64,000 bases of DNA from Membranipora membranacea (lineage: Eukaryota > Bryozoa > Gymnolaemata > Cheilostomatida > Membraniporidae), in the NCBI GenBank assembly GCA_914767715.1, contig OU612074.1:19020062-19084061 (forward strand). Reading direction: 5' to 3'. Below are positions 1 through 64,000 of this stretch, in pieces (the first letter of the stretch is position 1; every line of letters starts with the position of its first letter). A program made the position numbers and the translations under genes. A model generated the notes under the pieces. The model was not told where the DNA came from, searched no databases, and saw only the letters and a program-made list of their open reading frames with translations.

Positions 1-299
1 AACTGAAGCATAACCTCGGGGAAGATTGACGATTTTGGTATGTACATATCAAATTGTACTCGATCTTATATCGGTAGATTTTTATTTGATTGATGAGGAT
101 GTCAGACAGCGCTTAATTATCATGTCAAGTTTAAATTAGGGGCTGTTATCAAATCACTTACTCTACAGCATGGTGGCCAAAATAACAAGGTTACTTATTT
201 CAAAATCAGTTAATATCAAATACCATACAGTGCATTACACTGTTATTTATGAGTGTGCTGAAGGCAAATTTCTTCACACATGACAACCAGAAAATTGTA

Positions 300-665
300 A
301 ACAAGGCTATGCAGGGAAAACTGTGTGGTGAAAAATTGTCTTGTTAGGAAAAATCACAGTGGTAAATATTAGGGAAAGTGGTTTGGTGGGAATTTGTCTT
401 GTAGGCAATTTGGCTTGTAGCGAAAACGGTCTGATGGGAATATGGCTAGCTGATAAATGTCTAACTGGAAAAATATATTGGTGGAAAAACACCCAGGGGG
501 AAAATTGATTGGTGGGAAAGCGTTCAGGTGGGAAAAAGGTAGAGTGGGAAGTCATCCAGGTGGGAGAATGGCTTGGTGGGAAAACATCCTGGTGGAATAA
601 TAGATTGGTGGGATAACTGGAGGTGGGGAAATGGCTCGGTGGGAAAATGGCATTGGGAAAGTGGG
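300..665. repeat. Degenerate minisatellite (GGTGGGAAAA-type)
   Basis: About 360 bp of imperfect repeats, roughly 14-17 bp each, built on the core GGTGGGAAAAT with spacers such as GGCTT and GATT. Open frames on the minus strand here (Phe/Pro/Ser/His-rich) follow from the repeat and are not a gene. It lies downstream of, or inside the last intron of, the minus-strand NHL/sushi gene. Confidence 0.75.
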
Positions 666-837
666 GCGGATCCGATGCTATCATCCTTTTTTCTTAAGAA
701 TCTTGAATGCCAATATGGTTGTGGCATGCTTTTCATTTGAGAAAATTGTATCAGGACCCCAAAATTTTCTACAGTGCCTTAGACTTTGATTTTATCTGTA
801 GGTAGAACAATACACCCTGTAAACTAATGGCAGTTCA

Positions 838-992
838 GAGAGTCAGTCACTTACAGGGGAATTGCAGAATTTCGTCCAGAGTCCCCTATATACAGCGAGT
901 CATTGGTCAAGAGTAAGGCATGAGAAATCTGAGTGTGGTTATCCAGAGCCAATGTTGATTGTGCTGACTGTGTCTGTGTTCAAATCAATGAG
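838..992 (-). pseudogene. Decayed partial copy of the NHL exon 3' end
   Basis: The minus strand resembles the last ~150 bp of the NHL exon at 2366-2520: shared sequence around the Val-Ser-Thr-Ile-Asn segment, the Asn/Gln-Asp-Ser-Leu-Tyr segment and the same GTAAG donor. The frame has stops and a deletion, so this is a non-functional duplicate within or just past the sushi gene. Confidence 0.55.
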
Positions 993-1037
993 GCTCATCA
1001 GTATCAGGTTACCAAAGTATCACATGTTTATTCTTAC

Positions 1038-2024
1038 CTAAGCTATCTCTTTGACAGAGTAGTGTGTTACCAGACCACTCCAATCCTGTGGGTGTCTTTG
1101 TACATGTGTACAGTCCATCGCCTGAGGTAACTTTGGTGTTACACTGGTAATGAATCTGTGAGCCCTCCTTGTCACTGTAAGAAGTGGCATTCAGTTTAGC
1201 ATTATCGATTATTGGCGGTTCTCCACACCTCTCTACAGACACTACGAAAGAGTCACTTGATGTGTTACAAACAATTACATACCAGCGTTATTTGTAAAGA
1301 GTACACAGAATGTGTTACAGACCTAGAACAACTAGCTCTGGAAAAACAAGGAACACTATAACATAGCTAATAATGTTTTCATAGGTAGATTCCTACAGAG
1401 AGAGATTATTCAACAGGTTAGGAATTGACTATGATATCTCATAAACAAAGACTGTAATTCAGTCCTGCCATAAATGTTTGTGTCATCACATTTGAATTAA
1501 CTAAGTATTTGGTCAGCTAAGGGAAAAAGAATGGAACAAACTGATATGACTTTTCGGCCGGTTGAGACAAGGTCATAAAGAGGTGGAGCTTAGACTAAAA
1601 AGTACACATCTTGCTCAAAACAGTTCTGTTCACTAGCCTGTGCGCAGATTGATTTTTAAAGTGATTGGGCAAGCAGGGGTTAATGTGAGGTCTGGGATGG
1701 AAGGAAAATCCAAAACTGAACATTCAAAAGTTTTTTGTGTCAGATTTTCAATAAATACAACGCTTTTTGAAGAATATACACCTAATCCCTTGAAGGATAA
1801 ACATTATAAACTGAGAGTTGTGTGGGAAAAACATTTTGTGACACGAAGAATCTGTAGGGCAATCAAGCATCATGATAAAGAACCTTATAAAAGGAAGAGC
1901 TATTGTCAACTATTGTCCTTTATGGGGTAGGGTAATGATGAATTATTACAGTTCAAAAGAGAAAAAAATTAGAGTTCAAATTTTGTATATTGAAATACCT
2001 ACTGTAGGAATTGCTATATTCAAA

Positions 2025-2062
<38 letters not shown>

Positions 2063-3799
2063 TAATAATAATAATAATAATAATGATAATATTAACACTA
2101 AATCTGGTACCGAACAGTACAGTACCAGAATTAGTGTTACCATCAGGTGCTGTGCAAAGTTTTCAAAGTGTAAAATGATAGTGAGCTGTGTAATATAAAG
2201 TTATTTAGCGCTTTATTATTATTTGGAGTATCAGTGGTCCTGGATTCTACTTTGAATTAGAAATAAGGCTATTTCAGAATATTTACAGCGTCTGAAATCT
2301 TGATTTTATCCATAACAAGAATAAAATAGTGTATACAAATGGTAGTTTGGAGTCGGTTTACTTACAAGGGAACAGCAGAACTTTTCCGTGCATCCCTATA
2401 TATAGTGAGTCATTGGTCATGAGTAGTGAGTATGGAAAGCTGAGTCTTATGCACCCCGAGCAAATATTAATTGTGCTGACATTGTCCTCGTTCATATCCA
2501 CTAGTCTTATTATATGCGACCACGTATCGGCCACAAGAAATGTTCCGTTTCTAATAAACTGGATACTGCGTGGGTACCAAAACCTCGATTCGGCCAGGCT
2601 GCCATCAATTACACCGTTTATGCCAAAACTCTTTCCAGCTATCAGTGTGACTGCTTTATTGAAGTAATTGATTCTGAAGATGGCATCGTAATTAATTACA
2701 TAGATGTCACCATTTTCATGCTGTGTTATGAATGTGATATATGAAAGTTTATTTGAAGAAGCGAAATATCTAACAACACCATTCTTTATCGAGGCTGATT
2801 TCACGACTCCGCGCCTATGAGTGAATAAAACCTGCTCTTGGTCATGATTGTCCCTAAACACACAAGACATAGCGGTAATGCTTGGTCTGCTTGCTTCGTG
2901 TTGCTCAAATAGCTCCTCAAATTCGGGCGGATAGTAAGGAATCTCTTCTCTGCATTCCCCGCTAAATACGGAAGTTGAGCCATTTCTCCTGTGAATCATC
3001 CTCATGCATTCCTTGTCATCTGATGTCTCAGCTGCTATTATGCGATCAAGTGAGATCTGGGCGAATCCTGTTAACCCATAAAAGAGAGCATCCTCACCAA
3101 CACCCTCTCTATAGCCCCAGTTTGAGCTATTTCCTGCTATGACTGTTGTAGTCACTCCATCGCTAGTTTTGAGTGCACTATAATCAGTGTAGATGATGTT
3201 CCCAGGCCGATAATTGTCTAGCTCAATATGGTAAACCCAGGTGTTGTCGGTTGAGGTGACAAATGTTTGCGACTTTGAGTCTTCTAGTCTAAAATCAAGT
3301 AAAATAAGGATATTCACACCATTTAAAAAAATCAAATAGGACTCATTAGAACATTATGTTTGTAAATTTCTATACATGTAATTATATATGGAAGTCTTAT
3401 ACTCTAACGGTTAAACAGTGATTTATCATTCAGGATTTGTATGTATTCATGAATATTACTGAATTGATGAAGCACCTCAGTTGGAGTTGAAAACGACTTG
3501 CTATAGTTGTGGGAATTTGGTAAACTATATAACGATAATGCTGAGCACACATTATGAACTTAGTTAATCTTTAACTACACCTTACCTTTTCACCAGTTGC
3601 TGTGTTTTTTGATCCATGCATGTCACTGTGAGCAGCCTCAGCCAAGTCACTAACTGGTAACAAGAAAACAGCACTTCATAATAACATCAATATTAATATC
3701 ATCACTCTTACAATGATGTAGTAACAAATGATAATAAAATAAGGTGTAAGCAAGACAGAGACAGGTTAAAAATCTTACCAACACAAATCCAATGGCCAT
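1038..3799 (-). CDS. Secreted/membrane NHL-repeat and sushi (CCP) domain protein, 3' end outside window
   Basis: Model (minus): 3799-3779, 3653-3586, 3288-2366, 1241-1038; the phases join without a break. Exon 1 (Met-Ala-Ile-Gly-Phe-Val-Leu) plus exon 2 make a clear signal peptide (MAIGFVLLVTWLRLLTVTC). The large exon (~307 aa) holds NHL beta-propeller units; the best is the stretch with AGKSFG...GVIDGSLAESRFWYP followed by FLVADTWSHIIRLV. The next exon is one sushi module (67 aa) with four Cys, a QC and a LxWSG...LLC ending. It ends in phase 1 on a good donor. By comparison with the relative at 9329-14030, a TM/cytoplasmic exon should follow, but I see none down to base 1, so the gene probably continues past the window. 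NHL propellers and sushi modules are extracellular binding domains. The ligand is unknown. Confidence 0.75.
2026..2095. repeat. (AAT)n microsatellite
   Basis: AAT triplet run with two GAT interruptions, in the intron between the NHL and sushi exons of the minus-strand gene. The poly-Asn reading frame on the plus strand is an artefact. Confidence 0.9.
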
Positions 3800-4931
3800 T
3801 TCTCAGTCAAACTAAGACTGCCGATACTCTACATAAACCCTGCAGCCTTCTTGAAGTTCAACTCTGTAATGACTATTATAATTATAAACATGAACTTCCT
3901 TGTCTTATCATGCTGACATAAATATCTGACAGTCGCATTTTGTTTCTTCATCTCAAGTATTGCTTAGAAATCACTCAACGGGCTGAATCTTCATGGATGG
4001 ATACACATTTGTTTATTCGGGTAAAAACCGTGCTGTTCACTAGCACTAACTATTAAGGCTAGAAGATAAAATCGCTGGTAATGCAAAGCAATCTACCAAT
4101 TTTACGTCAGGTCAAAACAATCATCCTAGTACAAATACTAATCAATCTACAAATGCCTGGGTTGGAAAGCAACTTAGGAATGCACAAAAAGGAAGTAACT
4201 TTACTTACTATAATTGAAAACCCAATGTTCGTAATGCAACGCCCAGTGTTCATTATGCAACACCATGTGCTCATAAACATTCACCGCCTTACCCACACAG
4301 AACACAAATGAATGCAAAACAATGAGTAGTTTTATACAACATCACTCCTGAAGAAGCTTCATCTGATCAAAACCATGACATAAGAGCCGATATTAGTAAT
4401 ATTTTGGGGCCAGTTATAATTGACTTTATAAACCGGTATAATTTCTCAAGCAGCAAACCTAAATTTATGATACAATTATCATGTGAGAAAGATCAACACC
4501 TTTTGCTGAAATCATGGAAAAATGAGTTCTAGGTATCGCCAGAATTTGCTTAACTGAAACACCAGATACACGCCCTTATGGCATATTAAGAAATATTTTT
4601 CTTTTGCCCATTTGAAGATTTGTGAAATCACTTCAAAAATTGATGAAATGAGACACATATTGTCTACTTACAATGTTTCAATTTCTGGTTTTGGAAACAA
4701 ACCAGATACTTTTTATTAAAATAAATTAAAATATCAACCTGGGGTCGGTGTAATCTGCTATATAAAGCAGGGTATTCAATATGAATTAATCAATGATTTC
4801 GATCACATAATTGATGAATATATTACCATTAAAATTTGCCATAAGGCGGCTCATGCTTTCTGAATTCCCTTCATTTATCCTCCTCCGAACTCGTTGATTC
4901 ACCGAATAACTCTTTGAGACACTATCTAGAC

Positions 4932-5973
4932 CAGCTGTGGGCAACCTGCGGCCTTTTTGCCAGTGCGGCCTAATGGGTAATATTTTGCGGCCTAATTGTG
5001 GCCTTATGCCTAAAAAAGTTATTACACATCAATTTTCATTCCTCTTTCATTATGTGGAGAACCAAGTATGCATAGCGCTCTGTAAGTATAAGATATTTCA
5101 TAATAGTTGCCATTCTGTATGATGCAAAGCTTCCCCAGCCACTCTAAACAAAATCATAATTACTGTGGTACTGGTGCCAACGACTTTCTCAAGTTGTTTT
5201 TTTGAAATAACACAAAAAAGTGACCTTTAGATGTTAAAATTACAATGTTCCATATTGCCTTTCATTTCACACAACTTTTGGAAAGGTTTCCTCCCTTGCA
5301 AGAGAGGGGCGCTGTAAGATGAAAATTTTGACAGGGCGCTAGGAGTAGGCGTAGGAGGTAATTCAGTTGGATAGAGCGCCGGGCCTTCAACACATTAGTG
5401 ATGAAGGTCATGTGTTCGAATCCCACTGCAGTCTATCGATTACCGAGGTTTGGTTTGCCCCCAGGTGTGCTCCGGCCTGCCTGCAAACAAAAGCAAACTG
5501 GCGCAGACATTGCGGCCTTGCCATTCAGGCAAAATAATGTTTTGTTACCCATGCTTCGGGATGTGGCGTGGGATATGAAATCCGATTGTAATCAAACTTT
5601 TATTAATCAAACATTTCAAAAAATTTCTTACACTTAAACCGAGTGGGCGGGCGCTACAGCACCCCTCCCACACCCACCCTGCCCTTTGTCATACACATGA
5701 ACTACAGGGATACAGGCGCGTACAAAATCAAATCATGAGGTAAAATGACGTCACATAACTGCAGAAGATTAGATAAACCGATATTTCTGCTGAGTTGATG
5801 GTTCTCGCAAAATACTGCAGTCTTTACACAAATCTGTTCTAGTATTTAAAAATTAGGAGGTGCCAAAATTATTACTCCAGTCCCGATGTTTTTCCCTGAC
5901 AGATATGTTTCGGCCTTTTGAGTTGAGCCTGCGTAAAATTTGGCCTTTTTCAAGAAAAGGTTGCCCACCCATG
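4932..5973. mobile_element. Non-autonomous hAT element with 8-bp target duplication
   Basis: The left end reads CAGCTGTGGGCAACC. The right end, reversed, reads CATGGGTGGGCAACC. Both are flanked by the perfect 8-bp duplication ATCTAGAC (4924-4931 and 5974-5981). An 8-bp duplication and CA..GTGGGCAACC ends are typical of the hAT superfamily. No transposase frame is visible. It carries a nested tRNA-derived SINE (from about 5340) and sits inside a LINE endonuclease relic. Confidence 0.85.
5345..5590 (+). mobile_element. tRNA-derived SINE, nested in the hAT element
   Basis: The tRNA-like head has an A-box-like TTCAGTTGGATAGAGCGC and a B-box GTTCGAATCCC. The body (CCAGGTGTGCTCCGGCCTGCC...) is shared with sequence near 41.3 and 41.6 kb. 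A related head is at 42231-42312. It does not fold as a functional tRNA gene. Confidence 0.7.
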
Positions 5974-6949
5974 ATCTAGACTGTGGTGCCAAGCACACAG
6001 AAGAATTCATCATTCTTGATGACTTTAATGTCAATCTCTTATAAAATTGGCTACTCTTGTTCTTTAGATTTTATTAAAGAAACGGTGCATGAGCCAACAC
6101 GTGTCAGCGAAGATTTATCTAGCCTGTTTGATCACAATTACACAAATAAGCACTGCAACTTACGACATACCTCAGTATTAAAAACAGCTGTAATTTATCA
6201 CTATCTCACATATAGCATAAGAAAAAGAGGTGTTATCCCAAGTGTAAAAAAATTCAAAATATGCCAGAATGACCCTAGAATATGTACACAGATTTTTTCA
6301 GATGTTAACTGGGATATCATTCGATGTCTCAGGTCATCTAGTGAGATGATAGAAAGTTTCCATCAGTTGTTTCTGATGGCAGACCCAGACGATCTGTATT
6401 TATATGCCATCATAAATATCCACAGTCACTGGAACAACTTTGTAGGAGTGACATGGGTATCATTCAAGAATGGTGCCATAGAAATCGGATGACCATAAAT
6501 GTAAAAAAATCCCACTATTTTGTTTTTGGCTATGCAAAACATAAATTTGATTTAAAATTCTCAAATACTACCCTGTTATAATCTTCTACTACCAAACTAC
6601 ATGAGTTTATAATTAGTGATTCACTGCCATTTGATGATCATCTTGAATATATAAAAACTGAAATACAAAAAAAAAAAATTTGCTACAATTATCCAGACCT
6701 TTTTTAACCAAACAATCTGCCAGACAGTTTTATTTTAAATTCATACACTGCCTCCCCTAGAAAGCTAAATACAGTGGCATAAAAACACTATAATTGAGTG
6801 ATCCATGTCAGAATCAGCTCCTCTGGGAATTCCATTTGCTAATTATATGCCTTGAATCGCTGTGGGAGGAGCTTACAGCACCCCTCCTGGTACTGCTTCG
6901 GATAAGCCTCTGACTTTTGCCTCCCTACCATTTTTTTCTCAACTACAGC

Positions 6950-7190
6950 CCCTGGAAGTAGTGATGCAACAAGTTTAACTTCTCTTGACCTTAACATTTA
7001 TACTCTGAGTACAGCTGAACTTGTAGGTAAACTGTAGCCAACACTGCTCACTGCCTACATCAAAACTGTCAGATATTACCATCAAAGTTAATATGCACGT
7101 GTTATGCAGGTACTTGGCATGCAGGTGAGACTCCGAATAACACACTACATACACAAACTAGAGCTTTGATATCATAGAGCCTAAGTGATG
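6950..7190 (-). repeat. Interspersed repeat family X, copy 1
   Basis: Similar to the reverse complement of 31960-32215 and, on the same strand, to 42385-42520. Shared blocks include ACCATCAAAGTTA.TATGCACG and GCATGCAGGT.AGACTC.GAATAACA. No coding potential was recognised. Confidence 0.7.
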
Positions 7191-7799
7191 CCTTAATGTT
7201 GGGATATTTATTTATTTATTTATAGAGGTTTTCTTAAAAGTGTACAGATAACAAAATGAATTCTATTATAGGTAACTTGTTGACCTCTGAAAACAGCATA
7301 AAAAAACAAATTAAGCATACTACCAAAGATAAACACAAAATTAGTTATAATTAATAACATGTGACAATATTGGGTATGATTTATGAAATAAAAAAGTATT
7401 GACAAAAAATAAGTTCGGATAATAGTGTTGCAGGTGACTAGCCGCAGAATAAACATTGGGTAAAGATATAAATGTTCAATATATGAGTTTACTGTATCAT
7501 GTTCCAGGTGAATTAAAAGTCAGAAGCGTTTCAGCTGAGTTATGTGTTAGTGTAAATTGGTGAAGTAAGTTTAAAAGGGCCAATTTTCCGAAATTTCTTC
7601 TGAATGAGGGATTAATAATTTTGCAGTTGCTACTCAGACAACGCTGATGTTTTCAGGAATTTTGCACTAGATTAAGGATATGCTTAGAAGCTTTGTTTTT
7701 TGCAACTTTTTTTCTGAGTAAAATTATGAAATAAATATTGTCGCCTACTTAGTAGTGTAGGTAAATTTAAAAGCAATCTGAAGAAGCTGAACATGGATA

Positions 7800-8430
7800 T
7801 TCATAATAGAGCTCTATTGTGAGTGTGTGTGTCATTGAGGATCTCATGTGGGTTTTTGGCAGGACAGATTCACAAATTATTCCTTCATCAAGATTTATGG
7901 GTGCATGCCTTGTTTACCTCTTAATTTGTTTTGCGTATTTTGAGAGAATCATAGTGAATTCTGAAGCGGTAAATTTAATTGGTTTTACTCATCCCGGAGT
8001 TACGCCTTGCTAATTACCAGTGTTTGCAGGTCTTACACATTTATTTACTACAGTTTCCAGCAGGTATATAAGGGAGAAACCACATTATCCAGGACAAGAA
8101 AACTTCTTTTCAGCTTGGAGGAAATCAATTACTACTCTTTACAAATTCATTTCAAAACTATTTGCAATGAATTTTTACTACCAACCCTGTGGATGGCACT
8201 GGTAAGCATACTATCTTAGCATCTGCTGATTTTCTACATTGGCTACGGTTTAAAAATTGGAGACCATAAATAGAAAACACTTTGTCTGATACCTCTCAGA
8301 TTCAGTGTTTTACTTTATTAGTGAAATATCATTCTCCTAAATAAAAAAAAGACGAACAATGATCTTGTTTAATAACAGAGGATTCATTTATTTTGGAGAG
8401 GCAAGTCGCCGTAAATACACAAGAATTTTA
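7800..8430 (+). pseudogene. Duplicated promoter and first exon of the CAP gene, frameshifted
   Basis: About 630 bp nearly identical to 17365-18000, the promoter, signal-peptide exon and intron 1 start of the CAP gene. The TATA-like TATATAAG is at 8064-8071 and the ATG at 8167. The T-run after ATGAA has five T here against six in the working copy, so the frame shifts and the signal peptide is lost. It lies directly upstream of an NHL remnant, so the duplication put a CAP-gene promoter in front of NHL-family exons. Confidence 0.75.
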
Positions 8431-8460
8431 TTGCATGCCGATGAAATTATTTATTTACAG

Positions 8461-8708
8461 TATTATACTTTACATTTATAACGCAGCACGAAAATGGAGA
8501 CATCCATGTCATTTCATACCATTTTATCTACCGAGTGAATTACAATAATAAAATATTAACGCGCATTGCTGGTGGGAGACTTGACGGTGCTACTGTCGAC
8601 GGCAGTCTAGCCGAATCAAGATTGATGACCAATGACTCGCTGTATAAAGGAGACTCTGGAAGAATTCTGCGGTTCCCTTGTTTGTGGACTGACTCAAACT
8701 TTTTTTAA
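8461..8708 (+). pseudogene. NHL exon remnant with internal in-frame deletion
   Basis: After an acceptor-like TTTACAG the frame reads like the NHL exon of the minus gene: FTFITQHENGDIHVISY, then RIAGGRLDGATVDGSLAESR. It then jumps straight to a segment matching TNDSLY near that exon's 3' end, so about 50 codons are missing. It keeps a 3' RFPC-like ending but the GTAAG donor is lost and the frame runs into TAA at 8708. Probably a relic of the 5' part of the neighbouring sushi/TM gene copy. Confidence 0.65.
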
Positions 8709-10455
8709 GTTAGAAATTATTCTGCCTTCAGATAAATATCAAAATTCTAGGGTGATGAAACGATAGGTTATTAATGCCAAGTATGCTTCATTATCCACTT
8801 TGCAGACTATACACAGAACCCGATCATAACATTGAATCTGGTACTGTACATAATGCCACATGAGCAACCTTAACACCGATAGGAATATTATGAACTGTAA
8901 TAGGTCAAAATTACCATATCCCACACAAAGGGATAGAGGCGAGGTGCCTCTGTAGGGCACGAGCTTCTCATCTTTTAGGTGAAGAAATTGGCCATCCAGC
9001 CGCCATTTTATTACCAGGCCTGACCCAAAGTTTAAAAAATACTAAGTATCAAGCGATTAATCTTAAGTGAGTTTGTTTCCAGTCAGAATTATATATTTAG
9101 CAGCTATTGTTTAGCTCTTTACTTTTATGAGGCTCCTCATCATGATGTGTGAGTGCCCTACAGAAGAATTTAGTCTTTTACAATGATCTCCCTCTCTGCC
9201 CAGGCAATATCTTAAGATGAATTTCCCAAACAGTTCTCAATTTAGAATCCTATGCCTTCATGGGATGCTGCGTATATTCTTGCATTTAGTTTATCTTGAT
9301 GTAAAGAATTTTCGTTCTTATATTTTAGATGCTCCATTGCCCACGAGGCTCCCCACAACCCTTTCAGTTTCATCACCTGACATACCGCCTTCTACCACAT
9401 CTGATCCATTCACATATAGTAACAGAACCTTCAATGTTACATCTAAGACAGAGAAAGCTAAAGTAGAGATGGAACCTGTCGTAGAAACAGAATTTCCTGC
9501 TGGAAGCCACGAGTGCAATTCATCCCAATGCCCCAACGCAGTCCTAGTCATCAGTAACGGTATGGACTAATCTTTTAACACATAAGGTTGCTGAGCAAGG
9601 TGAAGGTTGTGTCTACTTTTTGCAGTCTTATTTTGTTTTAAAACATCTTTCAACAAATCAATAATGAATGCAGTTCCAAATTAGGTGCCTTAATTAGCTT
9701 CAGTAGGTAATTTAGACCCCTGCCGTTCTAACATCCTCGATCGATCGCAAAATCAGATCAACCGGAAACTTTGATATCACGATGATAGATCATCATGTAC
9801 ACACCAACATCATCAATCTTTTTTTTATCAATCATGTAATAGTTACAGTTCCGTGCAACACAGCTGACACAAATATTTTGAAGATAAGTAGTAGTGTTAC
9901 TTCTCAAGTCACAACAAATGTGACAGGTCAGTCCAAAGTTCTTGGAGCGATGCCCATCTTGATAAGTTTATCCCGGTCACGATATTATTGTTTATAAGTT
10001 TTTAGGCTTTTGCCTATCAATCTGTGTGTGCAAAAATTCCTGCGCAAGCAGTCTGTTAACAAAATACTAAACAGCACTGGTTTTGAACAGGATGTGTACT
10101 TTGTGGTCTAAGCTCCTCCCCTTTTTATCGCTGGGCATTTTTATCTGCTGAAATGCTTATGCAGATTAGTCGCTCTTTGCCAGTTAGCTAATAACATACT
10201 TGGTTTGTTTACTGCAGTGACAGCACAATGTTTATGGCAGAAATGTCCTACTGACATTGTTTGCGAAGCCTAATTCCTAACCTATCGAGTCATCTCGCTG
10301 TGTTTGAACTATAGATCTGAAAATATATCTATACATATATATACTGTATATATACTGTATTTTTGTACCTATGGGTTGGCCCCATGAACATCTAAATACT
10401 AATTTCTATGTTTATCGCTGGAGCATAAATACTTGTGATAGATGATGTGGGGAAT

Positions 10456-11834
10456 TGTCAGTACCAAAAATGGGCACTTGAGATATGTAGTTATATTCAG
10501 CCAGCCGCAGAAGTCAGAGGGTACAGATAGATATGAAAACAAATGCACCCAGTAACCTCCATGGTATTTAGTAATCATAAGCATAAACAACAAGCAGAGA
10601 GAGGCAGAAGTGATCCATCAAAGATGTAACAAAGACAACCGGAGCATGCTAATCCAGTCAGAAGATAGGAATTCCAGTGACACAGTAATTTTGTTTTCCA
10701 ATACATCATAGTACCAAGTACCAAGTAATCTTCAGGGTGACACGGAAGTAATAAATCATGGAGTAACAACAACAAAGTCAACCCAAAATAGAACAATAAA
10801 TTCCAGAGGGTAGACTGAGGAACAGCAGCGATATGACGTGACGTGACCACAGAACAGTTTCATATAACAAAGCCATAAGAGACACTAATCCAGTAATCCG
10901 CTGACAGCTAATCAAACGACAGCAAGCAGAGTCAGCACAAAAATCGGCACCTCTAATCTGTGAAACATTAATTCAACATTGAATATAGAATTTGAACATC
11001 AATTTTAGAGTGACCACAGACTGATACCTCTTTCCTTCACTAGAAAGTGGGTTGGATTCTTTAGCTAATTTAACTTGGCTAAGAGGCCTGTGATACTGAT
11101 ACACCACCTTGATTACCTGATTGGGCTTCCAGGCATTATACAGAGATCAAGTAGGTGCTCATAATTAAAATCAGTCACCTAAGTTGAATAACAAAAATAT
11201 CAAACGCACCTGAACACATTCATAAATAGTGATTGTGTCGTACTAACATCTAAGGATAATATTGACTTCGTGGTGTAAGAGCATTGTCTCAAAACTCATC
11301 AAGAGTTCTACTGTTAGAACAAGACAGGGGTCTTAGCAGGTTATCGGCAGGAACCTTTCTTAAACAGCTTGAAGGCAACGTCTAGTGAAGCTAAGAAAAG
11401 GTCAGGCTCAATAACAACCCCTTAGTAAATTGCTTAGTGGAGTAGTGGGAACCAGCTGTTTGTCACTAGAAATTCATAAGTTAAATACCTCGTACTCACC
11501 AGAGTGCTAGTATTACCAATTGGAACCACGTTTTAATAGATTTGAGCGATCTTGTCTTTCTTCAGTGCATGAAAGAGGAGGTAACTCCAAATTAGAACTA
11601 CCAATAAATTGCACAACCATAAAGTGACATTTAGAAGTGTCCGGAGTGCAAGATTTATAACCATTACTAGAACCATAGTTAGAACCAAATTTAAAAGTAG
11701 GACGGTTATAAAACAACTATACATACTAATAGTACACAGCATATACTTTAGTATAGGATAGTATCAATTCCGTTCCTCACAGCATATACACTCTTAAAGT
11801 ATATGCACAGTGAGTTCAACTTCCGTTCCTCACA
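10456..11834. mobile_element. Putative solo LTR (internally deleted copy)
   Basis: Starts TGTCAGTACC and ends CCTCACA (TG...CA), flanked by GAAT on both sides (10452-10455 and 11835-11838). It matches 38595-40985 closely at both ends but lacks ~850 bp of the middle. The break lies in a shared ACCT, which suggests a microhomology deletion. The 3' end is partly duplicated: a second CCTCACA ends at 11781. Open frames here (10399-10850 minus) have no recognisable protein. Confidence 0.5.
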
Positions 11835-11866
11835 GAATCAGGACATTGCAAACTGACCTAATCGTT

Positions 11867-11911
11867 TGTTTGACCAGAGCTAGAGTGCTGCACTCTAGCT
11901 CTGGCCAAACA
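11867..11911. repeat. Near-perfect 21-bp inverted repeat (hairpin)
   Basis: Arms 11867-11887 and 11891-11911 are reverse complements with one mismatch around a 3-nt loop; the core is GACCAGAGCTAGAGTG. It lies just 3' of the putative LTR and ~100 bp upstream of the sushi exon. It could be a very short palindromic MITE. Confidence 0.7.
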
Positions 11912-12003
11912 ATCTTAATGCACTAAATGCAGGTAGACCTATGTCATGGTTTTTAACACATTCAGTGTACATTTTTGTAGTATCTGAAGAGAGGTGTGGT
12001 GAA

Positions 12004-13510
12004 CCCATAGATTTAAAAAACAGTATAGATAGGTCATTGCGCTTCAATCAGGCTTGGATAAATTAAGACATCAAACTATTTCAAAGGAAAACTAACTTTG
12101 TTTATTTCAGTGCAACATGGTACAGGAAATATATATTTTAGCAAACTCTTCTGCTTTTAAGGGCGATGAACTTTTTCTTAGCCCTCTGAAAATTAAATAA
12201 TGCTCTCTCAGGGCCTTAAATGTTTATTAGCATGGAATTGTCCAGATAAGTTTCAGCCAGACAGTTTCTTAGTGCTACTCTCCCACAGGTTGTATATGTT
12301 GCGATATCGGCTATCATTATATATGTGGTACAGCCTGTTCGTTCCATCTCTCGGGCCCATGTTAACAAGTCTGCTCACTGTGCTAATGATCACCTCCAAC
12401 TCTGATTGAAGCACTGTCCTCTCTATATTAAATAACCTGAAGAGAAATATAAGTTTAGAACATTTTGTTCACCAAAAACACCTAACAAGCTAAATGTGGC
12501 GATTCTTACAATAAAGTAGGACCTTGATGTTTGAGCAGCAACACACATCTTAGATATCCAGGGCATTATTGTTGGATTAACATTTGGCTTTAAGACATAA
12601 ATCATATCTCAAATGCAGCGAAAATTTATACCAACCTTATCCTCATACCCACTGGGCCACTACCACTGCAAATTGTGGCTGTCCCTTCAACGGCAATGTA
12701 TTTTTTCTGGGAATCTGTGGCACATATTACCAGCAACCTCATCTAGGTAGGGCAGATGAACCTGAAATAATCATAAGATGCACCTTGTCATATGACTACA
12801 GCAATGGCTATTCTCTTGTTAATTTGAAGAACCTGACCTGACTAGTTCTCTCCTTTGCTCTAGCATGATGATCTACCACACTCAATGAGTGTGTACAGAC
12901 CAATAGTAGGACAGTTATTGTTCTTAACTTTATGAATCTCTAATAGCAGAACATGATACTTGTTGGTCTGTTGAGAACTTAATTCATAACATCAATCAGC
13001 CAAGAACATATTTATATCTACAATTAAGGTTGTTATCAATAAGCTAGTATTGAATAAGTAGAACTTCAGCAGTTACAACTTACCAGTGAAGACTTCTTTC
13101 ATCATTGGGACCCTGTGTACACTTGACACAAAGTAGAGGCAGCTCTAGTTTTGTATGAATGAAAAGAATGTATGTAGAAAGAAAGTAGTTACTGGAGGAA
13201 AGTACATGTAGTAGTGCAACAATTAATAAGACATGTCCATCACTTTACTCAACTTTACCTTTAATGTTGTTAACCTTATCAGAAAGTGTCCAATGAGAGA
13301 AGGCTATACTGAGTAAAACGACTTCTGAGCCAATTACAATGTTGTAAGAACATGATTGGCTGGAAGGTCGTTTTACTAACAGTCATGTGACACCCAGCCT
13401 TATGGTCTAGATTGCTAAAATTCCCAGATCTGAGGCTAAAGTAGGTATCATATTATAGGATAGACAGGAGCACACAATGACCTATCTATATTGTTTTTTA
13501 AATCTATGGG
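12004..13510. mobile_element. Terminal-inverted-repeat element inserted in a sushi exon
   Basis: The ends are inverted copies: CCCATAGATTTAAAAAACA on the left and its near-perfect complement on the right, with similarity over ~36 bp up to GATAGGTCATTG. TGAA is found on both outer sides (12000-12003 and 13511-13514). The exact duplication is ambiguous because of the C run; GTGAACCC also occurs on both sides. The 1.5-kb interior has no long frame, so it is non-autonomous. I cannot assign a superfamily. Confidence 0.75.
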
Positions 13511-14270
13511 TGAACCCCAGTAATCGAGAATGCAAAGCTGGTTACCACTTCTGACAGTGACAGAGAGGGCTCACATATTTATTACCAGTGTAGCTCTAAA
13601 GTTTCCACAAGCGAGGGACTGTACACATGTACAAATAGACCCAGAGGGCTTGACTGGTCCGGCGACAAACTACTCTGCCGGAAACATGTTTTAGGTGAGG
13701 AAACACACATGATACTTTGGTACCCTTGAAATTCGACAACAGATTTGGTAGAAATTTGGATTTAAATTAGGAATGTTGCTGCCAAATAATTAAGTGAAAG
13801 ATATAATCTTTTATTTTTCAGTCCCTGTTCTGAGTGGTCTAGTCGTTCTGGTTCTTGTGATCACGGGAATTTTGGTGTTTGTTTTCTGGCTCAAAAGAAG
13901 ACTTGCCAGCTCCCATCTTAACACTCTCGATCAACAATCAAATTCTGTAGCAGAAATTGGTCAGATTGTGACACAACAGCCCCTACTGTGTGGAGAGTTG
14001 GGTCTGAATAATTTACCACCAAATGAGTAAGCTGTGCCTGAACAAACTTCAGGCAGTGAGAAGAGGTAAGATACTGATTAATGCCATGATACTCCTAAAT
14101 TGTGAGATGGTTATGGTTAAATTGTTTGTAAACTGCATTATGAAATATTGCACCAAACCAACCTCGTACTAGTGACACATCTCACACTGATATATTTATT
14201 CTATTTTGTTATTATTGTTACATCATTGCCCTCTAACGGGAACTGTTTTTGCTATTCGCCGTCTATTAAT

Positions 14271-14584
14271 CACTATGGTCCCATGCCTCGAATTTGTGGT
14301 TCACTCCAATTTCGAATTATGAATGCTAACCATTTCCATGATGGAAAAAACATGAAAAGAATCTGCCGCGGCCGGGACATGAACCCCGGCCTCCCGCGTT
14401 TATATGTTCTTTGAAGTTATTCTGTGCAAGCGCGCTAACCATTCAGCCCCACCGCCAATTCAATTTAACTTGGTTTCTGTTGCCTAATCGCGTCAAAAAA
14501 AGTCATTCGTCACAATCGGAATGTCATTTCCATGGATCGATAACTCCCGAAATGCTCACGAAATCGCAACATGGGACCATAGTG
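14271..14584. mobile_element. Short TIR element with a tRNA-like segment
   Basis: CACTATGGTCCCATG at the left end is repeated inverted at the right end (14570-14584). Inside, on the minus strand (about 14455-14365), is a tRNA-like unit with A-box GGGCTGAATGGTTAGCGCGC and B-box GGTTCATGTCC. It may be a SINE that landed in a MITE, or a MITE that captured a tRNA head. It lies just 3' of the TM exon. Confidence 0.55.
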
Positions 14585-14599
14585 TAGTACTCACTGCTT

Positions 14600-17350
14600 C
14601 ATAACCTAATTCAATGTGAATTTTACAACAGCTATCTCCATCAGAGGGAAAACATTGGACTCGTTCCCATCGACATCGTAAAAAGCCTATATGAGAACAC
14701 ATCTTGTAAGTTCTAAGATATACTTCTAATCACTTATCAAATATTGTACCAATTTCAACAATCATATTCAAAATATGAATAATCATATTGCTGTCTGTGA
14801 TTGCTGATGATGACTACACCTGCCTCACCTGTATGGAGTTTTTCAGTAGAACTATTCTACCAAGTCATTAGTTCCACCCTTTCACCATAACCAGCTGTAT
14901 TCCAGTATGACACTCTGCTGCAAAGCCAGACCTGTAGCCAGTAGGCCGTAACCATGGGCTTGCACCTTTTAGAATGTTACACATCCAAAGAGACCTTTAT
15001 TATAATGAGTTCTGGTCCCTAGGGAAAATGCAGTCAGCCAAGGGGTAATCGACTTTGATACCGGAACTTTGATAGACAGGAGTATTGAATCAACCACTGA
15101 GATGATCAAAAGCAGACACACTATGTTCTCGACCGCTTTATAATATAAGGTTGGGTGATTCACTCTCTCCGCTAACTAAACTTGGCTTTGTTTGTACATA
15201 GTAGTGAGAAGATGGTGATCCTAAAATTTACTATGAAACTGATAACTATAACAATATTTATATTGACGCCCTACCTAGTTTTTCAACCCAAAAGATCATA
15301 ATTAGGCCTGTATCAGGTTAAACTATTGTTATAGGCCCCTCAAAATTAGTTTACCAATTAGACATGTACTGCTGAAACATTTGTCACCTGATATCATGTA
15401 CATTTGGTAATTGTGGCCTTGATGGACTGATAGTAGCAATCTAAACTTCTGCAGCACACTAACAGTCTAGGCAATGACATTGACATAAATATTAGACAGC
15501 TCACTGAATTTATTATCCTTGCCTTGAATCTTACAACGGCTTAAGTAATTTGATCCCGAAGAGGGGGGGGGGCTTCAAATGAAGCTAGCAAAAATCATCA
15601 TTTGAGACCATAGTCACTGTGTGAGCAATACCCACTAAGGTCTTGTTGCTATATCGCAACATTCTATAGATATAAAACATTGTTTCAAACTGTCGTAGTT
15701 GTCTACTCTTGGTGAACAAGAAGGCAACTAGTAAAGGATTACCAATACATATTCAGTCAGTACATTGATATTTTGAGATGATGATGAGGTTACACATTCG
15801 GCAGAGAAGAGGTTTATTTGTGATGAAGGTTAAATTAAAAAAGGATCTGTTGCTGATACTACAAGTATGAAAACTGTGCACAGGTACAACTGCAAAGGTA
15901 AACCTACATTTGCTGACTAAGGACCTTTAGCTCGTAATTTGTTGAAGCAGTGTATAGACTATATACTACCAGAGTTATGGCGTCCTAATACCCAATGCTC
16001 ATTTCACTGGAAGCAACACTCGATGAATCAAATGAATGTGTATTCTGCTGCTGTCGTTTACCTGCTGACTTTAAAGAGTATTTGGCGTCAGGCCAGTAAA
16101 CTTCAGTTATCATACACACTACATACAAATGCCTCAGAATTAAAAACCTAGTAAAACAAAGTGTGAGCAAGTAAGAGATGAATGGTAATGATAATCTCTA
16201 CAAAAAGAATTTGATTGCCATCAACTTGTCAAGATAGCACCCTCGGTGTCGGATCTGCAGTCTCTTGAGGTTCAGTTCTGAAATGATCATCCTGAAATAA
16301 TTTCTTCGTTGTCTTATCACATTGACATTAACACTGTCCTTTATCAAAATCACTATGGATTAAAAAGGGGTTCTATAAGTCATGCTGTTATCAGTGATGA
16401 GGCCACATTGGATTTTAGAAAATAACACAGGCACTCGTGATAAACACCATAAGATTCTGGACCGACGTTGCTCATACCAAACTTAAAAGCTAGGGAAAAC
16501 CAACCACAGTACATAAACAATACCATTCTCAAGTTGATGAAAGCCTGAGATCATGCATATTGTAATAATGAAAGGGCATAGAAATTACTAAGCAAGCTAT
16601 CCAAATCACTGATAAGATTGTCACTCACATCGCAGGGGAGATGATACATAAGATATAAATGTGGTCACCACCTCAAAAGTACCAAAAATCTCATCTAATA
16701 CATATCCACTAATTGAATAGATTTGAGTCATTCATTTTAGCTTACCATTCTAATTTGACAGTTATAATAATGATACATTTATTGTCAGCCACAATTTTAT
16801 CGGCTCCTATGTTTCTGTACTTCTTTGGAGTGATTGCCGCAAGTGTTCCATTTAATGAGGGTAGGGATATTATATATTTAAATCATGTAGCCCTGACAAT
16901 CATCAACATCATAACCAGCCCGGTCTCATCTTTGCTACAAACTCATAGTGGAGCGGTGCTTCATCACTTAGGATGACTCACAAAAATCCGCAAGATCAAT
17001 ATTCCACATAAATTTGGGACTCTTAAACTGGGATATAAATTGAAAAAATATGAAAATAACTTGTTTTGTATCGAGTAAAATCTGTAAGGTTGACTGTTAG
17101 AACAAGATTTAGTCACCTTCATTGGCCTCGGCCTTTCATGTTTACAACTACAACTCTAGGTGACGGTATGACTAATGTTCGATACAGCTATTCTGGAAGT
17201 CCATTTGATTTACTGCTATATGGATGGTTAACTTCACAACAGTTCTAAGTTGAGCAAATCATCGCTAGACCAGCCGTAAAGAACATTCTCAGGTTATTGG
17301 CTGATTAATTGTCTTCAAGTTATTTGATGTTAACGGAAAACATACAAATG
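14600..17350. other. No gene recognised
   Basis: I found no splice-compatible coding exons or strong repeat structure here, apart from a G9 run near 15565. Short open frames are scattered and unconserved in character. It separates the broken sushi/TM gene from the CAP-gene promoter. Confidence 0.5.
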
Positions 17351-17610
17351 GTTATTAGTGCCCTGTTGTGTGTGTGTCATTGAGGAACTCATGTGGGCTT
17401 TTGGCAGGACAGATCCACATATAATTCAATGATCTTGATTGATGGGTGCATGGCTTGTTTACCTCTTAATTTGTTTTGCGTATTTTGAGAGAATCATAGT
17501 GAATTCTGAAGTGGTAAATTTAATTGGTTTTACTCACCCCGAAGGTATGCCTTGCTAATTACCAGTGATTTACAGGTCTGACACATTTATTTACTACGGT
17601 TTCCAGCAGG

Positions 17611-17618
17611 TATATAAG
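17611..17618 (+). promoter_or_regulatory. TATA-like box of the CAP gene
   Basis: TATATAAG lies ~109 bp upstream of the CAP-gene ATG, in a block conserved with the duplicate at 8064-8071. Spacing fits a core promoter with a short 5' UTR. No transcript evidence. Confidence 0.5.
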
Positions 17619-17719
17619 GGAGAAACCAGATTATTTAGGACAAGAAAACTTCTTTTCAGCTTGGAGGAAAACAATTACTAGTCATTTCAAAATCACTTCA
17701 AAACTATTTGGCATTTGCA

Positions 17720-20700
17720 ATGAATTTTTTACTACCAACCCTGTGGATGGCAATGGTAAGCATACTATCTAGCTTCTGCTAATTTTCTACTTTGGCTCAC
17801 GTTTAAAAAAATTGCACACATTTACTCGGAGACCATAGATAGGATACACTTTGTCTCATACCTCTCAGATTCAGTGTTTAACTTTATTAGTACCATTCTC
17901 CTAAATAAAAAAAAAGAAACAAACGATGACATTGTATAATAACAGAGGATTAATTTATTTTGGAGAGGCAAGTCGCCGTAAAAACAGAAGAATTTTATAG
18001 CATGCCTATGATATCATTTACTCGCAGAATTGACATACTGAATAGTATGCAGTCTGATACCCAAGACTCTTGCCCCTCCCCTGGCAATATGTAGACTCTT
18101 GAGCTTTAAAGCTAGACTAGGATTAGCATATTTTGATATTGTCACATCCATACAACATCACCTGTATATATGACAGGTACTAGGAGTATTCTCAGAGGAT
18201 GGCTGTATATCACCAAAGTTTTCAGCAGTACCAGACCACACTGGATGTAAACAGAAATCTTCACACGCCTCATATGGTAAGTGATTTCATAATCAATGTA
18301 GTATATAAACTACAAGACAGACCACCAACCAATTTAACTACTTGATTGAGATTGTTGGCCTCTTAGGTTTAATTTTTCTTTGATATCAGGAAGTAATACA
18401 CTCGAATCCTACTGTTTAATGTCAATTGATCTTTGTTGCATCCATATATCTCACCATGTAGCAGCATTTGGAGTGCCATATACATTGGACATTATACTGT
18501 ATTGAGAAGTTAATTATGATTACTTGGCTATATTATTAAAGAGCCAAATTTTATCACTAATATGGTAACACAATCTTTGACCTCAATGGAAAACTCCTCA
18601 ACTTTTACAGAAGGCATGGATGACGAATCCCAAAGACAAATTGTTGATAAACACAACCATTTCAGAAGCACACTTAACGCGAGTAATATGCAGAAAATGG
18701 TGAGTGAACTTATAAAAGCTGTCGACAATAGTTGATAGTGAGCTCAATCGGTTTAATCATGATTTTAGTTTGGTGCAGTTAAAACTTATCACTATGATTT
18801 GTATGAAAATTAAAATACCAATACAACTTTATTATATTATATTATATTATATTTATTATATTCCTAACTCCTCTTGCAGGCCACAATGGGGCTTGCTCTC
18901 TATTGTATACATACTCTGTGACCCTCAACTTTCTCTTCATGTTCAGAGTAAACATATTTTGTCGCTCCTCTGTTTTAAGACTCGCGTTGGAGCCCCTGGC
19001 TATAGAATAATCAAAATCCTCTCTTACTCTTTTGAATCTGAACTAAAGAGAACTAAAAGAAAGATTCTATCCAGAAGTATAATTTTTCTGAATTTCACTA
19101 ACAGATGTGGGATGAAGAGCTTGCTCAGTTAGCCCAGAGGTGGAGTGATAATTGTGTTTTCCAGCATGATTCTGGAGCAAAAAGAGCAGTACCAGGAAAG
19201 TACCGTGTTGGTAAGAAATCACCACTCGATGTATAACTCGATATATAACTCGATGTATAACTCGATATATAACTCGGTGTATAATTTGTTGTATAACTTG
19301 ATGGTTAACTTGATGGTTAACTTGATGTATAACTCGATGTATAACTTGAAACATTACTGTCATAATTTTTCAATAATTGGCTGGGATTATGAAACTACTA
19401 ATCCTTCTTGTGAGAAGATAACAATTAGATGACACTGTTGACACCAGCTCCACCTTAGCCTGAGCCCCCCCTAGACTTTTTTCCACCGTCCTGTGAGGGC
19501 AACAACCTCGGGCCACCAACTGATATTTTAATTCCTCAGTGTGATTTACCAAGCAGCTAATTTGTTACACTGATCGTTTGTTGGTAATCAATCTTCCAAT
19601 GTCTAGGTTGACTGGATAGAAAAATTGTTTTGAATCACTACAACTTGAATGAGTAACAGCAAGAGACAAGTTGAATACAACCCTAATGTAGTCATCAAGT
19701 ATGCATGACAAATTAAATATGAGGCAGTGATTTAAACATTCAACTGTTCTTCATTATTGCAATACTATTGCAGGACAAAATATAGCTGCAGGATACTCAA
19801 ACTGGACACTAGTTATGGAGGCGTGGTGGAAGGAGATAGAGGATTTCCACTATAATCAGCAGGGAAGGATGGAGTTTTACAAGGTCGGACACTTCACCCA
19901 GATGGCCTGGGCCGACACTGCAAGGTTAGGATGCGCTTGGACTACATGTAGTAACACAGATCTACTCTACTATGGAGGGAAATTCTATGTCTGCAATTAC
20001 GCCCCTGCGTGAGTATAATAATTTTCTCTCTTCTAGCTCATGTGCTCAAACTTACTGGTTTGGGATTTGATTTATAATGATGACTACCAGCAATCCGGGG
20101 GAGTTTGATCAGATTAATTTCTATACACTTTTGTGAGCAAGCGTGCCAGCAACCAAACTGTACGCATCAAGTATTTCGGAGGATATTATTTTGTAAATGA
20201 TTGCGCAAGAAAAGCTCTGGAATAATCTAATGGGGGGGGGGGGGCGCATTTACAGTTTACAAAAGTAGAAATTAGATTAACATGATGATTATGCTTGGAT
20301 GTGATTTTATTGGGTATTGGAGCTGTATAAATGTCAGCAAGAACATTTTGACCAAACTGTAGAGAGCTCAAGTGAGGCACTTATTTGATTTGACTGGAAT
20401 CTTTCATTTTTCAATGTTATTCATGTTCTACAGTGGTAACCTGGACTGGTGGAAGCCATATAACATGACCAATGAGGGCGGAGTCTCTGGTAAATGTGCT
20501 TCCTGTCCAGATAGCTGTGACGATAACGGCCTGTGTGGTGAGTATAAGGCTAAAAATGTATACATTGTTTGTATATGCAGTCTGCAAATTCATGGCAGGT
20601 GATGGCATGTGTTGTCAATTGTGCATTCAATGATGTAGCATATGAAGAGAGGCGTTTGCATCATTTGAATCCGTATGATATGATATGATGCCAGCAAACC

Positions 20701-22432
20701 CTACAGCATCAACACAATATTGATATCGGTCATTAAACACTGATTGCAAAATTGCAACAACTGTACTGTATTTAATACACTACACTATCAGTGTTTTTTG
20801 AAGGAATACAAAGTGCATAGATCGTTTGAACTTTCTCCCATTAAATTAGAATAAACCCAATAAATTCATCCGCCAAATAAAAGAGTATCATAATAAAACT
20901 GCGTGATCCTAACTGTGTATTTTTTATTTTTGAACAGATTGCGCAGGCAAAGTCTGTGAGAATGGAGGAGTATTAGATGTTAATACCTGCGAGTGTACAT
21001 GTAGTAAGCTATACTACACAGCAGATACATGTTCATGTGAGTATAATATATCCCTCAGTAAGAACGAAAAGTGTAAAATTTGTGTTAAAGATGGATAATT
21101 ATTACAAAGTTATCCCCTCATGTATAGAGAGGGCATAACTCCATAAGCAATACAATTACCGTAATACCTCACCTATAAGGCGCGTGCCTTTTAGGTGAAG
21201 GTGCCTATAAGAAAGGAGCATATAGGCGCGGGTTTCATTTGAAGCATTTTTATATTTGACTTGGACCAAAACCTCGCCTTACAAGCTGGATGAATAGAGC
21301 CTAAGTAGGTTGAATAGGCTGGAAGCTATATAGGCTGAATAGCTATATAGGCTGAATAGGTACGAGAGGCTGAATAGCTATATAGGCTGAATAGGTACGA
21401 GAGGCTGAATAGCTCAGTGCCTTGTAAACATGATGTTGCGAGTTGAATCCCATCGAGGTCAGTTCACCTTTCAAAGGGGTGCCTTATAGCTGTGGGGTGC
21501 CTTATAACCAAAGCATGTCTATCTTTTCTGAAGGAGGTGGCCGGTGCCTCATAAGTGAGGTACATTATGCTTTCCAAAATATCAAATTACTGGTTCTAGT
21601 CAATGGATTACTCATAATTATCACCACTGTCATGTAAAATGTTGTTATTTAGATACATCAAAACAGTGAAGATTTGACTTCAGTAAATTTAACTCTTTCC
21701 TAATACCGTCATTTTTTAAACTTTTAATATGGTTCATGTTTACAATCTGTTAGTCGATGAAAGCTATTATGATATTATCCGGTTTTTTTAGTGGACTGTG
21801 ACACTGCAACAGACTCTCAGTTCTGTGATATGTTCTGGACTAAGCCTGATTGTGACAGATACACAAATGTCCCTTCAGAATGTCCCCACATGTGTGGATC
21901 GTGTCCACTTGCTGACACACCAACAAGCATTAACCAATCAGGGACAAAAGCTTCAGTCCTAGTGACTGAGTCGGCAACTTCTGCCACGGACACATCTCTT
22001 CAGACATCTATAACCACTGATGCCGTTCTAAAAAGCACCACAACCCAAACACCAGCATCGACAACAAAACTTCATACAACTCAAAGTTCTCAACAATCAA
22101 CAGAATCATTTAGTAATTTTTCAACTACAGGAAAGTCAACTCCATCATCTACATCGATGCCTGAAGGATCAAATCTGACTAGCAACAGCCCTCACCATAT
22201 GTCAGAAAATTTCACTGAGTCTCAGTCAAATAATATGCAAACCGATAAACTCACATATGCAGTAGATACAATAGGTGAGGAGCCAGAAGGAGTTGAAATA
22301 TCTGAGGAAGGTGATAAGACAGTTATCAAATTCCCCAGTGATATCTTTGGTAGGGATGCTGTTGCTTTGCCACAGGGAGAAGGCAAATCTAGGCTATACT
22401 CAGCACTGGTGCTCTTACTCAGACTACCATGA
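17720..22432 (+). CDS. Secreted CAP-domain protein with EGF-like, ShKT-like and mucin-like regions, probably GPI-anchored
   Basis: Exons 17720-17755, 18177-18276, 18542-18699, 19105-19210, 19774-20008, 20434-20537, 20938-21036, 21792-22432 total 1479 nt (492 aa), with all phases matching. Signal peptide MNFLLPTLWMAMVLGVFS. A short two-Cys segment and a Ser/Thr linker precede the CAP domain (roughly 85-230), seen from HNHFR (conserved His), WDEELAQLAQRW, NIAAGYSNW, EAWWKEI and the signature-like VGHFTQMAW and YVCNYAPA. Two Cys-rich EGF-like units follow (CPDSCDDNGLC..., CENGGVLD...CECTC). Then comes a ShKT-like CD...DSQFC...CPHMCGSCP block, a ~100-aa Ser/Thr-rich stretch with many N-glycosylation sites, and a short hydrophobic C-terminus that looks like a GPI signal. 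CAP proteins are extracellular; no specific ligand can be read. AATAAA occurs at 22593. Confidence 0.88.
18835..18862. repeat. TTATA microsatellite
   Basis: Five-base TTATA repeats in CAP-gene intron 3. Confidence 0.8.
19227..19345. repeat. 12-bp minisatellite (ATAACTCGATGT type)
   Basis: About nine to ten copies of a 12-bp unit (GTATAACTCGAT and variants such as GTTAACTTGATG) begin ~15 bp after the exon-4 donor of the CAP gene. Tyr/Asn/Ser and Val/Ile/His repeat frames on either strand are artefacts. Confidence 0.85.
21165..21570. repeat. Repeat cluster with tRNA-like SINE remnant in CAP-gene intron 7
   Basis: Contains several copies of TATAGGCTGAATAG (21290-21410) and a partial tRNA-like head with GGCTGAATAGCTCAGTG and GAGTTGAATCCCATC. 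The flanks contain ACCT.ATAAG.CGCGTGCCTTTTAGGTGA and GCCTCATAAGTGAGGTA motifs that recur around 33.0-33.2 kb. Confidence 0.6.
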
Positions 22433-23446
22433 CCTATCTAAAAATGTTAGAATTCATGAATTCGTACATTTTAATTTTTTAAATCAATGAATCTTTTTCT
22501 GTAACGTTGGCTTATCTTTCCAGAATTAATTTTGCATCTTAAAACTTTGTGGTTTTTATTGCGCTGAGGCTTAGTTTTGGTAGTTGGCTTCAAATAAAGC
22601 AAAGATACCCCCTAACTATGAATTCAAATATGATACTTGACACACACACAAATGCAATTCGTCCATGTTATTCTGGAAGGTTCTGAATACTGCAAGCAAT
22701 AAAGACATTTGAAATGTCTACAAAGGCATTTCATGAACCCATAAGTTGCATTTGAAGGTTTGATTCCATAAAATAAGTCAGTTTTTCATATGGACAAAGA
22801 CTCTTACAGTTGAATGGGCCGTTTTTTTTTTTCATTCACACGGCTGACTTCTCAGTAAGTATTCATGTCGTATTCTCTACATACCCAACACGTACACATC
22901 ATATCCTGACCAAGTACATTTCACAAACCCTCCTCGTAATTACCACGCAATAGTAGTTGGTTGGAATGAAATGGCTTCACTGTATTGAAATAATAATACT
23001 AAAATACAGCTGTGAAAACACAAGGTTACGAGTTCATAACAACTATTTTTTTAGAATTATCTCCCTCTTTATTTGGGAGTGTGTTGTACTGAGTGCATAA
23101 TTATCAAATCTCGGTATTATAATATAAGGTTTTATTGTTATCGAAACATAGCAATAGGCTACAATTAGATTATGTGATGAGTAGCGTCAATTGCTTTAAA
23201 TACATCTGTCAATCATTTATATGTGGCGTGATCGTGATCGGGCAGTCTGCTGTTTGAAAAAACAGCCTTTTGATTATGTAAATCCTGCTTCGCTACAGAC
23301 TTAAATTGACAGGTTGATTAGCATGTCAGATGACAATAAGAACGCATGCTATTAACATAAATTCAGACAATGATTGTTATTAAAATAGTAGCCTACTAAT
23401 AGTAGAAAGTAGATACTAGTTTCGGAACAACAGGGACTCAATCACC

Positions 23447-25193
23447 ATGAGCCTAGGTAAGACAAGCCGAATTCTTCTGATCCAGACCGGAGGTAAGTTA
23501 ATAATCAATCAAATTCAGGTATTGTCAACTTCAGTTTCTAAGTACCTGTCACCTGACCTGGGGTTAAGGTCGTTGTCAATCAGTATGCAGAGAACTATCA
23601 ACACAAATAGACGGGAGGATCGAACTCAATACACAGTTAAAAAATCTGCTGTTAGCCTCTACCTCTACCAGCTTTAGACCTAAGTTAGGTAAACGCTCAC
23701 ATTGATGTTGGAGAATGATTGCAAAGATTATGGGCTTTATAGGCATCTGACTCAATTTTGGGCTATGTTTTAGGTACAATTGATAAGATCTATCCTAACA
23801 AGCCTGGGGCATATGGGTTTGTGATTGACCAATCAGCTGCTCACCTACTATTACCTGAGCCAATCAGATCACAAGTTGAGTTAGTGAGTGTCTGCAGGAA
23901 AGACAGCCAAGAGATAGATGATACTGACAGGTAGGGTGGTTATAACTTCTTCCTGTTGCAGTTTCGAAATTAACTATCCATAGAGCCTTTCATTTCAATG
24001 ATTCCATGAGAAGTCAACACTCTGTTGCCTAAACCAAGTTAGTATCTGCCTCTTCCTTACACTGCTGAACCAGTGGTTGAACAAAGATGTGAGACTACAT
24101 CAGCATGCTAAGGTTTGAAGCCTCTAAGCTCGCGTAGTATGTTGGGTTAATATTTTAGTCAGCCAGCCAGTAAGCTAGGAAACAAAGTTATTTGTTAGAA
24201 TCACACATGGGAGGGAAGACTGCATGGATCTACAGAGCACTAGCTCAGACTACAGATCCTTATGTCTAGGTGTGATCTGACCTACCGATATCAGACATGG
24301 CACTGTGATCAAACAAGGGTTGTAAATGTGACCATCTGATCTGTGTGATTAACTTTGTGGTTTCAATACACATCTTTTTTATACAGGGAAAAGTTGGTTG
24401 ATGCTATTAGATCATCTCATATCAGTCTAATTCTTATCACACACGGAACTGATACTATTATAGAGACAGCCAAATATCTTCAATCACAGCTTGATGGTTA
24501 CTCAATAGACAAATGTGTTCTCTTAACAGGTGAGCTGTTTCTAGTTGAGTTAATGGAGGTCCCATCTACACATCAAAATTTTCCTACTGATCATGAGGAA
24601 CCTGTGCGCAGGGGCGTATTGTTAAAAAGTTTACGATAGAGAACAAAATAGATAAATGTGAGAAGTGCGAAAAAGATTTGGGTTCACAACTAACAGGCTG
24701 ATGTTTTCCAAATAAATTTATGTGAACTTTGTCAAGAACTAACCAAAGTTCCTATCATACCTGGTTTACCAACTCAGATGGAGTTTAAATGCCATTTAAA
24801 GCTCTCAAATGCTACTCTACAGAACAATAAGCACATTTCTCTTATAATCTTTATATTCATCTTTTATTATTTCGGATAAAGACCGTTCCCCGTAATCAGG
24901 TTGGAAATAAATCATCCAGCACACCATATAACAGTTTAATAATTCTATGATTTTTTGCACTATGATATTTATTGAGTCTGTCTGTTGAAGGTGCTACCCA
25001 GCCTTGGAGTATGAAGAAAACTGATGCCGAGATGAATGTTGGGACTTCTCTGGGCTTTCTTCTAGCATCAGAAGCAGGATCATCTGAGATGACTGGTGTC
25101 TATGTTTGTATGAACGGATGCGTTATCCCTGCTGACAGAGTATATCGGGATAAACTCTCCGGCTGTTTCCTCAGAACTCAAGAACAAAGATAA
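23447..25193 (+). CDS. Short L-asparaginase-like (N-terminal domain) protein
   Basis: Exons 23447-23492, 23774-23930, 24387-24529, 24991-25193 total 549 nt (182 aa), with all phases matching. The start is ILLIQTGGTIDK (residues 9-20), with the nucleophile-type Thr in GGTI at 17. A RKDSQEIDDTDR stretch follows at ~57-68, then THGTDT (86-91), the second asparaginase signature with its Thr-Asp pair, then LLTGATQPWSMKKTDAEMN and a YVCMNGCVIPAD stretch. Full type I/II asparaginases are ~330 aa with a C-terminal domain. This protein has only the N-terminal catalytic half, like the short stand-alone family known in bacteria. It has introns, so it is a real animal locus and not a bacterial contaminant. 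Whether it hydrolyses asparagine is unknown. No signal peptide; probably cytosolic. AATAAA lies ~10 bp past the stop. Confidence 0.88.
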
Positions 25194-25461
25194 TGAAAGC
25201 TAAATAAATGTTTGTTATGTCAGGAAACAAATAAATGTTTAATCTACCAATATAAATATCGATGTTTAAGTACAGTTACTTGGATAATACAAAGTAGCTA
25301 ATTGTAGTCACCGCACTAAAAAATACCATAAATTTTGATGATGACGCGTTTTTAACTAAAGAGATAGAGTACTGCTGTCAATTTTAGCTTTAAAATTCTA
25401 ACTGAGCTATTGACCTTTACAGAGGTGATAATATTGAACAACCATTGAAGTACCATACATA

Positions 25462-25652
25462 TCACTGCCAATGGCTGAATAGTGCCTGTTTCAGTTTCTG
25501 GCAGCTTGCTGCACACTCACGATTAGGAGGTCCACCATGGCCTCACCTCTAGGATGCATTCTAGTCTTCTAGGATGTATCACACTCCCAGTACGAGGACT
25601 TTGGACAATTTGCATCCCTCTTTAGGGGCAGCCCACCCTCTGTTTTGTCATA
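25462..25652 (+). repeat. Interspersed repeat family Y, copy 1
   Basis: Shares TCACTG.CAATGGC, GGCAGCT.GCTGCA, GATTAGGAGGT-like and CCTCACCTCTAGGATGCATT blocks with 31092-31262 and 31301-31496. Ends near ATAAACAG. See the U2-like feature for the head of a related copy. Confidence 0.75.
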
Positions 25653-26279
25653 AACAGGGCTTGGAGGGTTGATGTTATTGCCTGGGCCATGTGAATCTCT
25701 GTTTTGCCTATGTCAAGTTTCAACCACCCAAAACATATATACTAGATATGGACAAGAATTCAAGTTTGCATTGTTGGTGCTCAAGAAGATAAAAAATTGG
25801 CCTTTTCTGAAGATGATGACAAGGCCCTTCATTCATAGATTTTTTAAATATATGATGAAAAAGGTCATCAAAATCAGTCTGTAAATTTCGATTGTGTCAA
25901 AAATAACAGAGATCAGAATGCAATGCCGGTTTGCTATCTCCATAAAATCAATTTGTTCCATGGTTCTCGTTCGGTTTTGGATAATGTACAAAATATTTTA
26001 ATAACTCTCAAAACCGTGACCTTGTCTTTGGGGGGAAGATTACCAATAATAGGGCAATTATACTCAGGCTGTTTACCTCATAGGTATTTAAAAGGACAGC
26101 TATATCAGTGTAACTTTTTCTCTTTGCTGAGTTTGCAATTTTATAGTCGATATCAATCAACCAACTAATCTAGGTCAACACAAAGTGTCTGCTTTCTGTT
26201 CCCCTGAAGGTTTGTAGCATTTATGGGTTCAAATTTCTAGTCTTTTTTTTGAACTCATGTAACGTCTTACATATTTCAG

Positions 26280-26745
26280 TACATAACTGTCACTGTCAGA
26301 GAAATGGCAATGGATACATACAGTTAGCAGAAGAGAACTGTGAAAAATTTACTCAGTATGACAACACCACCAGACTCTCTCACACTCACACATGTCCTCC
26401 AGGACTCAGATTTAGTGTAGATACTTGTGTCTGTGAGTGTTCTCAAGAGGAAGAATGTGAAGGTTGTGGACCTTTAGGTAGGCAATCTATCGTGTTCATC
26501 ATCCATCATCACTAGTGATTGCAACTAGACAAGACGATTCCTGGACTCTAGTTATCACTTTTTATTCTAAACACAAAAATGTGACAAGTAAGGAATAATA
26601 AATATGCAGTACAAACTCTTTTCATAACACATCATATTTTTGCTTTAACATGGAATGGCTTAGATCCCTTCAAATGCAAAATTGTGGTATACAATGGTTT
26701 TATTCTTTTTTGACAGTGTGTGAAAACGAACTGAACAACATTTAA
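26280..26745 (+). CDS. Cys-rich protein resembling a chitin-binding type 2 (CBM14) domain, 5' exons not found
   Basis: Exon 26280-26477 (phase 1 at both ends) and terminal exon 26717-26745, which ends CENELNNI and TAA. The exon reads CHCQRNGNGYIQLAEENCEKF... and later TCPPGLRFSVDTCVCEC: a Cys, ~15 residues, NCxxF, then CPPGLxFxxxxxxC, the layout of peritrophin-type domains, though the usual fourth-position Cys after F is a Tyr. No ATG or signal-peptide exon could be placed between 25.2 and 26.28 kb, so the N-terminus is missing from the model. CBM14 domains bind chitin outside the cell; binding here is inference. Confidence 0.5.
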
Positions 26746-27174
26746 AGAGCTTATGGATCTACGGCGGAACGGGGATTGCTCAGCGTTAGTTATCCGATCA
26801 TGAATACCTTTTCAAGTTAGAATCCCTGATGATCACTCAATACAAACTTCTTAAATTTATTTATCATAAAAAGGTGTTTGATAGGGGAAATCGAAATGTC
26901 TCAGAAAAACTGAAACTGTGAAACTGCCAATTCTTATCCTATTACAGGCACTGATCAGGGCTCTCTGTCGCAAACAAGCAATTTTCTTTCTCAAAAGCAA
27001 TACATTTTCGTAACAAAGAAGAATTCATCCAGTGCATTTCTTAGGTATTCGCATCTAGCACCATTCGACAAATAAATTGTCCTTAATGGTACTAACACTT
27101 CCTAAAGAATTTATATATTTGTTAGGAAACAGCAATAATCTGATACTTTTCTTTTAACGGGGGAGACAAATTAG

Positions 27175-28127
27175 CAAACAATACCATAAAAAACTGTGTT
27201 GCCAAAGATCCGGTTGCAAGATTACTGGGTATAGCGCAAAGAATTCCTATTATTACGAGAGAAGTTCATGCGAAATTCTTAATCTCGGAGAAGGTGAGAA
27301 CATATCAAACAACCTTGAAAAACATTACTTCATCGCTTTAATAGCAGGGCAGCAGTACCGCATATGATTTTTGTCAATTTTACACCAAAATGGTTTTTTT
27401 TCTTACAGGCTGCGAGGAGTTGCCATCCTGTTTCATTCTTATTATTGGTCCTTCAGAAGATTACAACACATTTCCAAAGTGTTTGTGGTAAGTCTTGGCG
27501 AATACTTGTGCTGTAATATTTAAAAATTACCCAAAGACCAATGCATGTTAAGTCAGGCAATTACTTATGATAAATTAAATGGTAAAAAATACAATATTCT
27601 TTTCGGTATGAATTATTAAAAGAGTGCCTCCCATTAGGGAAGGTTACCCTCTTTCTCTGCATTATGATGTCACAGAGAATAGGATGCACAACAAGCAACA
27701 AGCACTTATGTCCACTGTGACATCATAATACAGATAGCATTACCTTCTCTTATGGGAGGCACTCTTTCCACCATCAATAATTCATACCAAGAAGAGCATT
27801 GCATCTTTTTAACATTAACATGCAAATCTGACAAACTTTATCATAAGTAACTGCCTGAACATGACACGTCTTGGTCTTTGGGTAGTCTTTCAGGATTAGT
27901 TATATTTCCAAATTCCATTTTGTCTCTTATCCGGAAGCACAGCTTGTCACGTTTCTCAATATAAATGTTGTTTGCCAATTTTAAATGTTATTTTCTATTA
28001 TAGTGAGAACCTAAAAGAAGCAAAGAAATGCTTGAGATGTATCGAGCGTAACGGATGCTCGATTTCCAAGAGTTACCAAAACATCATGAAAGGTGCTGAA
28101 GCTGAACTTTGTCCTCATTTGCAATAA
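27175..28127 (+). CDS. Small Cys-rich secreted-type protein, first exon not found
   Basis: Exons 27175-27293, 27409-27487 and 28004-28127 join in phase and end at TAA 28125-28127, giving ~107 codons. There are about a dozen Cys: LCCQRSGC, SSCE, GCEELPSCF, FPKCLCENL, KKCLRCIERNGCS and a final LCPHLQ. The density suggests a disulfide-rich extracellular protein. I recognise no family. Phase does not allow direct joining to the exon at 26280-26477, so I treat it as a separate gene or as needing an unseen exon. A foldback element sits in its second intron. Confidence 0.5.
27524..27892. mobile_element. Long foldback (inverted-repeat) element
   Basis: Two ~165-bp imperfect inverted arms run from ACCCAAAGACCA (27524) through ACTTATGATAAA, GGTATGAATTATT and AGAGTGCCTCCCAT to a TTATGATGTCACAG core, and back to GGTCTTTGGGTAG. 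This is a MITE-like structure in the intron between the last two exons of the Cys-rich gene. Confidence 0.8.
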
Positions 28128-28129
28128 TT

Positions 28130-31085
28130 CACGTGTCCAGCTGAATTTTAGAAATGACAGAATAATATTAACATTTTTAGGGAGATGAAACCTTCCTCAG
28201 TTTCAACTCCCATCTTTGTTGTATTTTCCTGATTGGGGATAAATTAAAGTCCTTTCTCTTGTTATATATTTAGATGGGGAAGCCTGATGTTTCTATCCCC
28301 ACTTGATCCCAAGTTTATCCTTCTCTTTACAGTAACTGTATAAATTAAGTGATTCATTGCCATTATGTATCCAATTTGATAAACACCAACTTTTTAAAAT
28401 TATTTTTCAAAGAAATCTCGTCAAGTCAAGCGCTCAGAATAACATGAAAAACAACGGATCGATCAGTAATAATTATGTTGCCAAATAAATGAATACATAA
28501 TAGTATATCTGAAATGAACGGACATCAACTGATATACCAAGCCTAGGAATTTGAAATTGTAGTGGAATGATATTTCTTCATAGATAAGTTTAAAAAGATT
28601 ATCTGATCGTTTCATCTTGGCAGCGTATGGGTTCTAAGGTTATTTTTTTTAAAAAACAATAAGGATGTAGCTTAGGCCAGATGTCAAAGCAGCCACAGAA
28701 TTGAAGTTCTATCAATGAAATATTTGCTCTTCTTCGCAAGCTGTTGCTTTGCAGGTAAAATATGTGTGCATATATGGCAAAGATCTGGTCCAACAGATAG
28801 CAGTGTTGGTCAGTAGTCTTCTACAAAGTCACATCCTTTGTTTTGCAAGGAGTTAGAGACTGTCTCCAACTCCTTGGTTTTTGATACTCCCATAAGGGAC
28901 ATAAGTCAAAAAAATAAATCGCCTAGCGAAGAGTTGCTACTCATCACAAAGTGTGTTAAAGTATCATTCAACCCTCGCACCACTTAGTATGCATCAACTT
29001 GATGCAGTTTGCCCTTACAGGTAGGCAACATATTCAACATAAAATTTCGAGGTATAAGCTTGGTTCTGCACCACAGGGCAGTCAGCAGCCCCTGAACCCT
29101 GATGGCTGCAATAAACTGAGTTAAATGGTGAGGCTTAGTCTTGTTCATAATCTCATGGAAAATGGTCAATTGAATGATACAATATTGTGTTGTAGATGTG
29201 TTTGGAATCGGGACGGCTGTTTATGTATTAAGATTGAAACAAACAAAATATAACTGCTTCAATTTTAGAAACACATACATCTAAAGGGACAATTTCGCAA
29301 CATACTCTTATGTGAGTGACAAATAAACCAAACAATCAATCAATCAAAAGGCAATAAACTTCTGATTTTTGATTGGCAGCCAATGGGGCACAGAACAGCG
29401 CATGAACTCCTCATTTGTAATGCAATGAGTGTCCGTGCAGCTAAAACAACTGCTCACAAAATCTGGTTCTTTCAATTCACAAGCAATTCTGCTAGTTGTT
29501 TTATCTCTTGCTGGAGATGCACAACTCCCGTTTTGAATGCATAATTGAGCAGAACAAGTGTCATTGCATCACAAATTAGGAGTTTTACTATGCACGTACA
29601 TTTTTCTGTGCTCTGTTGGCTGCCAAACAGGAATCAGAAATGTTATGTAAACATTAATATTTTTTCCAATTCTAATATATTTATTTGACAGTATTAATCA
29701 GTTGGCCACCCACTGAAATTAAATAGTGGAAGAAAGTTTGCAAATATAATAATTGAAATTATCTCATTTATCATTCATTTATAATATTCAAATTTAGAAG
29801 GAGTACATCGCTCTGCATCAAAAATCAAAATATAACTTTTGAGGTTGTCTGCTATCTTGATTCGCATTTACTAAACTCCATACGTGAACAATCAGTCACT
29901 CTTAGAAAGACCTTTCCATCCCTAGCCATCCATCTGAAAATCAGTAACTAGAATTATCATGACGCAAAGACCTCGGCTGTGCAACGTATCATGAGATTCC
30001 TTCCGTATAAGTTTGGAACATGCGGTTTAGTTTTGCAACTGTGTTGGGTGGTTGCTTTTGTGTGGCTGAAGCAATCCTTTATACATAGCCCAAATTAAAA
30101 AATTACCCTAATGGTGAAACCTTCTCTGTGTCACATTTGTTTTTGACTGTCATTAGTCAGAGGCAAATGCTCGATTGCCGTAGACTTGAAGGTATATGAA
30201 TGGTGAGGGTGTTTACGCGACGGATTAATCTACCATGAAGCAAATGTTACCATATTAGTATCAACTGTTTCATCTAACATTTGCCATATCAGTCCCCTTA
30301 TGACACTCACACAATCTGTATAACACTGCTTACGGGGTTGGTTGTTTAAGGGCAGCTTAAAGAAGAAGTGTAATTCAGATTCAGCATTAATTGGTGACAC
30401 TTAGTAGTCCATCTACAGGGATTTACTTGCGACCCAGGTAAGGTATTTTTGCTGCAAACCTATGTGTGATTGTGAGCAGCTGGCGATGAAAGCGTGCGCA
30501 ATACCTTAGTCAACCTTTTGACAGCAATGATTATCGTTGTCATTGAGGGTGGGAGGATTGGTCGATCTCAGTCACTTATATGTACAGGCTATATGTACCG
30601 TTCGTACCCAGGACCACTCTGAATTTTGCATAATCAGCTCTTTGATGGTCTTTTATTCGCATGGCATGTCTGCCAGGTTGTAACATAGCTATGCGAATGG
30701 CCTGATAAATACAATCAAGTGGGGATGTTAGCTCGGTAAAGCCGAGGGGTTCTGGCAGGTACTATGGCAGTACTATTAAGTGTTGTTCTTTTTTCTAGCC
30801 TACTGTTGATAACCATCCTACAACTGTTGTAAGTAAACTGTGTTTTTGTTATTAATGGAAATGTTTAATACTTGTTACTCTCGGTGAAAAAAAATCAGCA
30901 TGGTGGCAAAGTCGAGTTCTCATTTGACTTCATTTTCTTTCATGCTCACACTACTCACCCTGTATTATCGGTAAGTTGTCAGGTGGTAAACCTACACATG
31001 AGCTGCTAGGAGTATGCGATCGGCAATGAGCAGCTCGGGACCTTGCCAGTCTAGACTCATTCACTTTTGAAGGATACAATGTGTA
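28130..31085. other. No gene recognised
   Basis: Mostly AT-rich sequence without splice-compatible exons. A small palindrome, GGAGTTAGAGACTGTCTCCAACTCC, lies at ~28850; a related one is at ~56562. I see nothing else I can support. Confidence 0.45.
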
Positions 31086-31091
31086 TACCCT

Positions 31092-31262
31092 CTTCAGTTT
31101 TGGCAGCTCGCTGCACACCGACGGTTAGGAGGTCTTCTATGGCCTCACCTCTAGGATGCATTCTAGCTTTCTAGGATGTATCATATTCTCAGTATGAGGA
31201 TTTAGGGCACCTTGAGTCCCTCTTTAGGGGCAGCTCAGTCTTCTGTTTCTTAGCAAACAGCA
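31092..31262 (+). repeat. Interspersed repeat family Y, copy 2
   Basis: Very similar to 31301-31496 and to 25462-25652. It runs from TTCAGTTTTGGCAGCTCG to AGCAAACAGCAA and is directly followed by the U2-like segment and copy 3. Confidence 0.8.
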
Positions 31263-31263
31263 A

Positions 31264-31301
31264 TTCTCGGCCTCTCGGCCTATTGGCTAAGATCGAAGTG
31301 T
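31264..31301 (+). ncRNA. U2 snRNA 5'-end-like segment
   Basis: TCTCGGCCTATTGGCTAAGATCGAAGTGT (31273-31301) matches the conserved U2 snRNA 5' stem-loop I region with one substitution and one inserted base. An extra CGGCCT is duplicated just before it. What follows is not U2: no branch-point-recognition, Sm-site or later stem sequences, but repeat family Y. So this is a U2-derived fragment or SINE head, not a working U2 gene. Confidence 0.7.
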
Positions 31302-31496
31302 CACTGTCAATGGCCGATAAGTGCCAGTTCAGTTTTGGCAGCTCGCTGCAGACCGACGGTTAGGAGGTCTTCTATGGCCTCACCTCTAGGATGCATTCTA
31401 GTTTTCTAGTATGTATCATACTCTCAGTATGAGGATTTAGGGCACCTTGCGTCCCTCTTTAGGGGCAGCCCAATCTTCTGTTTCATACTAAACAGC
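31301..31496 (+). repeat. Interspersed repeat family Y, copy 3 (fused to the U2-like head)
   Basis: Continues directly from the U2-like 29 bases: TCACTGTCAATGGCCGATAAG, then the family Y body to ATACTAAACAGCAA. Copy 1 at 25462 also begins at the TCACTG point, which suggests that the U2-like part is the natural 5' end of a longer unit. Confidence 0.75.
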
Positions 31497-31509
31497 AACA
31501 ACTTTTGAT

Positions 31510-32215
31510 TCATATTTATAAATCTTTGGAAAACCTCAGTTTGTTAATATTCGGAGTTATCCGCTCAATAATCTTGGTTAAATGGTAAAATTCTCAATTT
31601 GAACGGACACTTTTTTTGTTCTAAGCATGGCTTGATTATATTCAGCGATCAGGCTTAGTCATCTCAAAACTTCGATGCCAGGTGTGTCTGAGTTTCAGAA
31701 ATAATAATGGTTACAAGGTGGGCAACTGGAATGCACGCAAACTTGATCTAGGTTTAACCTGACTCCCTATAATAATAGGGTGCCAAACTGCGGACGTTTC
31801 ACCAACAATATTATATAATAATACAATGAGTTGTGATTTTCTTCATTCTTCTCGCCATTGTTGCATTGAATGAGTCAGTGTAAAATGATGTAATAAGTCA
31901 CACGTTCCCCAGCATATCACAATAGTAAGGCATCACTAAGGCTGTGTGATATCGAAGATCTAGCTTGCGTATGTAGTTTGTTATTCGGAGTCTTACCTGC
32001 ATGCCTAGTACCTGCATAACATGTGCATACTAACTTTGATGGTAAGATCTGAGAGTTTTGACATAGGCGTATTTAGCATACTTTTGTTGCTAACAGATGA
32101 GGGCGGCACTCTCTGTATTACATGAGCAGTGTCGGCTACAGTTTATCTACAAGTTAAGCTGTACCCTGAGTATAAATGTTAAGGCCAAGAGAAGTTAAAC
32201 TTGTCGCATCACTTC
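31510..32215 (+). repeat. Interspersed repeat family X, copy 2 (longest)
   Basis: About 700 bp whose reverse complement is found at 42385-43310, with a partial copy at 6950-7190. Shared blocks include CGCCATTGTTGCATTGAATGAGTC-like and GCATGCCTAGTACCTGCATAA sequences. No coding frame was recognised. Confidence 0.8.
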
Positions 32216-33002
32216 TTTCCTTTGTAATTAAGGGAAAAGTTTGAAACTTGTTCACAAATTATATCTAGGAATATATCTATGATCTAGATACAACATCCTT
32301 ATGCTGCTCCGGGTACAGCAAGGAAGAGAGAGGTCATTGGTTACAGCCTACATAAAGATCAATCCTAGATATGGATTTTTGGGGAGCAAAAGCTCCAAAA
32401 ACTCAATACTACTATCTTGTAAATTTTCCTACCCAGCAAACTTGTCCTAACAGCGGTTTTATACTATGCCAGATTGTGGCTTAAAATCAACAGGTGACAA
32501 TCTATTGTGTTGTGTGGATAACTCTAATCAGATTGTGTAGCCAGAGCAGCTTGTAGTTAGAAATGTCACTAGCGATTAGAGCTTTGTATGCTAATGGTGT
32601 AATCTCGATGTCAGTGCGGTTCGGAATGAGAATTCACAATCAATGTTTGTAATGTATTACGGGAGTTATGGGCTGTGATTTCATTCTCCTGCCTGTATTC
32701 CCCTGTCATGAAAGAAGACTCTCAAAATGGCTGAACAGTTATGTCAAAATGGCAGCAATCTTGCATCTCGTATAATTGTTACTATCATGGTGAAGTAAGT
32801 CATAATGATATCTTCAGAACCTATGAGAATATCAAAAGCAGCTCAATACTTATCCATCGCTGGTAGTTATACGATTCTGACAGTAAGTTTTCCCCAAGCA
32901 TACACTATGTTATAATATCAACTTTCTCTAGCAGTGGCGTATATGAGCAATCACGGACCACGGATATCCTTAAATCAAAATCCTTCATTATGTTGTGCAT
33001 GC

Positions 33003-33105
33003 CAGGCTGAATAGCTCAGTGTGTAGAGCTCAGTGTGTAGAGCGTCTGCCTGGTAATCACTGTTTATTTAGAATGTTGTGGGTTCGAATCCCAACAATGT
33101 CAGAT
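33003..33105 (+). mobile_element. tRNA-like SINE head with internal duplication
   Basis: GGCTGAATAGCTCAGTGTGTAG, a repeated AGCTCAGTGTGTAGAGC, and a B-box GTGGGTTCGAATCCC. The spacing is too long for a true tRNA. The tail has the motif TCTTATAAGTGAGGAATTACTG, also seen near 21.5 kb. Confidence 0.65.
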
Positions 33106-33841
33106 TTTTTTCAAATGGGTGCTTTATAACTGGAGCATTTTTACTTTTCCCAAGGGGGATGTCTTATAAGTGAGGAATTACTGTACATACAGAGTTTGAC
33201 TTTTGTCCTTGAGCTTGACAAGCCAATCAAAAGCCCGGTGTATTGACACACCCTCCCCGCTACGCCTACGGCGTGTGGATCGGGCTGCGGCCGATCATTA
33301 TGCTCATCTCTAAAAAGTCAGTGAGTGAAATTTTTTAGAATATACGCCCCTGCCCCGTAGCGCTTCTACCTTCTAGTGCGGGAAGAGTATTAAGGAATTC
33401 TGCTGGCTGTATGAGTGTGTGTCAAACTAGAAAGGCGCCAAATTATTGAACCTGCAACAGTTAAAGATGCTGGGTTGTTTTATAATTCACCATAATAGTC
33501 TACCAAATGCCGACATGTGGCAAATATTAATGCTGTATCAACCACATAAAAGTTTTGGACTCATGAAGGGTTGTGTGAACCTTTATTTTACTCTAGTTAG
33601 AAGACAAACTGTCAAACAAAGAGTAGTGGTATCAGCCACTAACACAATCAACCATTTTGTAAGCGAAGGGCAAACCAGCATATCGATAATTCTGATGTCG
33701 ACCGAACACACTCTGTCTCAACATCAGCAGTTAGTAGTGGTGACTTTAATTGACACCAGTTGCTCCTCTGGCAAGATAATCATAACCGCCTAGCTAACAT
33801 AACACGATAAATAGACACGTAAGATAGTGCATTTCATTCTA

Positions 33842-33847
33842 TTTATT
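33842..33847 (-). terminator. Candidate poly(A) signal of the propeptide gene
   Basis: AATAAA on the minus strand, ~70 bp past the TAA of the tandem-exon propeptide gene. Confidence 0.4.
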
Positions 33848-33917
33848 CGCATGAGAAAGCATATTATCTCTTTCACAAAGAATCAAATTGTTGCAAATTA
33901 TCAAGTTCGGTCAGATA

Positions 33918-36299
33918 TTATGGGGTCATTTGTTTCAATCTCTTGAGCGATCTCTTTTGACCCCACCATGAGCCAACACTACCCAAGATATCTAAAAGAA
34001 GACAACAAAAGTCCAATTTTAAATTTGACTTCGAAACCGCAAAACGGTCTCTTCAAAACAACAGTTGTCATGAGAAAAGTAATTTGGCTAAAATCAAATA
34101 AGGGAGGCAACATTCAAAAATTGATTGAAATGTTTGATATGGTGTTTTTTAAGTCTAAACTTAGACATGGGATATTGGTCTCCCGCAACAACAAAACCAC
34201 AATGCATTCATAAGTCACCTAATTCAGACCAAATAAAATAAGGAAGTCAACTTTCAAGCTTTCATTGAACATTTTTGATATAGTGTCTTTAAAGCTAAAT
34301 GGAAAAGTGTTAATACCTTCTGGGCTCTCTGTTGGTTCTAACATCGCTCATGATATCTAAAATAAAGAATAAATTAATAAAAAGAAAAAAGAAAAAAGAA
34401 GGGAGTCAATTTATCTATTTGAACTAAGATATTGGCATTTGTCTATTTTACAAATATCGTTGCAAATTAAATTTATAAGAAAAGATCCTATATAAAATAG
34501 TGACGATACCTTCTGAGCTCTCTGTTGGTTCTACTTCTCTTTTGTCGAAGCGGTACCAGCTGAGAATTTCGTTCATGATATCTAAAATAAAGAATAAATT
34601 AATAAAAAGAAAAAAAGAAAAAAGAATGGAGTCAATTTATCAATTTGAACTAAGATATTGGCATTTGTCTATTTTACAAATATCTTTGCAAAATAAAATT
34701 ATAAGAAAGGATCCTATATAAAATAGTGACGATACCTTGTGGGCTCTCTGTTGGTTCTACTTCTCTTTTGTCGAACCAGCTGCTAACATCGCTCATGATA
34801 TCTAAAATAAAGAATAAATTAATAAAAAGAAAAAAAGAAAAAAGAATGGAGTCAATTTATCAATTTGAACTAAGATATTGGCATTTGTCTATTTTACAAA
34901 TATCTTTGCAAAATAAATTTATAAGAAAAGATCCTATATAGAATAGTGACGATACCTTCTGAGCTCTCTGTTGGTTCTACTTCTCTTTTGTCGAAGCGGT
35001 ACCAGCTGAGAATTTCGTTCATGATATCTAAAATAAAGAATAAATTAATAAAAAGAAAAAAAGAAAAAAGAATGGAGTCAATTTATCAATTTGAACTAAG
35101 ATATTGGCATTGGTCTATTTTACAAATATCTTTGCAAAATAAAATTATAAGAAAGGATCCTATATAAAATAGTGACGATACCTTGTGGGCTCTCTGTTGG
35201 TTCTACTTCTCTTTTGTCGAACCAGCTGCTAACATCGCTCATGATATCTAAAATAAAGAATAAATTAATAAAAAGAAAAAAAGAAAAAAGAATGGAGTCA
35301 ATTTATCAATTTGAACTAAGATATTGGCATTTGTCTATTTTACAAATATCTTTGCAAAATAAATTTATAAGAAAAGATCCTATATAGAATAGTGACGATA
35401 CCTTCTGAGCTCTCTGTTGGTTCTACTTCTCTTTTGTCGAACCAGCGGCGAATATCGCTCATGATATCTAAAATAAAGAATAAATTAATAAAAAGAAAAA
35501 AGAATGGAGTCAATTTATCAATTTGAACTAAGATATTGGCATTTGTCTATTTTACAAATATCTTTGCAAAATAAATTTATAAGAAAAGATCCTATATAAA
35601 ATAGTGACGATACCTTGTGAGCTCTCTGTTGGTTCTACTTCTCTTTTGTCGAACCAGCTGCTAACATCGCTCATGATATCTAAAATAAAGAACAAAGTAA
35701 TAAAAAAAAAATAAAATGTAGTCAATTTATGGATACGAAAATAGTTGGTTGTCTGAGTTGGTGTCTCAAGAACATTGTTGCCAATTAATTTACAAGAAAT
35801 AATCCAGATAGAAAAGTGATAATACCTAGTGAACTTTCTGCTTGGCCCTCAAAATATGGAATTTTTTGTCACCAGATTCAGAAATGGAAGTGACATATTC
35901 AATGATAATTGTGGTGGCAGCTTCCATGAGTGTCATGTAAACCTTATTGCTGCTCAAGTTAACCCGGTCATATATGCACATTAAAGAAATATAAAACTAA
36001 AATATTGTAAGCAAAGGGCTTAAGACCAATTTTATTAGTCTGAAATCAAGGTAATTGTTAAATCTAAATTGTCAAAATTGTTTAAATAATGAGATCTTTC
36101 AGAATTCAAATATTGTTCTGCTTATAAACGAGTTATGAGGCAAACCTTCGGAAGATTCCATTGTGGGTGCTGCTGGTTCAAACACATTTTTTCCTTGTCC
36201 CGCCTGAGATACCTTTACAACATTCTGCTGCTCTGTAGCCAGGTTCCTACAGTTCACCACTGCGATGCACAGGCATGCAGCCAAACTCAACGTCCACAT
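33918..36299 (-). CDS. Multi-copy secreted propeptide (prohormone-like) encoded by tandemly duplicated exons
   Basis: Minus-strand exons: 36299-36146 (signal peptide MWTLSLAACLCIAVVNC plus ~34 aa), 35679-35614, 35467-35402, 35247-35182, 35027-34956, 34801-34736, 34581-34510 and terminal 33991-33918; 636 nt, 211 aa. Each internal exon is 66 or 72 nt, phase 1-1, with a TTTTAG acceptor and GTATCG donor. They encode one module: B-type DIMSDVSSWFDKREVEPTES or A-type DIMNEILSWYRFDKREVEPT(ESSE). Every module carries Lys-Arg after ...WFD or ...WYRFD. Cleavage at KR would release ~20-22-residue acidic peptides. The terminal exon is homologous (DILGSVGSWWGQKRS...) and ends in TAA. KR is the usual prohormone-convertase site, but there is no Gly-Lys-Arg amidation site. 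A degenerate copy at 34356-34317 is best skipped. I recognise no known peptide family. Confidence 0.75.
34300..35700. repeat. Tandem ~220/226-bp array carrying the module exons
   Basis: Units begin at about 34497 (226 bp), 34723 (220), 34943 (226), 35169 (220), 35389 (~211) and 35600, with a diverged one at ~34300. The 226/220 pair at 34497-34942 is almost identical to the pair at 34943-35388, so the newest event duplicated a dimer of 446 bp. Each unit is exon plus intron. Open frames of 71-73 codons on the plus strand repeat for the same reason and are not genes. Confidence 0.9.
34317..34356 (-). pseudogene. Broken eighth module exon (26-nt deletion)
   Basis: Has the same acceptor, the same ATATCATGAGCGATGTTAG start and the same CCAGAAG end as the B-type exons, but 26 nt covering the Trp-Phe-Asp-Lys-Arg codons are gone, leaving 40 nt. 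The donor is GTATTAAC. If spliced in, the terminal exon would be read out of frame and stop within a few codons. Confidence 0.75.
35817..35940 (-). other. Diverged unit-like block between propeptide exons 1 and 2
   Basis: The minus strand here resembles the exon-to-donor part of the modules: TGGTGACAAAAAATTCC... then CCAAGCAGAAAGTTCACTAGGTATTATC against CCAACAGAGAGCTCAGAAGGTATCGTC. One reading frame is open for ~31 codons to a TAG at the donor position. It may be an ancient dead module or an alternative terminal exon; I cannot tell which. Confidence 0.35.
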
Positions 36300-36669
36300 C
36301 AATCTGCAACATCAATGACGTCGTTAACAGCAACAGTTACACTGACAAAACAACAACATGATCGGAACAATTACCTTAGCTTATTTGTTAAAGAGGTACT
36401 TTGGTTCAGATCCAGAGTCGATTATAGAGGCGTCCTTGTCATCATATTGAGGTTAACGTGTGGAAAGTAATACTGTAGCCTTCAAAGAATGTTATTTGAC
36501 TCGCTTTCTCCCCTTCTACCCACATATTATGTTCAAAATTCTCCCCAATTCTCTCCCATTCACATCATCCAACAAGAGCGATCATTGTGGAAAATTCTAT
36601 TGAGCATAGCATGTCTTATCAATTTCATTTCATTTTCTTTCAAAAATCAAATAAAGTTTTCAAAAATTC

Positions 36670-36745
36670 ATTGGAACAGCCAAATATATATAATAAATAT
36701 ATTGTATATATATATAATATATATATGTATATAATAAATAATGAT
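36670..36745. repeat. AT-rich (TA)n-type microsatellite
   Basis: TATATATAA-type repeats, a few hundred bases upstream of the propeptide signal-peptide exon. Confidence 0.8.
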
Positions 36746-37589
36746 TTGCTATAATAACAATTATTTACTGAGGAAGAGTTGTCAATGTAAATCAGACATT
36801 ATTAGTTGAATGTCCATTGTCTATGAGAGCCCTGGTTGTGACTCAAATTGAGCCTCATTCGTGTAAACAGAACAGTGTGAGGTGTTCGGCGCCATAATGA
36901 TGCACATGCATGGAATCAGAATTGGTTGATATCAGGGATGTATCAACCTAGTCAGGTTTGGGAGAAAGTTAATCTGACCTAAATCCCATCTTCCGTCTTT
37001 CAAACTATACAGTGTGTTAGTTTTACAGTTAATTGTTCCTCCGAATTGCAAATTAAACCACATTTAATATCATTGTAATCGTAATAAAAGTCATACCTCA
37101 TTCTGTTTGTTGCGCTCTTTGATAAGTGTAGATCTAGAAAATGTGCTTCCAACTTCGATCTTCTGTGAAATGAAGCCTACCAATACTATTCGAGTATTAT
37201 ATACCAAACTCTATGTATATGATTTATGATAGTCTCCACCAGCATAAGCTAAACAGTAGCCTATGGTTGACTTTATTGGAAGTGAATCTGCGGGCCTAGC
37301 AAGGGGCGGATAGTAAAAGCAAAACACTATTCGTAAATTGGCACATTGCCATCAAGTTAATATTTGATAATGGCTACAATATAGCCAAATATAAATTTCA
37401 TATACTAAATCAAACTCAAAATTTACTTATCTCTAGTTATTCATAATGATAAGGTCAACAATGCTTTCATTGGCATGATGATAAGTGAAGCTTTGTCTGA
37501 ATCAATTCATTGATGATCACACTCCCCCTACCCCCACCCCAAATACTTTGAACGATTTACACCCAGTTCATAGTATTTTAAGGGAACAG

Positions 37590-38440
37590 ATGAAACTGTA
37601 AGATTTCAACCAACAGTATCTCGTGCACACACAACCAGCATAATCTTAAGATAATGCTACAGTGTTTTTCCACAGTTTTCCATCTATCATAATCGGGCAA
37701 AACACATACCGAAGGCAAAAAAACATCCTGAGTCGTATCCCACGCCACCTACCTACATTGCTGCTACAAAAGAAAACATCATACCTTCCACCATAACCCA
37801 AGAGGCAAGTAAATGATAACATCTTGCTTATTATACAATTTCAAGCAAAGTAGCAAAAAATATGTAGTTTGTTTTATATAGTGATACATATATACCCTAG
37901 AGGAATAATCAGAGGCTGCAAAACACATGCCATCCAGAGTTATTGCCTACAAAGACCAATAAACAGGACAATTATTTAATTGACTGCAAATTTCAGATTT
38001 CAACCAACAGTATGTTGTGCACACACAACCAGCATAATCTTGTGATGATACTATGGTTATTCTCAACAATATGCCATTTAATTAAAATCGGTCAAACCAC
38101 ATACCATAGGCAAAACAAAATTATTAATTAAAAATTAATGCCAATATGCAGGAACATAAAAATTTTCAAATTTCAACCAACAGGATGATACACACGCAAC
38201 CAGCATAATCTTGAGAGGTTTAGTATTTCTCCACAATAACCCATCTTTAAAAATTGGTCAAACCATATACCATATGCAGAAAACATCCGGCATCATAGCC
38301 TACTCCATCCACCTACATTGCATCTTCAAAAGAAAACATCATAATCTAGATATCTCTCAAACTCACGCTGTAGAACTCATGACAGAAATACATAATAGCC
38401 TTCCCGTCGGTGATCACCCAAAAGGCCACTGTCCAAAAAA
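37590..38440. repeat. Three diverged tandem units (ATTTCAACCAACAG...)
   Basis: Units start near 37596, 37995 and 38166 with TTTCAACCAACAG, then CACACACAACCAGCATAATCTT, then ..CATACCATA.GC. The first and third also share CACCTACATTGC.....AAAAGAAAACATCATA. On the minus strand each has acceptor-like TTTTGTAG/TTTTGAAG and donor-like GTATGTG/GTATATG signals around a GVGYD.GCF-like reading, but in different phases. I do not call a gene. Confidence 0.5.
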
Positions 38441-38594
38441 CCATTACCCATAAGGACATACCAACTAAGGCCATTTTCCATAACGCCATCAATACAATAT
38501 TTTCTTCATAACGTTTTCACATTTCTATTCCCTGAACAGGTTCTTGTCTTATCACACTCATGTGAAAGGTTATGAAATTCGGGAGGATTGCTTC

Positions 38595-40985
38595 TGTCAG
38601 TACCAAAAATGGGCACTTGAGATATGTAGTTATATTCAGCCAGCCGCAGAAGTCAGAGGGTACAGATAGAGATGGAAACAAATGCACCCAGTAACCTCCA
38701 TGGTATTTTGTAGTCACAAGCATACACAACGAGCAGAGAGACGCAGAAGTAATCCATCAAAGATGTAGCGAAGATAACCGCAGCATGCTAATCCGGTCAG
38801 AAAATAGGAATTCCAGTGACGCAGTAATTTGGTTTTCCAACACGTCATAGTACCAAGTACCAAGTAATCTCCAGGGTGACACAGAAGTAATTAACCAGGA
38901 AGTAACAACAACAAAGTCAGCCCAAAAATAGAACAACAAATTCCAGAGAGCAGACTGAGGAACAGCAGCAATATACCACGTGATGTGACCACAGAACGGT
39001 TTCATATAACAAAGCCACAAGAGACACTAATCCTAGTACCAAGTACCAATTAATCTTCAGGAATTTGGTTTTCCAAAACGTCATAGCACCAAGTACCAAG
39101 TAATCTTCAGGGTGACACGGAAGTAATTAATCTTGGAGTAACAACAACAAAGTCAGCCCAAAAATAGAACAATAGATTCCAGAAGGTAGACTGAGGAACA
39201 GCAGTCATATACCACGTGACGTGACCACAGAACGGTTTCATATAACAAAGCCACAAGAGACACTAATCCGCTGACAGCTAATCAAACGACAACAAGCAGA
39301 GTCAGCACAAAAATCGGCACCTATATAAAGGCCGAAATTTTGAACAGTAAATTAGTACAGTTTAATTCTTTGAGCAGCACAGTCAACTTTTTACATAGCT
39401 AGTAAAAGACATTATATTTTGATTTAATAAATACTAGTTTTAAATCAAAGATCTTTGTTGGAACGCTAAAACTAAAGTGGAGTCTAAGGATCAATATATA
39501 CTGTGAGTATCATTTGAATTACATTATCATTTTTTTTATAAGTATCAAGACAATAAACAATAACTTTAGTGAATATACTGTTGTAATTGATTTCTATGAA
39601 AATATAGTAATTGGCAAAGTAATTAGGGACAGTTCGTCAGGTACTCAGACGTTAGGTCATATTCACTAAGAGTTTATAAGGCAATTTTGCAATCAACTAA
39701 AGTAAGTCGTTGTTAATTGTTACTATAACAACACTCTGAAACAGGATTCAAAATTAACTTTAGGAGGTTTAATAATTGTGACCCACCATAAACGCAGGTA
39801 TTTCGCGTAGGTGCTCATATCAAAGTCGGAAATCATTGTGACCCACCATAAAACGCATGTATTTCGTGTAGGTGCTCATATCAAAGTCGGAAATCATTGT
39901 GACCCACCATCAAACGCATGTAATTCGTGTAGGTGCTCATATCAAAGTCGGAAATCATTGTGACCCACAGTTAAACGCAGGTAATTCGCGTCTGTGATCA
40001 TATCAAGTCGGAAATCATTTAGAAGTATCATTGGGAACTATTGTTAAGGCAGAACAGAATTAATTAGTATTCATATTTGCTTGGGGGTTAAATGGATTAA
40101 GTTTCGGAATAATAGTTTAAGATTAGATTCTTGTGTTTTAAAGAAGTAGGACGCTACCGATTTAAGATAAGATACCTCTAATCTGTGAAACATTAATTCA
40201 ACATTGAATATAGAAATTGAACATCAATTTTAGAGTGACCACAGACTGATACCTCTTTCCTTCACTAGAAATTGGGTTGGAGTCTTTAGCTAATTTAACT
40301 TGGCTAAGAGCCCTGTGATACTGATACACCGCCTTGATTACCTGATTGGGCTTCCAGGCACTATACAGAGATCAAGTAGGTGCTCATAATTAAAATCAGT
40401 CACCTAAGTTGAATAACAAAAATATCAAACGTACCTGAACACATTCATAAATAGTGATTGTGTCATATTAACATCTAAGGATAATATTGACTTTGTGGTG
40501 TAAGAGCATTGTCTCGAAACTCATCAAGAGTTTTACTGTTAGAACAAGACAGGGGTCTTAGCAGGTTAGCGGCAGGAACCTTTCTTAAACAACTTGAAGG
40601 CAACTTCTAGTGAAGCTAAGAAGAGGCCAGGCTCAATAACAACCCCTAAGTAAATTGCTTTGTGGAGTAGTGGGAACCAGCTGTTCGTCACTAGAAATTA
40701 ATAAGTTAAATACCTCGTACTCACCAGAGTGCTAGCATTACCAATTGGAACCACGTTTTAATAGATTTGAGCGATCTTGTTAGAACTCCAAATTAGAACT
40801 ACAAATAAATTACACAACAATAAAGTGACATTTTGAAGTGTCCGGAGTGCAAGATTTAAAACCATAACTACAAACATAGTTAGAACCAAATTTATAAGTA
40901 GGACGGTTATAGAACAACTATACATACTAATAATACACGGAATATACTTTAGTATAGGATAGGACGACAATATCCGTTCCTCACA
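38595..40985. mobile_element. Putative solo LTR, long copy
   Basis: Starts TGTCAGTACC and ends CCTCACA, like the copy at 10456-11834. It contains a TATATAAAG box (39322-39330) in the region missing from that copy, an internal duplication (38790-39060 against 39060-39290) and a 59-bp tandem array. Flanking CTTC and ATTC do not match well, so the target duplication has decayed. No gag/pol is visible nearby. An LTR with a central promoter fits, but a large non-autonomous DNA element is not excluded. Confidence 0.5.
39777..40020. repeat. Four ~60-bp tandem repeats inside the LTR-like element
   Basis: Four copies of a unit starting TGTGACCCACCATAAACGCA and ending CAAAGTCGGAAATCAT, with the last copy more diverged. 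Confidence 0.9.
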
Positions 40986-41373
40986 ATTCTATGGAAATCA
41001 TGATGGCACCTCTCAAAGATTTATTGTGTATTGAAACGCATATAGAAGGAGATGGATAAGTTGGTTAGACCTCTGCTTCGGCCTATTTGAGTTGAGTTGA
41101 GTTTATTTGTACATTCATAACCATCATTTGAAGTGGGAAGCATCAATGATAGTACTTGAATGTTTACAGCATCTAAAGGCCGCTGAAATTTGTGTCCAAA
41201 ATTATAGTAATTCATATAAAATGTAAAAAAACTGCTATTCCTCTTCTCTTTCCTTGCTTTCTTACAGTGCAGACCACTCACTACCAGATATCAACGGGCC
41301 CCGGCTCTCTCAAACCTGCCTACAAACAAAGAGAAAATGTAAACAGTCATTATAGCCTTGCCCTCAAGGCTAG

Positions 41374-41443
41374 CCATATCGCGATACATCGGCAGCAAGA
41401 TATGGCGACAACAATATCTTGCTGCCGATGTATCGCGATATGG
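41374..41443. repeat. Perfect 30-bp inverted repeat with 10-nt loop
   Basis: Arms 41374-41403 and 41414-41443 are exact reverse complements (core CGCGATACATCGGCAGCAAG) around GGCGACAACA. It lies in a repeat region related to the SINE body at 5450. It could be a palindromic mini-element or a hairpin RNA precursor. Confidence 0.9.
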
Positions 41444-42230
41444 CGTGTGATGAGTGCCACTGATCTTAAACAACTCTCATGCCAATCCCGTAGCCATACT
41501 GCATTTGTACTCCAGTTCATATGACGAAGTTTTTATTACTGAGTCACTCAATCTATGTGGGTTAAAATCGCAAGTGTTGTCTCCGTCCGAGGACTGAGAA
41601 ATATCAGTGCCTTAAGGGCGCGGCCGCCGTATTCAGCGCCATGTTGCTCTCAGTTTGCAGGCAGGTCGGAGCACACCTGGGGAGTCATATAAAGGGACTA
41701 TGGTGTTAACTCCACCTACCAGGATATAGGCTTCAGTCATCATATTAGCAGTTGTTATTCAGTGCTTATGTGGTGAGGCTTGAACTCCAAACACCCATAG
41801 CATGCTGGCCCTACGGCATGTCACCGAACAAAACAACAAAGAGTCAAACTGGCAAAAATATATCAGTAACGATGTTTGACATATAGGGCAGGCAGTAAAT
41901 AACCAAGGTATTGGATTGGAGAATATGGTTAATTTTTCATAATTGGCCATTTGGTCAAACTCGTTGTAAATAGCTCAGTTCATAACTTCAGGTTATTGGA
42001 TTAAAGGTTGTTGATTCGAGGCAAGCTAAGACAACCTCCAAGCACATATTATTCTGATTTTGAATGAATATTTCAAGATGAGTAGATTTCCCGTATCATT
42101 TCCTCTTGGTTGACTCAAAACACATCACCGATGGATGTTTTCTGTCAGGAGTGATAATCACTTCCTGCCTTTCTGATGAGCAGGATTCCTTTTCTCTCTA
42201 TACTCACTTAGCTCTTATTAACGGAGTAGG

Positions 42231-42315
42231 AGTAGGAGGTGGCTCAGTGGGTAGAGCGCCGGTCCTTCAGGATGCAAGTGTTGAATGTCGTGGGTTTGAC
42301 TCCCACTGCAGTCCA
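42231..42315 (+). mobile_element. tRNA-derived SINE head
   Basis: GGAGGTGGCTCAGTGGGTAGAGCGCCGGTCC and GTGGGTTTGACTCCCACTGCAGTC, the same family as the SINE at 5345. It is joined directly to family X sequence starting ~42350. Confidence 0.7.
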
Positions 42316-42349
42316 CTGACTACCAATGAATTAAAGGAGGTTTAGTTCA

Positions 42350-43310
42350 TTGGTGCCACCCTCATCTGTTAGCAACAAAAGTATGCTACATACGCCTATA
42401 TCAAAACTGTCAGATCTTACCATCAAAGTTAGTATGCACGTTTTATGCAGGTACTAAGCATGCAGGTAAGACTCTGAATAACACCTACATACACAAGCTA
42501 AATCTTTGATATCACACAGCCTTATTATAAAACGCATATGCCCTCTCTTGCTGTATTATTGAGTTAAGTTAGGCTATGTAACTCACCAGTGGTCCCTAGT
42601 TAGTATTAACATAATCCTTTATGTCTGACATTGCATAATTTCTTGGTTCAGATGATCATGTTTGACACATTGTGATTAAAGGGGATAAGCAAGACGCTAT
42701 CTGAATGGCCATAAATTTGTTGTCATTATTGCTTGCAGATTCAACTCTCCTATTTTCCCTAATTAACTCGCTATGACGTCATTTGTTGATATTTTCTATT
42801 GGGCCAACCCCCTTGGGATTCCCAAGATCTTTCACAAACAATAAACACAGGACACACAACTCTTGTAAACAAACTATCTGATGCCTTACTGTTGTGATAT
42901 GCTGGTGAACGTGTTACTTATTACATCATTGCACACTGACTCATTCAATACAACAATGGCGAGAAGAATGAAGAAAATCGCAACTCATTGTATTATTATA
43001 TAGTTATTGTTGGTGAATCCTCCACAGTCTGGCACCCTACTATTATAGGAAGCCAGGGTAAACCTAGATCAAGTTTGCGTGCATTCCAGTTACCCACCTT
43101 GTAACCATTATTATTTCTGAAACTCAGACACTCCCGGCATCAAATTTTTGAGATGACTTAGCCTGATCGCTGAATATGATCAAGCCATACCCAGAATAAA
43201 AATATTATCCGTTCAAATTGAGAATTTTACCATTTAACCAAGATTTGAGCGGATAACTCTGAATATTAATAAACTGAGGTTTTCCAAAGGTTTATGAATA
43301 TGAATCAAAA
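42350..43310 (-). repeat. Interspersed repeat family X, copy 3
   Basis: Inverted relative to 31510-32215, with colinear similarity over most of its length and a longer middle. No coding frame was recognised. Confidence 0.8.
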
Positions 43311-44328
43311 AAGAAAACATAAACGTAAGTGGTGCAACATCATCAATAGCACTTTAGCGAGTTGAGAGAGGCTATTTTAATAGCCCATGCAAAACACTAC
43401 TTTCCTTCTAATCGATTAAGGTTAGATAATATCATACCATTTGTCCATCCTCGAATCAATCCCTGAAGTCTATACATAACAATCAATACTTATTCAGGGC
43501 AAAGAGATTTACCGAGTTGGACTGCAGTGATCTGCAAGAGTATACCAAGCAAAGATGAACATGGAAACTCCTTTTTCAGTTTAAATGTAGGCTTTGCCTG
43601 TATATAGGAATAAATTCAGAACAGATCATAGGTGCCGAGTACGGAAAGGTAAGACACGTTAAATGTATGGTGTCTTGTCCACATTTCATGGTTCCACAGT
43701 ACAATTGGGATATGATATTGCCTTACTGAGGTCGGTCTTGGTTTGAAACGGTCCGGTTTTTATTCTCTTGTTTTTGTTTGAAACAATCTGATCTGTCATT
43801 GTCTCATAAAACGAGAACGCTTTCACTGGTGGTGGGTAATGTTTAAAAAGTTTTGAGAAGAGATTATAGCATAATATGATGGAGCTAGGATAACATGGTT
43901 TTTGTATTGGTTATGACATGATGCTGGTGGTGGGTATTGTAAAGAAAGTTTTGAGAAGTAATTATAATAAAATTGAATGGGTACATAATATGAGGGCAAG
44001 TGAACGACTTAGTTGTGGTGATGAGTGCAAAGAGAAATAAATAAAAGTTGAGCCTCCAACGGTGAGGGAGACATCAGTCACAGCCAGACTCAGAGAGAGA
44101 GCTGGGCAGAATTACTACGGTATACTGAAAGAAGGAAGGTTTGTTCGGCTCTATATTGTCAACTCATATCATCCTTCCAGAGATACACCATGGGCTACAT
44201 GATCTGATCAGAGATATAATATTATGTCATATGAACAGTGTTGACATATTTTGCTTGCTTATACCTCACAACAAACAATAAAGGCTTCTGATGTTGATGT
44301 ATTATGTACTCGATTGGATAAAACAATA

Positions 44329-44834
44329 GACAGTTTTCTGAGCTCTGATTTAGGCCTCAATTCGGAGTTGTCCTCTCTCCAGTTTGGTACTTTTAACCAC
44401 GCTGCATATGAAAAACGTGCTGAATAGATGTTATCTTGAAAACCGCTTATGATAAGATAAAAATTATTTTTGATTCAGAATCTGCAACATTGAAAACTCA
44501 TATGGCCATAGTTTGGGAAATAATTTTAGTATTTGGATAGTCAATTATAGCATTTCCTGCCTGTTTTGCGGACAATTTGGCAGAATTCTTCATGAGTTTC
44601 GTCACTAAAATTGAGATTTATCAACATTCAAGCCTCTAATGATTTGCAAACTCTGTCTCACAGGGTTTTCAATGGTGCAGACTCTGAATCAAAAATCATT
44701 TTTATCCTATCATAAGCGGTTTTCAAGGAAACCCTCTTTCAGCAGGTTTTTCCTATGCGGCGCGGGTTAAAAGTACCAAACTGGAGAGAGGACAACTCCA
44801 AATTGAGGCATAAATATGAGCTCAGAAAACTGTC
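44329..44834. mobile_element. 0.5-kb foldback element
   Basis: Ends GACAGTTTTCTGAGCTC and its exact complement. Imperfect arms of ~170 bp contain GAGTTGTCCTCTCTCCAGTT and CCGCTTATGATA on one side and their complements on the other, around a ~150-bp centre. No coding capacity. Confidence 0.85.
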
Positions 44835-45121
44835 TTTAGCAAACAAGCAAGCCACAGCATCAATTTGCTGAATCATTCCAGTTCTTCAAATCATTAATCG
44901 GGACAACTCATTTCTTTAGCAACTGATTATTTCACATTGGCTATGGAACATAATATTATCTCTACACACTTCAGTGACCTATTCCTATACTATATTTGTA
45001 AACTATCTTGGTTACACGTTGTCCACATAATCCATCAACTCATTCATAGAGTACAAACATTCTACAGTTATATTTTGCATGAATTGAGCCACACTACCAA
45101 AAAATCTTCTCACAAGTAGTG

Positions 45122-45725
45122 ATAGCAGTAGTGGTTGTAACTTATCTGTATTGTCTGTCGATGGACCATAGATGGGTTTGAAATCTCTCTAGCGCTGCTT
45201 CTTTGCGGGAAAATTAAAAGTTGTATTCTCATTTGAAAAGTCCAGAAAAATCTGTCAAACCTATATGCAAATATCTCTTTTCGATTTCTTTCCTAATTTT
45301 GTGGCAAAACTTTCTTCTTTTGTTTCACCTTTGAGCGCATTGAGCCCAGTAAAGAGCTATAATAGTTAGCAGATCACTTGATCTGTACTACTTAAAAAGA
45401 GGTGATAATTCTGTGATAATAGCTGTGTAATTGCTGTAACTTATCTGTATTGTTTGTCTATTCTAGTAATCATCAGCTGGCATAGACTGATAGATTGGTT
45501 CGAAATGTCTCCAGCGCTTCAATATTGCGGGCAAAATAAAAAATTGTCTTCTCTCTTGAAAAGTCCAGATAACTCTTTGAATGTTTTGTCAATTAACAAA
45601 CAACGCTCTTCAATTTCTTTCCTAGATCTTTAGCAAGGCTTTCTTGGAGCACATTGAGCCCAGTAAACCGCTTGACTAGTTAGCAGATCACCTGATCTGT
45701 ACCAGCCAAAAAGAAGCAGTAATTA
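45122..45725. repeat. Tandem duplication of a ~300-bp segment
   Basis: Both copies share GTAACTTATCTGTATTGT.TGTC, GCGGG.AAA.TAAAA, TTGAAAAGTCCAGA, TTTCTTTCCTA and GAGCCCAGTAAA....TAGTTAGCAGATCAC. Diverged; no coding frame. Confidence 0.75.
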
Positions 45726-46503
45726 ATTCATCAGAACTTAAAGTTTCAGCTGTCTTCTACCAGATCGGATTTCTAGCTATCAGTTCACCATAATGGGTTT
45801 ATTTGCCTAAAACCTTCTTCTAGAATATACTGACAGGCTAACAGACTTTATCAGGCTCAGCTTTTCAGGTTTCTGTGCAAAAGCAAACTTTCAATAATTC
45901 CCTACAATAATTACAGTTTTTATCTCAGTCCTGAGTTCCACTTGTTAAAATTTCCTCAATTCAACAATCTATACAAGTCCAGCTACAAGTAAGCGTGCCA
46001 TCTGTTATCTATCCGGTCGAGTGGTCCATCGCTGTCGTCCGCTCATTATTCTGATTGGTCCTCATGACAGCACCGATCACAGCTTGATTAAAACTCTCTT
46101 GTGATTCCGCTAATGAGCAGCGGCTAATTTAACGTACATTGCTTCTGTAAGTTCCGGCTAATAATTGTCAGCGAGCTGGTAGTTTGATATCAATTCTTAA
46201 TTGTATACAAATCTTCATCGCTGCTGGAGTTTATTAAATCGACATTCTGAAGTAAGTCTTCTGTGTGTTGGGGTCAATTACCCAACAGGTCTTTTGTATC
46301 AGCATATGATTGCAATCTATTTAAAAGAACACCGATACACATGTTTAAGAAAAGACTCGACCGAGTGACAAATCTGGCACTATAGGAGAATACATTTCAA
46401 CACCTGGTGTCGATATATCCACAATCACAAGTCCTGATTCACTAAGACTAGACTCAGACAAGTTTTTTATACATACACTCTCCTCTGGATTATAAACTGA
46501 AAC

Positions 46504-49500
46504 ATGACCAGGAGCTTACGCCTGGCAGGTGGTATTAAAAAGGGGAGTCTGATGCGCCGATCTGCACCCAGTCAGAAAAGTAACTCTTACAGCCTGAACT
46601 TCTCCTCCGACCCATCGACAGGCCAGGATGATCCCCACGAGAAGACTCTCATTCATAAAAAGACAACAAACCCGACAGAGAGAAGGCGAAGGCTTCCTTC
46701 TTACAATCGAAGATCCGCTAAGGACAACATCGGGAGACATCATAATGCGGAAACTAATCACGGACAGACAAACAACCATGGGCACATAACTCCCTCTGGT
46801 AAAGGGATAGAGAACCGAGCTGGACCAACAGTATTAACCGTCGTCGCAGATGATTCTCCTAAAGATACCAAACACGAAGATGAAACTAATCATGATGAGG
46901 TGGTCCATGATGGGCTGGAGCAGGCTCGTAGAAAACTGTAAGTTCTGTTACAAAAATGGTATTGTAATACGATTTCAACGTTTTGATCGTGGACCCTTTC
47001 TTCTGTGGCAATGTTTTAATATTCTCCTATTGTCGTCATCTGTATTCGTATTTGGACCCACATTGCTGTTAAACTATTCACCTTACGAACTATAGGATGG
47101 GAAATGGACCTTATTTCACCTTATACCTTCGCTCAATGAATTAAGGAAATAAAGTTTAAACCTTTTCGTAATTACGGTATTATATCTTGCATGAATGCCA
47201 TGTTTAATTGAGAATAACCCCTAATACTGCGACATCTAAATTATCAAAATTTGTGTACCTGATCTGATTTCCGGGTAAAGTACAACATGGGTTCCACTAG
47301 AGGTAATCAGTAGGCTAACTTTTAGTAGTAACTCAAGGTAATACTGAGACTTATTATAAAATTGATACACCTAAAACAATGTTTGTAATACAGGCTAGAT
47401 CCAGATCACTCAGCAGTGTGCAGGTAGGTCCGATCTCGATGTCATAGATTAGATGTTGTATCATAGATTAGATGTTGTATCATAGTTTAGATGTTGTATC
47501 ATAGATTAGATGTTGTATCATAGATTAGATGTTGTATCATAGATTAGATGTTGTATTATAGATTAGATGTTGTATCATAGACTAGATGTTGTATCATAGA
47601 TTAGATGTTGTATCATAGTTTAGATGTTGTATCATAGATTAGATGTTGTATCATAGATTAGATGTTGTATCATAGACTAGATGTTGTATCATAGATTAGA
47701 TGTTGTATCATAGTTTAGATGTTGTATCATAGATTAGATGTTGTATCATAGATTAGATGTTGTATCATAGATTAGATGTTGTATCATAGTTTAGATGTTG
47801 TATCATAGATTAGATGTTGTATCATAGATTAGATGTTGTATCATAGATTAGATGTTGTATCATAGACTAGATGTTGTATCATAGATTAGATGTTGTATCA
47901 TAGTTTAGATGTTGTATCATAGATTAGATGTTGTATCATAGATTAGATGTTGTATCATAGACTAGATGTTGTATCATAGATTAGATGTTGTATCATAGTT
48001 TAGATGTTGTATCATAGATTAGATGTTGTATCATAGTTTAGATGTTGTATCATAGATTAGATGTTGTATCATAGATTAGATGTTGTATCATAGACTAGAT
48101 GTTGTATCATAGATTAGATGTTGTATCATAGTTTAGATGTTGTATCATAGATTAGATGTTGTATCATAGATTAGATGTTGTATCATAGATTAGATGTTGT
48201 ATCATAGACTAGATGTTGTATCATAGATTAGATGTTGTATCATAGTTTAGATGTTGTATCATAGATTAGATGTTGTATCAAAGATTAGATGTTGTATCAT
48301 AGATTAAATGCAGTATCGTGTATTAAGTTATGCTAGACCAGAAACAGCAGTCCAATGTATTTTGAGGAATTTGACTGGTTTTGTTTATTGATGTCATTTT
48401 GGTTCTGAGCAACAGTTTAATAACTGGAGTGATCTCACAGTATTGGCAAAATTATTTGTTTCAGTTTTCCAGCAAATATAGCTCACAACAATTTGTATGG
48501 GGCAGTCTCTCCATTGAAATAATGTGTCATGGGTATACATAGATAAATTTTATATTGTTTGTATGGAAAGAACCCAACCAACATATCAATGCCTAGCCCG
48601 AGTGTGCATGCGTAATAATAATTATAAAATTGAGCATCAGATAAAAAACGTCCATCTCTGACATCATATCTGGGCTTGCAAAATCGCAGTGTGTAAGTAT
48701 AATTGCAAATCCAATTTGATTAGTACGTCACAATATTTGGTAATGTTTTGTATAAAACTACCTGATGCAAACTTTACACACACCTGCGTATATCCATAAT
48801 CATAATAAACTTGCAAGTATCTATTTCCGTCTAATTACGTTATATAACACTCAACGACACAAGTATTGATTGGCCGATGGAAAGTTTACTTTTCACTGTA
48901 GAATCTATTTGATTTCCCTGATTGAAATTGATCATCCCCTGGCCATATAATAGCAGATCATTGCGGCAGCACTATTTGCTGCCAATAAAATAAAGCTATA
49001 ATTAACTGAACATGTTTATAATATGAAATATATAACGGCACTGTGATGTCTATCATTAGTCGCCTATAGCCAGGAACGTTAAATTGGTCATAATGGAGTT
49101 AGAATTCACAGGATTATTGCTGCCAGCAAGGTAAACGCTGTGACATAACGCTATCCGCTCATTATTGATGGACACTGGTGCCTGGCACGATAAATTACTT
49201 ACAACGACTAATTTTAGACTGCGCTGGACTTACTCCAAATAGAATACTATTTATATTTGGAACTTGATATTTTCAACAAACTCCAAACTTCAAGCAGTCA
49301 CCTTCAAACAACAGAGCTAACTGCATCTTTGGAAGTTTCCCATACGAATCGACAATACTTCTCACTTTATATCTAATATCTAATTCGGGCATGCAACTGA
49401 TTCTGAAAGCAAGTCTATCAATGCGCCTAAACACCGAAATATTCTCAAGAAAAAAGTTTTAAAGCGCAACCATGTGGTATCAACAATCACGGCGATTAAG

Positions 49501-52500
49501 CCGAGCTCTTATGAAGGATTATGAGTCAGGTACAGACCATACTATGCCTCTATATAACTCTAACGGAGGAGTGACACTGTCTCGAGCTCAGAGGGCTGCT
49601 TCTATCAGGTAACATGTGTTTAAAAGTATATTGAAAAACTTTTTAAAATGCTAAAAGGCTGAAATACATAGTTACTCCTAAGTGGACACTTTGTATATCC
49701 ATTTCTTATATAAAATGTGATGTTTCTTCTTCCCCGTTGTGAAAATATTGGATCTCTGATGGCTATACGCAATCAGCAGGCCTGACAAGAGAAATAGTAA
49801 GAGAAGGTTTGCTTGCTGATAGATGGCTGGGTCAGATTTTTTCCACTATTTTGCTATAATAATTTCTTCATGGAAGCACAGACGGGTAAATTTCTGTTAG
49901 TCGCTGAGCCTCTTGCACAAAACTACTAAGACATACAGGTCTTGAAAAATTGGTTCAATTTAAAACCGTGCCCGGTTTACCTGTCTTAAACATGTGGGCT
50001 TTCAACAGATTACCGAATTCCTCTTCTGTCATCAATAAACATTTTTTCTTTAACCCGTCTCTGTTACTAGTCAATAAATTAACCTAATACACTGTTGTTT
50101 ACTTATAGATGGTTACAGTAAGTGTTTACCTGTTATTAAATTTTGATCTCCTAGCTTGTGCTTTCGCATGGTTTAGGTAAAGGTACGTAGCCAATCTGTT
50201 GGCTCTGACTCTATCCAGCCAATCAGAGCCAAGACATTGGCTAGATAGAGGGCATTCGCAGGGTCTCCCAAACTTAGCATGTCAGTAAAATCCTGCTGTC
50301 ATATATATTGTTACATAGATTTGTGGAGATTTCAAATTTCCATGGTATTCAGTTGTTTGATCAAGGAAAAATTTTGTTGACTTTTTGCGAACTAATCTCC
50401 TTGCTTGAACATATTGGTTCCGATTGCTAATCTGCAGTAAAAGCGCCTGGAGTACCACACAAAAAATTAATAGATACATATACATATGTACCATACTAAT
50501 TCCACTCCCAGCGATTTTCAATGAACAGAAAATTCCTTTCATTTTCAGTGATATCATTCATTTGTAAATCGGGGCAGTTGTAACCTTCCTCCTGTCGTTC
50601 CTAAGCCGTATTATCCTGCTTATTGTGTCAAATACCAGACATATTCACTCAAAAGCGACAGAAATCGATTATTGCTCTAGATTTGAAAGGAATACTACCT
50701 TATTTTTATGATAATGCTGATTAAAAACATTTTAATCATTGCTATTACCCTTCTCTGGATTTCCTCAATATATTTTTCGAGTGGCATCCTTGCCAACAAC
50801 CTCCATACAAAAGTTTGAATCCCTATAAAGCCAGTCAGGTCGTGCTCTGCATAGCCTACTAAGTAAAAGTTGAAATTTGCCATGGAATCCTCAATCCAAT
50901 CCAACGTGATTCATGGGAGCAATCATGGCTTATGGAGAGAATCCCCGGGAGACCAGCATGTCTTAGATTTGAATTCTTTTGGTGCAAGAAATAACGCTCA
51001 TAATTCAGGTCGAAAGAGAACCCCCAATATATTTTTAACAAACACGGTACAGAAATACTGGACATATATCTTGTGACTTTTTCAGGTCTGAGTTGAGAGA
51101 GCAGGGGATTAAAGGTGTGGATAGCAAGTTACTGGAGGAGTTAACAGAAGATAATATAGATGAGCAGCTCATTACAGAAGAGATTGAGAAACTATCCGAG
51201 GAGTATGATCTCAGAGCAATCAAGTAAGTCTTCACATGTGTTACCTTAGGGAGTAATGTTTACAGAGGAAGTAACGATCGACTTGATATGTGAAATTGAT
51301 AGCTAGCTATCATTCACACTGTAACTGCTCCGTAGTAGCTGCTATAGTGACGCTTTCGCTAGGTAACCATTAACTCCACCCCAAACTAGCTAATTACTAA
51401 ACTAGAAAAATTATAATATTCCTTTTCTTTGTCTAGGGTATCAACAAATGATCACCTAACTATATCAAAAATCCTGGACTGCGCAAGGACAAAATAACAT
51501 GAGCTTTATGGGAGCACATAGCTGTATAAACCACTTTGCAACCTACCTGAAAGATTTTTGAAAGTGTATTAAAGCATAGCATCACAATAATTAATGGTCA
51601 ACAAAAATTTTACAACTCAGCTCTTACTCTCATTTTTTAAGCTGCAAAATCTTAACTTTAGACTCTCTCCGTTTCACGGCTTCTCAACTTTCTTCACACT
51701 TGAGATTGCATTGTAAATATTTTATTTCACAGTTGGAAGCAGAGGATGGTACATTTCTTACACACTATACCTGTAGAGATTTTCCTTATGGCTCTAGTAC
51801 TGATAGATGTAATTATTATACTAGCCATGGTCGTCATCGACATTAATGTCATACAAGGTAAGATTTCTCTTTGACAAGATGGAAAACTCGCACTGTTTCT
51901 GAAACCACAGCACAGGCAAACTGTTACGGATATCTTGCAAATTGTCATCTTCAAGCTTAGGTTCTTGGGCTATCAAATTGATACCAGTAGAAAAGTTTTG
52001 TATTTACAAGAAACCAGGAAGAAAGTTCAAATTTCTACGAGATATTCAAAACACATAATTATTACCTCTAATAAGATAAGCCACATCTACTACCAATGTA
52101 TGTCTTGGGGGTTCAATGCCCTTTGATTTCTGCAAATAACTCCAATAAACTCATTTTCAGTAAGTTTTCACTGCAATGATGATATACACAAAATTTGAAC
52201 TAGTGGGAAAATCGATGCCCTTTATCCCTCACTTGGTGACTTGCATGACCTATAACTTGTCCTACTTCTTTGGATAATGATTATTATTTTCATGGTAATT
52301 TATTTTTCCTTTCATTTCATTTTCTCTTTTACTTTGAATTTTTTCTACATTGCGGTTGTGCTTTCAAAAATTGGAACTGATTTTGCACGTTTTTAAATTC
52401 TGCTTTATTGAGTGAATCCAAATAGCTGTTTGTCATTGAGCAGTTGTTTAATAGTTCAAAAAAGCTATGAAGAAAACTCGGAACACTTCCGTAGAAATGT

Positions 52501-55500
52501 TCTCTGAATGAAGTGTATCACACCAATGCTTGCGTACTGCTAAATTGATTTAAACTTGTGATGCCTCTAACAAGCTTAGTGTCAATCCTGTTGCTTCCAA
52601 AGTGCAGAGTGCATACTATACAATATAATCTTGACATTCTTCAGCTTCAAGTTCATCCAAGGCCGAAGGGTTTCCTAACCATACAGAGTACTTACCGTAT
52701 ATCATCTTATAACATACACTTAGTTTATGTGCTCAAACTCTGGCCGGTTTGCTTGTCGTGACATTCCATCACCAACAATCGTTGACATCCTGACAACTGC
52801 CTAGTCTGATGCATTCAAGAGCTTGGGCCGGACATAAGATGCAGCGTGGGGTGATAATGTTTTACTTTTTACTCGGAGGGCCAGAAGATAAAAAAAAATA
52901 GCATGCCATATCTTATAGTACCTCCTAGAAAATATTTGGTCCCACTGTGGTGGTGGAGTGCTATTGCAAAAGTTGCGTGATACATGCCTTTTTAGGTATT
53001 CCTACGCATTCACAGAGGGAACAAACTTGTTCTAAGTACCTTCTTTTCATGATCATCTGTCACGTTTCTTTTGTCATTATACAGCCAACCTGAAGTTGAC
53101 AAACAATAAAGGGTCTGAGATACTCAGCTTCTACAGGGGGCATTGTCCGGAGCTCAACGACACCCTGGCTAACGCTACAAGCCTCGATGCTACATATGAT
53201 ATCATTATGCATTGGAGTCAGAACCACCACGGAGATAGAGGTCCACCCCCTGTCAACTCTTCAATTCATGGTGGGTAAAATAGCTACCTCTCTAGTTTCT
53301 CGTCATGTGACCATATTTCCGTTGAGATGAGTTTATTCTAACAAAAATGTGTACAACCCAATATCAAACACCAACAACTATTGATTACATTACATGAGCT
53401 ATCGTTGAATGGCATGTGACCTTGTATTTTTTTTAAATAGTTCACGACAAATTAATGTTCTCAATGTAAGCATTATAACAATAAAACTGATCAAAAAAAG
53501 TTATGAAAATGAAGTCACTCAAATTAAAAAAAAATTGTGCTGCTATACCACACGATCTTCTGATTCTGTCACCTGAATAAAATATTTTTGGAAATTTGAT
53601 TAAGATATCAGGTTTTTTTCTTGAGAGAACTGTGTTTGATATGGAAACCTCTAAACTGTTTTACACAAGGCTATTGTGAAAACTGATGAAACACAATTAA
53701 TTATATCAGTGCTATTTCAGAATGACTGAATGAGATATTTGTTTTTATTTCCACTTGAGCAGCTAAATGATACTCTTGTTGCCATCTGTGCATTGCTTCT
53801 ATCCAGTCAAAAGCTGACGCTGCCAATTTACTGAGCAGCAACTGAGAGCAATACTGAGAGGCAATAAGTTTACTATTCTGACATATTGCGCACTCTGTGA
53901 GAATTTTTTAGTGAAGTTTATTTAATATTTATATTTAGCCTCTAAGATTAGTTGATGAAAATCTTTCTCAATTTAATACTTCCAAAGAACTCTCATGTGT
54001 CAATCCGAAATTACGTTTTCAACCAGCCTCTACATTTCAGCCTTCGAGCTGTTCTCGTCATTACATTGGCACAATACCTGCTTACAAATTTTAGGTGTCA
54101 GCTGCATTTAATGATATTTAACACAGCATCAAGTCAATATAAATTGATATTCAGTATTAAATCAATTAATGTGTCAGCAATATCTCCCTGTTCATCCAAG
54201 TCATTTCACACAAATGCTGACACTTTCAAAATGATGTGTTTTGCTCTTTAAAATCTGTCAGTTATAATCTGTATAGATATTTTTTTATCGTTTTCTTCCC
54301 GTAGCTTGCAACGGTGAGTTGTTTGGCCCAGTTCTTTGAGCCCCTGTTCCTGCCAACTCCCCTTTGCTTGCTTTCAGCATTTCCTGTATCAACACAACAC
54401 ATCTGATCATTGTGCTTAATCATAATAATGTATCATTCTCTAACGTTCAATGCCCTGCCTTGCCTGTCAATGCAATGTCCTTTGTAATCCCTAATTAACG
54501 TCATTAATAGGGGTCTGCACAGGAGTACCAATTCCCCAGATGATTAGATGTGTGACATCACACCGGCTACATATTGATCTAAGCACTTACATGAGCTTAA
54601 TAACACAAGTCTTCCACTAAAGCCATTTGGTGCCTGCTATTTTTGTTGAATGTGTTTTTAAAGTGGTAGAACATTTTGACAGGCCAAGTCATGTTCAATC
54701 TATTGCTATAAATAATTCACTGGGTAAATGCAAGGGTGATCTGGCAAAAATAGAGAGGTTGTCGTATTTCGTCACGTTTCACGTTCCCGGACAGATTTCG
54801 CAACCTCTCTATTGTTAATATTTTTCTGACTGTACTACTTCAATACTTGGAAATTAAAGCTCATTCTGCTCACAGAAAGTTTGTTGCCTGCTATGCATTT
54901 GTCCAGTTTCTCACTTTAAATGACAAACAGTTCTAAACTCACTCTCTTGCTTGTTTGTTTACTCTTTTGTTTGTGGAAGTATTATGTATACTTTTTTTGC
55001 AACACCTCTGTGTTAGTGATAGAAAAGAAAAATATGAATATGAAAAGATGTACGACCTATTGTCAACATTACATTGACCCTGTTTTTTGTATGTGCTTTT
55101 TAGAGACGCAGCACTCCAGAGAGAAACGGAATGCAGAAGCAGGAGAAGTAAACAGGCATGATTTTGGAGATGAGCAGACGTATCACTACGCACACCAGAT
55201 GCAGCTCTTTGGAGAAGTAAATCACATAATGCATTATCTCAGTGTGGCTATCCTCGCTGTATTTGTTATTGAGGTGAGTGATCTTTGTTGCAATTGGTGA
55301 GCCAGAAGGGATTGAGTGAAAATCAAATGCGCGGCAGCTTTATTTTGGGTTCAGGTGATAAATTTTGTATATTGAGGGAAGATACTAACTGTCATAACTT
55401 TTAAAGTCTTGCTGCCAGAATTGGGAGGGTTTTTTATTGCACGAGATTACGCAGTGATCTGGGTAGGTCTCTATTAATACTTGTATTAGTGCAATACCAA

Positions 55501-58500
55501 TTATAAAAATAATGCTGATGGTCCAACATAATTTAACTCGTGAAAGGTTGTATGTGGTGTGAGATTATTTTCAACTTCACTGAGACCATAGCCTGTACTG
55601 TCAAGGTTTGTCCAAGCTTGCAGACCCTCTGCTTGGTTTCATTGACTTTGAGTTTCTGTTGTAGATTATACTGAAGCTTATCGGGTACGGCAAGAGTTTC
55701 TTCAAAGCTAAATGGGAGGTGAGTATTGCATAAAAGGCATGACTGGGGGTCTACATCGAAATTCTTATTTTGGGGATCTCAAACTCACTGACTGATCTCT
55801 TGTAGCATTGTCCAGTTGACTTGCCTTGACATTCGAGAAATACCATGGCCACTTGTTTCATTTGAATATTTTAGGTGAAATCTCTTGTTGGGAATGTAAG
55901 TTTGGTTCTTGTGAGGCGCTCTTGTAAACAATACACACATATTGGCTGTTGTGGCCTATCCTGCTGGTATGTCATGTATGCATGGATGTCATAAGAACGG
56001 AAATTAAAGAACTTATATGCGTCAACAAATTTTTGCAAAGACATGTCCGGAGCAAGTTACATCCATTTTCCTCATTTCAAAACGCTTATTTCTAGTGGCA
56101 TTAATTTGCTAGCCAAGGGGGAACAACTCGAACACGAGCAAATTGATTAAAGTTGATCGAAGGTCTCTTAGCTCTATGTATGTAAGTTAAATCTTATGGT
56201 ACGCTTGTGCATTCATATTCGCCAACATAGTATCTACTCATTGAGTCAGTTTAGATGATAGATCGCACCCACTTACACATTATATTCTGATTCAGGTAAT
56301 GGATGCCATAGTGATTGTAGTATCCTTTGCGTTGGATATCAGCATAGCAGAGACAGATCTGAGCGGGGAGCTCGGTAAAACTATACTTATAGTATTCCTA
56401 ATGTGGAGAATGATCCGTATACTCAACGGTAAGCCCATAGAGTTTGATTATTGAGGACAAAAAGGCCAACGTATTGGCTCTGATCGGTTGGCTTAATTCA
56501 AATTGGCTCTTTTTTGCTATAAGTTCTTTTCTGCTCAACAGCCTATCATGTCCGATCAAGGAGTTGTCTCTAACTCCTTGGTCCAATACAGACTTACTGT
56601 CAAACATTATATTAAATTGAGTAATACCAGATCAGAGAATAGGTGGAAGGTCATGAACTAAGGAACTTATTGTTAATCTAGTTATTTTCCCTTTAACAGC
56701 TATGGTACTAACATCAAGAGCTAGGACTATGTTCAGACTAAGAGTTCTGAGAAAATCTAAAAAGATGGCTGAAGAAAAGACAAGGTAATGCAAACTATGT
56801 GAACGCAGTGCTGAACTTATAATCAGAGTTCTTCCCCACAAATAAAAGTAACACAACTCCACAAAAAATAAAATTGATTCTGAGTATTTCAATGCGAGTG
56901 TTTGTCTTTGTAGAAAACTATCATTTTGAAAAGATTTTTTTGTAGAGAGTTGACAATTCAGGCTTCAGATCATGAAGCAGAGATAAAGAAATTAAGGAAT
57001 ATAGCTCGTAGGTACGGTGCAGAGGAACACGAACTGCAGGCGGCTGTTGTTCTTAGTAAAACTAGTGTGTCGTCTACACAAATGGGGCTAAAGTCAATGA
57101 TGGCACAGCTAGTCACACTTAACACAAAGATTGCCAAGTATGTATTGATAAAGTTGTTTTTCTCATTGCTTCACAGTTGGTGTTACTCACCATAGACCAA
57201 ACGCCACAGTGTTATGATATTAAGTCTGATTGGAATTACCTACAATACAAGTTGGCTTCCTTGTATCAATGCACTAAGTTCATTGCTTGCATAAAGTTGT
57301 TTGTAAACATAGCTGTGATGAATATATATATTTATGGAGGCATAAACTATGTTTGTATGTCGTATAATTAACAGACACGGAGGCAAACCTAAAAAGAAAA
57401 AGAGGTGACAGGCAACCCTTTTCAACCATCAACATCACCGACTTTTCTCTGAATTTATTTTTAGGACTCTTTGTTTGTTCCCCAAAGTCTTCATTTTTTT
57501 AGTTGTTATTCTTAGACCCAATTATCAACGTTGCTTCGTACAATGACCTTCCTCTGAGGGAGATGGAGTTCATTGCTTCCTTAGACTAACATTGACACTA
57601 AATCTATAAGTTTTTGTTTTATTATTGCAGTGTATCTGCATCTTGTAACAATCTCAGTGTGAAAAAAACTTCTGAACTGGATCTGTGTCCGGTAAGTGTA
57701 AACTTAGTACAATATGATAATAAAATAAAATATAATATGTAATATATATGAATGTATATTATATCTCTCTTATCAGTGTAGGTCTCATGCTTACCATCAC
57801 TTCGGCCTTAGCTGTGAGACAGCATAATTTTGTACTATTCATGTTTGACTTGTGCATGTTCTTGCAAAAATTGGCATTTAATATTGCTATGTTTGCTATC
57901 AATAGGCAGGCCTCACAGTGTTCTACTTGAGGCTCTTTTACCTGGGCAAGCTCTATGCACCATATTTACACTCTCATCAATATTATAAAGTCTTACTCAG
58001 ATACACATGATGTCACACCATTACATTTATGCTCCTCGACTGTGTTGCAGAGCCATCTCACCTGGTCCCCTAGCCCTGCAACAACAGGTTGTCAGCCCAA
58101 CAACACCAGATTTTTGGCTATACAACACCATGAGGCATGCTCAACAACACTGGTTTCAGACCCATGCCGCATAAAGTGTAAGCAGGGAATTACATTAATT
58201 GGTTGTTGATGAATAGCTGACCTTTCTTCTGTTTCTGGTAGCCAGCACAGAGACCAAGATCAGAAACCTTCACTTCAATGGTTGGCCCACGTAATCAGAA
58301 AGATCGCTTGACTGCCAAACCAAATAAGGATGCAGAGAAAAGCTTTCCAAAGCAGAAAACTCACTCTAACAATGTTGACAACAACAGAGCACAATCTCCG
58401 GTAAGTCCAAACTTTAAGTAGACCAAAGGTTGATAATCATTCACTGTACTTCAATGTAGATTTTTAGCTCAATATGAGTTGGCTCGCCTAAAAATGTCGA

Positions 58501-59184
58501 TCTGTTTCCATGGGTTGAGGTCTAACTGAGACTTCAAAAACATCTGATGCAGTGGCACTTGATCCCTGGCTCGCTGTGGCATCGCCGTGGATCGAGCAGC
58601 TCCAGTTTTTCTCACCCATGGAAGACCACAGTGATCTCATGTCCTCTCAACATGATTTCCACAAAGATTTTTGCAGATGAATTCCATCTATCAATTTTTT
58701 TTAGAAAATTGAAACAGCAGATTCATCCGCATCGGAACAGCCCGCTGTAGATCAATCATGGTATCAAAAGCAACACTACCATAAAAGGAGACAGAGCAAT
58801 ACAAATGAACAGACAGACCTACAAAATGGTCCAAAACACGTCTTACAAAACGGTTCCGCAACTACAAAATATCCAGTGAGGTACCACATTGGGGCTACAC
58901 CAGCTCCCCTCACTCTACCCGACTCGCCAGCTGATGCCCCAACTCTAGGGCTAGCTGACTCAATGGTTGATTACCATAGCAGTGATGGTAGTAGTGAGGA
59001 GTTGAACTCATCCACAGGTTCAAACCTGAGACTCATAGAGACCTCCACTAGTAACATGTGTGGTAATAGTAGACCTAGTAGTGGACACCATAGCAGAAGA
59101 CAGAAACGCAGCCACAAGAGTCACAAGATGAAACTGCCTAAAATAAGTGTAACCACCGCTGAGGCATATGAACTTAGAACGTGA
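46504..59184 (+). CDS. Hv1/HVRP1-like voltage-sensor-domain protein
   Basis: Exons 46504-46937 (or alternative first exon 49472-49608), 51086-51223, 51733-51857, 53085-53270, microexon 54305-54313, 55104-55273, 55665-55718, 56296-56428, 56700-56783, 56948-57137, 57631-57691, 58242-58400, 58705-59184; 740 aa (641 aa with the second start). S1 (~199-227) is ALVLIDVIIILAMVVIDI, keeping the Hv1-type selectivity Asp and a second Asp. S2 has VIEIILK. S3 is VMDAIVIVVSFALDI. S4 is ILIVFLMWRMIRILN: two Arg and the Trp kept, the first S4 Arg replaced by Leu. The S1-S2 loop is ~105 aa with N-glycosylation sites, far longer than in human Hv1. A basic coiled-coil follows S4 (~430-505), then a ~230-aa Ser-rich tail. 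Whether it conducts protons, or only senses voltage as TMEM266/HVRP1 does, cannot be read from sequence. Confidence 0.85.
47442..48305. repeat. 19-bp minisatellite, ~45 copies
   Basis: Unit ATCATAGATTAGATGTTGT. The only common changes are ATAGTTTAG and ATAGACTAG, and they recur in a patterned order. It lies in the voltage-sensor gene between its two alternative first exons. Confidence 0.95.
49472..49608 (+). CDS. Alternative first coding exon of the voltage-sensor gene
   Basis: ATG then WYQQSRRLSRALMKDYESG... to AASI and a split Arg codon, ending in phase 2 at CAG/GTAACA. The 46504-46937 exon also ends in phase 2, and both join the exon at 51086 in frame (..RKL-SELREQG or ..SIR-SELREQG). It would give a ~100-aa shorter N-terminus. 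The choice implies two promoters. Confidence 0.65.
50189..50250. mobile_element. Palindromic MITE, family Z, copy 1
   Basis: AGCCAATCTGTTGGCTCTGA...CCAATCAGAGCCAAGACATTGGCTAGA, inverted arms of ~25 bp. Related copies are at 56462-56500 (partial), 59657-59745 and 61976-62198. Confidence 0.7.
54305..54313 (+). CDS. 9-nt microexon of the voltage-sensor gene
   Basis: CTTGCAACG, preceded by a strong pyrimidine tract and CCCGTAG and followed by GTGAGTTG. Phase 1 on both sides, so including it adds Ala-Cys-Asn to the S1-S2 loop without changing the frame, and skipping it also keeps the frame. The flanking exons (ending 53270, starting 55104) are compatible with either. Confidence 0.55.
56462..56500. 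repeat. Partial family Z MITE
   Basis: GGCCAACGTATTGGCTCTGATCGGTTGGC, just after the S4 exon donor of the voltage-sensor gene. Confidence 0.5.
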
Positions 59185-59656
59185 CATGGTAGAACACAAT
59201 GTATTAGAAGTATTGGGACGGTTTCACTGACCAAATTCTGTAAGCCATGCTGTTGTTGGTAATCCGTTCATCAAAATTTGAGAATCAGAGTGGAGAATAA
59301 TATAATTCATTTTACCTACACCTAGATACTATATAGTCTGAAGTTAGAAAAATTTCCTTGATCCTGTCCTATTCATACTAATTATGTAAAGTTCTTTGCT
59401 GGTGCAGTATTTTTTTAAACATATAAGTGCGCTTGCAGCATGAACAATTGATTTGTATTTTCTTGATTATCAAAGGATCTGACTTGTTAACCATTGCAGA
59501 GCTTTTTTTGTATTATTACATTGATTGTTCATAACTTTTTAAGCTAAAAGAGAAGAACTTTTTATTCTAAATCCTAGCCCCCAGATGATCAAGGTACTCA
59601 AATTATTTTGCAATATTCTCACTTGAAAATCTGACAGACCTAGTTGTATAGTTCAG

Positions 59657-59745
59657 CCTTGAGTAGCCAATGTATTGACACTGATGGTGGGTGGGGAAAA
59701 TAATCCAGACACCCACCAATCAAAGCCAACACTTGGCTAGCCTTG
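59657..59745. mobile_element. Palindromic MITE, family Z, copy 3
   Basis: GAGTAGCCAATGTATTGACA...GATGGTGGGTGGGGA and the inverted CACCCACCAATCAAAGCC AACACTTGGCTAG, in the 3' flank of the voltage-sensor gene. Confidence 0.65.
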
Positions 59746-59759
59746 ACAAGCGGCCTGCT

Positions 59760-61450
59760 GGATTTCTATTTTTCATCGCGGTTCACATCAGGGCTAAGTT
59801 CGGCATTGAATACATAAACTTGTATTTTTGTTGAGCTGTCTGAAGGGGCAAATGTCTTCTCTGCAGTATATAGAATGGTTTCGAATGGTCACAGACAATG
59901 ATACAGAGCCATGAAAATGATCAGACTGGCTATAATATTATAAATATGACTTTACATTGGTTATATAATAGAAATAGTCATGCTTGCAATTGTCTGATAG
60001 ATTTACCACATAATTACCTCTATCCACCAAAAGCGTACACATGTATTTGTAAATAAAGATAATATAATAAATAATAATATATAAAGTTAAGGTCCTATAA
60101 TAGATCTGAAGTCACCACACCACTAGCACACTTTCTATATTTATTATTTATACAGCATTCCTTAATCTATGAATACTGGAGACATCGAAGTATATTGCCA
60201 TACTAAAAGTTAGACAATGTACATCACACTTTGGATCTATTTGTGTACTGGTCGAATAATATTTGAATCAAGCAAGCCTAGCCAGTAGCCATTCTCTGAT
60301 CTGGAATGATATTATGCAACACCTTAAACCAAGGATTAGGGACCAAAGAGCGAGGACCAAGAATACCCCTGTCACAGAACAGAGAGCATGAGGAACACAA
60401 TTTTTTTCACAAATATGGTGTTTGAGTTTTCTGAACTCCCTTCCTTTATCAATTTTTGAATACATATTGATTTGTAGTTTTTGCTTTTTTATGATATACT
60501 TGCTCTTATGATGATAGCCATGTCACTATGTACATATATATCTATCTAACTATGAATGTGGGAAAGGCAGGAGGGAGATTGTCTGTTGTGGCCTTAATTT
60601 CTGGAATCTGGTCGACAAAAGCAGGTTCAGTTTTTATCATGCCGTTAACCACTCGGTTAAACATGGAGTGGATATCAGTTTTACCATCAGCTACATTAAT
60701 CTGGATAGTTAAAGGCAATTAATGGATAGAAATTAAAGTTTAAGTTGAGGGCGTGCGCGTTTATGCATGCAATCACACTTCTCAATTGCAATTGCAACTT
60801 AGACTTTGCTGTTATTTCATCATTGTGATGTGATTACTAACTGGCAATCAGTGCAAGCAAGCAAGAAGTTGAACTCCTTGGCGCAAGCAACCACTACGGT
60901 CCAGCTCAATGGAAAATCGATAAAAACGAAAATGCTGATTTCCGTTTTTTCTTTCATAACTTACCAAATTATTTTAATAATATTTGAGAGATAGTTGCAA
61001 TAAATATTTACAAGACAAAAATAAATCCGTTTTAAACAGCTGCATTAATTGATATAGAAGAAATGTAAGAGGTTTGTAATGTGTTCTCAATGTTGGCAGA
61101 AAAAAAGTCATTGAAATAAAATAAAATTTTGACAACGTTACATTGAAGTGATAAAAATAAGACAAAAAATTAAAATATTTGTATATATATAATATTTGTA
61201 GTGTATGCCATTACTCGCAATTTTTCATAGAGATTTTTTTCATTCACATATTTTGTACGAATATACATTTCCCTATAACTTTTCTGATGATGTACCATGC
61301 AATTAATAACTGACCTTCAAAATAGACTCCGCTTTAGGTAAAAAAATAGTTTACATCATAACGATCTGTCCATTTTATAATTAATATTTGAAAAAAAATC
61401 CTGTCTTTGTTCAATCCCACAATGCACCGGTCAACAAGTGTATAGTCTGT
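59760..61450. other. No gene recognised
   Basis: AT-rich 3' flank of the voltage-sensor gene and of the opposite, converging gene. Candidate AATAAA at ~60052 on the plus strand. Short open frames at 60268-60722 have no splice support. Confidence 0.45.
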
Positions 61451-61460
61451 GTTCTGTAGT

Positions 61461-63770
61461 TTAGTTGTGTGGTTGAGGTGGGGGGTAGTGATGCATAGCC
61501 CGCATAACGTTGTCTCTTTGTCCGTTCATCGATGAGCTATAACAGGGAAAAGAATGAATTATGAAGCAAGTTTAAAAACAAATGTTACTCAAAGTTAACG
61601 TCAACAGATCTAAGCTAAACCTCCATGAGCTTTTACCAGATCAAAGTTATTAAATCTGACAAAGTTAGATAACTCAACTTATATCGCTGCAACAAGTAAA
61701 GAAACCAGCTGAAAATTTTAGCAGTAAAAGTCGACAAGAAAAGCACACAACTATATATTTATGAACATTAATGTTGTAGGTACAATGAAACGGCATACAC
61801 ATCAAAAATTGAATCGCAAACAATGTATCAACACTAGAGTCAGTAATGTTTTATGACAATGTCAAACTAAACAAAGAGATACTAAGAGAAATTAAAAGAA
61901 ACAAGGTTGGGACAATGTTTGCAATCAGACTTCGAGCCAGAAAGTATACTCATAATGGCCACAACATGAGGTAATTGTTAGCCTATGTGTTGGCTCTGAT
62001 ATGATTGGCTGTTGGGTGGGAAAAAGAGCCAATGCCAGGTCACAGAGAGCACCTATGGAGATATAATGAAATTGAAAATGAATCATTTAGCACTTAATAC
62101 AATATATATATAGCTACTTTCAGCAGCAAAGTACAATCTGACCTGGCATTGGCTCTTTCCCCCCACCAGCTAATCAGAGCCAACACAGTGGCTAGGTAAA
62201 TGTACAGTGTACTCTATGGTCAGAGTCTGTGGTCAGATCAGAGCAAACACGATTTTAGAGATTCAGGCCGGTGCAGGCAACACCATCTCCATAATCACAA
62301 CATAGATACAATGATGATAACAGTCACGTCCCACTACAGTCTCCACCTACTACAGTCGTTACCTTTAGAGCTCTTAGATGATTTGTTACCTCCCGCGGCA
62401 GCACCAGAGCTAAGCGCGTCAGTCACTGATAAAGTAGTAGAGGTTTTGTGCTGGTGACAGCTGAAGGCTATAGAAGGCTGATGTTGTGACTGATTAAGAC
62501 TAGTAGAAGCGACAGAAGCAGCAGCTGCTGCGGCGGCAGCACTGCTGGCTGAGTGACTGGACGATGAGTGGTGATTAAGTGATTCTAACATCATAAGCCA
62601 TGATAATCGAGCACAACATTTACAACTCACCAGGCGGCTTGTCATATCCATACGATATGGACAGCTGGCAGGATAGAGGAGAAGAGATAGTTATATAGTT
62701 ATATATATATGAGAGCATATGAGAGAATATGTGAGAATGTGAGTTTATGAGTATATCAGTTTGTGAGAGAGTATGTGAGAATATAGAGTTAAATAAGTAT
62801 GATAAAAGCTATATAATATGTATGATAGAAGCAGATGGGAATAGCAAAGAAATGTGATGTTTGTTGGTGTAAAAAGAGGGCGGAAAAGATTGAAAAGGCG
62901 AGCTTTATATGTATATTTATGACATTGGAACAGGTCAGGTGATTTGGATTAAGAAGGAACCATTTGGTGTTGTGAGGAACTGGGAGTGGAGCTAAGACTG
63001 TCTTGATTGTTAGAAAATCAGGCAAAACAGTTTGTGGATAATTCAAAGAAATGATCATGAGAATATTGTGAGAAGCTGGAAAACCTACACTGAGGTTTTT
63101 TCATTGAATAGTGACATTTTCATTCAGTGACAAGTGATACAGTCTACTGAGAAGAAGCCAGCGACACTTCTGGCACCTGTGACACTTCTGGCACCTGTGA
63201 CACTTCTGGCACCTGTGACACTTCTGGCACCTGTGACACTTCTGGCACCTGTGACATTTCTGACACCTGTGACACTTCTGACACCTATGACACTTCTGAC
63301 ACTTGTGACATTTCTGACACCTGTGACACTTCTGACACCTGTGACTCGATACCATCTAATAACTCCGAAGCGGACCACACACTTGTTCTATGCACATGAT
63401 GGTATTCAGTAATAAGAAAGGTAAATTACAAGGAGAATAGACTTACCTGCCATCTTGTGAGTGCTGTTTACCAGACTTTTTCCTGTTATAATGTGTCCTA
63501 CAAGAAATAAACCAGATATAGAAACATATACAAAACTAGCGACCTTGACATGAAGGTAACCCTGAAGGTTTTACGAAAATTATCGGCTGGTATTTGTGTT
63601 TGAATTCTTGACTCATAAAATCTGCAGCAATATTTGTGTAGTTCCTGTAGATCGAATTTTGACAGATTAAAGTCTACAGGCTCAGTAGAGACAACTTTAG
63701 TTACAAGGGATGTTTGAACAACACTCTCATTATGCAAAACCAAGGAGTTAAAGACAACAACTTGGCAAAA
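61461..63770 (-). CDS. Unrecognised protein with Ser/Ala-rich tail, 5' part outside window
   Basis: Minus-strand exons 63770-63544, 63482-63447, 62664-62347 and 61536-61461 join in phase (0, 2, 2, 2) and end at TAA 61461-61463, giving ~218 codons. The first exon has DFNLSKFDLQELHKYCCRFY, and the junction region has KKSGKQHSQDG. The third has CPYRMDMTSRLVSCKCCARL, then a Ser/His run, eight Ala in a row, and a Ser/Thr/Gln-rich stretch. The C-terminus ends RAMHHYPPPQPHN. I do not recognise the family. The Ala run and low-complexity tail suggest a disordered region. The third exon's donor (AG/GTGGAG) and the first exon's acceptor (GTTAG) are the weakest joints. Confidence 0.45.
61976..62198. mobile_element. 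Palindromic MITE, family Z, copy 4 (longest)
   Basis: Arms GTTAGCCTATGTGTTGGCTC...AAGAGCCAATGCCAGGTCA at 61976-62042 and the inverted TGACCTGGCATTGGCTCTTT...GAGCCAACACAGTGGCTAGG at 62137-62198. It lies in the last intron of the minus-strand gene. Confidence 0.8.
62690..62790. repeat. (TA)n and GAGA-type low-complexity tract
   Basis: TATATATATATGAGAGCATATGAGAGAATATGTGAGAA; short GAG(A)-TATG repeats in an intron of the minus-strand gene, ~25 bp from an exon acceptor. Confidence 0.75.
63160..63345. repeat. 18-bp minisatellite (GACACTTCTGGCACCTGT)
   Basis: About ten copies of an 18-bp unit. Because 18 is a multiple of three, every frame is open (Cys-Gln-Lys-Cys-His-Arg and Val-Thr-Gly repeats on minus, Leu-Ala-Pro-Val-Thr on plus). 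These are repeat artefacts within an intron of the minus-strand gene. Confidence 0.85.
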
Positions 63771-64000
63771 CTAACCTGCAACTCCCATAAAGATCAGGTT
63801 AATATTTAAGATATTCTATCATCAACCCAATCTCACTGGGTATTTCCAAAAATTGCATTGTGGGATATTCATACATATGCACATAAAACCACACTGCTTG
63901 CAGATCGACTCTGTGATACGAGTCTCTCTGCACCGTAGCGACAATGCTCAATTGACCTATTGACCTATTTACATTTACAATAAAGGTAAGTTCTTTCCAG

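Follow-up and report, generated by a model that had tools for sequence, protein, structure and literature searches.

The window analyzed here, a stretch of 64,000 nucleotides, contains on its minus strand what is probably an animal protein-coding gene for a secreted precursor that would be cut at Lys-Arg sites into several peptides. Six near-identical peptide copies each lie on an exon of their own, and a truncated copy, a relic, and an apparently much older copy at the end of the frame accompany them.

Structure of the predicted gene

On the minus strand, the coding region begins with a start codon at 36299 and ends, stop codon included, at 33918, the same limits as in a preliminary description of this DNA. 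The spliced frame is open over eight exons, giving 211 amino acids, and all joins are in phase 1. That description had listed a signal-peptide-like exon, six phase 1-1 exons of 66 or 72 nt, and a 211-aa product, all of which we confirm. Exons, phases, open frame, the likeness of the terminal exon to the others, and the damaged copies are observed directly in the DNA, and the features are as follows.

36146..36299, minus strand: exon 1, 154 nt; MWTLSLAACLCIAVVNC signal peptide (by eye) and N-terminal propeptide
36146, minus strand: end of exon 1 (..PTMESSE); donor AAG/GTTTGC, phase 1
35680..35845, minus strand: relic of a module unit in intron 1, with the linker part of the exon (35845-35826), donor, intron, and the E2 acceptor
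35614..35679, minus strand: exon E2, 66 nt, DIMSDVSSWFD-KR-EVEPTESSQ
35402..35467, minus strand: exon E3, 66 nt, DIMSDIRRWFD-KR-EVEPTESSE; also an internal Arg-Arg
35182..35247, minus strand: exon E4, 66 nt, DIMSDVSSWFD-KR-EVEPTESPQ
34956..35027, minus strand: exon E5, 72 nt, DIMNEILSWYRFD-KR-EVEPTESSE; 6 nt longer, in frame
34736..34801, minus strand: exon E6, 66 nt; same sequence as E4
34510..34581, minus strand: exon E7, 72 nt; same sequence as E5
34338..35711, minus strand: tandem array (TRF), 220-bp unit in 6.2 copies, or alternatively 446-bp double unit in 3.1 copies
34317..34356, minus strand: E8, truncated copy, 40 nt; 26 nt deleted, acceptor and GT donor retained
33918..33991, minus strand: terminal exon, coding part, DILGSVGSWWGQ-KR-SL-KR-LKQMTP-stop
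33842..33847, minus strand: AATAAA, beginning 71 nt past the final base of the stop codon

The six repeat exons share a module with the consensus D-I-M-[SN]-[DE]-[VI]-x-[SR]-W-..-F-D, Lys-Arg, EVEPTES[SP][QE], and their sole length difference is 6 nt, in frame. With lengths of 66 or 72 nt and phase 1-1 boundaries, E2 to E7 constitute, on the predicted splicing, an array of tandemly duplicated, frame-neutral peptide exons. This bears out both the prohormone-like layout that had been proposed, with one peptide copy per symmetric exon, and the suggestion that exons could be skipped without loss of frame, at least for E2 to E7. From E2 to E8, and again at the terminal exon, the acceptor is an AG behind a pyrimidine-rich tract (pyrimidine fraction, 0.76 to 0.88), and all donors in the gene are GT. 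The donors are weak, at 4.5 to 5.0 bits, compared, on the same matrix, with 7.6 to 10.0 bits for four of the five donors of a neighboring CAP gene model and 3.45 for the fifth. Introns in the array measure 146 to 154 nt, with differences in length of 8 and 1 nt among introns 2 to 7 (I2 to I7). Successive units are spaced by 212, 220, 220, 226, 220, and 225 bp, of which all except the last are not multiples of three, and unspliced read-through from each of the six repeat exons meets a stop after 42 to 44 aa. The frame is thus kept only by splicing. An AG stands just ahead of the start codon, at 36303 on the minus strand, behind a stretch with a pyrimidine fraction of only 0.53; because of its position, a 5' untranslated exon upstream of exon 1 is possible.

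The terminal exon as a probable diverged copy of the module

Because the introns were copied along with the exons, the six recent copies amount to little more than one observation. The independent evidence for coding is the likeness of the terminal exon and not the agreement among recent copies. To place this likeness on a scale, all 7,745 phase-1 starts that follow an AG in the window, on both strands, were translated, and their first ten residues were scored against the module, which itself served as the template. The six array copies scored 54 to 37, the terminal exon 32, E8 22, and the best unrelated place 21, making the terminal exon start the best of the 7,739 such starts outside the six array copies. 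Local protein alignments of each of the three module types to the terminal exon gave shuffle values of 0.0004, 0.009, and 0.002. Searches without the anchor were weak. Within the window, tblastn of module against terminal exon gave E values of 0.47 to 0.50 in either direction, and the terminal-exon query had a better match elsewhere (E value of 0.18 at 62171). Plain tblastn, which at these values is not separated from noise, was accordingly rejected as proof of homology, as was plain nucleotide identity, with 22 of 39 ungapped positions matching where 22 to 23 are reached elsewhere. By eye, the Lys-Arg of the terminal exon is one base out of DNA register with that of the modules, so the protein alignment overstates this part of the likeness.

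The intron upstream of the terminal exon tells a different story from the exon: between positions -60 and -21, it matches the module introns at 11 of 40 positions, about the level of chance. The terminal exon, then, appears homologous to the modules and probably represents the first half of one, copied long ago and since diverged; exon and frame were apparently preserved as the upstream intron decayed. The homology proposed in the preliminary description thereby stands on the AG-anchored, in-phase ranking and is weak in the unanchored search. The likeness of the end of exon 1 (PTMESSE) to the module end (PTESSE) has shuffle values of 0.05 to 0.21 and may be fortuitous.

Births and deaths in the exon array

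The array units recur every 212 to 226 bp with 92 to 96% matches, and introns I2 to I7 show 0 to 7 differences per pair in about 150 positions. E4 is the same as E6 and E5 the same as E7, consistent with the 446-bp double unit, as if a pair of exons had been duplicated once to yield E4+E5 and E6+E7.

E8 has the trinucleotide TAG at both ends of its missing 26 nt. Since E8 keeps its splice signals and shifts the frame, the 211-aa product requires that it be skipped; its donor, at 4.96 bits against 4.48 to 4.51 bits for the others on that matrix, scores no worse than they do. If E8 were included, the frameshift would yield a 204-aa protein that ends in ..DIMSDVRTNREPRRYLG at a stop codon within the last exon. 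All six array cores would remain intact, and the lost part would be the terminal peptide only. The earlier statement that the terminal exon closes the frame holds, then, solely with E8 skipped, and the 40-nt copy had not been listed.

The relic in intron 1 aligns to a module unit over linker, intron, and acceptor, with a score of 82 that none of 500 block shuffles reached. Read in donor register, it gives HF*IW*QKIPYFEGQAESSL, in which the linker is recognizable and open and two TGA stops flank a Trp at the former position of the core. Collectively, these features lead us to read the array as a birth-and-death series of exons, with a recent double unit, a fresh death in E8, and an older death in the intron-1 relic.

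Other repeats were seen in and near the gene. Intron 8 (33992-34316, minus strand) contains an older internal duplication of ~70 bp (score, 66; 0 of 500 shuffles), and tandem repeats lie nearby at 38822-39269 (236 bp in 1.9 copies) and 39771-40019 (61 bp in 4.1 copies), to which parts of the gene gave no tblastn match at E values up to 10. An inverted-repeat search returned 17 pairs, including one in which exon 1 (36169-36179) can pair at 10 of 11 bases with the cores of four modules. A role for base pairing in exon selection was rejected: the exon 1 pairing was equaled in 7 of 300 shuffles, a figure computed for E2, and is one test among many.

Variation in the peptide core

All eight variable exon columns among E2 to E7 are nonsynonymous, and KREVEPTES is invariant in all six repeat exons. 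Six of the eight columns fall within 12 nt, in the core rather than the linker. The comparison of E3 with E5 illustrates the pattern: the exons differ by four substitutions and the 6-nt length change, while their downstream introns show no difference in 154 positions and their upstream introns 3 in 146 plus 8 gap columns. A cluster scan gave P values of 0.004 (12 nt), 0.014 (15 nt), and 0.065 (20 nt), which rose to 0.23 to 0.67 when adjacent changes were merged into one event. The proportion of variable columns in the exon (8 of 66) compared with the intron (8 of 146) has a P value of 0.10, and the absence of synonymous changes among the eight is not significant (P value, 0.23). Testing the core against the intron gave a P value of 0.0005, for a core that was chosen after inspection of the data. 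Diversifying selection was rejected as a proven property on account of the exon-intron and synonymous P values and the loss of clustering on merging; that the peptide core changes faster than the introns is suggested, not established.

Predicted processing and products

Lys-Arg occurs at the same place in all six repeat exons, so that the single Lys-Arg per repeat exon noted earlier holds throughout; in addition, an extra Arg-Arg is present in E3, and the terminal exon contains Lys-Arg twice. A series of similar peptides with dibasic sites between them is the arrangement of a secreted multi-peptide precursor. The residue before Lys-Arg is Asp in E2 to E7 and Gln and Leu in the terminal exon, and Gly in none of the eight cases, which is why the amidated neuropeptide families (FMRFamide and the like) were rejected as candidates. 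Past the assumed signal peptide, the precursor has 194 residues, among them 28 Ser, 27 Glu, 17 Asp, and no Cys, with a charge of -20. The repeated predicted peptides are acidic, with charges of -4 to -7; the terminal peptide ILGSVGSWWGQKRSLKRLKQMTP is basic and Trp-rich, with a charge of +5 if uncut.

From the arrangement of sites and exons, we infer that the precursor is transcribed, spliced, secreted, and cleaved, and the following course can be proposed. An exon with a peptide core, one Lys-Arg, and an acidic linker would have been duplicated in tandem together with its intron. With phase 1 introns on either side and an exon length divisible by three, every added copy would extend the precursor by one peptide and leave the frame intact. 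The signal peptide would be removed, a proprotein convertase would cleave at Lys-Arg, and a carboxypeptidase would trim the basic residues. This would release a 45-residue N-terminal piece, six acidic, non-amidated 20- to 22-mers, and a short basic tail. The 20- to 22-mers would be of the forms EVEPTESSxDIMSD(V/I)xxWFD, EVEPTESPQDIMNEILSWYRFD, and EVEPTESSEDILGSVGSWWGQ. Predicted average masses, unmodified, are 2289.3 for EVEPTESSEDIMSDVSSWFD, 2698.9 for EVEPTESPQDIMNEILSWYRFD, 2440.6 for EVEPTESSQDIMSDIRRWFD, and 2292.4 for EVEPTESSEDILGSVGSWWGQ. The peptide dose would be set by the genomic copy number of the exon, and possibly also by exon skipping.

Searches for relatives

The 211-aa protein had no homologue at E values up to 10 among 4,135 candidates (~116 to 369 aa), nor had a 97-aa version among 3 candidates (~53 to 170 aa), both in collections that seem animal-poor. 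Pattern searches of viral and prokaryote contigs gave 3 and 25 matching loci, none of which was confirmed. Among solved structures no relative of the product was found (best E value, 0.58). Six predicted peptide strings had no match in the literature searched, Rfam and tRNA searches gave no match, and Pfam on the long frames around the gene gave nothing at 0.01. On the precursor itself, 11 Pfam families matched at E values up to 1 and were rejected as repeat artifacts, no single stretch passing in any. The best of these was PF10206 (ATP synthase subunit f, WRW), with an E value of 2.3e-06 and 28.3 bits for the whole protein against a cut-off of 26.5; it was discounted because the score sums weak matches on the repeats, none of which passes singly. 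Within the collections searched, which seem animal-poor, the peptide sequence is thus an orphan, in keeping with the earlier remark that the core matched nothing known.

Comparison with known genes

The defensin-like domains of nasonin-6 are cysteine-rich. In this peptide of Nasonia vitripennis, as the excerpted text describes it, each domain is one exon and the introns are in phase 1 (PMC2853521). The gene described here likewise has a single exon per repeat and phase 1 introns, but its peptides are linear, Cys-free, and bounded by Lys-Arg, whereas the nasonin-6 domains are described there as defensin-like and free of protease processing signals.

Pipid frog skin peptide genes offer a second parallel. 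According to excerpts of the papers concerned, the magainin and caerulein genes of Xenopus laevis make near-identical peptides from tandem-repeated peptide-encoding exons (PMC3731216), and hymenochirin transcripts of Hymenochirus encode a signal peptide and acidic spacer followed by two to six tandem repeats, attributed to exon duplication and perhaps alternative splicing (PMC3899252). The likeness, a secreted precursor with tandem peptide exons, is one of design and not of descent. The frog genes, as these excerpts describe them, are CCK-related and repeat exons 2 and 3 as a pair; here, in contrast, core, Lys-Arg, and linker share one exon, and no relative turned up in the general searches, whose collections seem animal-poor.

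Beetle periviscerokinin exons are reportedly duplicated between introns of equal phase and frame-neutral (PMC6585902), as are the exons here, with the difference that periviscerokinin is a known neuropeptide family and the present array repeats an orphan peptide in six recent copies. The passages on schistosome micro-exon genes (MEG) describe them as secreted, with small exons mostly in multiples of three (PMC10526429), a feature shared with this gene. Their exons are mostly of 15 bp and their introns of 100 to almost 5000 bp, in contrast to exons of 66 or 72 nt and introns of 146 to 154 nt here, and those passages make no mention of identical peptide copies bounded by Lys-Arg. A gene of the schistosome type was rejected, since it requires many symmetric exons mostly of 15 bp. 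In Aplysia luqin (L5-67), a skipped exon alters the C-terminus through a frame shift, according to one excerpt (PMC4208409), much as inclusion of E8 would do here; unlike this gene, luqin is the known precursor of an amidated decapeptide and is not described in that excerpt as an exon array.

The design of tandem peptide exons is thus already known from frogs and insects. The preliminary description had stressed how unusual one exon per copy is. It is right in that neuropeptide copies often share one exon, in which case, in the wording of one excerpt, they "cannot be specifically silenced" and are "equal at birth" (PMC2575521); it needs tempering in that duplicated peptide exons have been described in the sources above.

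Alternative explanations

The secreted, cleaved precursor is the reading we favor, and within it the role of the peptides can be stated with less assurance. Regular sites between near-identical copies fit an intercellular peptide of the dose type, which leads us to suggest tentatively, at something short of an even chance, a neuro-, endo-, or exocrine signal; this is somewhat likelier than defense. That the same precursor instead supplies a defense, venom, or skin-gland effector is a doubtful but serious possibility, prompted by the turnover of the array and by the best-documented genes of this design, which in the excerpts cited are defense genes (PMC3731216, PMC3899252, PMC2853521). The basic, Trp-rich terminal peptide would then be the active one and the acidic modules neutralizing spacers; or the modules themselves would be fast-changing effectors, with an anatomy that overlaps the favored explanation and a different role. 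The terminal peptide is indeed cationic, and the changes do lie in the core (six of eight columns within 12 nt; P value, 0.004, or 0.065 for 20 nt). However, the repeated peptides are acidic, the two Lys-Arg sites of the terminal exon would split the basic peptide, and the cluster disappears when adjacent changes are merged (P value, 0.23 to 0.67), with exon versus intron at 0.10.

The remaining explanations depart further from a cleaved precursor. An uncut, secreted acidic repeat protein, such as a disordered matrix or mucus component with incidental Lys-Arg pairs, would account for the Ser/Glu/Asp-rich composition and the net charge of -20; we consider it unlikely, as Lys-Arg holds its place in all six copies and falls close to the equivalent position in the terminal exon. 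The damage to E8 and to the intron-1 relic, together with the weak donors, could also indicate a gene in decay, formerly a functional exon array and since broken by the 26-nt deletion after an earlier dead copy. This is very unlikely given that six copies and the terminal exon are open and that, even with E8, a 204-aa protein would keep its six cores. Least probable is a 220-bp tandem repeat without coding function whose exon-like frame arose by chance. Exons and introns were duplicated together at >90% identity, so that agreement among copies is not itself evidence of constraint, and the likeness of the terminal exon is weak in the unanchored search; nevertheless, this diverged copy retains acceptor, phase, and frame beside a decayed upstream intron, and the spliced frame opens in a signal-peptide-like exon and closes at a stop codon with an AATAAA behind it.

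Neighboring features in the window

Several other features were recorded, as follows.

18562-22429, plus strand: CAP-domain gene (Pfam CAP, E value of 8.9e-12 for one exon)
23420-25190, plus strand: perhaps an asparaginase-like gene
1009-3353, minus strand: Sushi-like and NHL-like open reading frames (ORFs)
47442-48310: 19-bp minisatellite, 45.7 copies, 95% matches

The CAP gene model runs from the CAP domain through Cys-rich and ShKT-like parts to a Ser/Thr-rich tail, the last three assigned by eye. Its best match is a protein of the bivalve Solemya velum (44% identity over 63% of the query), one of 4 matches at 1e-5 from 902 candidates in collections that seem animal-poor. This match suggests an animal host, perhaps of the molluscs or a related phylum, and nothing in the analysis favored the sponge or other early animal raised in the preliminary description. 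In the asparaginase-like region, the ORF at 24349-24639 matches PF00710 (E value, 7.6e-06); the long frame through this ORF gave nothing at 0.001. The Sushi-like ORF (E value, 0.0007, just below the cut-off) and the NHL-like ORF (E value, 0.0056, below the cut-off) are perhaps parts of one secreted protein.

Implications for peptide copy number and splicing

With the design already in print, the value of the gene lies in its new sequence and in the history of its array, in which a recent 446-bp double unit, the fresh death of E8, and the older intron-1 relic can be told apart. It is quite unlikely, on our assessment, that the gene represents a new peptide family in which single copies are silenced singly by splicing and E8 is a working switch. 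If it does, skipping of E8 would give the basic, Trp-rich tail and inclusion a different C-terminus, RTNREPRRYLG, so that production of the tail peptide would depend on a single exon choice. Having a separate frame-neutral exon for every copy, the predicted gene would escape the limit that a shared exon places on silencing single neuropeptide copies and, if transcribed, would make it possible to ask which of the two, the number of genomic copies or splicing, sets copy dose.
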